Assembly (NCBI GenBank): GCA_900471815.1
Contig: UICE01000003.1
Location: 953,558-1,017,557 of the forward strand
Reading direction: 5' to 3'
From: Hyphomicrobiales bacterium
GTDB lineage: Bacteria; Pseudomonadota; Alphaproteobacteria; Rhizobiales; Rhizobiaceae
Length of the DNA: 64,000 nucleotides
Below the pieces are notes generated by a model, which saw nothing but the letters and a program-made list of their open reading frames with translations, was not told the origin of the DNA and did no database searches. Within the stretch, counting starts at the first letter, position 1. The number at the start of each line of letters is the position of its first letter. Shown here one piece after another: positions 1 to 64,000 of the stretch. The translations under genes were made by a program, and so were the position numbers.

Positions 1-54
1 TTAATGGCGTTCATAAACTATTTATTGACATTCGTTTTGCGTTTTGACACCTTT

Positions 55-74
55 TATCCAAAGCGCTTTGGATA
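55..74. promoter_or_regulatory. LacI-family operator (candidate ThuR site)
   Basis: A perfect 20-bp palindrome, tatccaaagcgctttggata, with the CG-centred core typical of LacI/GalR operators. Two TTGACA hexamers (25-30 and 44-49) lie just upstream, so the palindrome sits over or directly after a likely sigma-70 promoter and about 100 bp before the first gene of the thu operon. In Sinorhizobium the thu operon is controlled by the LacI-type repressor ThuR, encoded upstream. That gene would be left of this window, so linking the site to ThuR is inference. Confidence 0.7.
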
Positions 75-173
75 GGTTAATTTCACTATCTGATGTGCTT
101 GAGGAGGATCGTCAATTGGGGATTGAGTGCCGTCCGGCATGGGTTGATCCATTAAATATTTCTGGGAGGATTT

Positions 174-1436
174 ATGAAAAAGAGTTCAGTTTTGGCGGGC
201 ATCCTGCTTACAGCGCTGTTGTCTTCAGGTGCCTATGCAGCCAATCTTTCTATTGTTTACAGCTCGACCGGCAATGAAAATGCCGAGTTGCGCAAGCAGC
301 TTGACCGCTTTGAAAAAGAAACGGGCAACAAGGTTTCCATTGTGGCGATGCCATCAAGCAGTTCTGACAATTTCGGTCAGTATCGCCTTTGGCTTGCAGC
401 CGGAAACTCGGATATCGATGTCTATAAGACCGATGTGGTTTGGGCGCCTCAGCTATCAGAGCAATTTCTCGATCTGACCGAAGCGGCAAAAGGCGTGGTC
501 GACCAGCATTTCCCGTCGATCATTGAAAGCCAGACAGTGGACGGCAAATTGGTTGCCCTGCCATTATACACAGATGCGCCAGCACTTTATTATCGCAAGG
601 ATCTGCTCGAAAAGTACAAGAAGCCGGTTCCCAAGACCTGGGATGAAATGGCTGCGACCGCCAAGGAAGTGCAGGATGGCGAGCGCCAAGCCGGAAACAA
701 GGGAATGTTCGGATTTGTGTTTCAGGGAAATGCCTATGAGGGTTTAACCTGTAATGCATTGGAATGGATAAAATCATCCGGCGGCGGCCAGATTGTTGAG
801 GCTGACGGTACGATCTCGGTCAATAATCCGGAGGCGGTTGCTGCGATTGATCGTGCCAAAGGCTGGATAGACACCATATCGCCAAAGGGTGCGCTGGCCT
901 ATAAGGAAGAAGAGTCCCGCGGGGTCTGGCAGACAGGCAATTCCGTCTTCATGAGGAATTGGCCTTACGCTTATTCATTGAGCCAAGGCGCTGACAGCGC
1001 CGTCAAAGGTAAGTTCGATGTTGCGCCGCTGCCCGTGGGAAAAGAGGGCGAGAAATCTGCCGCAACGCTGGGCGGTTGGAATGTGGCTGTTTCAAAATAT
1101 TCCAAATCACCGGATGAGGCCATAAAGCTTGCTTTGTTCCTGGCAGATGAAAAGCAGCAAAAGGAAATGGCAATCAATATTTCTCATTTGCCGACCATCA
1201 AATCGCTCTACGATGACAAGGATATCGCTGCGGCGCAGCCTTTGATCCCATTGTGGAAGCCGGTTTTTGAAACGGCGGTTCCACGACCGTCTGCTCCGAC
1301 AAAGGTCAAGTATAACGAAGTCTCCTCAATGTTCTGGAGTGCTGTTCACGACACATTGTCCGGAAATGGCACCGCCGCTGAAAACATTGAAGTACTTGAA
1401 GCCAAGATCGCCGAGCTTCAGGGAGGTAGCTGGTAG
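174..1436 (+). CDS. thuE: ABC transporter sugar-binding protein, trehalose/disaccharide (ThuE)
   Basis: A 420-residue periplasmic solute-binding protein of the family 1 (MalE-like) type. It has a Sec signal peptide (basic MKK, hydrophobic stretch, likely cleavage after AYA near residue 23). A strong Shine-Dalgarno (gggagga) precedes the ATG. It is followed by two permeases, an ATPase, ThuA and ThuB in the order known for rhizobial thuEFGKAB operons, which import trehalose, maltitol and sucrose isomers. Substrate specificity is inferred from this context, because binding proteins of this family are not readable by sequence alone. A strong hairpin separates it from thuF. Confidence 0.88.
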   Translation: MKKSSVLAGILLTALLSSGAYAANLSIVYSSTGNENAELRKQLDRFEKETGNKVSIVAMPSSSSDNFGQYRLWLAAGNSDIDVYKTDVVWAPQLSEQFLDLTEAAKGVVDQHFPSIIESQTVDGKLVALPLYTDAPALYYRKDLLEKYKKPVPKTWDEMAATAKEVQDGERQAGNKGMFGFVFQGNAYEGLTCNALEWIKSSGGGQIVEADGTISVNNPEAVAAIDRAKGWIDTISPKGALAYKEEESRGVWQTGNSVFMRNWPYAYSLSQGADSAVKGKFDVAPLPVGKEGEKSAATLGGWNVAVSKYSKSPDEAIKLALFLADEKQQKEMAINISHLPTIKSLYDDKDIAAAQPLIPLWKPVFETAVPRPSAPTKVKYNEVSSMFWSAVHDTLSGNGTAAENIEVLEAKIAELQGGSW

Positions 1437-1457
1437 TTTTCTGCCAGCATAAGGGCA

Positions 1458-1500
1458 CGGTGCGAGCGGTTGGAGGCCTCCTGACAACCCGCTCGCACCG
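1458..1500 (+). promoter_or_regulatory. Intercistronic hairpin between thuE and thuF
   Basis: Perfect 12-bp inverted repeat cggtgcgagcgg (1458-1469) / ccgctcgcaccg (1489-1500). The 19-nt loop itself contains the palindrome ggaggcctcc. No T-run follows, so it is not a classical intrinsic terminator. Such structures after a binding-protein gene commonly protect the upstream mRNA from 3' decay and give excess binding protein over permease. That role is inferred. Confidence 0.75.
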
Positions 1501-1548
1501 ACTGCCTGAGTTCACATCCCGATGTTTTTCCTGGGCAGGAATTCAAAC

Positions 1549-2496
1549 ATGACCTCAACAGCATTGCGATCAGATCTGTTACGCCAGCGATCCCGCTCGG
1601 CTCAGCTTTTCCTCATACCGATGATCATTGCTTTAGCAATCGTGGCTGGCTGGCCATTGATCCGAACCATCTATTTTTCCTTCACCGATGCTTCGCTCAC
1701 AAATATGGGGGAAGCTAAATGGGTGGGATTCAAGAACTATCTTTCATGGGTCCAGCTGAAAAGTGGGCGCACGCTTTATTCCGGCCTGCTCGTCGATCCA
1801 GCATGGTGGAATGCAGTCTGGAACACAGTACGCTTTGCTGTCATTTCAGTGGCGCTTGAAGCCTTTTTCGGAATGATTATCGCCCTCGTGCTGAACGCCG
1901 AATTCAAGGGCAGGGGCATTGTCCGCGCAGCAATTCTTATACCTTGGGCGATACCGACTATCGTCTCTGCCCGCATGTGGGGCTGGATGCTGAACGATCA
2001 GTTCGGCATTCTCAATGACCTTTTCATGCGCCTTGGCTTTATCGACAATCCAATCGCATGGACCGCAAGTTCCGATACGGCAATGATCGCCGTATTGATC
2101 GTGGATGTATGGAAGACCACACCTTTTATGGCGCTTCTGATCCTTGCAGGTCTGCAAATGGTTCCGAACGATGTTTACGAGGCTGCCAAGATTGACGGCG
2201 TCCATCCCGTAAAGCAGTTCTTCCGTATAACGCTTCCTCTCGTCAAACCGGCGCTGATGGTCGCAATCATCTTCCGGCTGCTTGATGCCATGCGTATTTT
2301 TGACCTGATTTATGTCCTGACGCCAAACAGTGCTCAGACGAAAACCATGTCGGTGCTGGCCCGCGAAAATCTCATTGAATTCGACAAGTTTGCCTATGGC
2401 TCGGCGCAATCGACGCTGCTTTTCGTCGTTATTGCTCTCATGACCATTGTCGCAATCTGGGTCGGCCGAGTTCGGCTGGATGGGGGAGATCGCTGA
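1549..2496 (+). CDS. thuF: ABC transporter permease, trehalose/disaccharide (ThuF)
   Basis: MalF-type inner-membrane permease of 315 residues with about six transmembrane segments. The cytoplasmic EAA loop reads YEAAKIDGVHPVKQFFRITLP and docks on the ATPase. The start at 1549 is chosen because gcagga lies 8 nt upstream. The frame is open to an ATG at 1522, but no ribosome-binding site precedes that one. It ends overlapping the thuG start codon by one base, indicating translational coupling. Confidence 0.88.
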   Translation: MTSTALRSDLLRQRSRSAQLFLIPMIIALAIVAGWPLIRTIYFSFTDASLTNMGEAKWVGFKNYLSWVQLKSGRTLYSGLLVDPAWWNAVWNTVRFAVISVALEAFFGMIIALVLNAEFKGRGIVRAAILIPWAIPTIVSARMWGWMLNDQFGILNDLFMRLGFIDNPIAWTASSDTAMIAVLIVDVWKTTPFMALLILAGLQMVPNDVYEAAKIDGVHPVKQFFRITLPLVKPALMVAIIFRLLDAMRIFDLIYVLTPNSAQTKTMSVLARENLIEFDKFAYGSAQSTLLFVVIALMTIVAIWVGRVRLDGGDR

Positions 2497-3323
2497 TGCC
2501 CGTAGCTATCAAGAATACAGCATTTTATGCGCTTGTGGTGCTCATTGTCCTGTTTGCGGTGTTCCCATTTTACTACGCGATCATCACGAGCTTCAAAACG
2601 GGCAGTGCGCTTTTCACGATTGAATATTGGCCGACGTCATTTTCCCTGGCCAATTATGTCAGCGTAATCGAAGCGGGCAGCTTTCCCCGCAATCTTCTGA
2701 ATTCGCTTATTGTCTCCGGCCTCGTTGTAGCCTTGTCGCTGCTTATGGCGGTTACGGCAGCCTTCGCTTTGGCGCGTGTGCGGTTTCGTGGCCGCTCGCT
2801 TCTATTGCTGACAATTCTTTCGGTTTCCATGTTTCCGCAGATTGCAGTGCTGGCGGGGCTGTTTGAGGTTATCCGTCTCCTCGGGCTTTATAATACGTTG
2901 TGGGGTCTGATCTTCTCGTACACGATCTTCACATTGCCTTTTACCGTGTGGGTGCTCACCACATTCATGCGCGATCTGCCAATTGAAATCGAGGAGGCAG
3001 CTATTGTTGATGGTGCCACGCCTTGGGTGATCATCACCAAAGTATTCCTGCCGCTCATGTGGCCAGCGCTGGTAACAACAGGCCTTCTGGCATTCATCGC
3101 TGCATGGAATGAGTTTCTGTTTGCCTTGACGTTTACATCGTCCACGGAAACGCGAACGGTTCCCGTCATCATTGCACTTCTATCCGGCGCCAGTGCTCAC
3201 GAGGTACCGTGGGGTCTGATCATGGCTGCGTCCGTCATCGTGACGGTACCGCTGGTGGTTCTAGTGCTTATTTTCCAACGCAAGATCATTTCCGGTCTCA
3301 CCGCCGGCGGCGTCAAAGGCTAG
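2496..3323 (+). CDS. thuG: ABC transporter permease, trehalose/disaccharide (ThuG)
   Basis: MalG-type permease of 275 residues with about six membrane helices and the EAA motif (IEEAAIVDGATPWVIITKVFLP). It is the second half of the transmembrane channel with ThuF. The start codon overlaps the thuF stop codon (TGATG). N-terminal basic residues followed by a hydrophobic helix fit the family topology, and the length is normal. Function rests on family membership and its position in the thu order. Confidence 0.88.
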   Translation: MPVAIKNTAFYALVVLIVLFAVFPFYYAIITSFKTGSALFTIEYWPTSFSLANYVSVIEAGSFPRNLLNSLIVSGLVVALSLLMAVTAAFALARVRFRGRSLLLLTILSVSMFPQIAVLAGLFEVIRLLGLYNTLWGLIFSYTIFTLPFTVWVLTTFMRDLPIEIEEAAIVDGATPWVIITKVFLPLMWPALVTTGLLAFIAAWNEFLFALTFTSSTETRTVPVIIALLSGASAHEVPWGLIMAASVIVTVPLVVLVLIFQRKIISGLTAGGVKG

Positions 3324-3350
3324 AGCCTTGCGCTCAGGGGAGTTTCAAAA

Positions 3351-4358
3351 ATGACAGTTATTCGTTTGAACAATGTACGCAAATCCTTCGGTACCTTTGA
3401 TGTGATCAAGGGGGTGGATCTCGAAATCAATCCTTGCGAGTTCATGGTTTTCGTGGGGCCGTCCGGCTGCGGAAAATCGACGCTCCTTCGCTTGATCGCA
3501 GGGCTTGAAGACATCACCTCCGGCACGCTGGCTTTCGACGAGAAGGTTGTAAACAGCCTCACTCCATCGCAGCGCGGCATCGCCATGGTGTTCCAATCCT
3601 ATGCGCTTTATCCGCATATGACTGTTTACGACAACATGGCTTTCGGGCTGAAGCTGGCAAAGGGTGGCGCGGACGAAATCAAGCGCCGGGTGAACGAGGC
3701 GGCGGAAATGCTGCAAATCACCGATTACCTCGACAGATTGCCCAAACAACTCTCAGGAGGGCAAAGGCAGCGCGTCGCCATTGGCCGGGCGATCGTGCGA
3801 GATCCGAAAGTATTTCTCTTCGATGAGCCGCTTTCGAACCTCGATGCCGCATTGCGGGTGCAAACGCGTCTTGAAATCGCCAAGCTCCACGCGAAAATGC
3901 ATGAGACGACGATGATCTACGTCACGCATGATCAGGTGGAAGCCATGACGTTGGCTGATCGCATCTGTGTATTGCGTGATGGCAATGTGGAGCAGGTCGG
4001 TACGCCGATGGAGCTATATGAGAAACCGCAATCGACTTTCGTTGCCGGATTTATAGGATCTCCAAAGATGAACTTCCTGACTGAAAAATTCGCCGATGCC
4101 TATAAGGCGCACACGCTTGGGGTGCGTCCGGAGCATCTTGAAGTTCGGGAAAAGGCTGGCACTTGGGCTGGAAAGCTCATCCATTCTGAAAATCTCGGTT
4201 CTGAAAGCTATCTCTATATCGATATCGGCGCAAAGGAACCGCTTGTCGTTCGTCAGGACGGGAAGCCAAGCCGGCAGCCGGGGGATCTTCTCCATGTTTC
4301 GCCCATCAACGACAATGTTCACCGCTTCGACCAATCGGGCTACCCGGCCCGGGCATGA
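3351..4358 (+). CDS. thuK: ABC transporter ATP-binding protein, trehalose/disaccharide (ThuK)
   Basis: Cytoplasmic MalK/UgpC-type ATPase, 335 residues. Visible motifs in order: Walker A GPSGCGKST near residue 37, Q-loop in VFQSYALYPHM, signature LSGGQRQR near 135, Walker B VFLFDEPLSNLD, and the H-loop in YVTHDQ. A C-terminal TOBE-like regulatory domain (LGVRPEHLEV onward) is present, somewhat shorter than in full-length MalK. It drives import through ThuFG. Confidence 0.9.
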   Translation: MTVIRLNNVRKSFGTFDVIKGVDLEINPCEFMVFVGPSGCGKSTLLRLIAGLEDITSGTLAFDEKVVNSLTPSQRGIAMVFQSYALYPHMTVYDNMAFGLKLAKGGADEIKRRVNEAAEMLQITDYLDRLPKQLSGGQRQRVAIGRAIVRDPKVFLFDEPLSNLDAALRVQTRLEIAKLHAKMHETTMIYVTHDQVEAMTLADRICVLRDGNVEQVGTPMELYEKPQSTFVAGFIGSPKMNFLTEKFADAYKAHTLGVRPEHLEVREKAGTWAGKLIHSENLGSESYLYIDIGAKEPLVVRQDGKPSRQPGDLLHVSPINDNVHRFDQSGYPARA

Positions 4359-4396
4359 AGCAAAAGCAGCACACAGCATAAAGTAAGGAAATAATC

Positions 4397-5179
4397 ATGC
4401 CGATTCGTACGCTCGTCTGGGGTGAAAACGTTCACGAGCATATCAACAAGACCGTTGCCGACATCTATCCGGAAGGTATGCACAATCAGATAGCCAAATT
4501 GATTGGCAAGGATGCCAATATCAGTGTGAAGACCACGACGTTGCAGGAACCCGAACATGGCTTGACCGACAAGGTACTTGAAGAGACGGACGTTCTGGTC
4601 TGGTGGGGCCATCGCGCTCACGGCGATGTTGCCGATGAAATCGTCGAGCGTGTTGCAAAGCGTGTTTGGGAGGGAATGGGCCTTATTGTTCTTCACTCCG
4701 GGCACTTTTCCAAGATTTTCAAGCGTCTGATGGGATCACCTTGCGCCCTGAACTGGCGTGAGGCAGGGGAACGCGAGCGTCTTTGGGTGGTCAATCCAGG
4801 ACATCCGATTGCCAAGGGATTGCCAGCCTATTTCGAGCTCGAGAATGAGGAAATGTATGGCGAACCGTTTTCGGTTCCAGAACCTCTGGAAACAGTTTTC
4901 GTGTCATGGTTTCAGGGTGGCGAAGTTTTCCGCTCGGGACTGACCTATCGCAAGGGCGCGGGTAACGTGTTCTATTTCCGTCCTGGTCATGAAACCTATC
5001 CTACCTATCATGATGAGACAGTGGGCTTGGTGTTAAGAAATGCCGTCAATTGGGCATATAATTCCAATCGGTTCCCGCACATTACGGATGCTCCGAATGT
5101 GCCTGTAGAGAAGGCTCTGGAGCCTATCAAGGCTCGGGGTGGAAGTTTGCACGAGGCTGGCGAAGAAGGCTTCCGCTAG
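4397..5179 (+). CDS. thuA: Trehalose utilization protein ThuA
   Basis: 260-residue member of the ThuA family, which has a class I glutamine-amidotransferase-like fold without the usual catalytic Cys. In rhizobia ThuA and ThuB together are needed to assimilate trehalose, maltitol and sucrose isomers through 3-keto derivatives. Conserved-looking stretches include [20 protein letters not shown] and [15 protein letters not shown], rich in His/Trp and plausible as a sugar or metal site. It lies 38 bp after thuK with aaggaaataatc upstream of the ATG. The exact chemical step of ThuA is left open here. Confidence 0.88.
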
Positions 5180-5264
5180 ACTTTCAAGTACGATTAGAGA
5201 CGATGAATATCGATCGCGGCGCTTGCACTCGGGGAGTGCAGCGCGCGTTTAAAGGACCGCAAGC

Positions 5265-6323
5265 ATGCGTTTATTGATCCTAGGAACCGGCAGCATGGCC
5301 AATGCCCATGCAAAGAATTTCTCTGAAATTGAGGGGGTGACACTTGCGGGTGCTGTCGATGTGAACATCAATAGTGTCGAAGCGTTCCGCGAAAAATACA
5401 ATATTGAGCGGGCCTTCACATCGCTCGATGACGCGCTTGCATGGGGTGATTTTGATTCGGTTGCCAATATCACGCCCGACAACATTCACTATGCAACCAC
5501 TATGCAATGCCTAAGGGCTGGCAAGCATGTTTTCTGTGAAAAGCCTCTGGCCGTGAACCATCAGGACGCGATGGAGATGGCTCAGACGGCGGAAGCGGCA
5601 CATCTGGTCGGTATGGTCAACTTGACCTATCGCAATGTCGCGCAGTTGCAGGCTGCTCGTAAACTCGTGACCAGCGGTCAGATCGGGCAGGTCAAGCATG
5701 TCGAAGCTTCATATCTGCAAAGCTGGCTTGTTGCGAAAATGTGGGGCGAATGGCGCACTGAAAGTCGTTGGCTTTGGCGGCTGTCGAAAAAGCACGGCTC
5801 AAACGGAACTCTGGGTGATGTTGGCGTCCATATTCTGGACTTTGTGGTTTATGCCACTGACACAGAAATTGACGAAATATTTTGCCGGTTGAAAGCCTTC
5901 GACAAGGCTGACGGCAACAGGATCGGCGAATATGATCTTGATGCGAATGACAGCTTTACCATGACAGTCAGCTTCACAAACGGCGCGCTGGGCGTTGTGC
6001 ATTCAAGCCGTTGGGCAACGGGCCATGTCAATGAATTGAGGTTGCGGGTCTATGGCGACAAGGGATCGCTGGAAATCCAGCATCGGCATGATGGCTCAAA
6101 ATTGATGGTTTGTCTCGGCGACGATGTTGAAGCTGCAACGTGGAAAGAACTTGATGTCGAGCCGGTCTCAACAAATTATCAGCGTTTCGTTGAAGCGGTT
6201 GGACAGGGCAGAACACTAGAGCCGTCATTCCGCCACGCCGCAAAATTGCAAAAAGCAATAGACCTTGCCACGATCACGGAGATCGATCGCAAGGAACATC
6301 AGCTTGAAGAAAACTCAGCGTAG
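5265..6323 (+). CDS. thuB: Gfo/Idh/MocA-family disaccharide 3-dehydrogenase-type oxidoreductase (ThuB)
   Basis: 352-residue NAD(P)-dependent oxidoreductase. An N-terminal Rossmann fold carries the dinucleotide loop LGTGSMANAHA (residues 4-14). The family EKP motif is FCEKPLAVNH near residue 92, and the C-terminal Gfo/Idh/MocA alpha/beta domain follows. Rhizobial ThuB forms 3-keto-disaccharides with ThuA. The 85-bp spacer from thuA contains a small hairpin (tgcactc 5224-5230 / gagtgca 5234-5240). Its last 9 bp overlap the convergent moeA gene. Confidence 0.88.
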   Translation: MRLLILGTGSMANAHAKNFSEIEGVTLAGAVDVNINSVEAFREKYNIERAFTSLDDALAWGDFDSVANITPDNIHYATTMQCLRAGKHVFCEKPLAVNHQDAMEMAQTAEAAHLVGMVNLTYRNVAQLQAARKLVTSGQIGQVKHVEASYLQSWLVAKMWGEWRTESRWLWRLSKKHGSNGTLGDVGVHILDFVVYATDTEIDEIFCRLKAFDKADGNRIGEYDLDANDSFTMTVSFTNGALGVVHSSRWATGHVNELRLRVYGDKGSLEIQHRHDGSKLMVCLGDDVEAATWKELDVEPVSTNYQRFVEAVGQGRTLEPSFRHAAKLQKAIDLATITEIDRKEHQLEENSA

Positions 6324-7523
6324 CAACATCACCTTGCACATGGTTCCGGCCCTGAGGGCGGGGGCATGTGGTTCGCGGATGATAAGGCATTCGGCATCGC
6401 TCAAAAACTTCAGCATTGACGAATCCTGCAAGGGAAAAGGCGTGGCTGTGAGCGTGCCGTCGGCATTTCGTGCAAGCGTGGCGCGCACATAGTCCTGACG
6501 TTGATCATTCGTGTCCATGTCACGACCCAAAACTGCTGCACGCAGGTTAGGGTGGTACTCCAGCCCCAGCATCGTGCGGATCAGCGGCACCAGAAAGATG
6601 TGGCCGCATATCAAGCTGGAAACCGGATTGCCCGGCAGGCCCAGAATATTCATGTCGTTTAATCGCCCGAACATAAGCGGCTTGCCGGGACGCAAAGCAA
6701 TCTTCCAGAAATCGAGTTTCATGCCCTTGGCAGCCAAAGCAGGCTGGACCAGATCATGATCACCAACGGATGCGCCGCCGAGCGTTACTAGAATATCCGC
6801 TTGAGCTACCACGGCGCGGTCTACAGCCTCGCTCAAAGCCTCCAGTCGGTCTTCTGCTATGCCAAGATCAATAGGCAAACCACCTGCCTGGCGTATGATT
6901 TCGGCCAGACCAAAAGTGTTTGAGGCAATGATCTGGTCGGGCCGGAAGACTTCGCCGGGATTCACCAATTCATCGCCGGTTGCAAGAACTGCAACTTTTG
7001 GTTGCCGATATACCCGCACTGCGGGATAATTTGCTGCGGCAGCCAGTGCAAGGGCCGAAGGATCGAGCGTCCGGCCATTTTTCAACAGCAGATCACCTTC
7101 CTGAAAATCCAGTCCCGCCTTGCGAATATTTTTGCCGAGGGTAATCGTCTCTTTGATTTCGACTTGGGAGCCGTGGGCAATGGTATTTTCCTGAATTACC
7201 ACGCTATCAGCACCAGCAGGAACGGGCGCGCCGGTGAAAATTCGAACAGCCTCTCCAACGCCCAACGAACCTTGAAAGGCATGACCCGCTGCAGATTGGC
7301 CAATCAGTTTCAAGTTGACGGGGACGTTTGCAATATCAGCAGCGCGAACAGCATAGCCATCCATCGCCGATGCGGCGAAGGGCGGTTGTTGTCGTTTCGC
7401 GTAAAGGTCTTCAGCCAGAACACGCGCCCCGGCTTCGCTTAGCGGAACTGTTTCCGCATCTGTTCTGACAGCGGCACCGACGATGCGCGACAGGGCTTCA
7501 TCAACGGGGAGGAGTCCAGCCAT
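6315..7523 (-). CDS. moeA: Molybdopterin molybdenumtransferase MoeA
   Basis: 402 residues, normal length. It inserts molybdate into adenylylated molybdopterin to form the molybdenum cofactor. The N-terminal signature PFAASAMDGYA (near residue 47) and the MoCF-binding motif VTLGGASVGDHD (near 246), plus the LPGNPVSS segment, are typical of MoeA. Its start codon directly abuts the moaC stop codon, so both are co-transcribed with trpC and trpD. The 3' end overlaps thuB on the other strand by 9 bp. Confidence 0.95.
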   Translation of the reverse strand: MAGLLPVDEALSRIVGAAVRTDAETVPLSEAGARVLAEDLYAKRQQPPFAASAMDGYAVRAADIANVPVNLKLIGQSAAGHAFQGSLGVGEAVRIFTGAPVPAGADSVVIQENTIAHGSQVEIKETITLGKNIRKAGLDFQEGDLLLKNGRTLDPSALALAAAANYPAVRVYRQPKVAVLATGDELVNPGEVFRPDQIIASNTFGLAEIIRQAGGLPIDLGIAEDRLEALSEAVDRAVVAQADILVTLGGASVGDHDLVQPALAAKGMKLDFWKIALRPGKPLMFGRLNDMNILGLPGNPVSSLICGHIFLVPLIRTMLGLEYHPNLRAAVLGRDMDTNDQRQDYVRATLARNADGTLTATPFPLQDSSMLKFLSDAECLIIREPHAPALRAGTMCKVMLLR

Positions 7524-8024
7524 TTAACGCTCGCTGGCAGTAATATTGGCAGACCAATCGCCGGATTTTCCGCCGGTTTTCTGCAAGAGCCGAATGTTTT
7601 GAATATTCATGCCTTTGTCCACGGCTTTTGCCATGTCATAAATCGTCAGACAGGCCACGGAAACAGCGGTCAGAGCCTCCATCTCAACACCCGTCTTGCC
7701 CCTCAATTTAACGGTCGCAGTGACGTGCAGGCCGGGCAATGTCTCATCGGCTTCAATATCGATCGATATTTTGCTCAACAGCAGTGGATGGCATAGCGGG
7801 ATGAGTTCGTGCGTCTTCTTGGCAGCCATGATGCCAGCGATGCGTGCGGTGCCGATAACATCGCCTTTGGCGGCATTGCCGGTCTGGATAAGCTTTAGCG
7901 TCTCTGGGAGCATGGAAACAAACCCCTCAGCTGTTGCCAGACGCACTGTTTCAGTCTTGTCGCCAACATCCACCATATTGGCTGCGCCTGTCGCATCGAG
8001 ATGGGACAGTTTGGAGGGCGTCAT
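7524..8024 (-). CDS. moaC: Cyclic pyranopterin monophosphate synthase MoaC
   Basis: 166 residues, the usual size. It converts the GTP-derived 3',8-cyclo intermediate to cyclic pyranopterin monophosphate in molybdenum cofactor synthesis. Family motifs include MVDVGDK at the N terminus, [12 protein letters not shown], and [20 protein letters not shown] near the middle to end. The frame is open upstream to 8150, but the start at 8024 gives the family N terminus and overlaps the trpC stop as ATGA, so it is preferred. Confidence 0.95.
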
Positions 8025-8836
8025 GCGGCATCCGTTTGCGATGTATTGCCGAATAGAAGTGATTTGGTTGCAGCTGTTACGTCGACTTGACGCATCAGGC
8101 TTTCGCCAACGAGGAATGAGCCGATATTGGATTGTGCCAACCGCCGACAATCGTCATGGGTGAATACGCCACTTTCGCTGACAAGGAATTTAGAGTCCGG
8201 CACCATAGCAGCCAGTCTTTCTGATACAGCCAGATCAACTTCAAAGGTGCGCAGATTGCGATTATTGATACCCAGAAGCGGCGAGGATAGTTTCAGCGCG
8301 CGCTCCATCTCTGCTTCGTCATGAACCTCGACAAGTACGTCCATACCGAGCGAGAACGCAGTTTCTTCAAGCGCAATCGCCAGATCGTCAGTCACGCTGG
8401 CCATAATGATCAAAATGCAATCAGCACCCCAGCTCCGCGCTTCATAGACCTGGTAGGTATCGAAGAGAAAATCTTTACGCAGGGCAGGGAGCTTCACCGC
8501 AGCACGTGCTGTCTTCAAGAATTCCGGCGCACCTTGAAATGATGGGCCATCGGTCAAAACCGAAAGACATGCTGCACCGCCGAGTTCATAGGCTTTTGCC
8601 AAAGCAGGCGGATCAAAGTCTGCCCGGATCAATCCCTTGGATGGGCTAGCCTTTTTAATTTCGGCAATCAGGGCAAATTCGCCCTTGGCGCGTTTCGACT
8701 TCAGAGCATCGAGAAAGCCACGGCAGCTATCTTGATCGGCGATATAGGCTTTGAGATCTTCCAGCGACGCGGTGGCCTTTGCGGCTGCGATTTCCTCGCG
8801 CTTATAGGCCTCAATCTTGCGAAGAATATCTACCAT
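8021..8836 (-). CDS. trpC: Indole-3-glycerol phosphate synthase TrpC
   Basis: 271-residue TIM-barrel enzyme that cyclises CdRP to indole-3-glycerol phosphate in tryptophan synthesis. Typical segments: [10 protein letters not shown] (catalytic Lys), [41 protein letters not shown] and VSESG. It lies 2 bp after trpD and overlaps moaC by 4 bp, consistent with the alphaproteobacterial trpDC-moaCA cluster. Confidence 0.96.
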
Positions 8837-8838
8837 GG

Positions 8839-9858
8839 TCAGGCAACCCTGCTGTTTGACACTTGCACGAGGTTCTTTAGCACATTTCGCGCCGCGCCGC
8901 TGTCAATGGAATGAGCGGCCATCTCAATACCAGCCTTCAGATCGTTTACAGCTCCGGCTATTACAAGTCCTGCACCGGCGTTGAACAGTGTGATATCGCG
9001 ATAGGCGCCATGTGCCCCATCCAGCACGGAAAGCAAGGAAACAGCATTCTCATCGGCTGTTCCGCCTTTCAGGTCCTGGGGGTCGACCCGCCTTAGACCA
9101 AACGTTTCCGGTTCAATTTCGAAGGTGCGGATTGTACCGTTTTCGAGAGCGGCAACCTTGGTCACCCCTGCGGTGGTGATTTCATCCAGACCGTCGCCAT
9201 GCACCACCCAAACCGACTGGGAGCCGAGATTTTTTAGCACATGCGCAATCGGCTCGACCCATTCGGGTGCGTAGACGCCAACCAATTGACGTTTTACGCC
9301 TGCCGGATTTGTCAAAGGTCCCAAAAGGTTGAAAATAGTACGTGTTCCAAGCTCAACGCGCGCAGGGCCAACATGCTTCATCGCCGGATGATGCATGGGC
9401 GCAAACATGAAGCCAATCCCCGCCTGCTCAATGCAGGTTGCTATGAGTTCCGGACCAATTTCGATGTTGATACCAAGCGCCGCTAGAGTATCGGCGGCCC
9501 CTGATCGGGATGATAACGCCCGGTTGCCATGTTTTGCGACCGGCACACCGGCTCCTGCAGCGACGAAGGCAGCACATGTCGAAACGTTGTAGGACCCTGA
9601 CTGATCACCGCCGGTGCCAACAATATCAATCGCGTCGACGGAAGTGGCAACCTTGAGCATCTTCGAGCGCATGGCAGCAACGGCGCCTGTGATCTCATCA
9701 ATGTTTTCACCGCGAACACGCAAAGCCATCAGCAGCGCGCCAATCTGGGCCGGGGTAGCCTGTCCCGACATCATGATGTCGAAAGCTTCAACCGCCTCGT
9801 CCTGGGAAAGTGCGTTGCCGGAAGCGGCAATACCAATGAAACGCTTTAGCTCAGCCAT
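8839..9858 (-). CDS. trpD: Anthranilate phosphoribosyltransferase TrpD
   Basis: 339 residues, normal length. It transfers phosphoribose from PRPP to anthranilate. Recognisable elements are the glycine-rich PRPP loop [20 protein letters not shown] (near residue 80), [15 protein letters not shown], the metal-contacting VHGDGLDE segment and [10 protein letters not shown]. Short spacings on both sides indicate an operon with the ppiD-like gene upstream and trpC downstream. Confidence 0.96.
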
Positions 9859-9871
9859 TATTCACACATTC

Positions 9872-11761
9872 TTACCGGGCGAGCGCCTGATCGATGACTG
9901 TCTTGTTGACTGTCACCGGATAGACGGTCTGCAATTGCGCTATCAACTGGTCGAGGAGATCATCTGCAAGACGCGAACCAAATGCATCTCTCTCCGCGGC
10001 TGTAAGAGATTCAGGACCGACATTGGCGGGTTCGATTGCCTCGGTAACCTTAAAGATCAACTTCGATCCATCGCTTGCCGATTCACTCATTCCAACCAAG
10101 CCCTGAGGTCCATCGAAAACAGAATCTACGCCACCTTGACCGAGGTCAGCATCCTTGCTTTCGCGCGTAATCCCACGCTTGGTTTCCTTGGTGAATTTGA
10201 ACTCAGTGGCAATGTCGTCGAGTGACGTTCCATCCGCAACGCGCTTGCGAACTTCCTCAGCTTTCGCATTCAGCTGTTTTTCAAGTTCGGCTGTCTTCCA
10301 ATGCTCGATGACCTTAGCTTTAACTTCGTCCAATGGCCGTTCACGGGCTGGCGTTACGCTGTCGACGTCGTACCAGAGATAGGCATTCGTGCCGAGGCTG
10401 AACGGTTCATTGTCAAAACCGACATCAGCCTGGAAAATTGCGGCCATCTGGTTTTCATCAAACGGCAGGTTTGGAACGTCTTTTTCGTCGGGCGAGCGAC
10501 CATTCTGGTCCACCGCATCGATCGTTACCACCTTCAGGTTTTGTGCTGCGGCAGCTTCCGCCATGGTCTGGCCATCAGCGCGCGCATTTTCATAGGCGTC
10601 ATGGACATCCGCTACGGCATTTGTCGCCTGTGCAAGAGCAATATTCTCACGAATTTCTTTTTCAACTTCAGGAAGCTGCTTGACTACTTCAGGTGTGACC
10701 GCAGTGACGCGAACAATCACAGGACCAAACGTTCCCTTCAATACGTCGCTTACGCCATTGGCTTGAAGCGCGGAGATCGGCTCGGCGATGGATTGGTCGG
10801 GCAGGGCACTTTTCGGGAATGTGCCAAGATGCACATCATTCATGCTCTTGCCTTCGGCCTTGACCAAATCCTCGAAGCTCATGCCTGTTTTAAGTTTTTC
10901 CAATCCGGCTTTCGCGGCAGCTTCGTCGGCAAATGACAGCTGTTCGATAGTGCGCGTTTCCGGTGTGGAGTAGCGGGCAATGTTCTTTTCGTACTCTGCC
11001 TTGATCTCTTCAGGCGTTACCGTTGCCGGGTTTGCAATATCCGAGGCCCCAAGTTTGACGTAGCTGACCTTGCGGTATTGCGGCGCGCCATAGACTTCTT
11101 TGTTGGCTTCGAAATATGTCTTCAGGTCCGCATCACTTGGGTCGGCAACGCTTGAGACGAAGTTTTTCGGCATAGCTACATATTCAATGGTGCGCGATTC
11201 GCCTTTGTAAATAGCGATGGCTTTAACCAACGTTTCTGGAGCCTTGATCCCGTCTGCGACAGCCTCGACGATCTGTTGGCGGCGTGCAACCTGGGCGCTA
11301 TTGTCCAGATAGTTTTGCGGCGTCATGCCAGCATTGCGCAGAACGGCGTCAAACTGTGCGCTGCTGAACTGTCCGTTTGCGCCCCGAAATGCGGGATCTT
11401 CGGCTGCAAGCTGGGCCAGACGGTCTTTTGACAGACCCAAAGACATCTTGCGGGCCTGCTCATCAAGCAAGGCGCCGGCAACAAGCCGCCCCTGGACCTG
11501 ATTGCTAATGCCGATGGCATCAGCCTGTTCGCGTGTCAGCCGTTGACCAAAGCGTTGCGACAATGACGCAAGCTCGCGGTCATAAGCCAAGCGGTAATCG
11601 AGAGGCGATACTTCGGAATCTCCCGCCTTGATGGCAGCATTGCCGTTAATGGCGCCAAGCAGGGTGCTCGACGCGCCCCAGCCTATAAAGCTGAGTCCGA
11701 GAAGAGCGAGAAGCAACTTGGCTACCCAGGTCTGGGCAACATTGCGGAGGGAGTCGAGCAT
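9872..11761 (-). CDS. PpiD/SurA-like periplasmic peptidyl-prolyl isomerase
   Basis: 629 residues. One N-terminal membrane anchor (about residues 12-34, VAKLLLALLGLSFIGWGASS) is followed by a SurA N-terminal-type chaperone region. A degenerate parvulin (PPIC-type) domain lies at about 245-360, then a second repeat-like region. It corresponds to the PpiD family: an inner-membrane-anchored chaperone assisting proteins emerging from the Sec channel. Isomerase activity is uncertain because the parvulin region is divergent (GMSFEDLVKAEGKS is the readable part). It is the first gene of the trp/mo operon and divergent from tpiA. Confidence 0.85.
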   Translation of the reverse strand: MLDSLRNVAQTWVAKLLLALLGLSFIGWGASSTLLGAINGNAAIKAGDSEVSPLDYRLAYDRELASLSQRFGQRLTREQADAIGISNQVQGRLVAGALLDEQARKMSLGLSKDRLAQLAAEDPAFRGANGQFSSAQFDAVLRNAGMTPQNYLDNSAQVARRQQIVEAVADGIKAPETLVKAIAIYKGESRTIEYVAMPKNFVSSVADPSDADLKTYFEANKEVYGAPQYRKVSYVKLGASDIANPATVTPEEIKAEYEKNIARYSTPETRTIEQLSFADEAAAKAGLEKLKTGMSFEDLVKAEGKSMNDVHLGTFPKSALPDQSIAEPISALQANGVSDVLKGTFGPVIVRVTAVTPEVVKQLPEVEKEIRENIALAQATNAVADVHDAYENARADGQTMAEAAAAQNLKVVTIDAVDQNGRSPDEKDVPNLPFDENQMAAIFQADVGFDNEPFSLGTNAYLWYDVDSVTPARERPLDEVKAKVIEHWKTAELEKQLNAKAEEVRKRVADGTSLDDIATEFKFTKETKRGITRESKDADLGQGGVDSVFDGPQGLVGMSESASDGSKLIFKVTEAIEPANVGPESLTAAERDAFGSRLADDLLDQLIAQLQTVYPVTVNKTVIDQALAR

Positions 11762-11922
11762 ATTAAAGTCACCGTATTAAACGAAACGCAGTTGAATCCT
11801 AGCGGGAATAGCGTGATGCAAAGCTTGTGTCGATTGCTTTATCAAGTGAATTTGCTAGTCAGGCAATCAAAGACTTCAGAAAATCGCCCAAACCATGACT
11901 TTCGTGACTTAAGGAAGAGAAG

Positions 11923-12687
11923 ATGACCCCCAATATTCGCCCTCTCGTCGCCGGTAACTGGAAAATGAATGGCATGGGAGATCAGCTTGATGAACTTCGC
12001 GTGATCATTAATCGTCCCAACTCGGCAATCGGCGAAAAAATAGATGCTCTCATTTGCGTGCCTGCAACGCTTGTCTGGCGAGCCGCGCAATCCGTAGAGG
12101 GTGAGAAGTTGAGCATTGGTGGTCAGGACTGCCACGCAAAGCAGTCTGGCGCTCATACAGGTGATATAGCCGCCAGCATGCTGAAAGACGCGGGAGCATC
12201 GCACGTCATCGTCGGTCACTCGGAACGCCGCACCGACCATGGCGAGACCGATGCCATCGTCAATGCCAAGGCGCGCGCTGGCTGGGAAGCTGGTCTTACT
12301 GCCATTATCTGCATCGGAGAAACCGAGTTGCAGCGCAAAGCAGGTTCGACGCTGGAAATCATCGCGACGCAACTTGCTGGGTCAGTTCCCGATAATGCCA
12401 CCGCCGGAAATACGATTGTCGCCTACGAGCCCGTCTGGGCAATCGGAACCGGACTGACACCGACCGCCGAAGACGTGCGTGAAGTCCACGCATCTATTCG
12501 GGTGGCATTAAGCGATCGCTTTGGTGATGAGGGCAAGGTAATGCGCATCCTCTATGGCGGGTCGGTAAAACCATCCAATGCTGTTGAACTTCTTGGTATA
12601 GAGAATGTCGATGGCGCACTTGTAGGCGGTGCGAGCTTGAAAGCGCCGGACTTTCTCGCCATCTGTGAAGCATATCATTCGCTCTAA
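11923..12687 (+). CDS. tpiA: Triosephosphate isomerase TpiA
   Basis: 254-residue glycolytic TIM barrel interconverting dihydroxyacetone phosphate and glyceraldehyde 3-phosphate. Visible active-site elements: VAGNWKMNG (catalytic Lys), VIVGHSERR (catalytic His), [16 protein letters not shown] (catalytic Glu and flexible loop), and [12 protein letters not shown] (phosphate binding). ggaagaga precedes the ATG. eno downstream and a gap gene at 60.6 kb make three glycolytic enzymes in the window. Confidence 0.96.
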
Positions 12688-12764
12688 GCGTAAAACCGGG
12701 CTTGGTTTATCGACCGATACGGTGTAAAGAGCCGCGTCCGACACTTGAGAAGCAGAAAATACCC

Positions 12765-13205
12765 ATGCAAACCGTCCTTATTGTGATTCATCTTCTGATA
12801 GTACTTGCCCTCGTTGGGGTTGTGCTCGTGCAGCGTTCCGAAGGCGGTGGTCTGGGTATTGGCGGCGGGTCCGGTTTGATGACGGCACGGGGTGCTGCAA
12901 ACGTGCTGACCCGCGCAACAGCCATCCTGGCAACAGGGTTCTTTATCACTTCCTTAGCGCTCGGCATTCTTTCGCGCTATAGCGAAACGCCCACTGACAT
13001 TCTCAATCGTATTCCGACGACGACAGGCAGTCAGCCTGCCGGTCAGCAGCCTCCTTCAAGCGGCGGTGTTCTTAATCAGTTGGGCGGCGCATCGTCGACC
13101 GCCCCGGCAACGCCAGCGGCACCAGCCCCCGAATCGACCGCGCCCGCGCCTACAGCACCGGTTACTCCAGCGCAGCCTGCAAATCCTGTTCCGAACTCGC
13201 AGTAA
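12765..13205 (+). CDS. secG: Preprotein translocase subunit SecG
   Basis: 146 residues. Two hydrophobic helices (about 2-22 and 52-73) flank the SecG-typical loop LVQRSEGGGLGIGGGSG. A long Ala/Pro-rich low-complexity tail follows, as in other alphaproteobacterial SecG. It is an accessory subunit of the SecYEG channel. The start at 12765 gives the family N terminus, although the frame is open from 12702. It is followed by a hairpin at 13229-13259. Confidence 0.93.
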   Translation: MQTVLIVIHLLIVLALVGVVLVQRSEGGGLGIGGGSGLMTARGAANVLTRATAILATGFFITSLALGILSRYSETPTDILNRIPTTTGSQPAGQQPPSSGGVLNQLGGASSTAPATPAAPAPESTAPAPTAPVTPAQPANPVPNSQ

Positions 13206-13228
13206 AACGCATACGGTTATATAGTTAC

Positions 13229-13259
13229 GCGGAACCACAACAATGTGTTGCGGTTCCGC
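13229..13259 (+). terminator. Hairpin after secG, probable terminator
   Basis: Stem gcggaacc (13229-13236) / ggttccgc (13252-13259), extended inward by five pairs of acaaca/tgttgc with one mismatch and an ATG loop. The following sequence (aacttcttt) is only moderately T-rich, so termination may be incomplete. Confidence 0.55.
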
Positions 13260-13412
13260 AACTTCTTTGATGCATCCATCATTCGTCAGGAATGATCACA
13301 GCGATTTGCATTGAGAAGGGCCCTGTCTTCAGTTATCGCAATATCAAGTTGGCCTAGGGGGCCCGGCAAGCGTCGCTTGGGACGCTTTGCAATCCATTCG
13401 GGAATACACATC

Positions 13413-14060
13413 ATGTTGTCACGTCGCTCATTGCTTATTGGAATGTCGGTACTGGCCTTGGCCGGCCCTGCATCTGCCGAGCCGATCCTCAAGAAACTTA
13501 CAAAGCCTTTCACTGGCGAACGCGATGCAGCAAAGCCGGTAGAAGTGGCGGAGGTGCGCACGCCGGCCCGCCCGAAGAAAACAAAATATGGCATTGATCC
13601 AAAATACATGCCGCAGGAAGTTGAATTCTCCGGATACAAGCCGGGCACGATCGTGATCGATCCGCAAGCGAGATTTCTCTATCTGGTCCAAAGCGCCTAT
13701 TCTGCCCGCCGTTATGGTATTGCCGTTGGCAAGGAAGGGCTCGAGTTCAAGGGTACGGCTGTTGTCCAGACAAAGCGCGAATGGCCTCGTTGGATTCCAA
13801 CCAAGGAAATGATCAAGCGCGAGCCAGCTCATTATGCCAAGTATGAGAACGGCATGGATGGCGGTCCTGGTAATCCTTTGGGCGCCCGTGCAATCTATCT
13901 GTCACAGGGAAATCGTGACACCTATGTGCGTATCCACGGCACCGTGCAGCCTTGGACCATTGGAAGCTCAGCTTCCAATGGCTGCTTCCGCATGGTCAAT
14001 GATCACGTTATCGATCTTTATGATCGCGTGAAAATCGGTACGGAAGTTGTTGTTCTATAA
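13413..14060 (+). CDS. L,D-transpeptidase (YkuD family), exported
   Basis: 215 residues from the preferred start. The N terminus LSRRSLLIGMSVLALAGPASA is a signal peptide whose SRRSLL is compatible with Tat export. The YkuD domain occupies about residues 75-215 and ends with the catalytic region: RIHGT followed by SNGCFRM, where Cys is the nucleophile. Such enzymes make 3-3 peptidoglycan cross-links or attach outer-membrane proteins to peptidoglycan in Brucella and relatives. The frame is open to 13311, but that extension would bury the signal peptide. A strong terminator follows. Confidence 0.88.
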   Translation: MLSRRSLLIGMSVLALAGPASAEPILKKLTKPFTGERDAAKPVEVAEVRTPARPKKTKYGIDPKYMPQEVEFSGYKPGTIVIDPQARFLYLVQSAYSARRYGIAVGKEGLEFKGTAVVQTKREWPRWIPTKEMIKREPAHYAKYENGMDGGPGNPLGARAIYLSQGNRDTYVRIHGTVQPWTIGSSASNGCFRMVNDHVIDLYDRVKIGTEVVVL

Positions 14061-14083
14061 CAACTAATACCGGATTTAATTGA

Positions 14084-14115
14084 ACGGCCAGACTTTGCGT
14101 CTGGCCGTTTTGTTT
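14084..14115 (+). terminator. Rho-independent terminator after L,D-transpeptidase gene
   Basis: Perfect 10-bp stem acggccagac (14084-14093) / gtctggccgt (14099-14108), 5-nt loop, followed by ttttgttt. It separates the transpeptidase gene from pyrG. Confidence 0.9.
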
Positions 14116-14194
14116 GAAATGAAGAAAAGATTTGTGCGGGAAAACGGCGCTTCAGCCGAATTTTTTTGTGGCCAAATCACTTGCAAAGGACTAA

Positions 14195-15835
<1,641 letters not shown>

Positions 15836-15840
15836 TCGGC

Positions 15841-15883
15841 AAGGGTGTGACTTGAATTGCAGTCAGCATTGAGGCACACCCTT
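15841..15883 (+). promoter_or_regulatory. Hairpin between pyrG and the VOC gene
   Basis: A 9-bp inverted repeat aagggtgtg (15841-15849) / cacaccctt (15875-15883) with a 25-nt loop that contains the gagg run before the VOC start codon at 15889. It could fold over the ribosome-binding region of the downstream gene or act as a weak pause. No T-run follows. A regulatory role is inference. Confidence 0.4.
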
Positions 15884-15888
15884 TCATC

Positions 15889-16785
15889 ATGAGTAATTTG
15901 TCACCCCGCACGCCCCGTCCTGTCGACCATCTGGTTTTGCCCACGGCAGATCTGGAAATCGCACGCGTGCGATTGGAACAACTTGGGTTCACGGTCGCGC
16001 CTGTAGGAGTACATCCGTTCGGAACCGAGAATGTTTGCGTATTCTTCGGCGATAATAGTTTCCTTGAGTTTTTGGCCATAGGTCAGCGCGAGACATGCGA
16101 GGCTGAGGCGATTAAAGGCAATATGTTTGTCGCGCGGGATCAGGCCTATCGGTTCCGTAACGGGCAGGAAGGTTTTTCTGCACTCGTCATGGGCAGCGAG
16201 AACGCAAAAGCCGACCATCAATCTTTCGCAGAGGCAGGGATTTCTGCCGGCAATATTCTGGATTTTTCCCGGCCGTTCATTTTGCCGGATGGCAAAGAGG
16301 ACCGAGCGGGATTTCGCTTGGCTTTTGCCGCGGACCTGCGCGCGCCCGATATATTCTTCTTCACTTGCGAGCGCATAAACACCCCAAAGGTAGATCGGAG
16401 CGCGTTGCAATTACATGCAAATGGTGCTGCCGTTTTGCGGGAAGTGGTTCTTTCTGAGGTCAATCCCACGGATTTCCAGTATCCTTTGCAGGAAGTGATC
16501 AATCAGCGGGACGTCAACGCGCATTCATTCGGCATGGATATGGCTGCGGCCAATGCAAATATTACCGTGCTTACGCCATCCGGATTGAAGGCTTTCACCG
16601 GTATAGAATCATCAACAATCGAGCGCGGTCTGCGCCTGCAAGCGTTCGTGCTTGGCGTTCGTGATCTGGCGGCAGTTGAATCTTTGCTCATCAGCAACAA
16701 TATTCCAATCGAAAAGCGTGGCTCCCGCCTGATCGTGCACAAGGCACCAGGGCAGGGCGCTGCCATCGCATTTGAGGCCCTCTGA
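15889..16785 (+). CDS. VOC-superfamily glyoxalase-like protein
   Basis: 298 residues. The N-terminal [25 protein letters not shown] strand-helix opening and [13 protein letters not shown] are characteristic of the glyoxalase-like (VOC, PF13468-type) domain. The metal or substrate ligands are not certain, and no substrate can be assigned. Its stop codon is one base before the kdsA ATG, so the pair is almost certainly co-translated. In rhizobia similar genes are usually annotated only as glyoxalase-like. Confidence 0.75.
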
Positions 16786-16786
16786 T

Positions 16787-17617
16787 ATGTCCCAGAATTC
16801 CATCGTTTCCGCTGGCAATGTCGCATTTTCCAATAGCGGCAGACTTTCGCTCATTGCGGGCCCTTGCCAGATGGAAAGCCGCCAGCACGCTTTCGACATG
16901 GCAGGCGCATTGAAAGAAATGGCCGAAAAGCTTGGCATTGGCCTCGTCTATAAATCCAGCTTTGACAAGGCGAATCGCACGTCGCTCTCCGGCAAGCGCG
17001 GCTTTGGCCTTGAAAATTCCTTGCCGGTATTTGCTGATATTAAAAAGGAGCTTGGTCTTCCAACGCTCACCGATGTTCACACGGAAGAGCAATGCGCAAT
17101 TCTCGGCGAAGTTGTCGATGTTTTGCAGATTCCAGCCTTTCTTTGCCGCCAAACCGATCTTCTGATTGCTGCCGCCAAGACAGGTAAAATCGTGAATATC
17201 AAAAAGGGTCAATTTCTCGCGCCTTGGGATATGAAGAATGTCGTGGCCAAAGTGACAGAAAGCGGCAACCCAAATGTGATGGTGACCGAGCGCGGAGCCT
17301 CCTTCGGTTACAACACGTTGGTGTCCGACATGCGATCCCTGCCAATTATGGCAAGCTTTGGCGCGCCGGTTATTTTTGATGCGACTCACTCCGTGCAGCA
17401 GCCGGGTGGCCAGGGTGGTTCGACTGGCGGTCAGCGCGAATTCGTTGAAACTCTATCGCGCGCGGCAGTGGCCGTTGGTGTGGCGGGTGTCTTTATCGAG
17501 ACGCATCAGGATCCCGATAACGCCCCGTCAGATGGTCCCAATATGGTGCCGCTGGATCAGATGCCTCGTTTGCTTGAAAAACTGCTGGAATTCGACCGCA
17601 TAGCAAAAGCTGTTTGA
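16787..17617 (+). CDS. kdsA: 3-deoxy-8-phosphooctulonate (KDO-8-P) synthase KdsA
   Basis: 276-residue TIM-barrel enzyme condensing phosphoenolpyruvate with arabinose 5-phosphate to give KDO-8-phosphate for lipopolysaccharide core. Motifs: [28 protein letters not shown]-type segment ([14 protein letters not shown]), and [12 protein letters not shown] near residue 205. The ATG at 16787 lies one base after the VOC stop. An upstream in-frame start at 16772 would overlap it and is less likely. Confidence 0.96.
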
Positions 17618-17717
17618 CCACGCGCGACATTGTTCCGCAATTAAAGTTGGAGTTTTTTGCAACCATGGGCCAATTCACTCATTAACCCTTCATGCAAAAG
17701 CAAGAAGGAGAAGCAAA

Positions 17718-18080
17718 ATGCCAACCAGTTCAGGTCATACAACAGCTATCCGCGCTTCACGTGTTATTGGCACCAATGTCTATAACACTGCCGGCGAAAA
17801 GATGGGCGAGATTGAGGATGTTATGCTTGATAAGACATCCGATAAGATAATGTTTGCAGTCGTCGGCTTCGGAGGTTTCTTGGGCATTGGTGAAAAGTAC
17901 CACGCCATACCTTGGTCACTGCTCGACTATGACAAAAACAATGGCGGTTACACTGTTGGGTTCACTCGCCAGCAGCTGGAACAGGCTCCTGTGAACACAA
18001 TCGCCGAGCTTACGGAAAATGATGGTCGCAAAGTAAGGGATATGTCGTTCTCTTATTATAAGGTCGATAAGGCGGCTTAA
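17718..18080 (+). CDS. PRC-barrel domain protein
   Basis: 120-residue cytoplasmic-looking protein with a single PRC-barrel. The SRVIGTNVYNTAGEKMGEIEDVMLD strand pattern near residue 12 and the VVGFGGFLGIGEKYHAIPWSLL segment define the family. A good ribosome-binding site (agaaggagaag) precedes it, and an excellent terminator follows, so it is a monocistronic gene. Members are common in alphaproteobacteria, often stress or stationary phase related; a specific function is not known. Confidence 0.85.
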   Translation: MPTSSGHTTAIRASRVIGTNVYNTAGEKMGEIEDVMLDKTSDKIMFAVVGFGGFLGIGEKYHAIPWSLLDYDKNNGGYTVGFTRQQLEQAPVNTIAELTENDGRKVRDMSFSYYKVDKAA

Positions 18081-18099
18081 GGTCGCTGATCTTCAAAAG

Positions 18100-18126
18100 A
18101 GGCCGCTTTCGAGCGGCCTTTTTTTC
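18100..18126 (+). terminator. Rho-independent terminator after PRC-barrel gene
   Basis: Stem aggccgct (18100-18107), TTCG tetraloop, agcggcct (18112-18119), then a run of seven T. One of the strongest intrinsic terminators in the window. Confidence 0.95.
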
Positions 18127-18133
18127 GTTTTAA

Positions 18134-19504
<1,371 letters not shown>

Positions 19505-19524
19505 TATTTGAACCTATCGAATTT

Positions 19525-19557
19525 AAATGGCGGGCTCAGGTCCGCCATTTTTTTTGG
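19525..19557 (+). terminator. Rho-independent terminator after eno
   Basis: Stem aaatggcgg (19525-19533) / ccgccattt (19542-19550) followed by an unbroken T-run. The A-run on the other side means it could also terminate the convergent small membrane gene. Confidence 0.93.
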
Positions 19558-19562
19558 GCGGA

Positions 19563-19907
19563 TTAGAGTCCGCTGCCGCATGTTTCCTGATGCGCATCAG
19601 TTTGAAGCTCATGAATGCTCAAGGCGATCTGAATGCCAAGCGCACCGCAAATAATCAGGCTGGATGCGGCTATCAGGATTCTCAATGTTGGCGACTTCGG
19701 AAATGCGGATATCGCGAAAATGCCAATACCCAGTGCATAGACAACAAGAGCCGCCAGCGCGAAAACGAGAACCCCAAATGGCCCGTCACAATCCACACCG
19801 GATTGCCCCATCGCCGTGTACTCATTTGGTGTTGTTATTAGTGCTATTATGGCGAGCGGAGCTGCCAGTACCAGCAAAGCAATTGCGCTGATGTTTCGAA
19901 TGCTCAT
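19563..19907 (-). CDS. Hypothetical small membrane protein
   Basis: 114 residues with three hydrophobic helices (about 5-27, 45-68 and 74-95) and a short Cys-containing periplasmic or cytoplasmic loop (GVDCDGPFG). The tail is polar. I do not recognise a family. It lies convergent to eno, and the eno terminator is just past its stop. It is supported by the coherent membrane pattern over the whole frame and absence of a competing frame. Confidence 0.6.
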   Translation of the reverse strand: MSIRNISAIALLVLAAPLAIIALITTPNEYTAMGQSGVDCDGPFGVLVFALAALVVYALGIGIFAISAFPKSPTLRILIAASSLIICGALGIQIALSIHELQTDAHQETCGSGL

Positions 19908-20060
19908 ACCGGCGCCATTAGATGTTTGTCAAAAGATGCCCGGACTTCGTAACATGGTTTTGAGGTGGCTGGTAATCGCCTGTTAAGCAAAACACTGTTT
20001 TATGAGTGTGTGACAAATCAGGCCATCGTGACCTGATTCCGTAGCGATCCGGATAAGACA

Positions 20061-20393
20061 ATGTGGACAAAACAGAGACGTAAAACCAGGCGGGGGCGCT
20101 TAATTGTTCCGCTGCTCGCCACCCTGTTTTTCGCCTATTTCGGCTTCCATGCCTATCACGGCGAATATGGTCTTTATTCCACCATTAAACTGCAGGAGCG
20201 AACCCAGCTGCTTCAGGCTCAGCTTGCTGCTGTCGTCGAGAATCGCAAGGAGCTTGAACGACAGGTTAAACTTATGCATGATGGGACAATTGAGAAGGAT
20301 ATGCTGGACGAGCAAGCTCGCAAAGCACTGAACGTTTCCCGTCCGGATGAGGTCACGATAATGCGTGGTTCCGGAGATTTAGCTATTAACTGA
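20061..20393 (+). CDS. ftsB: FtsB/DivIC-type septum formation initiator
   Basis: 110 residues with a basic N terminus, one transmembrane helix (about 14-31), then a coiled coil (about 40-75: KLQERTQLLQAQLAAVVENR). It ends with the FtsB/DivIC-family region (DEQARKALNVSRPDEV). Position directly before pdhA and after eno matches the conserved alphaproteobacterial eno-ftsB-pdhA order. It is part of the divisome FtsQLB-like complex. The terminator stem begins within its last codons. Confidence 0.85.
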   Translation: MWTKQRRKTRRGRLIVPLLATLFFAYFGFHAYHGEYGLYSTIKLQERTQLLQAQLAAVVENRKELERQVKLMHDGTIEKDMLDEQARKALNVSRPDEVTIMRGSGDLAIN

Positions 20394-20415
20394 TATCCGG
20401 TTAATAGCTATTTTG
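20380..20415 (+). terminator. Terminator overlapping the end of ftsB
   Basis: Perfect 11-bp inverted repeat tagctattaac (20380-20390) / gttaatagcta (20400-20410), 9-nt loop, followed by ttttgttg. The left arm is coding and the stop codon lies in the loop. The stem is AT-rich, so strength is moderate. Confidence 0.7.
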
Positions 20416-20521
20416 TTGTGTATTTTGAACGTCTTATTTGCATAGCACTTATTCGATTCTGCGTATTGTAAGTTCTGTCTCTGCTGCTATTCTCTTGCGA
20501 CCAAGTCACAGGGAGTGAGAT

Positions 20522-21553
20522 ATGGCCACGAGGGCGAAAAAAAGCCCTGCGCGTTCCGCGCAGACTTCTGCTGCTAAAGCACCAAAACCAATCGAATTCA
20601 CCAAAGAGCAAGAGCTGGAAGCCTACCGGCAGATGTTGTTGATCCGCCGCTTCGAAGAGAAGGCTGGTCAACTCTATGGCATGGGCTTTATCGGCGGCTT
20701 CTGTCACCTTTATATCGGACAGGAAGCGGTCGTCACAGGCATGCAAATGTCGCTCAAGGAAGGTGACCAGAATATCACCGGTTATCGTGACCATGGTCAC
20801 ATGCTCGCTTGCGGCATGAGTCCGCGGGGCGTGATGGCTGAACTGACTGGACGACGAGGCGGTCTTTCGAAGGGCAAGGGCGGCTCGATGCATATGTTCT
20901 CCAAGGAGAAGCATTTCTACGGCGGTCACGGTATCGTTGGTGCACAGGTTTCGCTCGGTACAGGTCTGGCATTCGCCAATCGCTACCGCGACAATGGCAA
21001 TGTTTCGCTTGCCTATTTCGGCGACGGCGCCGCCAATCAGGGCCAGGTTTATGAAAGCTTCAACATGGCATCGCTATGGAAGCTTCCTGTCGTCTACATC
21101 ATTGAAAACAATCGCTATGCGATGGGCACCTCGGTTTCTCGTGCATCTGCCGAAACTGACTTCTCCAAGCGTGGTCTCTCGTTCAATATTCCCGGTATTC
21201 AGGTTGATGGTATGGATGTTCGTGCCGTTAACGCTGCGGGCGAGGAAGCAACAGCCTGGGCCCGTTCCGGCAAAGGCCCGATGATCCTTGAGATGCAGAC
21301 ATACCGGTATCGTGGTCACTCCATGTCGGATCCGGCCAAATACCGTTCGAAGGACGAAGTGCAGAAGATGCGCTCCGATCATGACCCAATTGAGCAGGTG
21401 AAGAACCGATTGATCGAAAAAGGATGGTCCACAGAGGACGATCTGAAGAAGATCGATAAGGACGTTCGCGATATCGTTGCAGATGCAGCTGATTTTGCGC
21501 AGTCCGATCCGGAGCCGGATGCATCCGAGCTCTACACCGACATTTTGCTCTAA
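20522..21553 (+). CDS. pdhA: Pyruvate dehydrogenase E1 component, alpha subunit
   Basis: 343 residues. It performs thiamine-diphosphate-dependent decarboxylation of pyruvate as part of an alpha2beta2 E1. After an Ala/Lys-rich leader come [14 protein letters not shown], the active-site region [12 protein letters not shown], and the ThDP motif [17 protein letters not shown] (near residue 162). The conserved regulatory-loop sequence [11 protein letters not shown] near 262 is present. First gene of the pdhABC operon, with gggagtgag upstream of the ATG. Confidence 0.97.
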
Positions 21554-21566
21554 GGGAGGCGCGATC

Positions 21567-22970
21567 ATGCCTGTAGATATTTTGATGCCAGCACTCTCGC
21601 CAACTATGGAAGAGGGCAAGCTGTCCAAATGGCTGAAGAAAGAAGGCGATAAGGTCACGTCCGGTGACATTCTCGCCGAAATCGAAACCGACAAGGCGAC
21701 GATGGAGGTCGAAGCTGTTGACGAAGGTACAATCGGCAAGATTCTTGTCGCCGAAGGTACTGACGGTGTAAAGGTGAACACCGTGATCGCCGTGCTGCTT
21801 GGTGATGGTGAAAGCGCTGATGATGCCGCAGCGCCCAAGGCAGATGCTTCCGCCAAGGCAGAAGCTGCGCCAGCACAGGCTGAGCCGGAAGCTCCCAAGC
21901 AAGAGACTGCTCCTGAAAAGACCAGCGTTCCTGCTGCGCCGAAAACTGAAGTTGCCGCTGATCCCGATATTCCGGCAGGCACCGAAATGGTTTCGACGAC
22001 CGTTCGTGAAGCTTTGCGCGATGCGATGGCTGAAGAAATGCGCCGCGACGACTCGGTGTTTGTCATGGGCGAGGAAGTCGCTGAATATCAGGGTGCCTAT
22101 AAGATCACTCAAGGCCTGCTTGATGAATTTGGTCCGCGCCGCGTTGTCGATACGCCAATCACGGAGCATGGCTTTGCCGGTGTTGGCGTCGGCGCTGCGA
22201 TGACCGGCCTGCGTCCTATCGTTGAATTCATGACATTCAACTTTGCCATGCAGGCAATCGACCAGATACTCAACTCTGCTGCCAAGACGCTCTATATGTC
22301 TGGCGGTCAGATGGGTGCGCCAATGGTTTTCCGTGGCCCAAGCGGTGCAGCCTCACGCGTGGCAGCCCAGCATTCGCAATGTTACGCTGCATGGTATAGC
22401 CACATTCCCGGTCTGAAGGTCGTCATGCCTTATTCGGCTGCCGATGCAAAAGGCCTGCTCAAGGCTGCAATCCGCGATCCTAATCCGGTGATCTTCCTTG
22501 AGAACGAAATCCTCTACGGTCATTCCTTCGACGTGCCGAAGCTTGATGATTTCGTACTGCCAATCGGCAAGGCCCGTATCCACAAGAAGGGTAAGGACGT
22601 TACGCTCGTCTCGTTTGGCATCGGCATGAACTATACGGTGAAGGCTGAAGTCGAGCTTGCCAAGATGGGTATTGATGCGGAAATCATTGATCTGCGCACA
22701 ATCCGCCCAATGGATATTCCAACAGTGGTTGAATCTGTGAAGAAGACAGGTCGCCTTGTGACCATTGAGGAGGGCTATCCGCAGTCTTCAGTTGGTACGG
22801 AAATTGCCACCCGCGTTATGCAGCAGGCCTTTGATTATCTAGATGCTCCAATCCTGACGATTGCGGGCAAGGATGTTCCAATGCCTTATGCTGCCAATCT
22901 GGAAAAGCTGGCGCTGCCAAACATTCAGGAAATTATCGACGCCGTCAAAGCTGTGACCTACACAGCATAA
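21567..22970 (+). CDS. pdhB: Pyruvate dehydrogenase E1 beta subunit with N-terminal lipoyl domain
   Basis: 467 residues. An N-terminal lipoyl domain (about 1-78, lipoylation site in [13 protein letters not shown]), an Ala/Pro/Glu-rich linker (about 80-140), then the E1-beta transketolase-like domain starting at [14 protein letters not shown]. Most E1-beta subunits lack a lipoyl domain; its presence is a known alphaproteobacterial trait. The start at 21567 (gggaggcgcgatc upstream) gives the lipoyl N terminus. The frame is open upstream only within pdhA. Confidence 0.96.
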
Positions 22971-22985
22971 GGGGAGGAAACCGAT

Positions 22986-24353
22986 ATGCCGATCAATATC
23001 ACCATGCCGGCGCTTTCTCCTACGATGGAAGAGGGCAACCTTGCCAAATGGCTCGTCAAAGAAGGCGATAAGGTTGGTCCCGGCGATGTTATTGCCGAGA
23101 TCGAAACCGATAAGGCAACAATGGAAGTTGAAGCCGTTGACGAAGGTACCGTTGCCAAAATCGTCGTTCCGGCAGGCACTGAAGGCGTCAAGGTCAATGC
23201 CTTGATTGCTATTCTTGCGGCTGATGGCGAGGATGTTGGCGCTGCTGCCCAAGGCGGTGGCGATGCTGCTCCTGCCAAAGCAGAAGCAAAAGAAGAGAAG
23301 AAGGCTGAGCCAGCCGCAGAAGCCCCCAAAGCCGATGCACCCAAATCAGAACCGGCCAAGGCAGAAGCGCCAAAGCAGGAAGCACCTGCTGCTGATGCCA
23401 AGGCGGGCGATCGTCCATTTTCATCGCCGCTTGCGCGCCGCATAGCCAAGGATGCAGGGATTGATCTTGTCGCGGTTACGGGCACTGGACCGCATGGCCG
23501 CGTTATAAAGAAAGACGTTGAAGCCGCTATTGCCGGAGGCGGTGCCAAATCGGCTGCGCCTGCCGCTGCAGCGCCAGCTACTGCTGCATCCGCGCCCAAG
23601 CCGATGTCTGATGACGCTGTGCTTAAGCTGTTTGCCGAAGGCTCTTACGAGCTTGTACCGCATGACGGCATGCGTAAAACAATCGCCAAGCGTCTTCTCG
23701 AGGCAAAATCGACGGTTCCTCACTTCTACCTAACTGTCGATTGCGAGTTGGATGCCCTTCTGGCCCTACGCCAGCAGATCAATCTTGCTGCACCAATGCG
23801 CAAAACCGACAAGGGCGATGTTCCGGTCTACAAGCTCTCGGTCAATGATTTCATCATCAAGGCGATGGCTTTGGCCTTGCGCGATGTACCGGAAGCCAAT
23901 GTTTCCTGGACCGAAAGCAATATGGTCAAGCACAAGCATTCCGATGTGGGTGTGGCTGTCTCCATCCCCGGTGGATTGATCACACCAATCATCCGCAAGG
24001 CAGAAGAGAAAGCCCTATCGACCATTTCCAATGAAATGAAAGACTTGGCCAAGCGCGCGCGTGATCGCAAGCTGAAGCCCGAGGAATATCAGGGCGGCAC
24101 GACAGCAGTCTCCAACCTCGGGATGTTCGGCGTGAAGGATTTTGCGGCGATCATCAACCCTCCACATGCGACCATCCTTGCCATTGGGGCAGGCGAAGAA
24201 CGTGCTGTGGTGAAAAAAGGTGAGATCAAGGTTGCTACGGTAATGTCCGTTACGCTTTCAACCGATCATCGTGCTGTTGACGGGGCCCTTGGGGCAGAAC
24301 TCGCTCAGGCTTTCAAGCGGCACATTGAAAACCCGATGGGCATGCTGGTCTGA
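22986..24353 (+). CDS. pdhC: Dihydrolipoamide acetyltransferase, E2 of pyruvate dehydrogenase
   Basis: 455 residues. One lipoyl domain (about 1-78, [13 protein letters not shown] again), an Ala/Lys/Glu-rich linker, a peripheral-subunit-binding domain ([15 protein letters not shown], near residue 140), a second linker and the catalytic acetyltransferase domain. The latter ends with the active-site His motif [13 protein letters not shown] near residue 423. Only 15 bp after pdhB, with ggggagg as ribosome-binding site. Alternative symbol aceF. Confidence 0.96.
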
Positions 24354-24361
24354 GAAAAGAT

Positions 24362-25000
24362 ATGAAAACAGTCCTCTGCTATGGCGACTCACTGACCTGG
24401 GGATATATCCCGGGAGGATCGGGTCGCCATGCACTGGCTGATCGTTGGCCAAATGCGCTTCAGGCAGAGCTTGGAGCGGGCGTCAATGTCGTCGCGGACG
24501 GTTTGAACGGTCGCACGACTGCCTATGATGATCATCTGTCAGGATTTCAAAGGAATGGTGCCAAGACATTGACCACCGTTCTTGGCACCCATTTCCCTCT
24601 CGATCTGATCATTATCATGCTTGGCACAAATGATATGAAAGCATTTATCTGCGGCAATGCGCAGGGTGCAAAACGAGGCATGCAGCGGCTGATTGAGATC
24701 GTCCGCACAGCGCCATACCAGTTCAATGCCCATCCACCGCAGATACTTGTCATGTCGCCGCCCGCATTGGGCGAAACGGAAGGGCCGGAATTCCGGCTGA
24801 CCTTCGAGCAGGGCATTGAGCAGTCGCGCTTGCTTGCTGCGTTTTATCGTGATGCCGCAGATATTGCCGGTTGCGCTTTCTTTGATGCCGGATCCGTTGT
24901 GAAAACGTCACCGCTTGATGGCGTACATCTTGATGCAGAAAATACCCGGGCAATCGGCAAGGCCGTTGCACCCATCGTTCGAGACATACTCGATCTTTAA
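24362..25000 (+). CDS. SGNH-family hydrolase/arylesterase-like protein
   Basis: 212 residues. The GDSL/SGNH blocks are visible: catalytic Ser in LCYGDSLTWGY (residues 4-14), block III LGTNDMK, and block V with Asp-x-x-His in SPLDGVHLD near residue 184. No signal peptide is seen, so it is probably cytoplasmic. Inserted between pdhC and lpd with 8-bp and 12-bp spacings, it must be co-expressed with the pyruvate dehydrogenase complex. The natural ester is unknown. Confidence 0.85.
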   Translation: MKTVLCYGDSLTWGYIPGGSGRHALADRWPNALQAELGAGVNVVADGLNGRTTAYDDHLSGFQRNGAKTLTTVLGTHFPLDLIIIMLGTNDMKAFICGNAQGAKRGMQRLIEIVRTAPYQFNAHPPQILVMSPPALGETEGPEFRLTFEQGIEQSRLLAAFYRDAADIAGCAFFDAGSVVKTSPLDGVHLDAENTRAIGKAVAPIVRDILDL

Positions 25001-25012
25001 TTCAGGAGGATA

Positions 25013-26464
25013 ATGGTCTTGGCCAATAATTACGACGTGATCATCATTGGTTCTGGCCCTGGCGGCTATGTGACCGCAATTCGTTCCGCGCAGCTTGGCC
25101 TTAAGACCGCTATTGTCGAGCGGGAGCATCTGGGCGGCATATGTCTCAACTGGGGCTGCATACCGACCAAAGCATTGCTGCGTTCAGCGGAGATTTTCCA
25201 TTACGGCCAGCATGCCAAGGACTACGGTCTTACTATTGAAGGCAAGATTTCCGCCGATATCAAGGCTGTTGTGCAGCGTTCGCGCGGCGTCTCCGCCCGC
25301 CTGAATGCCGGCATCGGCTTCCTGATGAAGAAGAACAAGGTTGATGTGATCTGGGGCGAAGCAAAGCTTTCGAAGCCTGGTGAGATCGTCGTCACAAAGA
25401 CTTCAAAGAAGCCTATGGAGCCCCAAAATCCGGTTCCGAAGAACGCGCAAGGCGAGGGCACTTATACTGCCAAGCATATTATTCTCGCCACCGGCGCGCG
25501 CCCTCGTGCACTGCCAGGTATCGAACCGGATGGCAAGTTGATATGGACATATTTCGAAGCCATGATCCCGCCGGAAATGCCTAAGTCCCTTGTAGTCATG
25601 GGCTCGGGTGCGATTGGTATCGAATTCGCATCATTCTATCGCACCATGGGTGCGGAAGTCACAGTCGTCGAGCTTCTGCCAAATGTCATGCCTGTGGAAG
25701 ACGCGGAAATATCCGCCATTGCCCGCAAGCAATTCGAAAAGCAGGGTATGAAGATCATCACGGAGGCCAAGGTAACCAAGGTTGAGAAAGCGGCAAATTC
25801 CATCACAGCCCATGTCGAAACCAAGGATGGCAAGGTTGAGAAAATTACTGCCGACCGTTTGATTTCAGCTGTGGGCGTTCAAGGCAATATCGAAAATCTT
25901 GGGCTTGAAGCGCTCGGCGTGAAGACAGATCGCGGCTGTGTGGTCATTGATGGTTATGGCAGGACCAATGTTCCGGGCATTTATGCCATTGGGGATGTGG
26001 CTGGCCCCCCCATGCTGGCGCACAAGGCCGAGCATGAGGGCGTTATCTGCGTTGAGAAGATAGCAAATGTCCCCGGGGTGCATCCAATGGAAAAAGACAA
26101 GATTCCTGGCTGCACTTATTGCCACCCGCAGGTCGCGTCTGTCGGTCTGACCGAAGCCAAGGCTAAGGAAGGCGGCCGTGAAATCCGCGTGGGCCGGTTC
26201 CAGTTTGCTGCAAATGGCAAGGCCATTGCTCTTGGTGAGGATCAGGGTTTGGTAAAGACCATCTTTGATAAGAAGACCGGCCAGCTGATCGGCGCTCATA
26301 TGGTTGGTGCAGAGGTGACTGAACTGATACAGGGCTTTGTCGTTGCCATGAATCTGGAGACGACGGAAGAAGAACTCATGCATACGGTATTCCCGCATCC
26401 AACCTTGTCGGAAATGATGAAGGAAAGTGTGCTGGATGCTTATGGGCGCGTGCTTAACGCCTGA
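25013..26464 (+). CDS. lpdA: Dihydrolipoyl dehydrogenase, E3 of pyruvate dehydrogenase
   Basis: 483 residues. FAD-dependent reoxidation of dihydrolipoyl groups. FAD motif IIGSGPGGYVTAI, redox disulfide GGICLNWGCIPTK, NAD-binding MGSGAIGIEFASFY, and the C-terminal catalytic His-Glu pair in HTVFPHPTLSEMM. The ATG at 25013 is only 3 nt from the aggagg. An in-frame TTG at 25019 would have better spacing and would start MANNYDV, so the true start may be 25019. Confidence 0.95.
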   Translation: MVLANNYDVIIIGSGPGGYVTAIRSAQLGLKTAIVEREHLGGICLNWGCIPTKALLRSAEIFHYGQHAKDYGLTIEGKISADIKAVVQRSRGVSARLNAGIGFLMKKNKVDVIWGEAKLSKPGEIVVTKTSKKPMEPQNPVPKNAQGEGTYTAKHIILATGARPRALPGIEPDGKLIWTYFEAMIPPEMPKSLVVMGSGAIGIEFASFYRTMGAEVTVVELLPNVMPVEDAEISAIARKQFEKQGMKIITEAKVTKVEKAANSITAHVETKDGKVEKITADRLISAVGVQGNIENLGLEALGVKTDRGCVVIDGYGRTNVPGIYAIGDVAGPPMLAHKAEHEGVICVEKIANVPGVHPMEKDKIPGCTYCHPQVASVGLTEAKAKEGGREIRVGRFQFAANGKAIALGEDQGLVKTIFDKKTGQLIGAHMVGAEVTELIQGFVVAMNLETTEEELMHTVFPHPTLSEMMKESVLDAYGRVLNA

Positions 26465-26538
26465 TAGTTGAGGCGACAGGAAAGGAACCGAAGCTGGTAG
26501 TCATCAAAGACAGCAGGCCGTGGATCAGCTTTTCATGG

Positions 26539-26757
26539 TTGATCCTAAAATGGTCGACCCTGATCGGCATCGTGCTGGGGTTTGTGCCTGCTGCCTTGAG
26601 TCTGGTTTCAGGCAACACCATATCAGTCAACGGTTTGGCAATTACTGGCTGGACCGGAGTTTGGATGGTAACTTTTGCCTTTGGCTTGGGCGGGTTTCTT
26701 TTCGGTGCTATATGGGCCTTGGTATTTCGCGCCATTGCCATGGCGTCTGGACGCTAA
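26539..26757 (+). CDS. Hypothetical small membrane protein after lpd
   Basis: 72 residues from a TTG, with two hydrophobic helices (about 7-25 and 37-62: VWMVTFAFGLGGFLFGAIWALVF). I do not recognise a family. The reading frame is open upstream without a stop to the end of lpd. A good aggaaagga at 26478-26486 is followed in frame only by a CTG (26494), so the start is uncertain and the protein may have about 15 more N-terminal residues (KDSRPWISFSW). It lies 14 bp before the next small membrane gene. Confidence 0.6.
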   Translation: MILKWSTLIGIVLGFVPAALSLVSGNTISVNGLAITGWTGVWMVTFAFGLGGFLFGAIWALVFRAIAMASGR

Positions 26758-26771
26758 AAGGGAACGAAGAG

Positions 26772-27050
26772 ATGGATCAGCCAGTCGGAATAATGGGTAT
26801 GCCCGAAGTCGGTTTCTTCGGCATGCTGCTTATCGGCTTCCTTGCTGGCTATATTGCCGAGAAGGCGATGAGCCGCAATCATGGGCTTTTCACCAATATT
26901 TTGGTTGGCATCGCCGGTTCCTTTGTTGGCGGGACGCTGGCAGGTCTGGTGAATTTCAATTTCTATGGATTCTTTGGAAATCTGATCGTTGCGACAGTTG
27001 GCGCAATTCTCATCCTGTGGGTCTTTGGTAAAGCCAAAGCCGCAAATTAG
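26772..27050 (+). CDS. GlsB/YeaQ/YmgE-family (transglycosylase-associated) membrane protein
   Basis: 92 residues with three hydrophobic, glycine-rich helices (about 13-30, 40-60 and 66-84). The family pattern is LLIGFLAGYIAEKAM followed by NILVGIAGSFVGGTLAG and ATVGAILILWVFGKAK. The family is named transglycosylase-associated without a proven activity and is often stress induced. The ATG at 26772 is preceded by ggaacgaagag. It lies 9 bp before lipA and is thus probably co-transcribed with it. Confidence 0.85.
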   Translation: MDQPVGIMGMPEVGFFGMLLIGFLAGYIAEKAMSRNHGLFTNILVGIAGSFVGGTLAGLVNFNFYGFFGNLIVATVGAILILWVFGKAKAAN

Positions 27051-27059
27051 GATATTCTA

Positions 27060-28025
27060 ATGGTAACGGTACTCGACACCATCGATCAAAAAAGGCGCTT
27101 GCGCCATCCGGAAAAAGCTAACCGTCCGGACACGGAGCTTCTCAAGAAGCCTGATTGGATACGTGTAAAAGCGCCCGTATCGAAGGGATACTCCGAAACC
27201 CGCGATATTGTGCGTTCCCATAACCTTGTCACGGTTTGTGAAGAGGCCGGCTGTCCGAATATTGGTGAATGCTGGGATAAGAAGCACGCGACCTTCATGA
27301 TCATGGGCGAGATCTGCACGCGTGCTTGTGCATTCTGTAATGTCGCAACTGGCCTGCCGAAGGCGCTGGACCCTGAAGAGCCGGAGAATGTTGGCAAAGC
27401 AGTCCTGAAAATGGGTCTGCAACACGTCGTGATTACATCTGTTGATCGTGATGATCTGGCCGATGGCGGGGCGCAGCATTTTGCCGATGTCATCCTGGCC
27501 ATTCGCCGCATTTCTCCCGGCACGACCATTGAAATTCTTACCCCCGACTTCCTGCGCAAGCCCGGCGCACTGGAAATCGTTGTTGCTGCCCGTCCAGACG
27601 TCTTCAACCATAATCTTGAAACTGTGCCTTCGAATTATCTGAAGGTTCGTCCGGGTGCGCGATATTTCCATTCCATAAGGTTGTTGCAGCGCGTCAAGGA
27701 AATCGATCCCACTATCTTCACTAAATCCGGCATCATGGTTGGGTTGGGCGAAGAGCGGAACGAAGTTTTGCAACTTATGGATGATCTTCGCTCTGCGGAT
27801 GTGGATTTCATGACGATTGGCCAATATCTCCAACCAACGCGCAAACATCACGCTGTGCTCAACTATGTCACGCCTGACGAGTTCAAGTCCTATGCCACAA
27901 TTGCCAAGACAAAGGGCTTTCTGGTTGTTGCCTCGAGCCCGCTCACACGTTCCTCGCACCATGCGGGCGAAGATTTTGCCAGATTGAAAGCTGCGCGCGA
28001 GGCGCTGCACGCAAGCCGCGCCTGA
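27060..28025 (+). CDS. lipA: Lipoyl synthase LipA
   Basis: 321-residue radical SAM enzyme that inserts two sulfurs into octanoylated lipoyl domains, the final step in making the cofactor used by PdhB, PdhC and other complexes. The auxiliary cluster Cys motif ([14 protein letters not shown]), the radical-SAM motif [13 protein letters not shown] (near residue 80) and the C-terminal [10 protein letters not shown] (cluster-ligating Ser) are all present. It directly follows the PDH operon genes it serves. Confidence 0.97.
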
Positions 28026-28028
28026 CAA

Positions 28029-28502
28029 ATGCCGAAATTTGACACGACCCGACCTGTCGCCCACCGCGCAGAGCAGATGTTCGACCTTGTTGCCGATGTG
28101 GAAAGCTACCCGCAGTTTTTGCCGATGTGCGAGAGCTTGAAAGTACGCTCGCGCAAGGAACGGGACGGCAAGGTGCTGCTGATTGCGGATATGACAGTCG
28201 GCTACAAGCTTATCCGTGAAACCTTCACCAGTCAGGTTTTGCTGAAGCGCGAAGAAAACATCATCGAAACCAAATATATTGATGGTCCATTCCGCTATCT
28301 CGATAATCGCTGGCAGTTCGTTCCGGATGCAAATCCTGAGCGATCGACAGTGAAATTCTATATCGATTATGAGTTCAAAAGCCGTACGCTCGGATTTCTG
28401 ATGGGCTCGATGTTCGATATTGCGTTCCGGAAGTTTACCGAGGCGTTTGAAAAGCGTGCGGATGCCATTTACGGTGTCGACGGCAAATCGCCAATTGCTT
28501 GA
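28029..28502 (+). CDS. RatA/COQ10-like START-domain (ubiquinone-binding) protein
   Basis: 157 residues of the polyketide cyclase/START-like fold, family COQ10/RatA. The N terminus FDTTRPVAHRAEQMFDLVADVESYPQFLPMC is diagnostic. Mitochondrial Coq10 binds ubiquinone; Escherichia coli RatA was described as a ribosome-association toxin, but the ubiquinone-chaperone role is the likelier one here. Only 3 bp after lipA, so co-transcribed. Confidence 0.85.
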   Translation: MPKFDTTRPVAHRAEQMFDLVADVESYPQFLPMCESLKVRSRKERDGKVLLIADMTVGYKLIRETFTSQVLLKREENIIETKYIDGPFRYLDNRWQFVPDANPERSTVKFYIDYEFKSRTLGFLMGSMFDIAFRKFTEAFEKRADAIYGVDGKSPIA

Positions 28503-28515
28503 GAAGAGTTTGCCC

Positions 28516-28944
28516 GTGCAGGACGAAAACACCGAATATCAGCTTTGTGTCGAAACGCCATCCGTGGATGACTATCTTCGTCTTCGAATAATCTCGGGGT
28601 TAAGTCCGAAGGGCAGGGAAGCTGCCGAAATCGGACTACCGAACACCATTCACGCCGCGATCATTCGATATCAAGGCCAAGCAGTTGGAATGGGCCGGAT
28701 TGTCGGCGACAAAGGCTGTTTCTATCAGGTCGTTGATATTGCAGTCGATCCGGAGCACCAGGGCAAGGGGCTAGGCAAGATCATCGTGGAAAATCTGGTG
28801 GACTATGTGCAAAACAATGCACCGGATGGTGCCTATTGCAGTTTGATTGCCGATGGTCCCGCTAAATATCTCTACGAAAAATTTGGTTTCGAGCCGGTTA
28901 CTCCCAAATCGATTGGTATGGCGCTGAGGGTCAAGCGGACTTAG
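28516..28944 (+). CDS. GNAT-family N-acetyltransferase
   Basis: 142 residues from a GTG start chosen because the purine-rich gagaagag (28501-28508) lies at good distance; an in-frame TTG at 28510 is too close. The acetyl-CoA binding motif A reads VDIAVDPEHQGKGLGKIIVENLVDYV (residues ~75-100), followed by CSLIADGPAKYLYEKFGFEPV. Substrate unknown. Its last 14 bp overlap the convergent pncC gene. Confidence 0.85.
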   Translation: MQDENTEYQLCVETPSVDDYLRLRIISGLSPKGREAAEIGLPNTIHAAIIRYQGQAVGMGRIVGDKGCFYQVVDIAVDPEHQGKGLGKIIVENLVDYVQNNAPDGAYCSLIADGPAKYLYEKFGFEPVTPKSIGMALRVKRT

Positions 28945-29434
28945 TTTCAAGTGCCGAAAGTGCCATATCTAGCGCAGTATTGACCGCGGCCATGCGAATT
29001 GAGGCCCGTCCCTTATCTTCAAACAGGTGGTGTGCGGCAACGGGCTCCTGACCCTTCAGTGCCAGTCCAAACCACACAAGTCCGACCGGCTTTTCCTTCG
29101 ACCCGCCGCCGGGGCCCGCAATGCCGGTGACAGAAAGCGCAATTGCCGCGCGGGAGTGGGCAAGCGCACCCGTGGCCATTGCCAACGCCACTTCCTTTGA
29201 GACAGCGCCGTATTTCTCGATCATTTCCATAGGAACGCCCAGCATGTCATGTTTGGCTTCGTTAGAGTAGGTAACGAAGCCTCTGTCGACAACATCGGAA
29301 GAGCCGCCAATATCTGTCAGCGAAGCGGCGATCAGACCGCCAGTGCAGGATTCGGCGGTAACCAGCAGGATACCCTCACGCCGGCACGCTTCAAGCAATG
29401 CTATTGCCTTGGTTTCTGCAATAAGTGTGCTCAT
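28931..29434 (-). CDS. pncC: CinA-family C-terminal domain protein, NMN amidohydrolase type (PncC)
   Basis: 167 residues consisting of the CinA C-terminal domain alone. Motifs: [21 protein letters not shown] (residues ~25-45), [12 protein letters not shown] and [21 protein letters not shown]. Stand-alone proteins of this type deamidate nicotinamide mononucleotide in pyridine nucleotide recycling. Its start overlaps the ispDF stop by 4 bp (ATGA), so it is translated with that gene. Confidence 0.9.
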
Positions 29435-30651
29435 TCAGGTAGTCCGCCAGGATATATGACCGAGGCAGTTGCTATTGCGGCTATCCCTTCCTCGCGTCCG
29501 ATAAAACCGAGTTTTTCATTTGTCGTCGCTTTTATAGAGATACGATCCGGCGTAATGCCCAGCATTTTTGCCAAAGCTGCGGTCATAGCTTCGCGGTGGG
29601 GCCCAACCTTGGGTGCCTCGCAGATTAAGGTAATATCCGCATTGGCGATCCTTCCGCCAGCCTCTTTCACAATCTTCACTGCATGTTCAACGAAGATGTG
29701 GGAAGCGGCGCCCTTCCACTGGGGATCAGAGGGCGGGAAGTGCGTCCCGATATCTCCGGCGCCGCGCGTCGCCAGCAGGGCATCAGTTAGGGCATGCAGG
29801 GCGACATCAGCATCTGAATGCCCCGAAAGCTTCCTATCGTGCGGGATGAACACGCCAGCCAACCAGACACCATCGCCCGGTTCGAATGCATGAACGTCAT
29901 ATCCATTGCCGGTGCGCACGTCCGGGAAGGAGAATTGCTTTTGCGACAGACGATCATCGGCCATTTCAATATCCTTTGCCCAGGTGAGCTTTGTATTATC
30001 AGCGGACCCTTCGACTATGCGCACGGGCAGACTGTGCCATTCGGCGATGGCGGAATCATCTGTAAAGTCAGAGCGTCCGGCGGCATAAGCTGCATTATGG
30101 GCATCAAGAATGGGCTGGTAGGGGAAAGCTTGAGGGGTTTGCGCTGCATATAGGCCTGCACGAGGAACCGTTGCACTCACCATTGCATCGGGGCTAGCAG
30201 CCTTCAATGTATCGGACACCGCCAGTACCGGCAGGACACCGATATGAGGAGTAAGATTAAAGATAACGCGCTCGAGCAAATCTGCAGCTATGAAAGGCCG
30301 CACGCCATCGTGAATGAGTACGTGATCGATTCCCGCATTGTCCAAAGCCAATAAGCCCAGGCGGGTTGATTCCTGCCGCGTTGGTCCGCCGGTAACAGCC
30401 TTCACTTTATCGGCCACATCGCCCAGCGCCTGGACAAATAATGCGCCATCCTCTTTGTGAATGACCACGACAATTTGATCGATCATGGGACAGCCAAGAA
30501 AAGCCCGAACCGTATGCATCAGCACGGCTTCGCCGCCGATCCTGCGATATTGCTTGGGACCTTCGACGCTTTGGCCAGCGCGTTCGCCGCGTCCCGCTGC
30601 CACGATGACAGCAGCTACCCGCAGTTTATTGTCGTCAGTCTTGGCAGGCAC
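29431..30651 (-). CDS. ispDF: Bifunctional IspDF, MEP isoprenoid pathway
   Basis: 406 residues, a natural fusion. The N-terminal IspD cytidylyltransferase (about 10-235) has [18 protein letters not shown] and the HDGVRPF segment. The C-terminal IspF MEcPP synthase (about 245-405) has [15 protein letters not shown], the metal-binding [19 protein letters not shown] and [12 protein letters not shown]. The enzyme catalyses two non-consecutive steps; the fusion is common in alphaproteobacteria. Divergent from dusB across 150 bp. Confidence 0.96.
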
Positions 30652-30801
30652 AATTCTCTCCGATCAATCAATCTGCGTTACCCTTTGCCAAACCGAAAGG
30701 CTAGAGGCCTTAGTTATTAAAGGTCGAAAACTGATCAGAGAAAGGCGTAGATTGCCTTGCGAAGCAGCATGATCCTGTCTAAAGGTTAGGCTATTATAAA
30801 A

Positions 30802-31818
30802 TTGCATACGAAACAGGCAGACGTGGTGACCGATTTAAAGCAACCATTGACCGTAGGCGGCGTCAAATTGCGCAATCGCGTATTTCTGGCGCCGATGTCC
30901 GGCGTATCGGATTTGCCGTTCCGCCAGCTTGCGTGGCAGGCTGGCGCGGGAATGGTCGTGTCCGAAATGGTCGCGAGTGCGGAGCTTTGCACGCGGGAGC
31001 GTGGAAATCTGCTGCGGCTGAAGGGCGATGGATTAGGCACCCATGTCGTGCAGATTGCTGGTCGTGAAACCAGATGGATGTCGGAGGCCGCTCGTATTGC
31101 CGAGGGTGAAGGCGCCCATATCGTGGACATCAATATGGGCTGTCCTGCAAAAAAAGTAACTGGAGGCCTGTCCGGATCTGCGCTTATGCGTGACCTTGAT
31201 CACGCTTTGACGCTGATTGAGGCAACCATCAATGCCGTCAAAGTGCCCGTAACGTTGAAAATGCGTCTTGGCTGGGACGATAATAGCATCAATGCGCCGG
31301 AACTTGCATCCAGAGCGGAGCAGGCGGGTGTACAGATGATAACGGTGCATGGGCGCACACGCTGCCAGTTTTATGAAGGCAAGGCGGATTGGCGGGCGAT
31401 TTATGCGGTGCGTGATGTTATCTCCATACCGCTTGTTGCCAATGGCGACGTTCTGACCCGTGATGATGCTGTTGCGATCCTGAGAGATTCTGGAGCCGAC
31501 GCTGTCATGGTGGGGCGGGGATCATATGGGCAACCGTGGTTGCCGGGCTGGATTGCTGGCGATAGCAGCACGACGGGCCCCGAGACGGTGGCTGATTATG
31601 CGATTGCCCATTACGAAGCAATGCTGGCTCATTATGGATCAACGACAGGTATCCGCCATGCGCGCAAACATCTTGGCTGGTATCTCGATTTGCACGGGGT
31701 TGATATCGGCCCTGCCACGCGCGGTTCCATCATGACGGAAACCAATCCACTCCTTGTGGCAAAACGTTTGCACGATGCTTTGAGCCGCCCGCAGACAGAT
31801 TTGAAGAAAGTGGCTTGA
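30802..31818 (+). CDS. dusB: tRNA-dihydrouridine synthase DusB (NifR3)
   Basis: 338 residues from a TTG; two in-frame GTG codons (30823, 30826) are equally possible starts and would give the usual N terminus [15 protein letters not shown]-dependent reduction of uridine in tRNA. Motifs: [26 protein letters not shown] (near the catalytic Cys) and [12 protein letters not shown]. It is the gene called nifR3 upstream of ntrBC in rhizobia and is likewise first in this ntr operon, overlapping ntrB by one base. Confidence 0.94.
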
Positions 31819-32957
31819 TGACGGTACCTGAAAATACGCTTGCAAGCATGGTTCTCAATTCACTGCGCCATCCCGTGATAATGCTGGATGAAGCGGGTTA
31901 TATCTCCTACGCCAATGCGGATGCGGAAGCTTTTTTTCGTTCAAGCGCCACAATCTTGAGCCGCAATACACTTGATATGCTGCTGCCCTTTGGCAGCCCT
32001 CTATTGGCTCTTGTTAAACAGGTGCGCGAGAGCCCATCGCCGGTAAATGAATATCGCGTGGATGTCTCATCACCGCGCCTTGGCCAAGACCGGATCGTCG
32101 ATCTTTACGTGACGCCGGTGAGCGAGTCTCCGGGGTCCATCGTTATCCTGTTCAAGGAACGTTCCATGGCGGAAAAGCTTGACCGCCAGATGACGCATAG
32201 GGGCGCTGCGCGTTCGGTTACGGGCCTTGCCTCGATGCTCGCACATGAGATCAAGAATCCTCTTTCAGGCATACGCGGTGCAGCCCAGCTGCTGGAAACC
32301 GGTCTTAATGACGATGACAGAGCTTTGACGCGGCTGATAACCGACGAAACTGATCGTATCGTATCGCTTGTAGATCGCATGGAAGTGTTTTCGGATGAGC
32401 GACCGATTGAACGGGAAGCAGTCAATATCCACGTGGTTCTGGATCACGTCAAAGCTATCGCCAGAAACGGTTTCGCCAGCCACATAAAGTTTCATGAGGA
32501 TTATGATCCCTCGCTGCCCTATGTTTTCGCCAATCGCGATCAACTTGTGCAGATATTTCTCAATCTCGTAAAAAATGCAGCCGAATCCATAGGCGCAAAC
32601 GAGCCCGGTGAAATCACACTCTCCACGGCATTTCGCCCCGGAATCAGGCTGTCGGTACCGGGGATGCGCAACCGCGTTTCGCTCCCGCTTGAATTTTGCG
32701 TTTCCGACACCGGCGCTGGCGTTTCACCCGATATCATGCCGCATTTGTTTGATCCGTTTGTTACGACAAAACCCAACGGTTCTGGCCTTGGGCTTGCACT
32801 TGTAGCGAAGATCGTTGGTGACCATGGCGGTGTCATTGAATGCGATTCATTTCCCCGCAAGACAACATTCCGGATTTTGATGCCTGCTTGGCAAAACGGT
32901 CCGCTTGACGATGACCACGCAGATGACAATCCATACCCCACTAAGACAGGATTCTGA
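31818..32957 (+). CDS. ntrB: Nitrogen regulation sensor kinase NtrB
   Basis: 379-residue cytoplasmic histidine kinase/phosphatase. An N-terminal PAS-like domain ([19 protein letters not shown]) is followed by the DHp with the phosphoacceptor His in [16 protein letters not shown] (near residue 142) and an ATPase domain with N box [19 protein letters not shown] and [12 protein letters not shown]. It phosphorylates NtrC under nitrogen limitation. The ATG at 31818 overlaps the dusB stop; a TTG one codon earlier is also in frame. Confidence 0.95.
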
Positions 32958-32959
32958 TA

Positions 32960-34420
32960 ATGAGTTTGGGTAGCATTCTCGTAGCCGATGACGATGCGGC
33001 AATCAGAACGGTTCTCAATCAGGCGCTTTCGCGTGCCGGTTATGATGTTCGCATAACGTCGAATGCCGCAACGTTGTGGCGCTGGATCTCGGCAGGTGAC
33101 GGCGATCTCGTGATTACCGATGTGATCATGCCGGACGAAAATGCCTTTGATCTTTTGCCGCGTATAAAGAAATCCCGTCCGGATCTGCCGGTTATCGTTA
33201 TGAGCGCGCAAAACACGTTCATGACAGCTATTCGCGCCTCGGAAGCTGGTGCTTATGAGTATTTGCCAAAACCGTTTGATCTGACCGAATTTGTCAGCAT
33301 TGTTGGCCGGGCTTTGGCTGAGCCGAAAAAGAAGCTCGACAAACGACCTGTAGATGAGCAACCCGATACAATGCCGCTGGTGGGTCGTTCTCCCGCCATG
33401 CAGGACATTTACCGCGTGCTTGCCCGTATGATGCAGACTGACCTGACGGTCATGATTTCCGGTGAATCCGGTACGGGCAAGGAATTGGTGGCTCGTGCGT
33501 TGCATGAATATGGTCGGCGACGCAAAGGGCCATTCGTTGCAATTAATATGGCGGCAATTCCTCGTGATCTGATTGAATCAGAATTGTTCGGGCATGAACG
33601 CGGAGCCTTTACCGGAGCGCAGAACCGCTCAAGCGGGCGTTTCGAACAAGCCGATGGCGGAACACTTTTTCTCGACGAGATTGGCGATATGCCCATGGAG
33701 GCCCAGACGCGCCTGCTACGTGTCCTGCAGCAGGGCGAGTACATGACCGTTGGTGGACGAACACCGATCAAGACGGATGTCCGTATAGTTGCGGCAAGCA
33801 ATAAGGACCTTCGCACCCTCATCAATCAGGGGTTGTTTCGCGAAGATTTGTACTATCGCCTTAACGTGGTGCCGCTGCGTTTGCCGCCGCTGCGTGAACG
33901 CGGGGAGGACATTCCTGATCTGGTCCGGCATTTCTTCAAAATGGCGGTCAAGGATGGTCTTCCGGAAAAACGCATTACCGGCGCCGGTTTGGATCTTATG
34001 CGCCGCTATCCCTGGGCGGGAAATGTGCGTGAACTCGAAAATCTCGTTCGGCGCTTGGCAGCGCTCTATCCGCAAGAAGAAATCAATGCGGATGTCATTG
34101 AAGTTGAACTGAAGGCGGATTTGCGCCCCGCAGAGCCATCATCGAATGGTTTGGCGAATGAAGACATTACCATTGCTCAAGCAGTGGAATTGAATATGCA
34201 GCGGTACTTTCTGTCCTACGGAGACGACCTGCCGCCAGCGGGACTTTACCAGCGCGTACTGGAAGAGGTTGAGTACCCGCTTATCTTGTCGTGTCTGACT
34301 GCCACTCACGGCAATCAGATCAAGGCCGCCGAGCTTTTGGGGTTGAATCGCAATACGTTGCGCAAGAAAATTCGCGAATTGGGTGTCAATATCTACAAGA
34401 ACAATAAAAGCGACCGCTAA
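32960..34420 (+). CDS. ntrC: Nitrogen regulator NtrC, sigma-54 activator
   Basis: 486 residues. Receiver domain with phosphoacceptor Asp54 in [13 protein letters not shown]+ domain (about 140-380) with Walker A GESGTGKE, the sigma-54-contacting GAFTGA loop intact in [10 protein letters not shown], Walker [10 protein letters not shown] and the arginine-finger region. C-terminal Fis-type helix-turn-helix: [21 protein letters not shown]. Two bases after ntrB. A terminator follows, so dusB-ntrB-ntrC forms one unit. Confidence 0.97.
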
Positions 34421-34453
34421 GGGCGGCCGCGTAAACGGCCACCCAAATATTTT
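34421..34453. terminator. Terminator between ntrC and the DUF1993-type gene
   Basis: Stem gggcggccg (34421-34429) / cggccaccc (34436-34444) with one C/A mismatch and a 6-nt loop, followed by aaatattttt on the plus strand. It lies in the 35-bp space between two convergent genes. Confidence 0.75.
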
Positions 34454-34455
34454 TC

Positions 34456-34965
34456 TCAGGCAATCGGTCCGAGATAGTCGAGCTTGCCTACTGAAACGCC
34501 ATTATGGCGCAGGATGTTCTGCGCGGTTGTGACGTGAAAATAGAAGTTGGGCAAAACGAACTTGGTGATGTAATCATCGCCGCTCAGCGTTGTCTTCAAT
34601 TTGCCGAAGCTCAGCGTGACTTCTTTTGAAGAAGCGTCACGAAACGCGCTTTCATCCACGCTTTTCAGAAAATCCACTGTTTTTGCAACGCGCTCCTGCA
34701 ACTCTGCAAACGTCTTCTCTTCGTCGGGCATTTTAGGTGGTTCGATAGAGGTAAGGCGGCCAATAACACCTTTTGAGGTATCGCTTACCCGCTGTACCTG
34801 ACCGGAAAATGGCAGCATGTCCGGTGCAAGCCGCGCATTGATAAGTACGTCTGGGCTTATTTTCTTCTCAGTCGAAAACGCTTCTGCCTTATCAATCAGC
34901 GATGAAACAATGGAAAGCCCGCGTAACAGAGCGGGTATTGAAATAGCGTAGGTTGAATTGGACAT
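34456..34965 (-). CDS. DUF1993-family protein
   Basis: 169 residues. The pattern SIPALLRGLSIVSSLIDKAEAF, ARLAPDMLPFSGQVQRVSDTSKG and FYFHVTTAQNILRHNGVSVGKLDYLG matches the DUF1993 family (four-helix DinB-like fold), including a conserved-looking His near the C terminus. Biochemical function unknown. Minus-strand gene placed between ntrC and ntrY, with a GGDEF gene beside it. Confidence 0.8.
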   Translation of the reverse strand: MSNSTYAISIPALLRGLSIVSSLIDKAEAFSTEKKISPDVLINARLAPDMLPFSGQVQRVSDTSKGVIGRLTSIEPPKMPDEEKTFAELQERVAKTVDFLKSVDESAFRDASSKEVTLSFGKLKTTLSGDDYITKFVLPNFYFHVTTAQNILRHNGVSVGKLDYLGPIA

Positions 34966-35099
34966 GGGTGTCTTTCCTGGAAGGTCGTTGCAACTGCATG
35001 GATGCCAACTTCACGCGCAGCTGGCTGAGTGGCAGATACGCCTCAGCTTTGTTTTTTCAAGGCCAGCGCCAAAGATTGCCGCCATTCAGACGTATCTGT

Positions 35100-35888
35100 C
35101 TACACTGTTTGGCGCTTTGGCTGATATATTTCTATGTATTCGCTGTTTGCGTGAACGATACGGTTTCGCCCTTGATTTTTGGCGGCGTAGAGGCACTTGT
35201 CAGCTGCCACAAGCGCTTCTTCCAAAGGCTGGCCTGGCTGGTGAATAGCAATACCGACACTCACGGTGACGTTAAGTTCAGAAATGCGCAAGTAAGTGGG
35301 GATTTCCCGCATACCCATAAGAATTTTGTGTGACAGCCAATCAGCTTTGCCAATGTCGGCATTGGTGAGAAAAAGAGCGAATTCTTCGCCGCCGAACCTT
35401 GCAGCAAAATCCCATTCGCCAATAACGGAGCGCAGCAAGATGCCGATTTCCTGTAAAACGCTATCGCCGACTGCATGTCCATAACGATCATTGATTGATT
35501 TGAAATGGTCGGCATCAATGTAGAGGATTGCGCCTGCACTTTTCGCTGGGTCGCACAACGTAATTTGCCTTTGCGCTTGGAGATAAAATTCATTCCTGTT
35601 TGACAGTCCCGTCAAATCATCTCTGCGCGATGCAAGATCAAGCAGCGATGCGGTCTGTTTCAGGCGATAGTTCAAGCCAACCAGAAATGAACCGAGTGGA
35701 GCACTAACAATTATGACGATGGCCGTTGTCACGATCAGAACATTGTTAATTTGGCCCAGATCAACCAAGGCAAAGAACGCCACAGCCAGGACATTTGCCG
35801 CGATAGTTGCCATTAAGACCATTATGACGACCTGTCGATAAGGCGACATATTGCCAAATTTGGTCATCCAGAAGTCGTAGGTCGTCAT
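35100..35888 (-). CDS. GGDEF-domain diguanylate cyclase, membrane anchored
   Basis: 262 residues from the ATG preferred here; the frame is open upstream to 36035. Two transmembrane helices (about 19-42 and 47-70) precede the GGDEF domain (about 95-255). The catalytic motif is intact as RFGGEEF. LTGLSNRNEF and IDADHFKSINDRYGHAVGD are also present. No RxxD product-inhibition site is seen upstream of GGEEF (the segment is GEWDFAA). It probably makes cyclic di-GMP. No sensory domain beyond the two helices is visible. Confidence 0.88.
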   Translation of the reverse strand: MTTYDFWMTKFGNMSPYRQVVIMVLMATIAANVLAVAFFALVDLGQINNVLIVTTAIVIIVSAPLGSFLVGLNYRLKQTASLLDLASRRDDLTGLSNRNEFYLQAQRQITLCDPAKSAGAILYIDADHFKSINDRYGHAVGDSVLQEIGILLRSVIGEWDFAARFGGEEFALFLTNADIGKADWLSHKILMGMREIPTYLRISELNVTVSVGIAIHQPGQPLEEALVAADKCLYAAKNQGRNRIVHANSEYIEIYQPKRQTV

Positions 35889-36102
35889 TGCACCCACCGC
35901 GAAGTTGATACACTTAATTACAACCGTGATTTGTGAAGAAGCTATGCGTAAAACGCCGTAAATTTTAATAGTTGGCTGAATTGTTGATGTTTCATGTCGA
36001 CTATTGCAAATGGTTGTGCATTTCACACAACCCAAACGATAAAGCGTTGCATTTCCGCCACAATGTGTTGCATGAGTGCCACTTGGTTGGGGTCACATAG
36101 CA

Positions 36103-38382
36103 ATGCTCTTGTCAAACTCGGTCAACACATTGAATGGTTCTGTATCCGGCGCTAGGGGCGGCGTTACGCAGAGGTTCTTTTCACGTCTGGGTATTGCAAC
36201 AGTAATACTGGCGTTGCTGACCACAGGCGTAACATTCCTTATTCTGACCGGGGTTACACCGATCCATCCGGATAGCGATGTAACTTTGCTGCTGACCAGC
36301 ATCAATGCGGTTTTAATCGTCGCGCTCATTTTGTTGATTGGCCGCGAAATTTACCGTGTTGTTCAGGCGAGGCATCGGGGAAAGGCGGCATCCCGTCTTC
36401 ACGTGCGTCTCGTTGTGCTTTTTTCGCTCGTGGCTGCCGTGCCGGCAATGATCGTGGCAATTGTCGCCTCCATCACCCTGGATATGGGGCTTGATCGGTG
36501 GTTCGAAATGCGAACCTCGACGATTGTAAAATCGTCGATCAGCCTGGCGGAAGCCTATATTCAGGAAAGCGCACGGAATCTGCAGTCCACGAGCCTCGAA
36601 ATGGTCGATGACCTGGACACGCAACGCACATTGTTCGATCTGGACCGCAGCGGTTTCGTCCGGCTGATGACACAGCAGGCACTCGGGCGGAACATGATTG
36701 CGGCGTCGATAATCCGTACTGACGGAAGCACGGTGGTGCGCGCTGATATTCAAACGACAACACCGGTACCGACAGTTGCAAAGTCAGTTCTTGAAACTGC
36801 CTCTGACGGAAAACCTGTGCTTATTCCGCCAGATCAGACCAATCTGTTGAGTGCCGTCATCAAACTGCGTGAGATCCCGGGCGTATTTCTCTATGCGATA
36901 CGGCCGGTCGATCCGGATATTCTCAATACCAGTCGGGCGATGGAGAAAAAGACCGCTGACGCTGCAATCGCCGCCGACGGCAATGGCATCACAACACAGA
37001 TTCTCTTTGCGATGCTGTACTTCGGATTGACGCTTACTCTGCTTCTCTCTGCAATTTGGACCGGCATTGCGGTAGCGGATCGTCTCGTTCGCCCAATACG
37101 CTTGCTCATCGGTGCAGCCGATAATGTTGCGACTGGCAATCTGAATGTTTCTGTTCCTGTTCACCGCTCTGACGGTGATGTCGGGTCATTGTCCCAGACG
37201 TTCAATACAATGGTCCGTCAATTGGGCAGCCAGCGCAAAGACCTTGTTTCGGCGAAAGATCAGATCGACGAGCGGCGCCGCTTTTCAGAGGCTGTGCTAT
37301 CAGGCGTTACCGCAGGTGTCATCAGCGTCAATGCTGATGGCGCGATCGGCATTTTAAATCGCTCTGCTGAAACCATGCTGGCACTCGATCCGATTGCCTC
37401 GCGTGGTAAAAACCTGTCCGCTCTTGTTCCGGAAATCGGTCTGGTATTTGAAGTGGCGCATGCCACCGGACGATCCGTCTATCGTGAACAGGTAACCATG
37501 TCGCGTCGTGGCAGCGCCCGGACATTTAACGTTCAGATTACCGTGGAAGATGCTGAATCCATAGAACACTCCTATGTTGTGACCGTCGATGACATAACGG
37601 ATCTGGTTGAAGCGCAACGCTCATCTGCCTGGGCCGATGTGGCGCGGCGCATTGCGCATGAAATCAAGAATCCGCTTACGCCCATTCAGCTATCGGCAGA
37701 ACGCTTGCGCCGCCGTTTTGGCAAGGTGATCACTGAAGACCGGGAAGTTTTCGACCAATGCACCGAAACCATTATCCGGCAGGTCGGCGATATTGGTCGC
37801 ATGGTTGACGAGTTTTCGTCGTTTGCGCGCATGCCCAAGCCGGAGATTAAGGCGATGGATTTGCGTGAAGCGCTTCGTGAAGCTTCGTTCCTCGTGGAAG
37901 TAAGCCGCAGCGATATCCGTTTTGAACGAGATTTCGGTACCGTGCCGTTAATTGGTCAGTTTGACAGCCGTCTTTTGGGGCAAGCCTTTGGCAATGTTAT
38001 CAAGAACGCCGCTGAAGCGGTGGAGGCGGTTGTCAAGGAAGGGCATGTTGACGGCCATATCCTCATCAGATCACGCGCGCAGGAGGGTTCGATCGTTGTT
38101 GAAGTTCTCGACAGCGGCAAAGGATTGCCGCGCGAGCATCGTCAACGTCTGCTCGAACCCTATATGACGACACGCGAAAAAGGGACTGGCCTTGGCCTTG
38201 CTATCGTCAAGAAGATCGTTGAGGACCACGCCGGACACATAGAACTACACGATGCGCCGGACGATTTTTACGGGGGGCGAGGCGCAATGATCCGCATGAT
38301 TTTTCCAATGAACCAATCTGCTTCCGCAGATTCAGAAAATCCCGATAAAACGGCAAAACAGGTGAATTCAAATGGCATCTGA
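36103..38382 (+). CDS. ntrY: Sensor histidine kinase NtrY
   Basis: 759 residues from the ATG at 36103; an in-frame GTG at 36076 is an alternative. Several N-terminal membrane helices (about 25-50, 62-80, 100-125 and 305-330) enclose a periplasmic region. HAMP (VRPIRLLIGAADNVATGN), a PAS region, and the DHp with the His in [19 protein letters not shown] follow. The ATPase domain has NVIKNAAEAV, LDSGKGLP and GTGLGLAIVKKI. NtrYX in Brucella responds to redox/microoxic conditions and respiration. It overlaps ntrX by 11 bp. Confidence 0.94.
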   Translation: MLLSNSVNTLNGSVSGARGGVTQRFFSRLGIATVILALLTTGVTFLILTGVTPIHPDSDVTLLLTSINAVLIVALILLIGREIYRVVQARHRGKAASRLHVRLVVLFSLVAAVPAMIVAIVASITLDMGLDRWFEMRTSTIVKSSISLAEAYIQESARNLQSTSLEMVDDLDTQRTLFDLDRSGFVRLMTQQALGRNMIAASIIRTDGSTVVRADIQTTTPVPTVAKSVLETASDGKPVLIPPDQTNLLSAVIKLREIPGVFLYAIRPVDPDILNTSRAMEKKTADAAIAADGNGITTQILFAMLYFGLTLTLLLSAIWTGIAVADRLVRPIRLLIGAADNVATGNLNVSVPVHRSDGDVGSLSQTFNTMVRQLGSQRKDLVSAKDQIDERRRFSEAVLSGVTAGVISVNADGAIGILNRSAETMLALDPIASRGKNLSALVPEIGLVFEVAHATGRSVYREQVTMSRRGSARTFNVQITVEDAESIEHSYVVTVDDITDLVEAQRSSAWADVARRIAHEIKNPLTPIQLSAERLRRRFGKVITEDREVFDQCTETIIRQVGDIGRMVDEFSSFARMPKPEIKAMDLREALREASFLVEVSRSDIRFERDFGTVPLIGQFDSRLLGQAFGNVIKNAAEAVEAVVKEGHVDGHILIRSRAQEGSIVVEVLDSGKGLPREHRQRLLEPYMTTREKGTGLGLAIVKKIVEDHAGHIELHDAPDDFYGGRGAMIRMIFPMNQSASADSENPDKTAKQVNSNGI

Positions 38383-39733
38383 CATTCTTGTAGTCGACGA
38401 CGAAGTCGATATCCGCGAGCTTGTTGCAGGCATACTGAGCGACGAAGGTTATGATACGCGCGTGGCATCGGACGCCGACAGCGCTCTGGCTGCCATAGAT
38501 GAACGAATTCCGCGTCTCATATTCCTTGATATCTGGATGCAGGGTAGCCGTCTTGACGGTCTGGCCCTGCTTGATGAGATCAAGCTGCGTCATCCGGAAA
38601 TTCCCGTTGTCATGATTTCGGGTCACGGAAACATCGAAACAGCGGTCTCGGCAATCCGCCGGGGTGCCTATGATTTCATTGAAAAACCATTCAAGGCTGA
38701 CAGGCTTATCCTGATTGCCGAGCGCGCGCTTGAAACCTCCAAGCTTCGCCGCGAAGTCTCCGACCTGCGCAAGCGTTCGTCGGAGAGCTTCGAGCTTTTA
38801 GGCTCTTCGCTATCGATGAATCATTTGCGGCAAACAATTGAGCGCGTGGCGCCAACCAACAGCAGAATCATGATTACCGGTCCATCAGGCGCCGGTAAGG
38901 AACTGACGGCCAGGGCAATTCATGCCTTGTCCAGCCGGTCGAAGGGTCCATTCGTCAATCTGAATGCTGCGACCATCACGCCTGAACGTATGGAGGTTGA
39001 ACTTTTCGGTACGGAATCCGATGGCGGAGAACGCAAGGTTGGTGCGTTGGAGGAGGCACATGGCGGCATTCTTTATCTCAATGAGATCGCTGATATGCCG
39101 CGTGAAACGCAAAACAAGATTCTGCGTGTTCTCGTCGATCAGCAATTTGAGCGTGTGGGCGGTACCAAGCGGATCAAGGTTGATGTGCGGATCATCTCGT
39201 CGACGGCGCAAAATCTTGAGGCGATGATCGCAGAGGGCCGTTTCCGCGAGGATCTGTTTCACCGGCTTGCAGTTGTTCCGGTTATTGTTCCGCCGCTTGC
39301 GGACCGCCGCGATGATATTCCCGCTCTGGTGGACTTTTTCATGGCACAGATCGCTGATCAGGCTGGTATCAAGCCACGCAAGATCGGCCCCGATGCGATG
39401 GCGGTTTTGCAATCGCATTCCTGGCCGGGCAATATTCGGCAGTTGCGCAACAATGTTGAGCGATTGATCATCCTTGCTCGCGGCGATGATCCTGACGCTG
39501 TTATCACCGCAGATCTGCTTCCAGCGGAAATTGGCGATACTTTGCCCAAGGCCCCTACAGAGTCTGACCAGCATATTATGGCTTTGCCGCTGCGTGAGGC
39601 GCGTGAGCGTTTTGAGAAGGAATATCTGATCGCGCAAATCAACCGATTTGGCGGAAACATCTCGCGTACGGCGGAATTCGTTGGTATGGAACGTTCGGCA
39701 CTGCACCGGAAGTTGAAGTCCCTCGGGGTATAG
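38372..39733 (+). CDS. ntrX: Response regulator NtrX
   Basis: 453 residues. Receiver domain with Asp53 in FLDIWMQGS; a central AAA+ domain with Walker A GPSGAGKE (170-177); a C-terminal Fis-type helix-turn-helix (GGNISRTAEFVGMERSALHRKL). Unlike NtrC, the GAFTGA loop is absent (residues ~211-222 read LFGTESDGGERK) and the Walker B Asp is Asn237 (ILYLNEIADM). It is therefore unlikely to be a classical sigma-54 activator. Partner of NtrY. Confidence 0.94.
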   Translation: MASDILVVDDEVDIRELVAGILSDEGYDTRVASDADSALAAIDERIPRLIFLDIWMQGSRLDGLALLDEIKLRHPEIPVVMISGHGNIETAVSAIRRGAYDFIEKPFKADRLILIAERALETSKLRREVSDLRKRSSESFELLGSSLSMNHLRQTIERVAPTNSRIMITGPSGAGKELTARAIHALSSRSKGPFVNLNAATITPERMEVELFGTESDGGERKVGALEEAHGGILYLNEIADMPRETQNKILRVLVDQQFERVGGTKRIKVDVRIISSTAQNLEAMIAEGRFREDLFHRLAVVPVIVPPLADRRDDIPALVDFFMAQIADQAGIKPRKIGPDAMAVLQSHSWPGNIRQLRNNVERLIILARGDDPDAVITADLLPAEIGDTLPKAPTESDQHIMALPLREARERFEKEYLIAQINRFGGNISRTAEFVGMERSALHRKLKSLGV

Positions 39734-39737
39734 CAAA

Positions 39738-41114
39738 ATGCGAGTAATTATCTGCGGGGCGGGCCAGGTAGGTTATGGCATAGCTGAACGGCTTGCCGCC
39801 GAAGATAATGATATTTCCGTCATCGATACGTCTGCGGAACTCATTGAGGTTATTCGCGATACGCTGGACGTACGCGGCTTCGTTGGACATGGCGCTCATC
39901 CGGATGTTTTGGCGGCGGCAGGCGCTGATCAGGCGGATATGATTATTGCCGCGACGCTTTATGACGAAGTGAATATAGTTGCGTGTGAGGTCGCGCACGC
40001 GTTGTTCAATGTGCCTACCAAGATTGCGCGTATCCGCGCGCAGGCCTATCTTCAATCGCACTATCAGGATCTATTCTCACGCGATCACATGCCCATCGAC
40101 GTGATCATTTCGCCGGAATTGGAAGTGGGCGAGATGGTGTTGCGGCGCATCGCGCTTCCCGGTGTTAGCGATGTCGTTCGGTTTGCCGATGAGAATGTAG
40201 CGGTATTGGCCATCGAATGCCTTGAGGACTGCCCGGTCATCAACACGCCCTTGTTTCAGCTTACCGATCTTTTCCCCGATCTGGTTGCGACAGTCATGGC
40301 AATTGTGCGTAATGACAAGCTGTTCATACCTCACTCGACAGACCAGATGTTTAGCGGCGATATCGCTTATGTCGCTTCCATTAAATCGCAGATCCATCGA
40401 ACATTAGCTTTATTTGGCCATGAAGAACCTGAGGCGACCCGCATTGTCATTGCTGGCGGCGGCAATATCGGCCTTCATGTTGCGCAGACTATCGAAGCGA
40501 AGCAGCCAAAGACCAAGGTCAAGCTCATAGAGCCAAATCTCAAACGCGCCAACACGATAGCGGACGAGCTTCGCCGGTCCCTGGTTCTGCACGGCAGTGC
40601 GCTGGATCAGAAACTTCTCTATGAAGCCGAGATACAGGATGCCGACCTGATGGTCAGTCTGACGAATGACGATCAGGTCAACATGCTTGCAGGCGTTATG
40701 GCAAAGCGTATGGGCTGCAAGTCCAATCTCGTGCTGATCAACAATCCCGACTATCTCGACCTCAGCAAGTCACTTGGCATAGACGCGCATATCAGCCCGC
40801 GCAGTGTCACGATTTCCCGCGTGTTGCAACATGTCCGTCGAGGCCGAATTCGCGCTGTTCATAGCGTGCAGAAAGGGCAGGCGGAAATCATTGAAGCGGA
40901 AGCGTTGGAAACCTCGCCGATGGTTGGTGCGCCTTTGCGCGAGCTTGATTTGCCGGCTGGCTTGCGGATAGGCGCAATCTATCGCAATGGTGAAGTTATC
41001 AAGCCCGATGGTAACGTTCGCATAAAACCAAAAGACAGAGTGGTGCTTTTTGCCACGGCGGAGACAGTCAAGCAGGTTGAGCAGATGTTCCGGGTCAGTC
41101 TCGAGTTCTTCTAG
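39738..41114 (+). CDS. trkA: Trk potassium uptake regulatory subunit TrkA
   Basis: 458 residues with the usual duplicated RCK architecture. Two NAD-binding Rossmann domains (VIICGAGQVGYGIAERLA at residue 3; IVIAGGGNIGLHVAQTIE near 236) are each followed by a TrkA-C domain. The peripheral cytoplasmic subunit controls the TrkH/G potassium channel. It lies 4 bp after ntrX, as in other Hyphomicrobiales. Confidence 0.96.
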   Translation: MRVIICGAGQVGYGIAERLAAEDNDISVIDTSAELIEVIRDTLDVRGFVGHGAHPDVLAAAGADQADMIIAATLYDEVNIVACEVAHALFNVPTKIARIRAQAYLQSHYQDLFSRDHMPIDVIISPELEVGEMVLRRIALPGVSDVVRFADENVAVLAIECLEDCPVINTPLFQLTDLFPDLVATVMAIVRNDKLFIPHSTDQMFSGDIAYVASIKSQIHRTLALFGHEEPEATRIVIAGGGNIGLHVAQTIEAKQPKTKVKLIEPNLKRANTIADELRRSLVLHGSALDQKLLYEAEIQDADLMVSLTNDDQVNMLAGVMAKRMGCKSNLVLINNPDYLDLSKSLGIDAHISPRSVTISRVLQHVRRGRIRAVHSVQKGQAEIIEAEALETSPMVGAPLRELDLPAGLRIGAIYRNGEVIKPDGNVRIKPKDRVVLFATAETVKQVEQMFRVSLEFF

Positions 41115-41194
41115 CGTAGTTGAGCTGAATAAAAACAAAGAGTTGCATTGTAGACCTGCATTCAAGAAATCCTCCATCTCACAGCTTCCAATCC

Positions 41195-42307
41195 ATGAGT
41201 ATGACAATGCCCAAAACATTTGCTTTCGTCGGAAACCTGAATCGCAATGCTTTGCCCGGTCAGGGCAAGGGCATCAGTGTGTATCAGTTCGATACCGAAA
41301 CCGGCGATCTCGCGCTTGCGAGTGAGTATCTGGCAATCGATAATCCTGGTTATCTGGCAATAGATGAGCAGCGCAAGCGTCTCTATGCAGCAGTTGAAAT
41401 TCCCGAGTGGAATGAAAATCTCGTAGCCGCGTTCGACATTGATCCGGAAAACGGAGCGCTGTCCTACATCAACATGCAGTCCACACTCGGGAATACCACG
41501 TGCCATCTGGGCTTTGATCAGACGGGTGAGAAGATTTTCGCATCCAATTACACCGTGGCTCCGTTGGGAGAGCGTCCGGGCAATGCAATTGTTGCCTTCT
41601 CCATTCGCAATGATGGCGCTATTGACCCTGCCTTTGCAGCCGCTTGCCATGAAGGTCCAAATGCCATTCTGCCGACCAAGAAAAGACAGCATGGTCATTG
41701 TGCGGTGGCCAGTCCGGATAATAGGACATTATTTGTCTGTGATCTTGGGCTGGATCAGATTCTTGCTTATGAAATGCCCAAGCACGGCGAAAAGCTGAAA
41801 CTCGCCGCGACGCCGTTTACCCAGTTTCCGGAAGGTGCAGGGCCGCGCCATTTGACATTTCATCCCAATGGCAAAATTGCCTACGTTATCAATGAATTAA
41901 ACTGCACTGTTTCTGTTTTGGATTATGATGCTGAAAAAGCCAGCCTGACAATATTGCAGACTTTGCCAACAATTCCTGACGATTTCACCGAAACAAATAC
42001 ATGCGCGGAGATTGCTGTCAGTGCCGATGGTCGTTTCCTTTACGGATCAAACCGTGGCCACCACAGCATTGTAACGTATTCCATCGAGGATTCCGGAAAG
42101 ATTTCACTGGTCGGATGGACGCCATCGCAAGGTATTGGCCCGCGCAATTTCATTATCGATCCTTCCGGAAAATTCATGCTGGTGTCGAACCAGAAGGGCG
42201 GCGGTATTGCAGTGTTCAGACGCGATATCGAGACGGGAGCGTTGGAAGACACAGGCAAGCGTGTTGATTTGTCGACACCCATGCGTATCGTCTTCGGCAC
42301 GTTTTAA
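41195..42307 (+). CDS. Lactonase-family beta-propeller protein (6-phosphogluconolactonase-like)
   Basis: 370 residues of the seven-bladed propeller lactonase family (YbhE/Pgl type). Blade-like repeats are visible, such as AFDIDPENGALSYI, GAGPRHLTFHPNGKIAYVINEL, AEIAVSADGRFLYGSNRGHHSI, and GPRNFIIDPSGKFMLVSNQ. No signal peptide. Hydrolysis of a sugar lactone is the family function; the actual substrate cannot be told. It sits 80 bp after trkA and 11 bp before the aminotransferase gene. Confidence 0.82.
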   Translation: MSMTMPKTFAFVGNLNRNALPGQGKGISVYQFDTETGDLALASEYLAIDNPGYLAIDEQRKRLYAAVEIPEWNENLVAAFDIDPENGALSYINMQSTLGNTTCHLGFDQTGEKIFASNYTVAPLGERPGNAIVAFSIRNDGAIDPAFAAACHEGPNAILPTKKRQHGHCAVASPDNRTLFVCDLGLDQILAYEMPKHGEKLKLAATPFTQFPEGAGPRHLTFHPNGKIAYVINELNCTVSVLDYDAEKASLTILQTLPTIPDDFTETNTCAEIAVSADGRFLYGSNRGHHSIVTYSIEDSGKISLVGWTPSQGIGPRNFIIDPSGKFMLVSNQKGGGIAVFRRDIETGALEDTGKRVDLSTPMRIVFGTF

Positions 42308-42318
42308 GGAGCCTCAGA

Positions 42319-43185
42319 ATGTCCCGAATTGCCTATGTAAACGGACAATATGTGCAGCATTCAGATGCCGGGGTGCATATTGAGGATCGCGGCTACCAAT
42401 TCGCTGATGGCGTCTACGAGGTATGCGAGATTGCCCGCGATAACATTATGGATATGACGCGGCACCTAGACCGGCTTGGTCGTTCATTGTCAGAACTGAA
42501 GATCGCCTGGCCGATGGAGCGCAAGGCATTGCAGCTCATCATCAGGGAAGTGGTGCGACGGAACAAGGTTCACAATGGTCTTGTCTATTTGCAGGTGACA
42601 CGCGGCGTTGCCCGCCGCGACCATGTGTTCCCGTCAGCTGATACGCCGCCCTCGCTCGTCATTACTGCCAAGCGCACCAGCCCGGCCGCATCCGCAGCAC
42701 GTGCTGCAAAGGGCATCAAGGTAATCACAGTTCCTGAAAACAGATGGGAGCGGGTGGATATCAAATCGGTGGGCCTGCTGCCAAACGTGCTTGCCCGCCA
42801 GCAAGCCAAAGAGCAGGGGGCTCAGGAAGCCTGGTTTGTGGATCCGGATGGGACCGTTAAGGAAGGCGCTGCTACCAATGCATGGATTGTCACAAAGGAC
42901 GGCGTTCTTGTTACGCGGTCAGCGGAAACCGGTATTTTGCGCGGCATTACCCGAACGACAATCTTTGATGTGGCTAAAAAGCTTGGTTTGAAAATTGAAG
43001 AACGGGGATTTTCAGTAGACGAAGCAAAAAATGCAAAAGAGGCTTTCATCAGTGCCGCAACCACTGTAATTATGCCCGTTGTTGACATCGATGGCGTTGT
43101 GGTCGCAAACGGGCACCCCGGTACTATAACACTTTCGTTACGCGAAGCGTTTTTTGAGATTGCGGAAAAAACGCCATCCTGTTAA
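42319..43185 (+). CDS. dat: D-amino-acid aminotransferase, class IV PLP enzyme
   Basis: 288 residues, fold-type IV aminotransferase. Readable elements: the N-terminal YVNGQYVQHSDAGVHIEDRGYQFADGVYEV, VYLQVTRGVARRDHVFP, the PLP lysine in DIKSVGLLPN (near residue 154), and the loop EGAATNAWIV. It should interconvert D-alanine and D-glutamate for peptidoglycan; a branched-chain or aminodeoxychorismate role is less likely from these motifs. It follows the order trkA-dat-hfq seen in Brucella and rhizobia. Confidence 0.87.
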   Translation: MSRIAYVNGQYVQHSDAGVHIEDRGYQFADGVYEVCEIARDNIMDMTRHLDRLGRSLSELKIAWPMERKALQLIIREVVRRNKVHNGLVYLQVTRGVARRDHVFPSADTPPSLVITAKRTSPAASAARAAKGIKVITVPENRWERVDIKSVGLLPNVLARQQAKEQGAQEAWFVDPDGTVKEGAATNAWIVTKDGVLVTRSAETGILRGITRTTIFDVAKKLGLKIEERGFSVDEAKNAKEAFISAATTVIMPVVDIDGVVVANGHPGTITLSLREAFFEIAEKTPSC

Positions 43186-43306
43186 CCCGTGAGTGAGGGG
43201 ACTTTACAAACGCTGTTTTCCACCTCCTGTTGGAGCAGGGTTACCTGTTTCCACTGCAGAATTTTGCACGAGACACATTTGCTGATCGCATAAAAGGATA
43301 AAAACA

Positions 43307-43546
43307 ATGGCTGAACGATCGCAGAATCTTCAAGACCTTTTTCTGAACTCCGTCAGAAAACAGAAGATTTCTCTGACAATCTTCCTGATAAATGGTGTAA
43401 AACTGACCGGTATTGTTACTTCGTTTGACAATTTCTGCGTGCTTTTGCGCCGTGACGGCCATTCGCAGCTTGTTTACAAGCATGCCATTTCGACCATCAT
43501 GCCAAGTCAGCCTGTGCAGATGTTCGAAGTTGAAGAAAGTGACTAA
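43307..43546 (+). CDS. hfq: RNA chaperone Hfq
   Basis: 79 residues, normal for alphaproteobacteria. The Sm1 motif ([37 protein letters not shown] in two segments) and the Sm2 motif ([15 protein letters not shown]) are intact, including the YKHA Hfq signature. It forms the hexamer that helps small RNAs pair with mRNA. It lies 6 bp before hflX, the classic hfq-hflX pair. The 121-bp upstream gap may carry its promoter. Confidence 0.98.
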
Positions 43547-43552
43547 CCGCAT

Positions 43553-44965
43553 TTGACCAAAGAAAATACGCGTAACGCAGACAAAAAGGGCGGAATTGCC
43601 GAGGATGGCGATACCGCCCGCGAACCTACGCGCGCGCTTGTCATAGTTCCGGTGCTGCCACATCGCTTTACAGATGGTGGCAAGCAGGAAGATCACAAAA
43701 CACCTGCCTACTACCGCGAATTTCAACGCAGCGATGAAGCACGTCTGGAAGAGGCCAAAGGTCTCGCTCGCGCCATTGATCTGGATATTGTCCATTCCGA
43801 TATCGTACAGGTCTCTGCGCCCCGACCAGCAACGCTGCTCGGTTCAGGCAAAGTCGACATGATCGCTGAGATCATTGAAGAAACGCATGCCGAACTGGTG
43901 ATTGTCGATCACGCACTGACACCCGTACAGCAGCGCAATCTTGAAAAAGCGTGGAATGCCAAGGTTCTTGATAGAACTGGACTTATTCTGGAGATTTTCG
44001 GTCGTCGTGCCCAAACAAAAGAAGGCACGTTGCAGGTCGAACTGGCGCATCTGACCTACCAGAAAGGCCGGTTGGTTCGAAGCTGGACCCACCTTGAGCG
44101 GCAGCGTGGCGGCGGCGGATTTTTGGGCGGGCCGGGTGAAACGCAGATCGAGTCTGACAGGCGCGCCTTGCAGGAAAAGATTCTGCGTATCAAGCGCGAG
44201 CTGGAAACTGTTGTCCGCACACGCGCCTTGCACCGTAGCAAGCGCCGCAAGGTTCCGCATCCCATCGTTGCGCTCGTAGGCTATACCAATGCCGGTAAAT
44301 CCACGCTTTTCAATCGCATGACCGGCGCCGGAGTGGTCGCGGAAGACATGCTCTTCGCAACGCTTGATCCAACCTTGCGGCGAATCCGCCTGGAACATGG
44401 CGAAATGGTTATCCTGTCTGATACGGTGGGATTCATATCAAACCTGCCGACGCATCTTGTTGCGGCATTCCGGGCGACACTTGAAGAAGTTGTCGAGGCG
44501 GATCTGATCTTGCACATACGAGATATTTCCGATCCGGATACCGCTGCGCAGGCCGAAGATGTTCATGCCATCATGGCCGATCTCGGTATTGAGCGAGGCG
44601 ATACGAAGCGCATTATCGAAGTCTGGAACAAGATTGACCTACTGGATGAGCCGGGCAGGGAATCTGCGCAAAGGCTTAGTGCCGCTGCCACAGGCAACGA
44701 ACACCCAATTCCTGTTTCGGCGATCACGGGAGAGGGCGTAGACACCCTTCTGGCTGAAATTGAAAACCGCATCGCCGGAAAGCTTGCTCATGTGAAGCTT
44801 ACATTAAAGCCAGAGCAAATGGGCCTCATTGATTGGATTTACCAGCACTCCAGCAATCTGAAGCGCAAAGATGAGGATGATGGCTCAGTTGTACTGACCA
44901 TGGATATGACGGTGGCTTCAAATGCCGTTTTACAAGAGAAACTGCTGACCAAAAACAAAGCCTAA
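43553..44965 (+). CDS. hflX: GTPase HflX
   Basis: 470 residues from a TTG start just after hfq; no ATG or GTG lies nearby and the conserved domain begins by residue 25 (TRALVIVPVLP), so the TTG is likely real. HflX N-terminal domain (GSGKVDMIAEII, VVDHALTPVQQRNLEK), glycine-rich linker (GGGGFLGGPGETQIESDRR), GTPase domain with G1 GYTNAGKST, G3 DTVGF and G4 NKID. Ribosome-splitting/rescue factor. Weak Shine-Dalgarno suggests coupling to hfq. Confidence 0.95.
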   Translation: MTKENTRNADKKGGIAEDGDTAREPTRALVIVPVLPHRFTDGGKQEDHKTPAYYREFQRSDEARLEEAKGLARAIDLDIVHSDIVQVSAPRPATLLGSGKVDMIAEIIEETHAELVIVDHALTPVQQRNLEKAWNAKVLDRTGLILEIFGRRAQTKEGTLQVELAHLTYQKGRLVRSWTHLERQRGGGGFLGGPGETQIESDRRALQEKILRIKRELETVVRTRALHRSKRRKVPHPIVALVGYTNAGKSTLFNRMTGAGVVAEDMLFATLDPTLRRIRLEHGEMVILSDTVGFISNLPTHLVAAFRATLEEVVEADLILHIRDISDPDTAAQAEDVHAIMADLGIERGDTKRIIEVWNKIDLLDEPGRESAQRLSAAATGNEHPIPVSAITGEGVDTLLAEIENRIAGKLAHVKLTLKPEQMGLIDWIYQHSSNLKRKDEDDGSVVLTMDMTVASNAVLQEKLLTKNKA

Positions 44966-44966
44966 T

Positions 44967-45788
44967 TCACTTCTTGGTCTTTGCTTCGCTCCAGAGTGCC
45001 TCCATTTCGTCCAGTGTAGCATCTTCAAGGGATTGTTGGCGTTCTGTCAGCTTGCGCTCAATATAATGAAAGCGTGTGCGGAATTTCTCGTTGGTTCCGC
45101 GCAATGCGCTTTCGGGTTCCAGTTTCAAATGTCGGCCAAGATTGACCATGGCGAACAGCAAGTCGCCATATTCCTCTTCGGTCTTTTGCTGGTCGCCAAT
45201 ACTTATTTCATGTCTCAACTCGGCGATTTCTTCTTCAATCTTGTCAAGAATGGGAAGGGCTTCCGACCAGTCGAAGCCCACTTTGGCGGCTTTTTGCTGT
45301 AGTTTCAGGGCCCGCATCAGCGATGGAAAGCCCTGAGGAATATCGTCAAGAAATCCACTCGGCTCGGCAGTTTCAAGCTGCAATGCCGCCCGTCGCTCGC
45401 GCCGTTCTGCCTTCTCTTCAGCCTTGATCTTGTCCCACATGCCCTTGGCCATGCCTGCGCCACGGGCATTTTCGTCGCCAAAAACATGCGGATGGCGCCG
45501 TATCATCTTGTGCGTGATGGCTTGCACCACATCGCCAAAATCAAAAGCCTTCATTTCCTCCGCCATTCGAGCGTGAAATACGACCTGAAGCAACAGGTCG
45601 CCCAGCTCCTCGCGCAAATCATCAATGTCATTGCGTTCGATGGCATCAATGACTTCAAACGCTTCTTCAAGCGTATACGGGGCGATTGACTTGAAATCCT
45701 GCTCGATATCCCATGGACAGCCGGTAACAGGCGTGCGCAAAGCGGCCATGATGTCGAGGAGACGTGTAATTTCGCGCGATGGTTTCAT
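44967..45788 (-). CDS. mazG: Nucleoside triphosphate pyrophosphohydrolase MazG
   Basis: 273 residues from MKPSREITRLLDIM; the frame is open to 45860 but the family starts here. Two MazG domains. The first carries CPWDIEQDFKSIAPYTLEEAFEVIDAIE and REELGDLLLQVVFHA with the metal-binding ExxE/ExxD pattern. The second (about 150-260) has EEIAELRHEI and EEYGDLLFAMVNLGRHL. Hydrolyses aberrant NTPs. Convergent with hflX, one base apart. Confidence 0.94.
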   Translation of the reverse strand: MKPSREITRLLDIMAALRTPVTGCPWDIEQDFKSIAPYTLEEAFEVIDAIERNDIDDLREELGDLLLQVVFHARMAEEMKAFDFGDVVQAITHKMIRRHPHVFGDENARGAGMAKGMWDKIKAEEKAERRERRAALQLETAEPSGFLDDIPQGFPSLMRALKLQQKAAKVGFDWSEALPILDKIEEEIAELRHEISIGDQQKTEEEYGDLLFAMVNLGRHLKLEPESALRGTNEKFRTRFHYIERKLTERQQSLEDATLDEMEALWSEAKTKK

Positions 45789-45865
45789 TGCACGACCATA
45801 AGCGAGGTCACTCCTTACAGCCATCTCACATGCAAAGGCCGGGTCAATTGTCCACAACAAGCGGA

Positions 45866-47536
45866 TCAGGCTCTACGCCCGATTTTCGACAATAGAATGA
45901 CTGGCAATATGCCTATGACAACAATAGCAAGCGCCGCGATGGATGCTTCTTCATAAGTGCCACGTGCAGCTTCACCGTAAAGGTGCGTTGCAAAGGTTTC
46001 AAAGTTAAGCGGTCGTAGCAGCAATGTAGCTGGCAGTTCTTTTACGCAATCCACAAAAACGAGAAGGGCGGCCGCAGTCAAAGCCGCTTTTGACAAGGGC
46101 AAATGGACATGTCGGAACGTACCGCTGGCGCTTTGACCGAGCGTGCGCGAAGCGTGGTCGAATGAAAGCGGTATCCGCGTCAGCCCGGCGTCCATGCCGC
46201 CCGCCGATATGGCGAGGAAACGGGTAGCGTAGGCATAAATCAGCGCTGCGCCTGATCCCATAAAAAGCAGACCGGTCGAAACGCCGAACCAGGCTATGGC
46301 ATTTCTGTTTATGAACTGGTCCAGCCCCGCCAGCAGAATAAGGACACCAATGGCAATAACAGTGCCGGGTGCGGCATAACCGATAGTCGCCAGCCTGAAA
46401 AACCAGGCGGAAGCTGGTCCTGGCCGCAGACGGGCAACATAGGCAAGCAAGACGCCAAGCCCCACGGTGACTATTGTCGCTGTAAAAGCAAAAACGACAG
46501 TGTTGGCCGCCTCAATAAGAAACCGGGGCGAAAGCCCGGCAAATTGGAAACGGCGCCAAGCTTCGGTTGCAAGATATATGGCCGGGAAAACAAATCCTAT
46601 GAGAACTGGAATGGACCCGATGCAGAAAAATATCAGTCCTTGCCGCGAGGTTACTTTCAGCGGCTCGGAAATGCGGCTTCTCTGCGCGCTGATGGAGTAG
46701 CGTTGTTCGCGTCTTGCCCAACGCTCCATTGCCACCAGTGCAACGACGATGAAAAGCAGCGAAAGCGCGATCTGCGAAGCGCCCGGCAAATCGGCGCGCG
46801 TTATCCATGTTGTATAGATCGAGACCGTAAGCGTGCGGATGCCCAGGAATTCAGAGGCACCGATATCATTTAACGCTTCCATGAGTGCCAGACTGACACC
46901 AACTGCTATGGCGGGACGGGCGAGGGGCAGGGCCACCCGCCAGAATATGTGACGTCGCGAAACACCAAGCGTACGGGCGGCCTCGATCAAACTGGACGAC
47001 TGCATCAGGAAAAGTGCCCGTGTTGGAATATATACGTAAGGGTACAGGACGAAACCAAGCAGGATGATGCAGCCCGTCATGTTGCGTATATCCGGAAGGC
47101 GGAACTCACGCGGGCTGGAATAGCCGAAGAGCCAGCGTATCGCACCTTGCACAACGCCTATCGGGTGAAGAATATCCAGATAGGCGTAGGCGATAATATA
47201 TGTTGGTACTGCCAGAGGCAGGATGAGCGCCCATTCGAGGATGCGCCTGCCCGGAAAATCATAGGCAGTGACAAGCCAGGCGGCTCCTGTGCCCAAGATT
47301 GCGACGAGCAATCCCACGCCGCAAAGCAAAATAAGCGTATCGGCGAGTGCTGTGGGTAGGGTGGTCACAAGCAGATGAGACCATAATCCGGCTGAGCCTT
47401 GAATAGCCTGTAGCGCCAGTGCAAAAACAGGCAGGAGAACCAGAACAGCTATAATTGCTGCCGAGACGATCCATCCCGATCCGCTACGGCTGTGCCGCCG
47501 GTTTGTTGTTAACGGGGTGGTCAAACGCGCATCCAT
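45866..47536 (-). CDS. fbpB: Iron(III) ABC transporter permease (FbpB-type, fused)
   Basis: 556 residues, made of two BPD permease domains in one chain (about 12 helices). EAA-type loops are IEAARTLGVSRRHIFWRVALPLARPA in the first half and DHASRTLGQSASGTFRHVHLPLSKAA in the second. That is the architecture of FbpB/SfuB ferric iron permeases. It follows fbpA on the same strand, with a 15-bp hairpin between. No clear Shine-Dalgarno precedes its ATG. Confidence 0.9.
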   Translation of the reverse strand: MDARLTTPLTTNRRHSRSGSGWIVSAAIIAVLVLLPVFALALQAIQGSAGLWSHLLVTTLPTALADTLILLCGVGLLVAILGTGAAWLVTAYDFPGRRILEWALILPLAVPTYIIAYAYLDILHPIGVVQGAIRWLFGYSSPREFRLPDIRNMTGCIILLGFVLYPYVYIPTRALFLMQSSSLIEAARTLGVSRRHIFWRVALPLARPAIAVGVSLALMEALNDIGASEFLGIRTLTVSIYTTWITRADLPGASQIALSLLFIVVALVAMERWARREQRYSISAQRSRISEPLKVTSRQGLIFFCIGSIPVLIGFVFPAIYLATEAWRRFQFAGLSPRFLIEAANTVVFAFTATIVTVGLGVLLAYVARLRPGPASAWFFRLATIGYAAPGTVIAIGVLILLAGLDQFINRNAIAWFGVSTGLLFMGSGAALIYAYATRFLAISAGGMDAGLTRIPLSFDHASRTLGQSASGTFRHVHLPLSKAALTAAALLVFVDCVKELPATLLLRPLNFETFATHLYGEAARGTYEEASIAALAIVVIGILPVILLSKIGRRA

Positions 47537-47543
47537 TCAAGGT

Positions 47544-47579
47544 AAGGACGAGCGCCCGTGAAGCCGGGCGCTCGTCCTT
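47544..47579 (-). promoter_or_regulatory. Intercistronic hairpin between fbpA and fbpB
   Basis: Perfect 15-bp inverted repeat aaggacgagcgcccg (47544-47558) / cgggcgctcgtcctt (47565-47579) with a 6-nt loop. The T-run lies on the plus-strand side. Read in the direction of the fbp genes there is no T-run after the stem, so it is more likely an mRNA-stabilising or partial attenuation element than a full terminator. It comes 6 bp before the fbpA stop codon and 8 bp from the fbpB start. Confidence 0.75.
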
Positions 47580-47584
47580 TTTGA

Positions 47585-48607
47585 TTAGTTGTCGAAACCG
47601 ACTTTGTCTACGAGTTCGCTTGCTTCTTTGCGATGGCTAACAACTTCGGTCAACGGGGTTGAGTCGATCTTGAGCTCGCCAAAAGAGGCAATGATCGGAT
47701 CTGCTTTGGCACCGGCCTTTACAGGATACTCGAAATTGGCTTCAGCATAGATTTTCTGTGCTTCATCAGAAACCAGATATTCGAGCAGCTTGACAGCCTC
47801 GGCCTTGTTTGGAGCATGTTTTGCAACTGCTGCGCCGCTGATATTGACCTGCGTTCCTCCATTTTTGAAGGTTGGAAGTACGACCTTGATTGCTTCGCCC
47901 CATTTGACCTGGTCTTCGCCGCCCTTTCCAGAGCGCATCAAACCAACATAGTAAGAGTTTGCAATTGCGATATCGCAGATCCCGCCAAGAATGTCCTTGG
48001 CGCCGTCGCGATCACCGCCGCCAGCTTTGCGGGCGAGGTTGCCTTTTACCGCTGCAAGCCACTTTTCGGTCTCGGCTGCATCATAATGGGCCAGATAGCT
48101 GGCAAAAAGCGCTGTGTTGTAAGGATGCTGGCCGGAACGAATGCAAATCTTGCCCTTCCATTTCGGGTCTGCAAGGTCTTCATAATTGAAGCTGGCTAGA
48201 TTGAGGTCCTTGGCCGCATAAAGAACGCGGGCACGCATGGACAGGGCAAACCAGTTACCCTTTGGATCGCGCAAAGTTTCCGGAATGGATTCTGTCAAAA
48301 CTGCGGATTCGACCGGCTGTGTGACACCTTTATCAACCAGATCGACGAGGTTGCCTGCGTCAACTGCCATCAAAATGTCTGCAGGAGAGCTTTCGCCTTC
48401 GCTGGCAACGCGTTCAGCAAGTCCGTCTTTCATAAATACGGTATTGACCGTGATTCCTGTCGAAGCCTTGAACGAGTCCAGCAAGGGTTGAATCAGGCCT
48501 GGTTCCCGGGTGGTATAAATATTGAGTTCGGCAGCGGATGCTGCGCCCGCACCAATGGCAAGAACGCCGGCCAGTACAATTGATTTTGCCGTATTGGATG
48601 GATGCAT
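47585..48607 (-). CDS. fbpA: Iron(III) ABC transporter substrate-binding protein (FbpA-type)
   Basis: 340 residues. Signal peptide (about 1-26, ending GAASAAE) and a transferrin-like periplasmic iron-binding fold: LNIYTTREPGLIQPLLDSF at the mature N terminus, and the iron-ligating adjacent tyrosines in IANSYYVGLM near residue 217. It delivers ferric iron to the FbpB/FbpC importer. A candidate iron-responsive operator lies upstream at 48654-48674. Preceded by aaggggg-type sequence before the ATG. Confidence 0.92.
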   Translation of the reverse strand: MHPSNTAKSIVLAGVLAIGAGAASAAELNIYTTREPGLIQPLLDSFKASTGITVNTVFMKDGLAERVASEGESSPADILMAVDAGNLVDLVDKGVTQPVESAVLTESIPETLRDPKGNWFALSMRARVLYAAKDLNLASFNYEDLADPKWKGKICIRSGQHPYNTALFASYLAHYDAAETEKWLAAVKGNLARKAGGGDRDGAKDILGGICDIAIANSYYVGLMRSGKGGEDQVKWGEAIKVVLPTFKNGGTQVNISGAAVAKHAPNKAEAVKLLEYLVSDEAQKIYAEANFEYPVKAGAKADPIIASFGELKIDSTPLTEVVSHRKEASELVDKVGFDN

Positions 48608-48653
48608 TGTAACCCCCTTGGAAAATGAAAAAACACAGTCATGGCAAAACCAT

Positions 48654-48674
48654 ACTTGATTGATCTTATCAAGT
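48654..48674. promoter_or_regulatory. Candidate iron-responsive operator (IRO/RirA-type) upstream of fbpA
   Basis: Inverted repeat acttgat (48654-48660) / atcaagt (48668-48674), containing TGA at 48657-48659 and TCA at 48669-48671 separated by exactly nine bases. It matches the TGA-N9-TCA iron-rhizobial (RirA) consensus described for alphaproteobacteria. It lies about 50-65 bp upstream of the fbpA start codon in the short gap after fbpC. RirA or Irr control is inference. Confidence 0.55.
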
Positions 48675-48728
48675 TTTTAGGATGTAGCTGGTTCCATATC
48701 ACGAAATGTTGATTGGGTTTGTCTTTGG

Positions 48729-49793
48729 CTAGAGGGCTGGGAAAACCAACAAACCTTCTGCTTTTACCGTAAGGCCTATATGGTCTGCCGTGCCAGGAAG
48801 CCGGTCGAATGTCTTCACATGCAATGGCTCAGTCAGCCCTTCAACATTGACCATGATCTGTTCGGTATCGCCCAGGAATATCCGATTGGCTATTTTCCCT
48901 CTCAGTTGGCTCTGGTCAGTGCTGACCGAAATCGCCTGAGGGCGCAAATAGGCGGTGACTGCTGTCCCGTCATTTACCGAGGCTGTACAAGCATAGGTGC
49001 CTATCGCCGTTTCAATATGCCCGTTGCGATAGATGCCCGGGACTTTGTTAAAATCTCCAAAGAAGTCTGCTGCATAGGGTGAATTTGGCGCGTCGTGCAG
49101 TTCATACCCTGTCCCTGATTGAACGATACGTCCTTGCCGCATAAGGATAATGCGATCTCCGGTTGAGAGCGCCTCTTCAGGATCATGCGTTACCATGATG
49201 ACCGTTGTGCCCAACTCCCGCAGCAACCCGAATGTATCGTTTCGAACTTTCTGCCGTAATCCCGAATCCAGACTGGAGAATGGCTCGTCCATGAGCAGGA
49301 TATCAGGGCTGGGGGCGAGCGCGCGCGCCAGTGCCACGCGTTGCTGTTCGCCGCCGGAAAGCATGTGCGGGTAGCGCGTGATAAGCGATGCGATTCCTAC
49401 ATGCTCGATGACTTCTTGGGCGCGCTTAAGCGCTTGCTGCTTGGGCAAAGCCTTCAAACCAAACAAAATATTCTGTTCGGCCGTCAAATGCGGGAAGAGG
49501 GCGTAATCCTGAAATACAAACCCGATCTTGCGCATTTCAGGCTCAACGAAACGCTGCGGCCCGGCGATTTCCTCACCCTGCATTAACAGGACGCCACTGT
49601 CGGGGCTGTCGACGCCTGCAATAATTCTTAGAAGCGAGGACTTGCCGCAACCAGAATGACCTGCAAGGCAGATGATTTCACTCGCCTGGATCGTTAGCGA
49701 TATGTCTTTAAGCGCATCAACTGCCCCAAAGCGTCTGCTGACCGTGTCTAGTTGAAGAATCGCCGCTTGGTGCTCAGGTTTTTGCATGTTCAT
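48729..49793 (-). CDS. fbpC: Iron(III) ABC transporter ATP-binding protein (FbpC-type)
   Basis: 354 residues from the start chosen; in-frame ATGs at 49787, 49823 and 49934 are alternatives and no ribosome-binding site decides. Walker A GHSGCGKSS, Q-loop FVFQDYALFPHL, signature MLSGGEQQRVALARAL, Walker B ILLMDEPFSSLD, H-loop VTHDPEEA. The C-terminal TOBE-like extension (TAYLRPQAISV) is typical of FbpC/PotA-like ATPases. It precedes fbpA with a 121-bp gap carrying a possible internal promoter. Confidence 0.92.
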   Translation of the reverse strand: MNMQKPEHQAAILQLDTVSRRFGAVDALKDISLTIQASEIICLAGHSGCGKSSLLRIIAGVDSPDSGVLLMQGEEIAGPQRFVEPEMRKIGFVFQDYALFPHLTAEQNILFGLKALPKQQALKRAQEVIEHVGIASLITRYPHMLSGGEQQRVALARALAPSPDILLMDEPFSSLDSGLRQKVRNDTFGLLRELGTTVIMVTHDPEEALSTGDRIILMRQGRIVQSGTGYELHDAPNSPYAADFFGDFNKVPGIYRNGHIETAIGTYACTASVNDGTAVTAYLRPQAISVSTDQSQLRGKIANRIFLGDTEQIMVNVEGLTEPLHVKTFDRLPGTADHIGLTVKAEGLLVFPAL

Positions 49794-50058
49794 TTCGTTT
49801 GTCTCGGTCTGCTGCCATTGCATGTTGCCTTGATCCGTTAAATTGCGATGAAATGCAAATGATGTGCGGCTTTTCAAGGTAGGGCGCGGACAGGTTTTAG
49901 ATGCGGCGGTTGACAATTCCGTGAAGCTATACAATCGTTGATACTGCGCATCTCGGTCCTACGGGCCGATAAATCATGCTGTCCGCCCGTGACAGCGATT
50001 AAACTGCGCCTCACCAAAATCCCAAAATTTCATTACCGAAAAGACGGAGGGTTTTCCC

Positions 50059-50460
50059 ATGACCGATGCTCAATGCGTATGCGGTGGACTTAGACTGACA
50101 ATGCGAAAGCCAACAAAGTTGGTTGCCATGTGTCATTGTTTCGCTTGCCAGAGGCGAACAGGCACATCATTCAGCGTTAATGCGTTCTATGCGGCTGATA
50201 GTGTCGAGATTTCAGGAGCTGCAACGGAGTACAGCCGTGTTGCCGAAAGCGGGCGCAAGGTTCGCATGTATTTTTGCCCGAGCTGTGGTTCAACGGTCTA
50301 TTGGAAACCCGATGCGGATCCAACAATTATTGGTGTAGCAGTCGGTACTTTGGCTGACCCAAATTTCCCGGCGCCGACGATGTCAGTTTTCGAGCAATCA
50401 AAACATCATTGGGTGAGTTTTGCCGAAGGAACCGACTGTTTCCAGGCAAGTCCGGTGTAG
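50059..50460 (+). CDS. GFA-family (glutathione-dependent formaldehyde-activating-like) zinc protein
   Basis: 133 residues. The zinc-ligand cysteines of the GFA/CENP-V fold are visible: CVCGG near residue 6, CHCFACQRRTG near 26 and FCPSCGSTVYW near 73. Real glutathione-dependent formaldehyde activation is proven for few members, so the substrate is uncertain. gacggaggg precedes the ATG. It is single and divergent from fbpC. Confidence 0.88.
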   Translation: MTDAQCVCGGLRLTMRKPTKLVAMCHCFACQRRTGTSFSVNAFYAADSVEISGAATEYSRVAESGRKVRMYFCPSCGSTVYWKPDADPTIIGVAVGTLADPNFPAPTMSVFEQSKHHWVSFAEGTDCFQASPV

Positions 50461-50715
50461 GATTGCAATTGGCACGTCGACGCCAAAAACAACCGGGCGA
50501 CCGTGCGGCGGTTCGTCCACACTCAACTGTATAAGAGCGAGATTGCTCATCCGCAATTTCCTGGATGTCGTATGATCCGGGGAGTGTGACATTTCAACTT
50601 TACAGAGCGCCTACACTTAAGTCGCATAAGATAGATTATGGAACTAATGGGATGACCAAAACCCAGCTATGACGCGGTTTTGCTTGATCAAAAACCTTGA
50701 TTAATGCATCGAGAT

Positions 50716-51186
50716 CTAAATTGTAATGTCAGCAATATGCGCTTTGGCGGCTGTTGCCAGCCTGTGTGGTTCACATGGAAAAACAAAGTTCGTTCCACCT
50801 GCTGCTGCCCATACAATATCAAACTGCATCAGGCTTTCATCTGCATATGTCTGGATTTCGATCAGATGGCCCAATGGCGATACTCCGCCGATAGCAAAGC
50901 CCGTTTCCTTGCGCACATATTTCGGGTCGGCCCGATGCAATGGCTCGCCTGTCAGTTTGGCGGCCTTGTCGAGGTCAAGCTTGCGCGGCCCGGATACAAG
51001 GAAGAGATAAAGACTATTGCTGTCTGCACCCTGAAAAACCAAGGATTTGACGATTTGCGCTACCGTAACGCCGCATTGTACTGCCGCATCTTCAGCCGTA
51101 TGCGTTGAATCAGCCATTTGGCGAATTTCGATGTCGAGACCGGCGGCTACGGCGGCCTGCCGGACACGTTCAACGCTCTTGCTCAC
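50716..51186 (-). CDS. YbaK/aminoacyl-tRNA deacylase domain protein
   Basis: 156 residues of the YbaK/ProX fold that hydrolyses mischarged tRNA(Pro). Characteristic stretches: CGVTVAQIVKSLVFQGADS (with the conserved Lys), LFLVSGPRKLDLDKAAKLTG and GFAIGGVSPLGH. Last gene of the minus-strand operon beginning at rlpA. Its start overlaps the preceding MBL gene stop by 4 bp. Whether it deacylates Cys-, Ala- or another tRNA cannot be told here. Confidence 0.9.
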   Translation of the reverse strand: MSKSVERVRQAAVAAGLDIEIRQMADSTHTAEDAAVQCGVTVAQIVKSLVFQGADSNSLYLFLVSGPRKLDLDKAAKLTGEPLHRADPKYVRKETGFAIGGVSPLGHLIEIQTYADESLMQFDIVWAAAGGTNFVFPCEPHRLATAAKAHIADITI

Positions 51187-51989
51187 AATTCGACCTCAAA
51201 AGACAGCCCGTCATAGGCCGGTTCGACATTATCTGGAGTTTCGCGCAGCACAGTTCCATAATCCAGGGGTATATGCATATGTGTGAGATATGCTCGACGA
51301 GGTTTCAACTTATCAATCCAATCCATTGATTCTTCGAGTGAAAAATGGCTTGGATGTGGACGATACTGCAAAGCGTCGATGATCAAAGTATCAAGGTTGA
51401 AAAGCTGAGCTGCAGTTGTGTCGGGAAACGCATTCACATCGGAACAATAAGCAACATCGGCGATCCTGAAAGCCAGGGAAAGAATGTCGCCATGTATCTG
51501 AGGCAAAGGTAAAAACCTGATTGGTCCGCCCGGCCCGTCAATTTCGAAGGCTTCGTGATGGATAATCTCATGCGGTCGCAAGATCGGCGGATAGCTTGAG
51601 CCTTCCGGTGTTTTGAAACAGTAAGAAAATCCCTCCATCAAGCGTCTTTGCGTCGCTGCGTCGGCATAGATATTCACAAGATCGCGTCTGTCGATGACAA
51701 AGGTGCGCAAGTCATCGAGCCCATGAATATGGTCGGCATGGGCGTGAGTATAGACAACGGCGTCCAGCTTGCCGTGACCAAAATCGATCATCTGCGAGCG
51801 GAAATCCGGCCCCGTATCAACAATGACTGTTGTGGTGCCATGATCGCCAATACGCTCGACAAGCATCGATGCGCGCCGGCGTTTGTTTTTTGGCTCGTTC
51901 GGATCGCAATTGCCCCAGTCACCATTAAGCCGCGGCACGCCGGGCGACGAACCGCATCCAAGGATAGTGAAGCGCAAGCGATCAGGCAT
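51183..51989 (-). CDS. Metallo-beta-lactamase-fold phosphodiesterase (PhnP/RNase Z-like)
   Basis: 268 residues from MPDRLRFTILGCGSS. Metal ligands: HAHADHIHGLDDL (the HxHxDH motif, near residue 81), a later His in LPLPQIHGD, Asp in AYCSDVNAFP and His in YLTHMHIPLD. It resembles PhnP-type cyclic phosphodiesterases encoded next to tatD in many alphaproteobacteria. Its start lies inside the tatD 3' end (8-bp overlap), so it is translationally coupled. Substrate unknown. Confidence 0.87.
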   Translation of the reverse strand: MPDRLRFTILGCGSSPGVPRLNGDWGNCDPNEPKNKRRRASMLVERIGDHGTTTVIVDTGPDFRSQMIDFGHGKLDAVVYTHAHADHIHGLDDLRTFVIDRRDLVNIYADAATQRRLMEGFSYCFKTPEGSSYPPILRPHEIIHHEAFEIDGPGGPIRFLPLPQIHGDILSLAFRIADVAYCSDVNAFPDTTAAQLFNLDTLIIDALQYRPHPSHFSLEESMDWIDKLKPRRAYLTHMHIPLDYGTVLRETPDNVEPAYDGLSFEVEL

Positions 51990-52770
51990 GAGCTGGCCTT
52001 GGCATCTTTGTAAACAGGCGGAACCCATTGTCAGACGTTATATTGGCGATTTCAGCCTCGCTTACGCCAATCGTTTCGGCCAGAACAGCAGCCGTATGGC
52101 GAACGAAGCTCGGCTCGTTGCGTTTTCCGCGATGCGGCATGGGTGCAAGATATGGAGCATCGGTTTCGACCAAAAGCCGGTCGCGCGGAACATTTCGTGC
52201 AATCTCCCGAATTTCGGGCGAGTTTTTGAAAGTCAGAATACCGGAAAATGAGATATAGCCACCAAGCTCTACACCCACTTGTGCAAGTTCGGCACCGGAC
52301 GAAAAGCAATGTAGAATGAAAGGGAAGGCGCCCTTCCCTGTTTCTTCACGCAAGATCGAGATCATGTCTTCGTCGGCGCTGCGCGCGTGAATGACCAATG
52401 GCAGCTGCGTTATTCTGGATGCCGAGATATGTGTCCGGAAACCCTGATCCTGCGCTGCGGGCGGCGCATAATCATAGTGATAATCAAGTCCTGCCTCGCC
52501 AATGGCCACGACCTTTGGATGTTTTGACAACTCGACAAGCTCTTCAACCGTCACATCCAGCTCTTCGTGGGCATTATTGGGATGCGTGCCAACGGAGGCG
52601 TAAACGCTCTCATAGGCCTCCGCGATCGCAATGATGCTATCGAAACGGCGAACACGCGTGCAAATCGTTACAAGGCGCTTGATGTCATTATCAAGCGCCC
52701 GCTGAACGATGGCATCGCGTTCCTCGGCGAAATCTGCAAAATCCAGATGGCAGTGACTATCAACAAGCAT
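51982..52770 (-). CDS. tatD: TatD-family deoxyribonuclease/hydrolase
   Basis: 262-residue TIM-barrel metal-dependent hydrolase. MLVDSHCHLDF at the N terminus (HxH metal ligands), GEAGLDYHYD near residue 90, LVIHARSADEDM, FILHCFSSG and VETDAPYLAP supply the remaining ligands. The frame is open far upstream through metG; the start at 52770 is the family N terminus and follows the metG stop by 4 bp. 3'-5' DNase activity is known for relatives. Confidence 0.93.
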   Translation of the reverse strand: MLVDSHCHLDFADFAEERDAIVQRALDNDIKRLVTICTRVRRFDSIIAIAEAYESVYASVGTHPNNAHEELDVTVEELVELSKHPKVVAIGEAGLDYHYDYAPPAAQDQGFRTHISASRITQLPLVIHARSADEDMISILREETGKGAFPFILHCFSSGAELAQVGVELGGYISFSGILTFKNSPEIREIARNVPRDRLLVETDAPYLAPMPHRGKRNEPSFVRHTAAVLAETIGVSEAEIANITSDNGFRLFTKMPRPAHA

Positions 52771-52774
52771 CAGT

Positions 52775-54322
52775 CTATTCCGCTTTGTCTGCTTCGACGT
52801 AGCGAGGGAAAATAGGCTGCGGTGCAGGCAAATCGCCACCCGGAACAAGTTGGCTTTCCACGAGGTCAGTAAAGTTGCGCTCGTCGGCCGGTACCGCCAG
52901 AATATCGAGCAATTTCTCAGCCGAACCCGGAATGAATGGCTGGCAAAGAATACCGACACGCCGGATCACTTCTGCTGTCACATAAAGAACAGTTTCCATG
53001 CGGGCTGGATCGGTTTTCTTCAGCGCCCAAGGCTCCTGCCCTGCAAAATAGCGGTTTGCTTCGGCCACGACGCCAAAGATTGCCGCCAAGGCCTGATGCA
53101 GTGCCTGAACGCCAACAGCTTTGCGTGCCGTATCCAATGCCGCGATTGCCTGATCGAGAATTGCCTTGTCGGCTTCAGTCAATTCGCCAGGTTTTGGCAC
53201 TTTGGCCTCGCAATTCTTGGCGATCATCGACAGCGAACGCTGCGCCAGATTGCCAAGATCATTGGCAAGATCGGCATTTGTACGATTGACGATCGCTTCA
53301 TGGCTGTAATTGCCATCCTGACCGAACGGTATTTCCCTCAGCAGGAAATAACGCAACTGATCAAGCCCGTAATGTTCCACGAGCGCAGTTGGATCAATCA
53401 CGTTGCCAACCGATTTCGACATTTTCTCGCCGCGGTTAAAGACAAACCCATGCCCGAAAACCCGCTTAGGCAATTCGATCCCGGCAGACCAGAGAAATGC
53501 TGGCCAGTAAACCGAGTGAAAGCGGATAATGTCCTTGCCGATAATATGCACATCAGCGGGCCAATAATGCCAAAGATCTGCATTTTCGTCCGGGTAACCT
53601 GTTGCCGTGATGTAATTGGTCAGGGCATCCACCCATACATACATCACATGCTTTTCGTCGCCGGGAACAGGGACGCCCCAATCAAACGTGGTTCGTGAAA
53701 TTGAAAGGTCTTTCAGTCCGGATTTGACAAAGGACACAACTTCATTGCGTCGCTCGTCGGGTCCGATAAAGCTTGGATTCTCGCTGTATAGTGCAAGCAG
53801 GCGGCCCTGATAGGCTGACAGACGGAAGAAATAACTCTCCTCTTCAAGCCATTCCACAGGCGTGCCCTGCGGGCCGTAGCGCACATTGTCCGCACGCAGC
53901 TCCGTCTCTTCTTCCTGATAATAGGCTTCGTCGCGCACGGAGTACCAGCCGGCATAACCGCCCTTATAAATGTCACCCGCATCGGCCATTTTCTGCCAGA
54001 TCGCTTGCGAAGATTTATAGTGGCGCTCTTCCGTCGTGCGAATGTAGTCATCAAACGAAGCATTCAAAAGATGCCCCATGTCACGGAAAAGTTTAGCATT
54101 TCTATCAGCGAGTTCACGCGGGCTGATGCCTTCTTTGCGCGCCGTCTGCAGCATCTTGATACCGTGCTCGTCCGTTCCACTCAGGAACATGACATCCTTG
54201 CCGTCATGGCGGTTGAAGCGTGCAATAGCGTCGGTGGCAATCACCTCATAGGCGTGACCGATATGCGGGCTTCCGTTTGGATAAGCGATGGCAGTCGTGA
54301 TGTAGAATTTTTCGCGGCTCAT
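52775..54322 (-). CDS. metG: Methionyl-tRNA synthetase
   Basis: 515 residues, class I synthetase of the short type without the C-terminal tRNA-binding (EMAP-like) extension. HIGH motif as [15 protein letters not shown] (near residue 13), KMSKS as [12 protein letters not shown] (near 295), and an anticodon-binding helical domain. It lacks the four-Cys zinc knuckle between the halves of the catalytic domain, fitting the subgroup typical of alphaproteobacteria. Middle of the rlpA-to-ybaK operon. Confidence 0.96.
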
Positions 54323-54420
54323 GGGTACCTGACTCTGTCTCTTCTTTCCGCATCTTGGGAAAAGTTGACATAACGCAAGTCAGACGTGATTGCCATAGTG
54401 GGCGGGTTTGCTGTGCGGCT

Positions 54421-55473
54421 CTAATTGAATGCCCGCTGGCTACGCTCAAGAAAAATCAAAACGGTTTGTTTGCGATCAAGATTGAAGGCCGCAGCATCCC
54501 TCGCCTCATTCTGGATTTCCCGCCATAGCAATGACCAGCGATTGGCTTCGTTGGCACTGTCCTGCTCGGCGGCAAGTCGTGCCTTTACGGCGATCCGCGC
54601 CAGCAAATCATCGAGGAACAAGTCATATTGAATCTCCGCGTCACGGCCCGAGAGGGCTGTTGCCAGAGCGTGAGCCTTTGGCACGTCAAAAACGCGTTTT
54701 GCCAGTATGCTGTCCACCGCCGCCGAGATTTCGAGGCCGCCAAAGGCGAGCAATAGCGCGGCCTTGCGCACGCTGCCATCCGCATGAGCCATCAATTGAT
54801 CTGCATCGGGCAGTGTTTGGGTGTCGAGATTAATCGCCTGTAATGCCGCTGATAGATCCTCGTTCGCCAGTGGTTCGAAACGAATCGATTGGCAGCGCGA
54901 ACGAATTGTCGGCAATAGCCGCCCTGAAGAATGCGATATCAAAATGAAAAGTGTTCGCTTGGGTGGTTCTTCAAGAGTTTTTAGTAAGGCATTGGCAGCA
55001 TTACGATTCATGTCATCAGCTGGATCCACGATTACAATGCGCCATGCGCCATCATGCGATGTCCGGTTTAGAAAATGTCCTACGCGCCGAATTTCTTCAA
55101 CCGGTATTCCGGTCTTGAATTTTCCGCCTTTTGCATCAAATGGCCGGCTTATATGCAGAATGGAAAGATGCGTTCCGGTCGCAATTTGCCTGTAGGGTGC
55201 GGTTGCGAAATTAGGTGTTGCAAGCGTCAATGGTGCGGTTTCAGGCTGGGGATATTTCAGCATATGTCCAGCGAGATGAAATGCCAGCGTCGCCTTGCCA
55301 ACACCTGGAGGACCTTCAAGAAGCAAGGCGTGGTGCATTTGGCCGGACTGATAGGCTTGAGCCAAAAAGGCTCGTATCCCCACATGACCAAACAGTGCTG
55401 GATTTGCTGAAGGCGATGGAACGCCATCAATAGCGTCATGTGTGGCTGGTACGTCCAGAACTGGCTCGCTCAC
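54421..55473 (-). CDS. holB: DNA polymerase III delta-prime subunit HolB
   Basis: 350-residue clamp-loader AAA+ protein. P-loop GPPGVGKATLAFHL near residue 55, VDPADDMNRNAANALLKTLEEPP (Walker B/sensor region), SHSSGRLLPTIRSRCQ (SRC motif). The Cys residues of the zinc module found in enterobacterial delta-prime are missing between the P-loop and Walker B, which is common outside gammaproteobacteria. Overlaps tmk by 4 bp (ATGA), the usual tmk-holB pair. Confidence 0.92.
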   Translation of the reverse strand: MSEPVLDVPATHDAIDGVPSPSANPALFGHVGIRAFLAQAYQSGQMHHALLLEGPPGVGKATLAFHLAGHMLKYPQPETAPLTLATPNFATAPYRQIATGTHLSILHISRPFDAKGGKFKTGIPVEEIRRVGHFLNRTSHDGAWRIVIVDPADDMNRNAANALLKTLEEPPKRTLFILISHSSGRLLPTIRSRCQSIRFEPLANEDLSAALQAINLDTQTLPDADQLMAHADGSVRKAALLLAFGGLEISAAVDSILAKRVFDVPKAHALATALSGRDAEIQYDLFLDDLLARIAVKARLAAEQDSANEANRWSLLWREIQNEARDAAAFNLDRKQTVLIFLERSQRAFN

Positions 55474-56141
55474 TTCGCCGCCTCAACTGTTTGAGTGTCT
55501 TTGTGCTTGTTTGCAGCCCTCACTTGATCAACATAAGCGATGATCTCGGCCGATATTATATCGATAGGCCGATCCGCAGCGATAACTTTGCAGCGCTTCG
55601 GCTCTGCATTGGCGATAGCAAGATATGCCTCGCGCCGTTTTATATGCAATTCCACGGTCTCTTTTTCAAAGCGGTCCGCAATGTCAGTGCCGCGCCGCTT
55701 ATTGGCCCGTTGAAGGCCAAGTTCCGCAGGTAGGTCGAGAATGATCGTCAGGTCCGGAATCAGGCCGTTAATAGCTGTCCGTTCTATGGCACGCATAAGC
55801 TGAGGGTCCAGATTTCCCGTAACGCCCTGATAGACGCGGCTTGAATCAATATAACGATCGCATAGCACAGTACGCCCAGCCTGCAATGCCGGACGGATAA
55901 CCTGCTCCACGTGGTCATTTCTCGCAGCGGCAAACAAAATTGCTTCCATTGCGGGCCCCAGTGATTCTGCCGCACCGCTCAGAATAACGTGGCGGGCAGC
56001 TTCAGCTCCTGGCGTCCCGCCGGGCTCGCGCGTTACCAGCACATCTTCGCCGTCAGAACGCAAATACTCGCTCAACCGGGCAATCTGGGTGGATTTGCCA
56101 GCGCCCTCGCCGCCTTCAAATGTAATGAACAATCCCTGCAC
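55470..56141 (-). CDS. tmk: Thymidylate kinase
   Basis: 223 residues. P-loop FEGGEGAGKSTQI near residue 8, DRY motif in VLCDRYIDSSRVYQG near 94, and a lid region with the arginines ANKRRGTDIADRFE. Phosphorylates dTMP to dTDP. Stop overlaps the holB start. The 91-bp gap upstream to the dacA-like gene contains no clear terminator, so the operon probably continues from rlpA. Confidence 0.96.
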   Translation of the reverse strand: MQGLFITFEGGEGAGKSTQIARLSEYLRSDGEDVLVTREPGGTPGAEAARHVILSGAAESLGPAMEAILFAAARNDHVEQVIRPALQAGRTVLCDRYIDSSRVYQGVTGNLDPQLMRAIERTAINGLIPDLTIILDLPAELGLQRANKRRGTDIADRFEKETVELHIKRREAYLAIANAEPKRCKVIAADRPIDIISAEIIAYVDQVRAANKHKDTQTVEAAK

Positions 56142-56232
56142 GCCTCGATCTCTTCGTTACTGGCATGAACCACGTACTGCAAACATGCAATATGGCATGT
56201 CTACTGATATTGGGGGGCAATTGCCAAGAAGT

Positions 56233-57441
56233 TTAAAAGTTCAATCGACGCATCCAGCCCGTGGTCAGCTCGAATACCGCATTCAGCGAGCGTTCCGTGA
56301 GATCGCCGCTTTCTACGGCTTCCGCTGTATAGACCGGCGTTTCCTGCACGAGTGCATCGCCAATCCAGATACGTAATGTGCCAACTTTTTGATCCGCTTC
56401 GAGCGGTGCCACCAATGGTCCATTATAGACCACATGTGCCTTGAGGCGGTCGCGGTTAGCCACGGGAACAAGTATGCTCACTTTCTCATGCGCTTTTAGT
56501 GGAACGCCGGACTTTACGCCGCCAAATACGCTGGCCTCGCCAACAGATTCGTTGGGTGCGAAAATGTCGACTTCTTCGAAGGCCTGATAAGCCCATTCAA
56601 AAATGCGCTTGGCTTCCTCGGCACGTTCTTTGTCTGTCGCAAGGCCGCTCAATGCAACGATATAACGCCGGCCGCCCCGCTCTGCTGCACCGACAATGCC
56701 ATAACCGGATTGCTCGGTGTAGCCGGTACCCATGCCGTCTGCGCCAATATCAAGCCGCAACAGCGGATTGCGGTTGCGCTGAAAAATGTTGTTCCAGGTA
56801 AAATTGTCCTGCGCATAGGTTTTGTAATATTCAGGGTATTCCTTTTTTATGTGTCGCGCCAACTTCACAAGATCGGTTAGCGATACCCGCTGCTTTGGGT
56901 CCGGCAGCCCGGTGGAATTGACGAATGTCGAAGCGGTAAGCCCTATTTCCTTGGCGCGCGCGTTCATTAATTCGGCAAATTTCGCCTCTGAGCCCGCAAT
57001 TCCTTCCGCGAGAATGATGCAGCCATCATTAGCCGACTGCACGATGACGCCTTGTATCAGATCGCCGACCGCGAGCTGGGATTTAAGTTTGGCGAACATG
57101 GTCGAGCCACCAGATGGCGCGCCGCCCGTGCGCCAGGCATTCTCGCTGACAGTATATTGCGTCGTCTGCGAAATCCTGCCCGCCTTCAACTCATGAAACA
57201 CCACTTCCATCGTCATGAGCTTTGCCAGAGCCGCCGGCTCGATCAGCGTGTCGGGCGATTTGGCGAATAATATTGTTCCGGTCTGGTCTTCGACCATAAG
57301 AGCCTGTTTGGCTTTGGTGTCAAACAGCGCTTCCTCGGCATTGGCAACCAAGGGCGTGAGCAAAATACCAATACTCAAAGCACAGGTATGAATATGCTTT
57401 GTCAGATAAGAGAATGTCCTGCCGGGCTTAGCTTCTGTCAT
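56233..57441 (-). CDS. DacA-family penicillin-binding protein with degenerate active site
   Basis: 402 residues from MTEAKPGRTF; signal-like hydrophobic segment at about 15-34, transpeptidase-like domain, and a C-terminal PBP5-type beta domain. The family normally has SxxK, SxN and KTG. Here the SxxK serine is Ala71 (PAALAKLM, codon GCT at 57229-57231), SxN is kept (S136-A-N138), and the KTG lysine is Gly238 (DGMGTGYT, codon GGT at 56728-56730). It should therefore not be an active D-alanyl-D-alanine carboxypeptidase. The frame is otherwise intact, so it reads as a structural or regulatory pseudoenzyme rather than a pseudogene. Overlaps rlpA by 14 bp. Confidence 0.9.
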   Translation of the reverse strand: MTEAKPGRTFSYLTKHIHTCALSIGILLTPLVANAEEALFDTKAKQALMVEDQTGTILFAKSPDTLIEPAALAKLMTMEVVFHELKAGRISQTTQYTVSENAWRTGGAPSGGSTMFAKLKSQLAVGDLIQGVIVQSANDGCIILAEGIAGSEAKFAELMNARAKEIGLTASTFVNSTGLPDPKQRVSLTDLVKLARHIKKEYPEYYKTYAQDNFTWNNIFQRNRNPLLRLDIGADGMGTGYTEQSGYGIVGAAERGGRRYIVALSGLATDKERAEEAKRIFEWAYQAFEEVDIFAPNESVGEASVFGGVKSGVPLKAHEKVSILVPVANRDRLKAHVVYNGPLVAPLEADQKVGTLRIWIGDALVQETPVYTAEAVESGDLTERSLNAVFELTTGWMRRLNF

Positions 57442-58744
57442 CGCGAACAACAAATGCGTCTGTTGCGCCAGCCTTCCAGGCTGCCTGTAACAATGCATCA
57501 GTCTGTTTTGCGGTGTCAGCCTTCGCGGCGAGCGCGATACGGCTACCGGTAGGGCTGGCGACTTCGGAAAGTTTTATTTTGCCAAGTGGCGCAAGTGTGT
57601 TCATCAAGCGCGTGGCTTCTTCCTTGTCGGCAAAAAGGCCAATATCAACATACTCGCCCTGGAATGCGCTTTGCGAGGCGCTCATTGATTTCCAAGCGCT
57701 TGTTACAGCTTCCGACGTCAACAGCATTTCCGTCGCTGCGGCAGGCGCATGCGCCATTTCTATACGCTCGCTGGCATAGGAATTGACGAAGGGTGAGGAT
57801 GTAGGCTTCTGGGCCTTATATGAGCCTACGAGTACCGCAGGTTTATCGGCAATAAATGGTCCGATCAGAGGCAGAACCGGATCAATATCCGTGTTGAACG
57901 ACAGGCCCGTGTCATCGACCAGACTTGGCTGGGATTGCGGCGTCGCCAATTGATTGGCCTGCTCCCCTAAAGAAATTGGCTGTGTGCCAAGGCTCGCCAC
58001 CTGAATACCTGCGGGTTCAGGACGTACCATACCGGGAACGGGCGTCTGCTTTCTCGCTGTTGGCGTGGTGCCGTTCATTGCGATCATGACGCCAGATGCC
58101 GGTTGTCCCCAAGGATCGGATGCGCCTGGTCCGCGATAGGATGCCATGAGAAAACGATCATCGTCGCCCTCAAGCGGTGCACGGCCAACATATTCAACTT
58201 TTACATCTGCAGTGCCTGTATGCTGATAGTCCAGCATAGTGGCAGCACGCTGCGACAGATCGATTACCCGGTCGCTATGATAGGGTCCGCGATCATTGAC
58301 GCGCACAATAACTGACGCGCCATTTCCAAGATTGGTGACGCGTGCATAGCTTGGCAGCGGCATAGTTGGGTGCGCTGCGGAAAGTTGTGCCGTGTCATAG
58401 ACTTCGCCATTGGCGGTCAAGCGCCCGTGAAATGCCGAACCATACCATGAGGCCCTGCCCTTGCGCACATAGCCCGGCTCTTCCTTGGGGTAATACCACT
58501 TGCCTGCAACCTGATATGGACGTCCGACCTGATTGCGGCCACCGCCCCGTGTGATCTTTCCGCCGGTCCAAACGCGCGGGCTTGCCTTCACACCATACTT
58601 GGATTCAGCAAAATATTCCTTGCCGTGGGACTTCTTGGTGATCTTGGCCTTTGGCGAAGCGCAGGCTGTCATGAGAACACCCATGGCCACGACGCCCGCA
58701 ATGCGGCTGAACTCGAAAACTCGGAAGGTTTTGGCTTTTGGCAA
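57428..58744 (-). CDS. rlpA: RlpA-family septal lytic transglycosylase-like lipoprotein with SPOR domain
   Basis: 438 residues. A lipoprotein signal with lipobox LMTAC (Cys28) indicates outer-membrane anchoring. The double-psi beta-barrel domain (about 95-185) contains GRASWYGSAFHGRLTANGE, AAHPTMPLP with a conserved His and VRVNDRGPYHSDR with the catalytic Asp. A low-complexity linker and a C-terminal SPOR domain (about 362-435) that binds denuded septal peptidoglycan follow. First gene of the minus-strand operon, coupled to the dacA-like gene. Confidence 0.9.
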   Translation of the reverse strand: MPKAKTFRVFEFSRIAGVVAMGVLMTACASPKAKITKKSHGKEYFAESKYGVKASPRVWTGGKITRGGGRNQVGRPYQVAGKWYYPKEEPGYVRKGRASWYGSAFHGRLTANGEVYDTAQLSAAHPTMPLPSYARVTNLGNGASVIVRVNDRGPYHSDRVIDLSQRAATMLDYQHTGTADVKVEYVGRAPLEGDDDRFLMASYRGPGASDPWGQPASGVMIAMNGTTPTARKQTPVPGMVRPEPAGIQVASLGTQPISLGEQANQLATPQSQPSLVDDTGLSFNTDIDPVLPLIGPFIADKPAVLVGSYKAQKPTSSPFVNSYASERIEMAHAPAAATEMLLTSEAVTSAWKSMSASQSAFQGEYVDIGLFADKEEATRLMNTLAPLGKIKLSEVASPTGSRIALAAKADTAKQTDALLQAAWKAGATDAFVVRDDRS

Positions 58745-59120
58745 TGCAAACCACCGGCCTGCACGGCCGTCCCCACAATTTTACATCAAGGCATAAATAC
58801 CAGATTGAAACATCTGCGCAAAGCCGAGACACATAACCGGATTTGTACGACGTCCATCAATGTCATCCAGAGGTTGATACGTTGTTAACAAATGCTTTGC
58901 GGGATTGATAATATTACGCATGTTTATGGATGGATTTGCAAGCGTAAGGCAGGTGATCTTGAGCACGCGCCCCGACGTCTAGGCGATGGCCTCCAGACTG
59001 CCATCTCCATAAACAATTGTTAATGCTGTTTCCCAACTGAAAATGACGTCTGGTCGCATTCTCCCAATGACGACAACCCTTTTCCAAGCGTTGCAGTATA
59101 TTTCTGAGAATCTGAGTGCC
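58745..59120. other. 376-bp intergenic region with no gene
   Basis: Lies upstream of rlpA and downstream of the cytochrome b561 gene. No convincing coding frame. One imperfect hairpin, ttacgcatg (58914-58922) / caagcgtaa (58939-58947), 8 of 9 pairs with a 16-nt loop. It should hold the rlpA operon promoter, but no clear promoter boxes stand out. Confidence 0.6.
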
Positions 59121-59675
59121 CTATGTCAGTCTCTTCCGCCCCGTAATCATCGCTGCGACGAGATTTTCCTTGTGACGAACACTGGCGAGAAGGACGCCGG
59201 CCAAATGAAGCGCCACAAGAAAAATGACACCGTTGGCAAGAAACTGGTGCACATCTTCAAGTAACTCTTCGCCAAAGAAACGATCTGTTGTTAACAGCCA
59301 GCCGGTCAGCCCTGTCATGCTTATGGTGAGCAATAGCGCCAGGATCATTGCGCCACCGGCAGGATTATGCCCGATATGACGCTCTTCTTTTCCCCGCCAG
59401 ATTTGCTTGAGATACCCAACTGTCTCGGCAGGTCCTTTCACAAAGTTTGTAAATTTGACAAAGCCACCATCCAAAAAACCGGCAAAAATACGGATGGTAA
59501 CGATGGTAACGGCGCCATAGCCCAGATATTCATGAACCCAGCGGATATTCTCGGACATTATCCAGGCGCCCAATACACAGGATGCGAGTGTCCAGTGCAT
59601 GGCCCGGATATATCCGGGCCATGTCTTGATGGATTGTCGCTCTTGCGACGCTATTTCTGATAACTCACTTGTCAT
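59121..59675 (-). CDS. Cytochrome b561-family membrane protein
   Basis: 184 residues with four hydrophobic helices and haem-ligating histidines in the expected places: YIRAMHWTLAS (helix 1), WVHEYLGYG (helix 2), the pair near DVHQFLANG, and VALHLAGVLLAS (helix 4). Motif content fits the bacterial di-haem cytochrome b561 group. It overlaps the end of the PepSY gene by 11 bp, so the two are co-translated. Electron acceptor role in the inner membrane is inferred. Confidence 0.87.
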   Translation of the reverse strand: MTSELSEIASQERQSIKTWPGYIRAMHWTLASCVLGAWIMSENIRWVHEYLGYGAVTIVTIRIFAGFLDGGFVKFTNFVKGPAETVGYLKQIWRGKEERHIGHNPAGGAMILALLLTISMTGLTGWLLTTDRFFGEELLEDVHQFLANGVIFLVALHLAGVLLASVRHKENLVAAMITGRKRLT

Positions 59676-59922
59676 CGCCCATGGCCTTGAAGCTTGCTGG
59701 ATCAAAGAACCTTTCCAGCTTCTCACCACTCGCTTTGGTCGCATAGGCTTCATAGCAACCATTCTCTGTCTTGATCTTTTTGACTTTCCATCCCTCACCC
59801 TCAAGCTGTTTCTGCAGCGCCTCTTTTGGCCGCCACTTCTCTTTAGGGGTATCGCATTTTGGGGCAGCCATTGCGGTGCTGGCAACGAGAGAAAGTGTCA
59901 AAGCGGCAAAAATGGATTTCAT
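59665..59922 (-). CDS. Small exported PepSY-domain protein
   Basis: 85 residues. Signal peptide MKSIFAALTLSLVASTAMA, then a compact PepSY-type domain: WRPKEALQKQLEGEGWKVKKIKTENGCYEAYATKASGEKLERFFDP, with two cysteines (CDTP and GCYE) that could form a disulfide. aaggacaagacc precedes the ATG. The frame is open to 60084, but the signal peptide sets the start. PepSY proteins are frequently paired with cytochrome b genes, as here; function unknown. Confidence 0.87.
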   Translation of the reverse strand: MKSIFAALTLSLVASTAMAAPKCDTPKEKWRPKEALQKQLEGEGWKVKKIKTENGCYEAYATKASGEKLERFFDPASFKAMGDDK

Positions 59923-60084
59923 GGTCTTGTCCTTCTTCAGGTTGTGACGTGACCTGTCTGAAGGCAATTGCTGACACGACACTGAATGGTGAGCGCTGGT
60001 CCCTTCATAATTGAACGTTCTGATTTTCGCCGATTTTTTTGGAATCAGAAAATTCGTCAATAGTGAATTAATTACTGGAACCAA

Positions 60085-60433
60085 TCGTGCGGTGATGGAT
60101 TTTACCTATATCAGGACGGCATCGAACATGTTTCGGAAAGCATCCTGATAGAGGCTCAGTATCGTCCATGAATAAAATCATGCGGCAATCTGGGCCTCAC
60201 TTTTGTGTGGTTTCAGTCCCATCTCGAGAGCCTGACATTGTTTCCCATTTGCGGCTCGTCTGGCCTTTATTCACATCTAATATCGCCAACGCAAATAGTC
60301 GCTGTAGAACAGGTTGACGCGGCAATCCGAAAGGCTATAAAGGCCCCCGAACAACATTCGGCAGAAAAGCAATCGCAATTGCTTTATCTCCGAAATGATC
60401 CTGAACCAGGTCATCAAGTGTTTTCAACAGGTT
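60085..60433. other. 349-bp intergenic region before tRNA-Ser, no gene
   Basis: Between the PepSY gene promoter side and the tRNA. No coding frame is credible. An inverted repeat atcagga (60110-60116) / tcctgat (60143-60149) with a 26-nt loop is the only visible structure. The region must contain promoters for the PepSY-cytochrome pair (minus) and the tRNA (plus). Confidence 0.6.
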
Positions 60434-60523
60434 GGAGGGGTGGCCGAGCGGTTTAAGGCACCGGTCTTGAAAACCGGCGTAGGTGAGAGCCTACCGTGGG
60501 TTCGAATCCCACCCCCTCCGCCA
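60434..60523 (+). tRNA. tRNA-Ser (anticodon UGA)
   Basis: Acceptor stem ggagggg (60434-60440) pairs with cccctcc (60513-60519), discriminator G, encoded CCA. Anticodon arm ccggt-cttgaaa-accgg gives anticodon TGA. A long variable arm (taggtgagagccta) and T arm tgggttcgaatccca complete a standard 90-nt serine tRNA. It lies at the border between housekeeping DNA on the left and accessory-looking genes on the right. Confidence 0.97.
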
Positions 60524-60614
60524 TTTTATTGCAGTAAATGATAAAAAGGCAGGTTAGCGGACAAAGGCAGAGTTTACTTTCGTTCGGCTTTTTCTAATCG
60601 TTCCAATCCGGCTG

Positions 60615-61622
60615 CTACCTCGCGCGCGAAACATGCGCTGCCAAGTCGAGGCAACGGCAGGCATATCCCCATTCATTGTCATACCAGGCAACGACCTTGG
60701 TCAGTCCGCTTTCAATCTGCATGCCGGCGAGCGCGTCGATGATTGAAGAATGCGGATTACCGCGCATATCGGTAGAGACGACAGGCTCATCGCAATAAGC
60801 GAGAATGCCATGCATCGCGCTTGCCGCCTGCTCGCGGAGCATCGCGCAAATGTCCTTATAAGACACGCTTTCCCTAAGCCGGCATGTAAGATCAATCATC
60901 GAGACGTCCGACACCGGCACGCGCACCGCCATGCCGTTGATCCGTCCATTCAGCTCGGGGATAACTTTGCCCACCATGCGCGCCGCACCGGTGGTCGCCG
61001 GGATGATGTTTTCAAGGATGCCACGCCCGAAACGCCAATCCTTGCGCGCCACGCCATCGACCGTGTTCTGGCTCGACGTTGTCGCGTGAACCGTAAGCAT
61101 CAGCGCTTCCTCAAGGCCGAAAGCGTCATTCAGTGCTTTGGCGAGCGGCGCTACACAATTCGTCGTGCATGACGCATTCGAAACAACGTTTTCACCGGCG
61201 TAGTTGACCGCATTGACACCCATCACAAAGACAGGTGTGTCGTCCTCTGGCGGTGCGGAGAGCAATACTTTACCTGCACCGGAAGCAAGGTGTCCTTCCA
61301 CGGCCTTTTTTGTCAGGAACAGACCGGTGGACTCAATGACGAGATCGACGCCGACGTCGCCCCAACGGATCGCGCCCGGTTCCCGTTCGCCGAAAGCCCT
61401 GACCTTGCTACCATTGATATCGAGGGCGTTATCCGCAGCGGCTAGACTGGCCCCGAAGCCGCCATGCACGCTGTCATATTTGAGGAGATAAGCCAGATGA
61501 TCGATTGGCAGCAGATCGTTGATTGCCACGACCTCGACGTCGTCGCGCGCCATGGCAGCCCTTAGAACTGTCCGGCCAATACGTCCGAACCCGTTAATGC
61601 CGATGCGGATTTTATCAGTCAT
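60615..61622 (-). CDS. gap: Type I glyceraldehyde-3-phosphate dehydrogenase
   Basis: 335 residues. NAD-binding GINGFGRIGRTVLRAA and INDL (Asp favouring NAD), catalytic Cys152 in SNASCTTNC, and the catalytic His in LMLTVHATTSSQNTVDG. Substrate region IIPATTGAARMVGKVIPELNGRI and the C-terminal WYDNEWGY are also present. It appears fully active. It stands alone, not beside pgk as housekeeping alphaproteobacterial gap genes usually do, and is divergent from a TetR regulator. It is therefore probably a second, conditionally expressed isozyme. Confidence 0.93.
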   Translation of the reverse strand: MTDKIRIGINGFGRIGRTVLRAAMARDDVEVVAINDLLPIDHLAYLLKYDSVHGGFGASLAAADNALDINGSKVRAFGEREPGAIRWGDVGVDLVIESTGLFLTKKAVEGHLASGAGKVLLSAPPEDDTPVFVMGVNAVNYAGENVVSNASCTTNCVAPLAKALNDAFGLEEALMLTVHATTSSQNTVDGVARKDWRFGRGILENIIPATTGAARMVGKVIPELNGRINGMAVRVPVSDVSMIDLTCRLRESVSYKDICAMLREQAASAMHGILAYCDEPVVSTDMRGNPHSSIIDALAGMQIESGLTKVVAWYDNEWGYACRCLDLAAHVSRAR

Positions 61623-61769
61623 GGATTGTCCTTTTCCGGGGCGGTTCGCCGCTTGCGTATGCGGCCTGAGCGCTGCAGGGCGGAATGCAAGCGCCTATTC
61701 GCCCGACTTCTTCCAGAGGGGTGTTTTTTCTGAGTCACTTATTTTATACTAGTTCGCATAAAAATATGG

Positions 61770-61787
61770 CGCAACGAATTTATTGCG
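61770..61787. promoter_or_regulatory. Weak inverted repeat in the gap/tetR divergent promoter region
   Basis: cgcaa (61770-61774) / ttgcg (61783-61787), 8-nt spacer, lies 14 bp before the TetR start codon. It could be the TetR operator, but the arms are only 5 bp, so chance is not excluded. Confidence 0.25.
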
Positions 61788-61800
61788 ATACGGTACAAAA

Positions 61801-62457
61801 ATGAATGAGAAATCCACCCGTGGGCGTCCACGCAAATACGACACCAGGGCAGCGCTCGACGCTGCGCTCCTGGAATTTAGGCGCCATGGCTACACCGCCA
61901 CGTCGCTGGATCATCTGTCGGAGGCCACGAAAATGGCGCGGCCGAGCCTTTATGCCGCCTTCGGTCACAAGCGCAGCATCTATCTGCGGGCAGTCGGACA
62001 GTATGTTGAGGACAAAGCCGTAGACTGGAACCGTGCCCTCTTCGACGAACCTTCGTTTGCAAAAGCGCTCGAAGCCTATTTCCTTATACTTGTTGCTATC
62101 TATTCGGAAGGTGATGATCGCCCGCTCGGTTGCCCCATGCTCAGCGTCATAGCCGGCGAAGCTACGGCCGATCCTGTGATGAGCGCGGAACTGTCTGCCG
62201 CTCTCGAACGCACCGACGCGCGGTTTCGCAATCGTATCGCGGTGGCACGCGACGACGTCCAGTTACCGCCTGAAACCGATGTAGATGCCCTCGCCGACCT
62301 GCTCGCCGCCTTGCAGCACAGTCTTGCATTGCGCGCCCGTGCCGGGACAGAACAGCCGGAACTTGAGCGCATCGCACGCAACAGTGTTGCGCTGATCCTC
62401 AGGTCCGCAGGCGCTATCCCGGTATCAGACTACGCTACAGTCGCCCCTAATCCTTGA
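61801..62457 (+). CDS. TetR/AcrR-family transcriptional regulator
   Basis: 218 residues. N-terminal DNA-binding domain typical of TetR proteins: GRPRKYDTRAALDAALLEFRRHGYTATSLDHLSEATKMARPSLYAAFGHKRSIYLRAV (helix-turn-helix near residues 32-55). A C-terminal ligand-binding domain (GCPMLSVIAGEATAD) follows. The ATG at 61801 is chosen over an upstream TTG at 61783. Divergent from gap with a 178-bp shared promoter region; its 3' end overlaps the convergent AhpD/CMD gene by 11 bp. Ligand unknown; gap is the most likely target. Confidence 0.9.
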   Translation: MNEKSTRGRPRKYDTRAALDAALLEFRRHGYTATSLDHLSEATKMARPSLYAAFGHKRSIYLRAVGQYVEDKAVDWNRALFDEPSFAKALEAYFLILVAIYSEGDDRPLGCPMLSVIAGEATADPVMSAELSAALERTDARFRNRIAVARDDVQLPPETDVDALADLLAALQHSLALRARAGTEQPELERIARNSVALILRSAGAIPVSDYATVAPNP

Positions 62458-63022
62458 TCGGTTCGCCGAGGGTGTGCATCAGGCGGTTTGCCCAGCCGAA
62501 GATTGCGGATGAGAGAACGAGGTCAAGAACTTCGAGTTCGTTAAGCCCAACATCCGCCAGAGCTCGCACATCGGCCGTTGTCGCCTCGGGCGGTGTCGGC
62601 GATAAATGTGCTGAAAAATCAAAAATGGCTTGTAGATGCTCGTCAATCGTTGCGTTCAGCCCATCAGCGAAGATCGCGTCAATTACGTCGCTGCGTTTCG
62701 TCTGGGCGGTGAACCGCGAAGCGTGGACGGCGGCACAGTAGACGCAGCGGTTAACGATGGATGCCGCAACTGCGCCCAGCTCGCGCTCGCTCGATGCCAA
62801 GCCGTCTTTTCCATACATGATCAGGTTGAACAGGGGCGAGCGAACAGCAAGTGTCTCAGGATCGTGCGCCAGGGTAAGCACATAGGGCGAAATGCCCTTG
62901 TTCGACGGCGTTGTCTGCATCGCCGCATGCTGCTCTTCTGTCGCGGCCGCGAAATCCACCGGGACAACATAGGGCTGCCAGCGCGGAACCGTTGTAGTAA
63001 AAGTATGGACAACCTCGCTCAT
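62447..63022 (-). CDS. AhpD/CMD-family peroxidase-related protein
   Basis: 191 residues with the AhpD-type redox motif CVYCAAVH (near residue 93), preceded by SSERELGAVAASIVNR and followed by the helical CMD core. Similar to alkylhydroperoxidase-domain proteins that occur next to a second CMD-domain gene (the Avi_7169/Avi_7170-type pair). The CxxC plus downstream His is the AhpD active-site pattern, so peroxide or disulfide reduction is plausible. Start overlaps the end of the adjacent CMD gene by 4 bp. Confidence 0.82.
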   Translation of the reverse strand: MSEVVHTFTTTVPRWQPYVVPVDFAAATEEQHAAMQTTPSNKGISPYVLTLAHDPETLAVRSPLFNLIMYGKDGLASSERELGAVAASIVNRCVYCAAVHASRFTAQTKRSDVIDAIFADGLNATIDEHLQAIFDFSAHLSPTPPEATTADVRALADVGLNELEVLDLVLSSAIFGWANRLMHTLGEPIKD

Positions 63023-63501
63023 CGCATTTCTCCCATCAGTTTCAAGCCTGCAAGAACACGCACCTGATAATTGACAAAGGCCGCAAGCTCCGCGAGCCGA
63101 ACGATATCGGCGTCGGTGACGCCGACCTGACGCAAAGCCTCGATATGAGCCTGCGTCGCATCTCGTGGCGCGACTGTCAGCCGGTCGGCATGGCGGACAA
63201 TCTCCGCGACACGTGGTTCGGTAACGGTGGCTTCGGGATCAGCAAGCGGGGCCGTGGCCGGTTCGTCAGCGCGCGCAACCAGGGTGTCATAATGGTCTGC
63301 GAGCGCGGCATTGCGGTTCTGCCGCGCCATTCGAGCGGCAAGTGCTGCCCTTAATCCAAGCGAAAGACCACCTGGATCACGCGGTAGGACAACGGCGTCG
63401 TGCGCTGCTTCACTGAGGCGCAATATTTCCGCGCGTTTCTCCATAGCGTCCGCCAGGGCGGTGCCCGGCCTGACGGAGGCAAGGGTTTCGATGAGTGTCA
63501 A
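63019..63501 (-). CDS. CMD-domain protein, partner of the AhpD-like protein
   Basis: 160 residues, rich in Ala and Arg, lacking the CxxC motif. It ends with a CMD-like helical hairpin: HIEALRQVGVTDADIVRLAELAAFVNYQVRVLAGLKLMGEMR. Resembles the companion gene of the Avi_7169-type AhpD proteins; that match is from memory and moderate. First gene of a two-gene unit with a 4-bp overlap, so a heteromeric complex is plausible. Divergent from the LysR gene. Confidence 0.72.
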   Translation of the reverse strand: MTLIETLASVRPGTALADAMEKRAEILRLSEAAHDAVVLPRDPGGLSLGLRAALAARMARQNRNAALADHYDTLVARADEPATAPLADPEATVTEPRVAEIVRHADRLTVAPRDATQAHIEALRQVGVTDADIVRLAELAAFVNYQVRVLAGLKLMGEMR

Positions 63502-63553
63502 AACTAGCTCCTCATATTGATGGCTGGTGTGCCATGTAATTAGGCACGACCTG

Positions 63554-63577
63554 TTATCATGTCAATTTATCATGATA
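63554..63577. promoter_or_regulatory. Direct repeat/palindrome in CMD-lysR intergenic region
   Basis: ttatcatg occurs at 63554-63561 and again at 63567-63574 (13-bp spacing), the second copy embedded in the palindrome tatcatgata (63568-63577). It lies in the 170-bp divergent promoter region, where a LysR-type regulator would bind. Assignment is inference. Confidence 0.4.
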
Positions 63578-63671
63578 CATCGCTAATGATGCGGAATAAT
63601 AATCCAATTTCGTGACTAAATTGAGCATCATTATACTGTACGTGCATTGAGATGGGTGCTTAATATAAAAT

Positions 63672-64000
63672 ATGCATTCTAGATTATTTGACATTCGGCA
63701 ACTTGAAGCATTCGCAGCAGTCATGTCCGCTGGTAGCGTGACCGGGGCAGCGAGGCTCCTTGGCCGCTCGCAACCTGCCGTCAGCAGATTGATTCAAGAT
63801 CTAGAAGCCGATCTAGGCTACGCACTGCTCCATCGCAGTGGACCGCGCATCACGCCGACGTCGCGAGGCTTGCAGTTTCATGCGGAAGTCGAACGCCACC
63901 TTGCCAGCCTGACGCATATCCGCGAGCGGGCAAACGCTATTGGTCTTGATGAGCCAATCTCGCTCACCATCGCCGCCACGCCCTCGCTTGCAGCTGGCGT
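63672..64000 (+). CDS. LysR-type transcriptional regulator (truncated by window edge)
   Basis: First 109 codons only. The N-terminal winged helix-turn-helix of LysR proteins is clear: DIRQLEAFAAVMSAGSVTGAARLLGRSQPAVSRLIQDLEADLGYALL followed by the wing LHRSGPRITPTSRG. The effector-binding domain runs off the window. Divergent from the AhpD/CMD pair, which it probably controls. Confidence 0.9.
   Translation, partial: MHSRLFDIRQLEAFAAVMSAGSVTGAARLLGRSQPAVSRLIQDLEADLGYALLHRSGPRITPTSRGLQFHAEVERHLASLTHIRERANAIGLDEPISLTIAATPSLAAG

What the first reader, a model, noticed from the sequence alone, without database searches (positions are those of the whole stretch)
56233..57441. DacA-type penicillin-binding protein has lost the catalytic Ser and the KTG Lys
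In this intact, full-length D-Ala-D-Ala carboxypeptidase homologue the SxxK motif reads AxxK (Ala71) and KTG reads GTG (Gly238), while SxN is preserved. I checked both codons on the DNA (GCT at 57229-57231, GGT at 56728-56730); each differs cleanly from the expected codon without a frameshift. Family knowledge says both residues are indispensable for acylation. The gene is coupled to rlpA (14-bp overlap) in a cell-wall/division operon, so a non-catalytic role, such as binding peptidoglycan stem peptides or regulating RlpA or another PBP, is a reasonable inference.
Basis: partly seen in the sequence, partly recalled or inferred. Interest (0 to 1): 0.62.

Follow-up and report, generated by a model that had tools for sequence, protein, structure and literature searches.

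The report
Dead DacA carboxypeptidase kept beside RlpA
A cell-wall enzyme gene in Phyllobacterium has lost the residues it needs to cut peptidoglycan yet is still tightly conserved, and many related bacteria have lost one or more of the same residues, so this "carboxypeptidase" has probably become a non-cutting helper protein.

Summary
The window is Phyllobacterium; its 402-aa DacA (56233-57441, -) reads A71xxK, S136AN, G238TG and overlaps rlpA by 14 bp. It is no sequencing error: 20 of 20 genus genomes read carry the same Ala and Gly. The finding is wider than reported. Of 269 distinct DacA proteins beside rlpA, tmk or holB, 112 lack the KTG Lys, 65 the SxN Ser and 27 the SxxK Ser; every protein with such a Ser loss also lacks the KTG Lys. 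Of 101 genus representatives of the family, 51 lack that Lys; Sinorhizobium, Shinella and genera taken as Agrobacterium and Brucella lack it too (SxxK Ser kept). Outside the order, 28 of 28 loci read are canonical, so loss is derived. Three canonical S11 paralogues exist in this genome. The gene is not decaying: omega is about 0.09, the predicted fold is intact, the dead cleft strongly conserved. Best reading: a membrane-anchored pseudo-carboxypeptidase whose cleft still binds something (stem peptide most likely) and serves RlpA/divisome wall remodelling. Inactivity and maintenance are well supported; ligand and partner are inferred. Ten searches of an open-access library showed no description of it.

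The parts
56233..57441 (-). pseudo-DacA: S11 (PBP5-type) D-Ala-D-Ala carboxypeptidase homologue, 402 aa
   Evidence: PF00768 residues 39-262, PBP5_C 288-377
57229..57231 (-). codon 71 GCT, Ala in place of the SxxK nucleophile Ser
57220..57222 (-). codon 74, Lys of SxxK, retained (kept in over 95% of both the KTG-Lys-intact and the KTG-Lys-less set)
   Evidence: coordinates by codon arithmetic
57028..57036 (-). codons 136-138 Ser-Ala-Asn (SxN), retained
   Evidence: coordinates by codon arithmetic
56728..56730 (-). codon 238 GGT, Gly in place of the KTG Lys
56239..56301 (-). C-terminal helix 381-401, at the place of the membrane-anchor helix of PBP5-type enzymes (anchor role recalled from the family, not tested)
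   Evidence: secondary structure; low confidence at the very end
57428..58744 (-). rlpA, DPBB_1 lytic transglycosylase with a lipobox-like LMTAC; overlaps dacA by 14 bp; His125 and Asp151 (catalytic pair recalled) present
55470..56141 (-). tmk (name as annotated in S. meliloti), next gene downstream, conserved linkage
54421..55473 (-). holB (DNA polymerase III delta prime, name as annotated in S. meliloti), conserved linkage

Best explanation
The gene encodes a pseudo-carboxypeptidase. In Phyllobacterium the rlpA-linked DacA has lost the acylable Ser and the KTG Lys and cannot work as a serine DD-carboxypeptidase (follows from family chemistry, not assayed), while its predicted fold, C-terminal helix and the walls of the dead cleft are kept under strong purifying selection (shown). 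The most likely mechanism is that the cleft still binds a peptidoglycan stem peptide or a mimic without cutting it, and that the membrane-anchored protein acts as a binding or placing factor for the co-encoded lytic transglycosylase RlpA and the division/remodelling machinery (inferred). Catalysis is left to other S11 paralogues with intact motifs (their motifs are shown, their activity is inferred). The same kind of change happened more than once in the order: loss of the KTG Lys, then of either the SxN Ser or the SxxK Ser.
For: Ala71/Gly238 in 20 of 20 genus genomes read. Among 269 distinct linked DacA proteins the KTG Lys is lost in 112, the SxN Ser in 65 and the SxxK Ser in 27, each of these Ser losses in a protein without the KTG Lys; 14 of 14 copies without a detected linked neighbour are canonical. 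51 of 101 genus representatives lack the Lys. 28 of 28 loci read from other orders of the class are canonical, each with at least one of the same neighbours, so loss is derived; 16 losses on the tree of neighbouring genes. Median omega in Phyllobacterium 0.087, against tmk 0.082, holB 0.064, rlpA 0.127 and 0.121 for KTG-Lys-intact orthologues. The 112 KTG-Lys-less proteins are 382-412 aa. Position 136 is the most lost of 373 positions in the KTG-Lys-less set, while K74, N138, D139, G240 stay above 95%. In Phyllobacterium the cleft windows differ in 0.015 of comparisons against 0.136 in the rest of the domain, the lowest ratio of 13 clusters. AF2 model pLDDT 87.6; best solved match P. aeruginosa PBP5, Z 40.2, rmsd 3.4, 341 residues. 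RlpA His/Asp present in 108 of 108 readable KTG-Lys-less loci. In A. tumefaciens, insertions in Atu1499 (called DD-carboxypeptidase) and Atu1500 (RlpA) are both synthetically detrimental in the yejABEF mutant (passages of PMC9790009).
Against: No biochemical test. Ser71 is kept in 85 of the 92 KTG-Lys-less proteins outside Phyllobacterium, so an altered acylating activity is possible there. On the dacA gene tree the KTG-Lys state needs only 5 changes, 2 of them regains, so the number of independent losses is open. One orthologue (L317) keeps KTG but has lost the SxxK Lys and the SxN Asn, against a strict order of decay. Cleft windows were chosen from recalled PBP5 anatomy; residues 214-223, outside them, are as conserved, and conservation could be structural. 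KTG-Lys-less clusters other than Phyllobacterium have cleft ratios of 0.17-0.54, overlapping the intact ones. No interaction of RlpA with this protein is shown; in P. aeruginosa the passages read name PBP7 among two cPBPs found as strong RlpA partners and do not name PBP5 as one. The Tn result on neighbouring genes could partly be polarity. That Atu1499/Atu1500 is this locus is inferred from gene numbers and names.
Confidence: 0.62

Rival explanations
1. Altered catalysis: the rlpA-linked protein still performs a reaction (another peptide bond, an ester or amide) with a remodelled site, for example with Lys74 as base and a different nucleophile or a water.
For: Lys74 and Asn138 are over 95% conserved in the KTG-Lys-less set, and Ser71 is kept in 85 of 92 members outside Phyllobacterium; the cleft windows are more conserved than the rest of the domain in all 13 clusters.
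Against: In Phyllobacterium and in at least four other lineages Ser71 is also gone with the protein full length; only Ala or, once, Thr replaces it; the residue at the KTG-Lys place varies widely (G, A, V, E, L, N, Q, T, M, S, F), as for a lost rather than re-specified function.
Confidence: 0.15
2. Decay towards a pseudogene: a redundant carboxypeptidase being lost slowly, kept only by translational coupling with rlpA and tmk.
For: 27 of 394 family genomes have no match at E 1e-55 (some are reduced or incomplete genomes); three canonical paralogues exist in this genome; a second DacA-like copy occurs in 8 of 51 KTG-Lys-less against 0 of 50 KTG-Lys-intact genus representatives.
Against: Omega as low as in tmk; the 112 KTG-Lys-less proteins are 382-412 aa, though the search cut-offs and the 340-aa filter (four sequences dropped) work against finding truncated ones; the dead cleft is strongly conserved.
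Confidence: 0.06
3. Scaffold role without ligand: the protein is held for protein-protein contacts (FtsK, RlpA, PBP1 homologues) and the cleft residues are conserved only for folding.
For: E. coli RlpA is reported as an FtsK partner and DacA as a potential one (PMC6113214 passages); contacts between cPBPs and lytic transglycosylases, RlpA included, are reported for P. aeruginosa (PMC9712689 passages).
Against: The conserved stretches include the SxxK and SxN walls and the 99-118 loop, which line the cleft by recalled family anatomy, and the contrast with the rest of the domain is stronger in Phyllobacterium than in the eight KTG-Lys-intact clusters, which folding alone does not predict.
Confidence: 0.22

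Closest known systems
PBP5/DacA-type S11 DD-carboxypeptidases (E. coli PBP5 1nzo, PBP6 3it9; P. aeruginosa PBP5 4k91)
   Same: Same two domains and fold (Z 40.2 to 4k91_B); rlpA lies directly upstream of dacA in E. coli too (PMC6113214 passages)
   Different: SxxK Ser and KTG Lys replaced by Ala and Gly; not expected to acylate
Inactive LytM factors such as DipM (EnvC and NlpD recalled)
   Same: A wall-hydrolase homologue that lost catalysis and is kept; DipM binds the lytic transglycosylases SdpA and SdpB, AmiC and CrbA and stimulates SdpA and AmiC (PMC10336132 passages)
   Different: Different fold and family; a regulator role of the DacA protein is not shown
SPOR-domain S11 carboxypeptidases (Caulobacter CrbA, Bradyrhizobium DD-CPase1)
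   Same: S11-type carboxypeptidase with wall roles in alphaproteobacteria (passages); a SPOR paralogue (L001) with intact motifs lies in this genome
   Different: SPOR in place of PBP5_C in L001, and no linked neighbour of this locus was detected at L001; the active sites of CrbA and DD-CPase1 were not read here

Membership tests
S11 DD-carboxypeptidase (as a protein family) | Peptidase_S11 domain, with PBP5_C in PBP5-type members | tested here: met
   PF00768 E 1.5e-60, PF07943 E 1.1e-19
S11 DD-carboxypeptidase (as a protein family) | PBP5 fold | tested here: met
   AF2 pLDDT 87.6; Z 40.2, rmsd 3.4 to 4k91_B over 341 residues
Catalytically active serine DD-carboxypeptidase | SxxK with nucleophile Ser | tested here: not met
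   Ala71 in the window and in 20 of 20 genus genomes read
Catalytically active serine DD-carboxypeptidase | SxN motif | tested here: met
   S136-A-N138
Catalytically active serine DD-carboxypeptidase | K(T/S)G motif | tested here: not met
   G238-T-G
Catalytically active serine DD-carboxypeptidase | DD-carboxypeptidase activity or covalent penicillin binding | not testable with these tools
   needs purified protein
Pseudoenzyme | Catalytic residues lost, gene maintained by selection | tested here: met
   fixed in genus, omega median 0.087, full length; loss of activity itself not assayed
Inactive hydrolase regulator (LytM-factor-like behaviour) | Binds and controls a wall hydrolase | not testable with these tools
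   only linkage and a shared genetic behaviour in A. tumefaciens (passage)

The most novel reading that the evidence does not exclude
About half of the genera in this family, model symbionts and pathogens among them, have converted the ancestral rlpA-linked PBP5 into a non-cutting stem-peptide-binding subunit that steers RlpA or the divisome/polar growth zone: a serine-PBP-family counterpart of the inactive LytM factors, evolved repeatedly by losing the KTG Lys first and a motif Ser next.
Probability: 0.35. Interest if true: 0.75.

Novelty: new variant of a known kind. Interest (0 to 1): 0.55.

Why it matters
Genes annotated or discussed as DD-carboxypeptidases in Sinorhizobium and, by locus inference, Agrobacterium (Atu1499) lack residues that the reaction is held to need. 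If confirmed, phenotypes of this locus must be read as loss of a non-catalytic wall factor, counts of working carboxypeptidases in these polar-growing bacteria change (A. tumefaciens is named as rich in LD-crosslinks in PMC11390936, passage), and the family offers a natural series (KTG-Lys loss, then SxN or SxxK Ser loss) for testing how a PBP-fold enzyme becomes a binding protein.

Tried and rejected
Sequencing error or frameshift: rejected, the same residues in 20 of 20 genus genomes read. Pseudogene: disfavoured. Compensating positive charge near the cleft: positions 118, 120, 154, 185 and 320 are positive in Phyllobacterium and less often so in KTG-Lys-intact proteins; I could not place them in the model and draw nothing from it. 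Rfam search of 54000-60500: nothing at gathering threshold. Naming Agrobacterium by a pAt gene failed (best 81% identity); the telomere resolvase family PF16684 was used instead: over the cut-off in 3 of 36 genomes tested, all of genus g42 (3 of 3 tested), and under the cut-off in a fourth, G062. That such a resolvase marks Agrobacterium is recalled. Brucella was named by 90-96% identity over 206 residues of MetRS to PDB 4dlp in 7 genomes of genus g41; that 4dlp is from Brucella is recalled. Genus g115 as Bartonella is a guess from genome size. Bradyrhizobium DD-CPase1 was considered as an orthologue and dropped: it carries a SPOR domain (PMC5567381 passages). SMc01188, NCR247-sensitive in S. 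meliloti (PMC5539429 passages), may be this gene, but I could not verify its place. The 'dac' gene of PMC11527210 (passages) is not identified by locus there.

Rows dropped before counts: 4 of 287 distinct proteins under 340 aa (L003, L089, L093, L162); 26 of 269 loci left out of the neighbour tree (243 used); 101 genus representatives used, with G070 (linked copy not fetched) and G086 (partial) left out, besides genera without a match; dN/dS in Phyllobacterium used 82 of 190 pairs with dS 0.05-1.5; 19 of the 20 loci gave a DacA row, two of them partial, and these 19 are not in the 269. Outside the order, 28 best-scoring loci of 61 matched genomes were read. The sampling of the 269 leans towards sequences similar to the window protein.

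Full report
What was checked. The gene at 56233-57441 (-) encodes 402 aa with Peptidase_S11 and PBP5_C domains. Aligned to solved PBP5/PBP6, Ala71 stands where the SxxK Ser is and Gly238 where the KTG Lys is; SAN is intact. rlpA ends at 57428, 14 bp inside dacA. The nearest named contigs are Phyllobacterium, 78-90% identical.

Fixed, not an error. The 20 genomes of the genus that were read (G000-G019) all have A71xxK, SAN, GTG. The genome holds three further S11 genes, each with SxxK, SAN and KTG: one with a SPOR domain and two without. So enzymes with intact motifs are present.

Wider survey. 333 loci gave a DacA hit, 287 distinct proteins, 283 of them at least 340 aa. By neighbours, 269 are linked to rlpA, tmk or holB; 14 have no such neighbour in the stretch held. 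Linked: SxxK in 240, AxxK in 26, TxxK in 1, SxxL in 1, SxxT in 1; KTG Lys kept in 157 and lost in 112; SxN Ser lost in 65. All 65 SxN-Ser losses and all 27 SxxK-Ser losses lie in proteins without the KTG Lys. L317 departs from this order: it keeps KTG but reads SxxT and SGG. The 14 without a neighbour are canonical. Of 101 genus representatives of the family with the linked gene, 51 lack the Lys, 37 the SxN Ser, 4 the SxxK Ser (one of them to Thr) and none the SxxK Lys. A later batch of 19 loci, mostly from genera already known to be KTG-Lys-less, has 18 without the Lys.

Named lineages. Sinorhizobium meliloti Ak57 (annotated D-alanyl-D-alanine carboxypeptidase): Ser at 71, LAN, ATG, with rlpA upstream and tmk, holB (delta prime), metG downstream. 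Sinorhizobium sp. M103 has the same motifs; Shinella sp. PSBB067 reads Ser, FAN, VTG. Genus g42, taken as Agrobacterium (link recalled): GLG in 7 of 7, NAN with Ser71 kept in 6 of 6 readable. Genus g41, taken as Brucella (link recalled): Ser kept and GTG in 7 of 7, SAN in 5 and AAN in 2. Ser loss together with GTG is seen again in Mesorhizobium ephedrae (L054) and Tianweitania aestuarii (L071), while T. sediminis (L082) has GTG but keeps Ser, an intermediate step.

Direction of change. From the rest of the class I read the 28 best-scoring loci of 61 matched genomes, each from another family: 28 of 28 have SxxK, SGN and KTG and at least one of rlpA, tmk, holB beside them. Of 42 linked loci of the order outside the family, 8 depart from the canonical set, 7 by lacking the KTG Lys and one (L317) otherwise. 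So an active enzyme is ancestral. Number of losses: 16 on a tree of the neighbouring genes (243 of 269 loci), but 5 changes including 2 regains on the dacA tree. Several nodes have weak support. I take recurrent loss as likely and the count as open.

Not decaying. Median omega (NG86, pairs with dS 0.05-1.5): Phyllobacterium dacA 0.087 (82 of 190 pairs), rlpA 0.127, tmk 0.082, holB 0.064; KTG-Lys-intact dacA elsewhere 0.121 (109 pairs), KTG-Lys-less dacA outside Phyllobacterium 0.125 (60 pairs). A YN00 run gave 0.076 over 74 pairs. KTG-Lys-less proteins are 382-412 aa. Comparing the KTG-Lys-less set (without Phyllobacterium) with the intact set over 373 positions, 136 is the most lost, 286 second and 238 third (238 by construction, since it defines the sets); 245, 239 and 242 rank 5th, 14th and 15th. 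Lys74, Asn138, Asp139 and Gly240 stay above 95% in both.

The dead cleft is conserved. In Phyllobacterium, non-catalytic positions in the SxxK, 99-118, SxN and KTG windows differ in 0.015 of comparisons against 0.136 for the rest of the domain; 51 of 56 cleft positions are invariant against 106 of 186 others. The ratio 0.11 is the lowest of 13 clusters of four or more sequences; the eight KTG-Lys-intact clusters range 0.24-0.57, the four other KTG-Lys-less ones 0.17-0.54. Residues 214-223, outside these windows, are as invariant. The windows follow recalled PBP5 anatomy. This is what a ligand- or partner-binding cleft would give; a purely structural reason is not excluded.

Fold. The AF2 model (48-sequence alignment) has mean pLDDT 87.6 and pTM 0.79. 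Foldseek and VIA-align rank P. aeruginosa PBP5 and E. coli PBP6 first, E. coli PBP5 close behind.

Partner and phenotype. RlpA His125 and Asp151 (the catalytic pair is recalled) are present in the readable loci, 108 of 108 KTG-Lys-less and 140 of 140 intact. In A. tumefaciens, transposon insertions in Atu1499 (called DD-carboxypeptidase) and Atu1500 (RlpA) are synthetically detrimental in the yejABEF mutant (PMC9790009, passages). By gene numbers and names this is the present locus, and the genus g42 copies read lack the KTG Lys and SxN Ser; I did not see the Atu1499 sequence. In E. coli rlpA lies directly upstream of dacA, RlpA is an FtsK partner and DacA a potential one by cross-linking, and deletion of either gene suppresses ftsK44, that of rlpA partially (PMC6113214, passages). 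A second DacA-like copy at E 1e-55 occurs in 8 of 51 KTG-Lys-less and 0 of 50 intact genus representatives (Fisher p 0.006); in 7 of the 8 it was read and is canonical and without a linked neighbour, the eighth (G095) was not read. These genera are related, so the test overstates independence.

How it most likely works. Shown: residue loss, fixation, conservation, predicted fold, linkage. Follows from family chemistry (recalled): without Ser71 no acyl-enzyme can form there; in E. coli PBP5 the KTG Lys is needed for carboxypeptidase activity. Inferred: the cleft binds a stem peptide, and the anchored protein places or regulates RlpA or the divisome. I give about 0.9 to loss of DD-carboxypeptidase activity in Phyllobacterium, about 0.5 to stem-peptide binding and about 0.35 to a direct RlpA role.

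Literature. Ten searches of the open-access library showed no paper on an inactive DacA at this locus in the listings returned (several lists were capped); only listings and passages were read, and most subscription journals are not held. Inactive LytM factors such as DipM (PMC10336132 passages) are the closest known behaviour.

None of these required other odds.

Noticed in passing
L301 and L317 (order-level genomes): Two orthologues outside the family lost the SxxK Lys (SxxL with IAY and MVG; SxxT with SGG but KTG kept), a different course of decay.
   Followed up: partly
genus g105 (G123, G202, G262, G315, G355): The five listed genomes of this 4-5 Mb genus have no DacA match at E 1e-55, so the linked gene seems lost or much diverged there.
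   Followed up: no
L178, L181-L185, L210, L212: A further canonical DacA (SGN, KTGH) without linked neighbours, in genomes most of which have a KTG-Lys-less rlpA-linked copy.
   Followed up: partly
L358, L359 and L189 (genus g114): One genus holds both states: KTG in L189 and L358, GTG in L359, a recent change that suits a close comparison.
   Followed up: no
L334 (CP090106.1): A 3.7 Mb record named pSymB of S. meliloti Ak57 carries the housekeeping rlpA-dacA-tmk-holB-metG locus, so it looks like a chromosome under a plasmid label.
   Followed up: no
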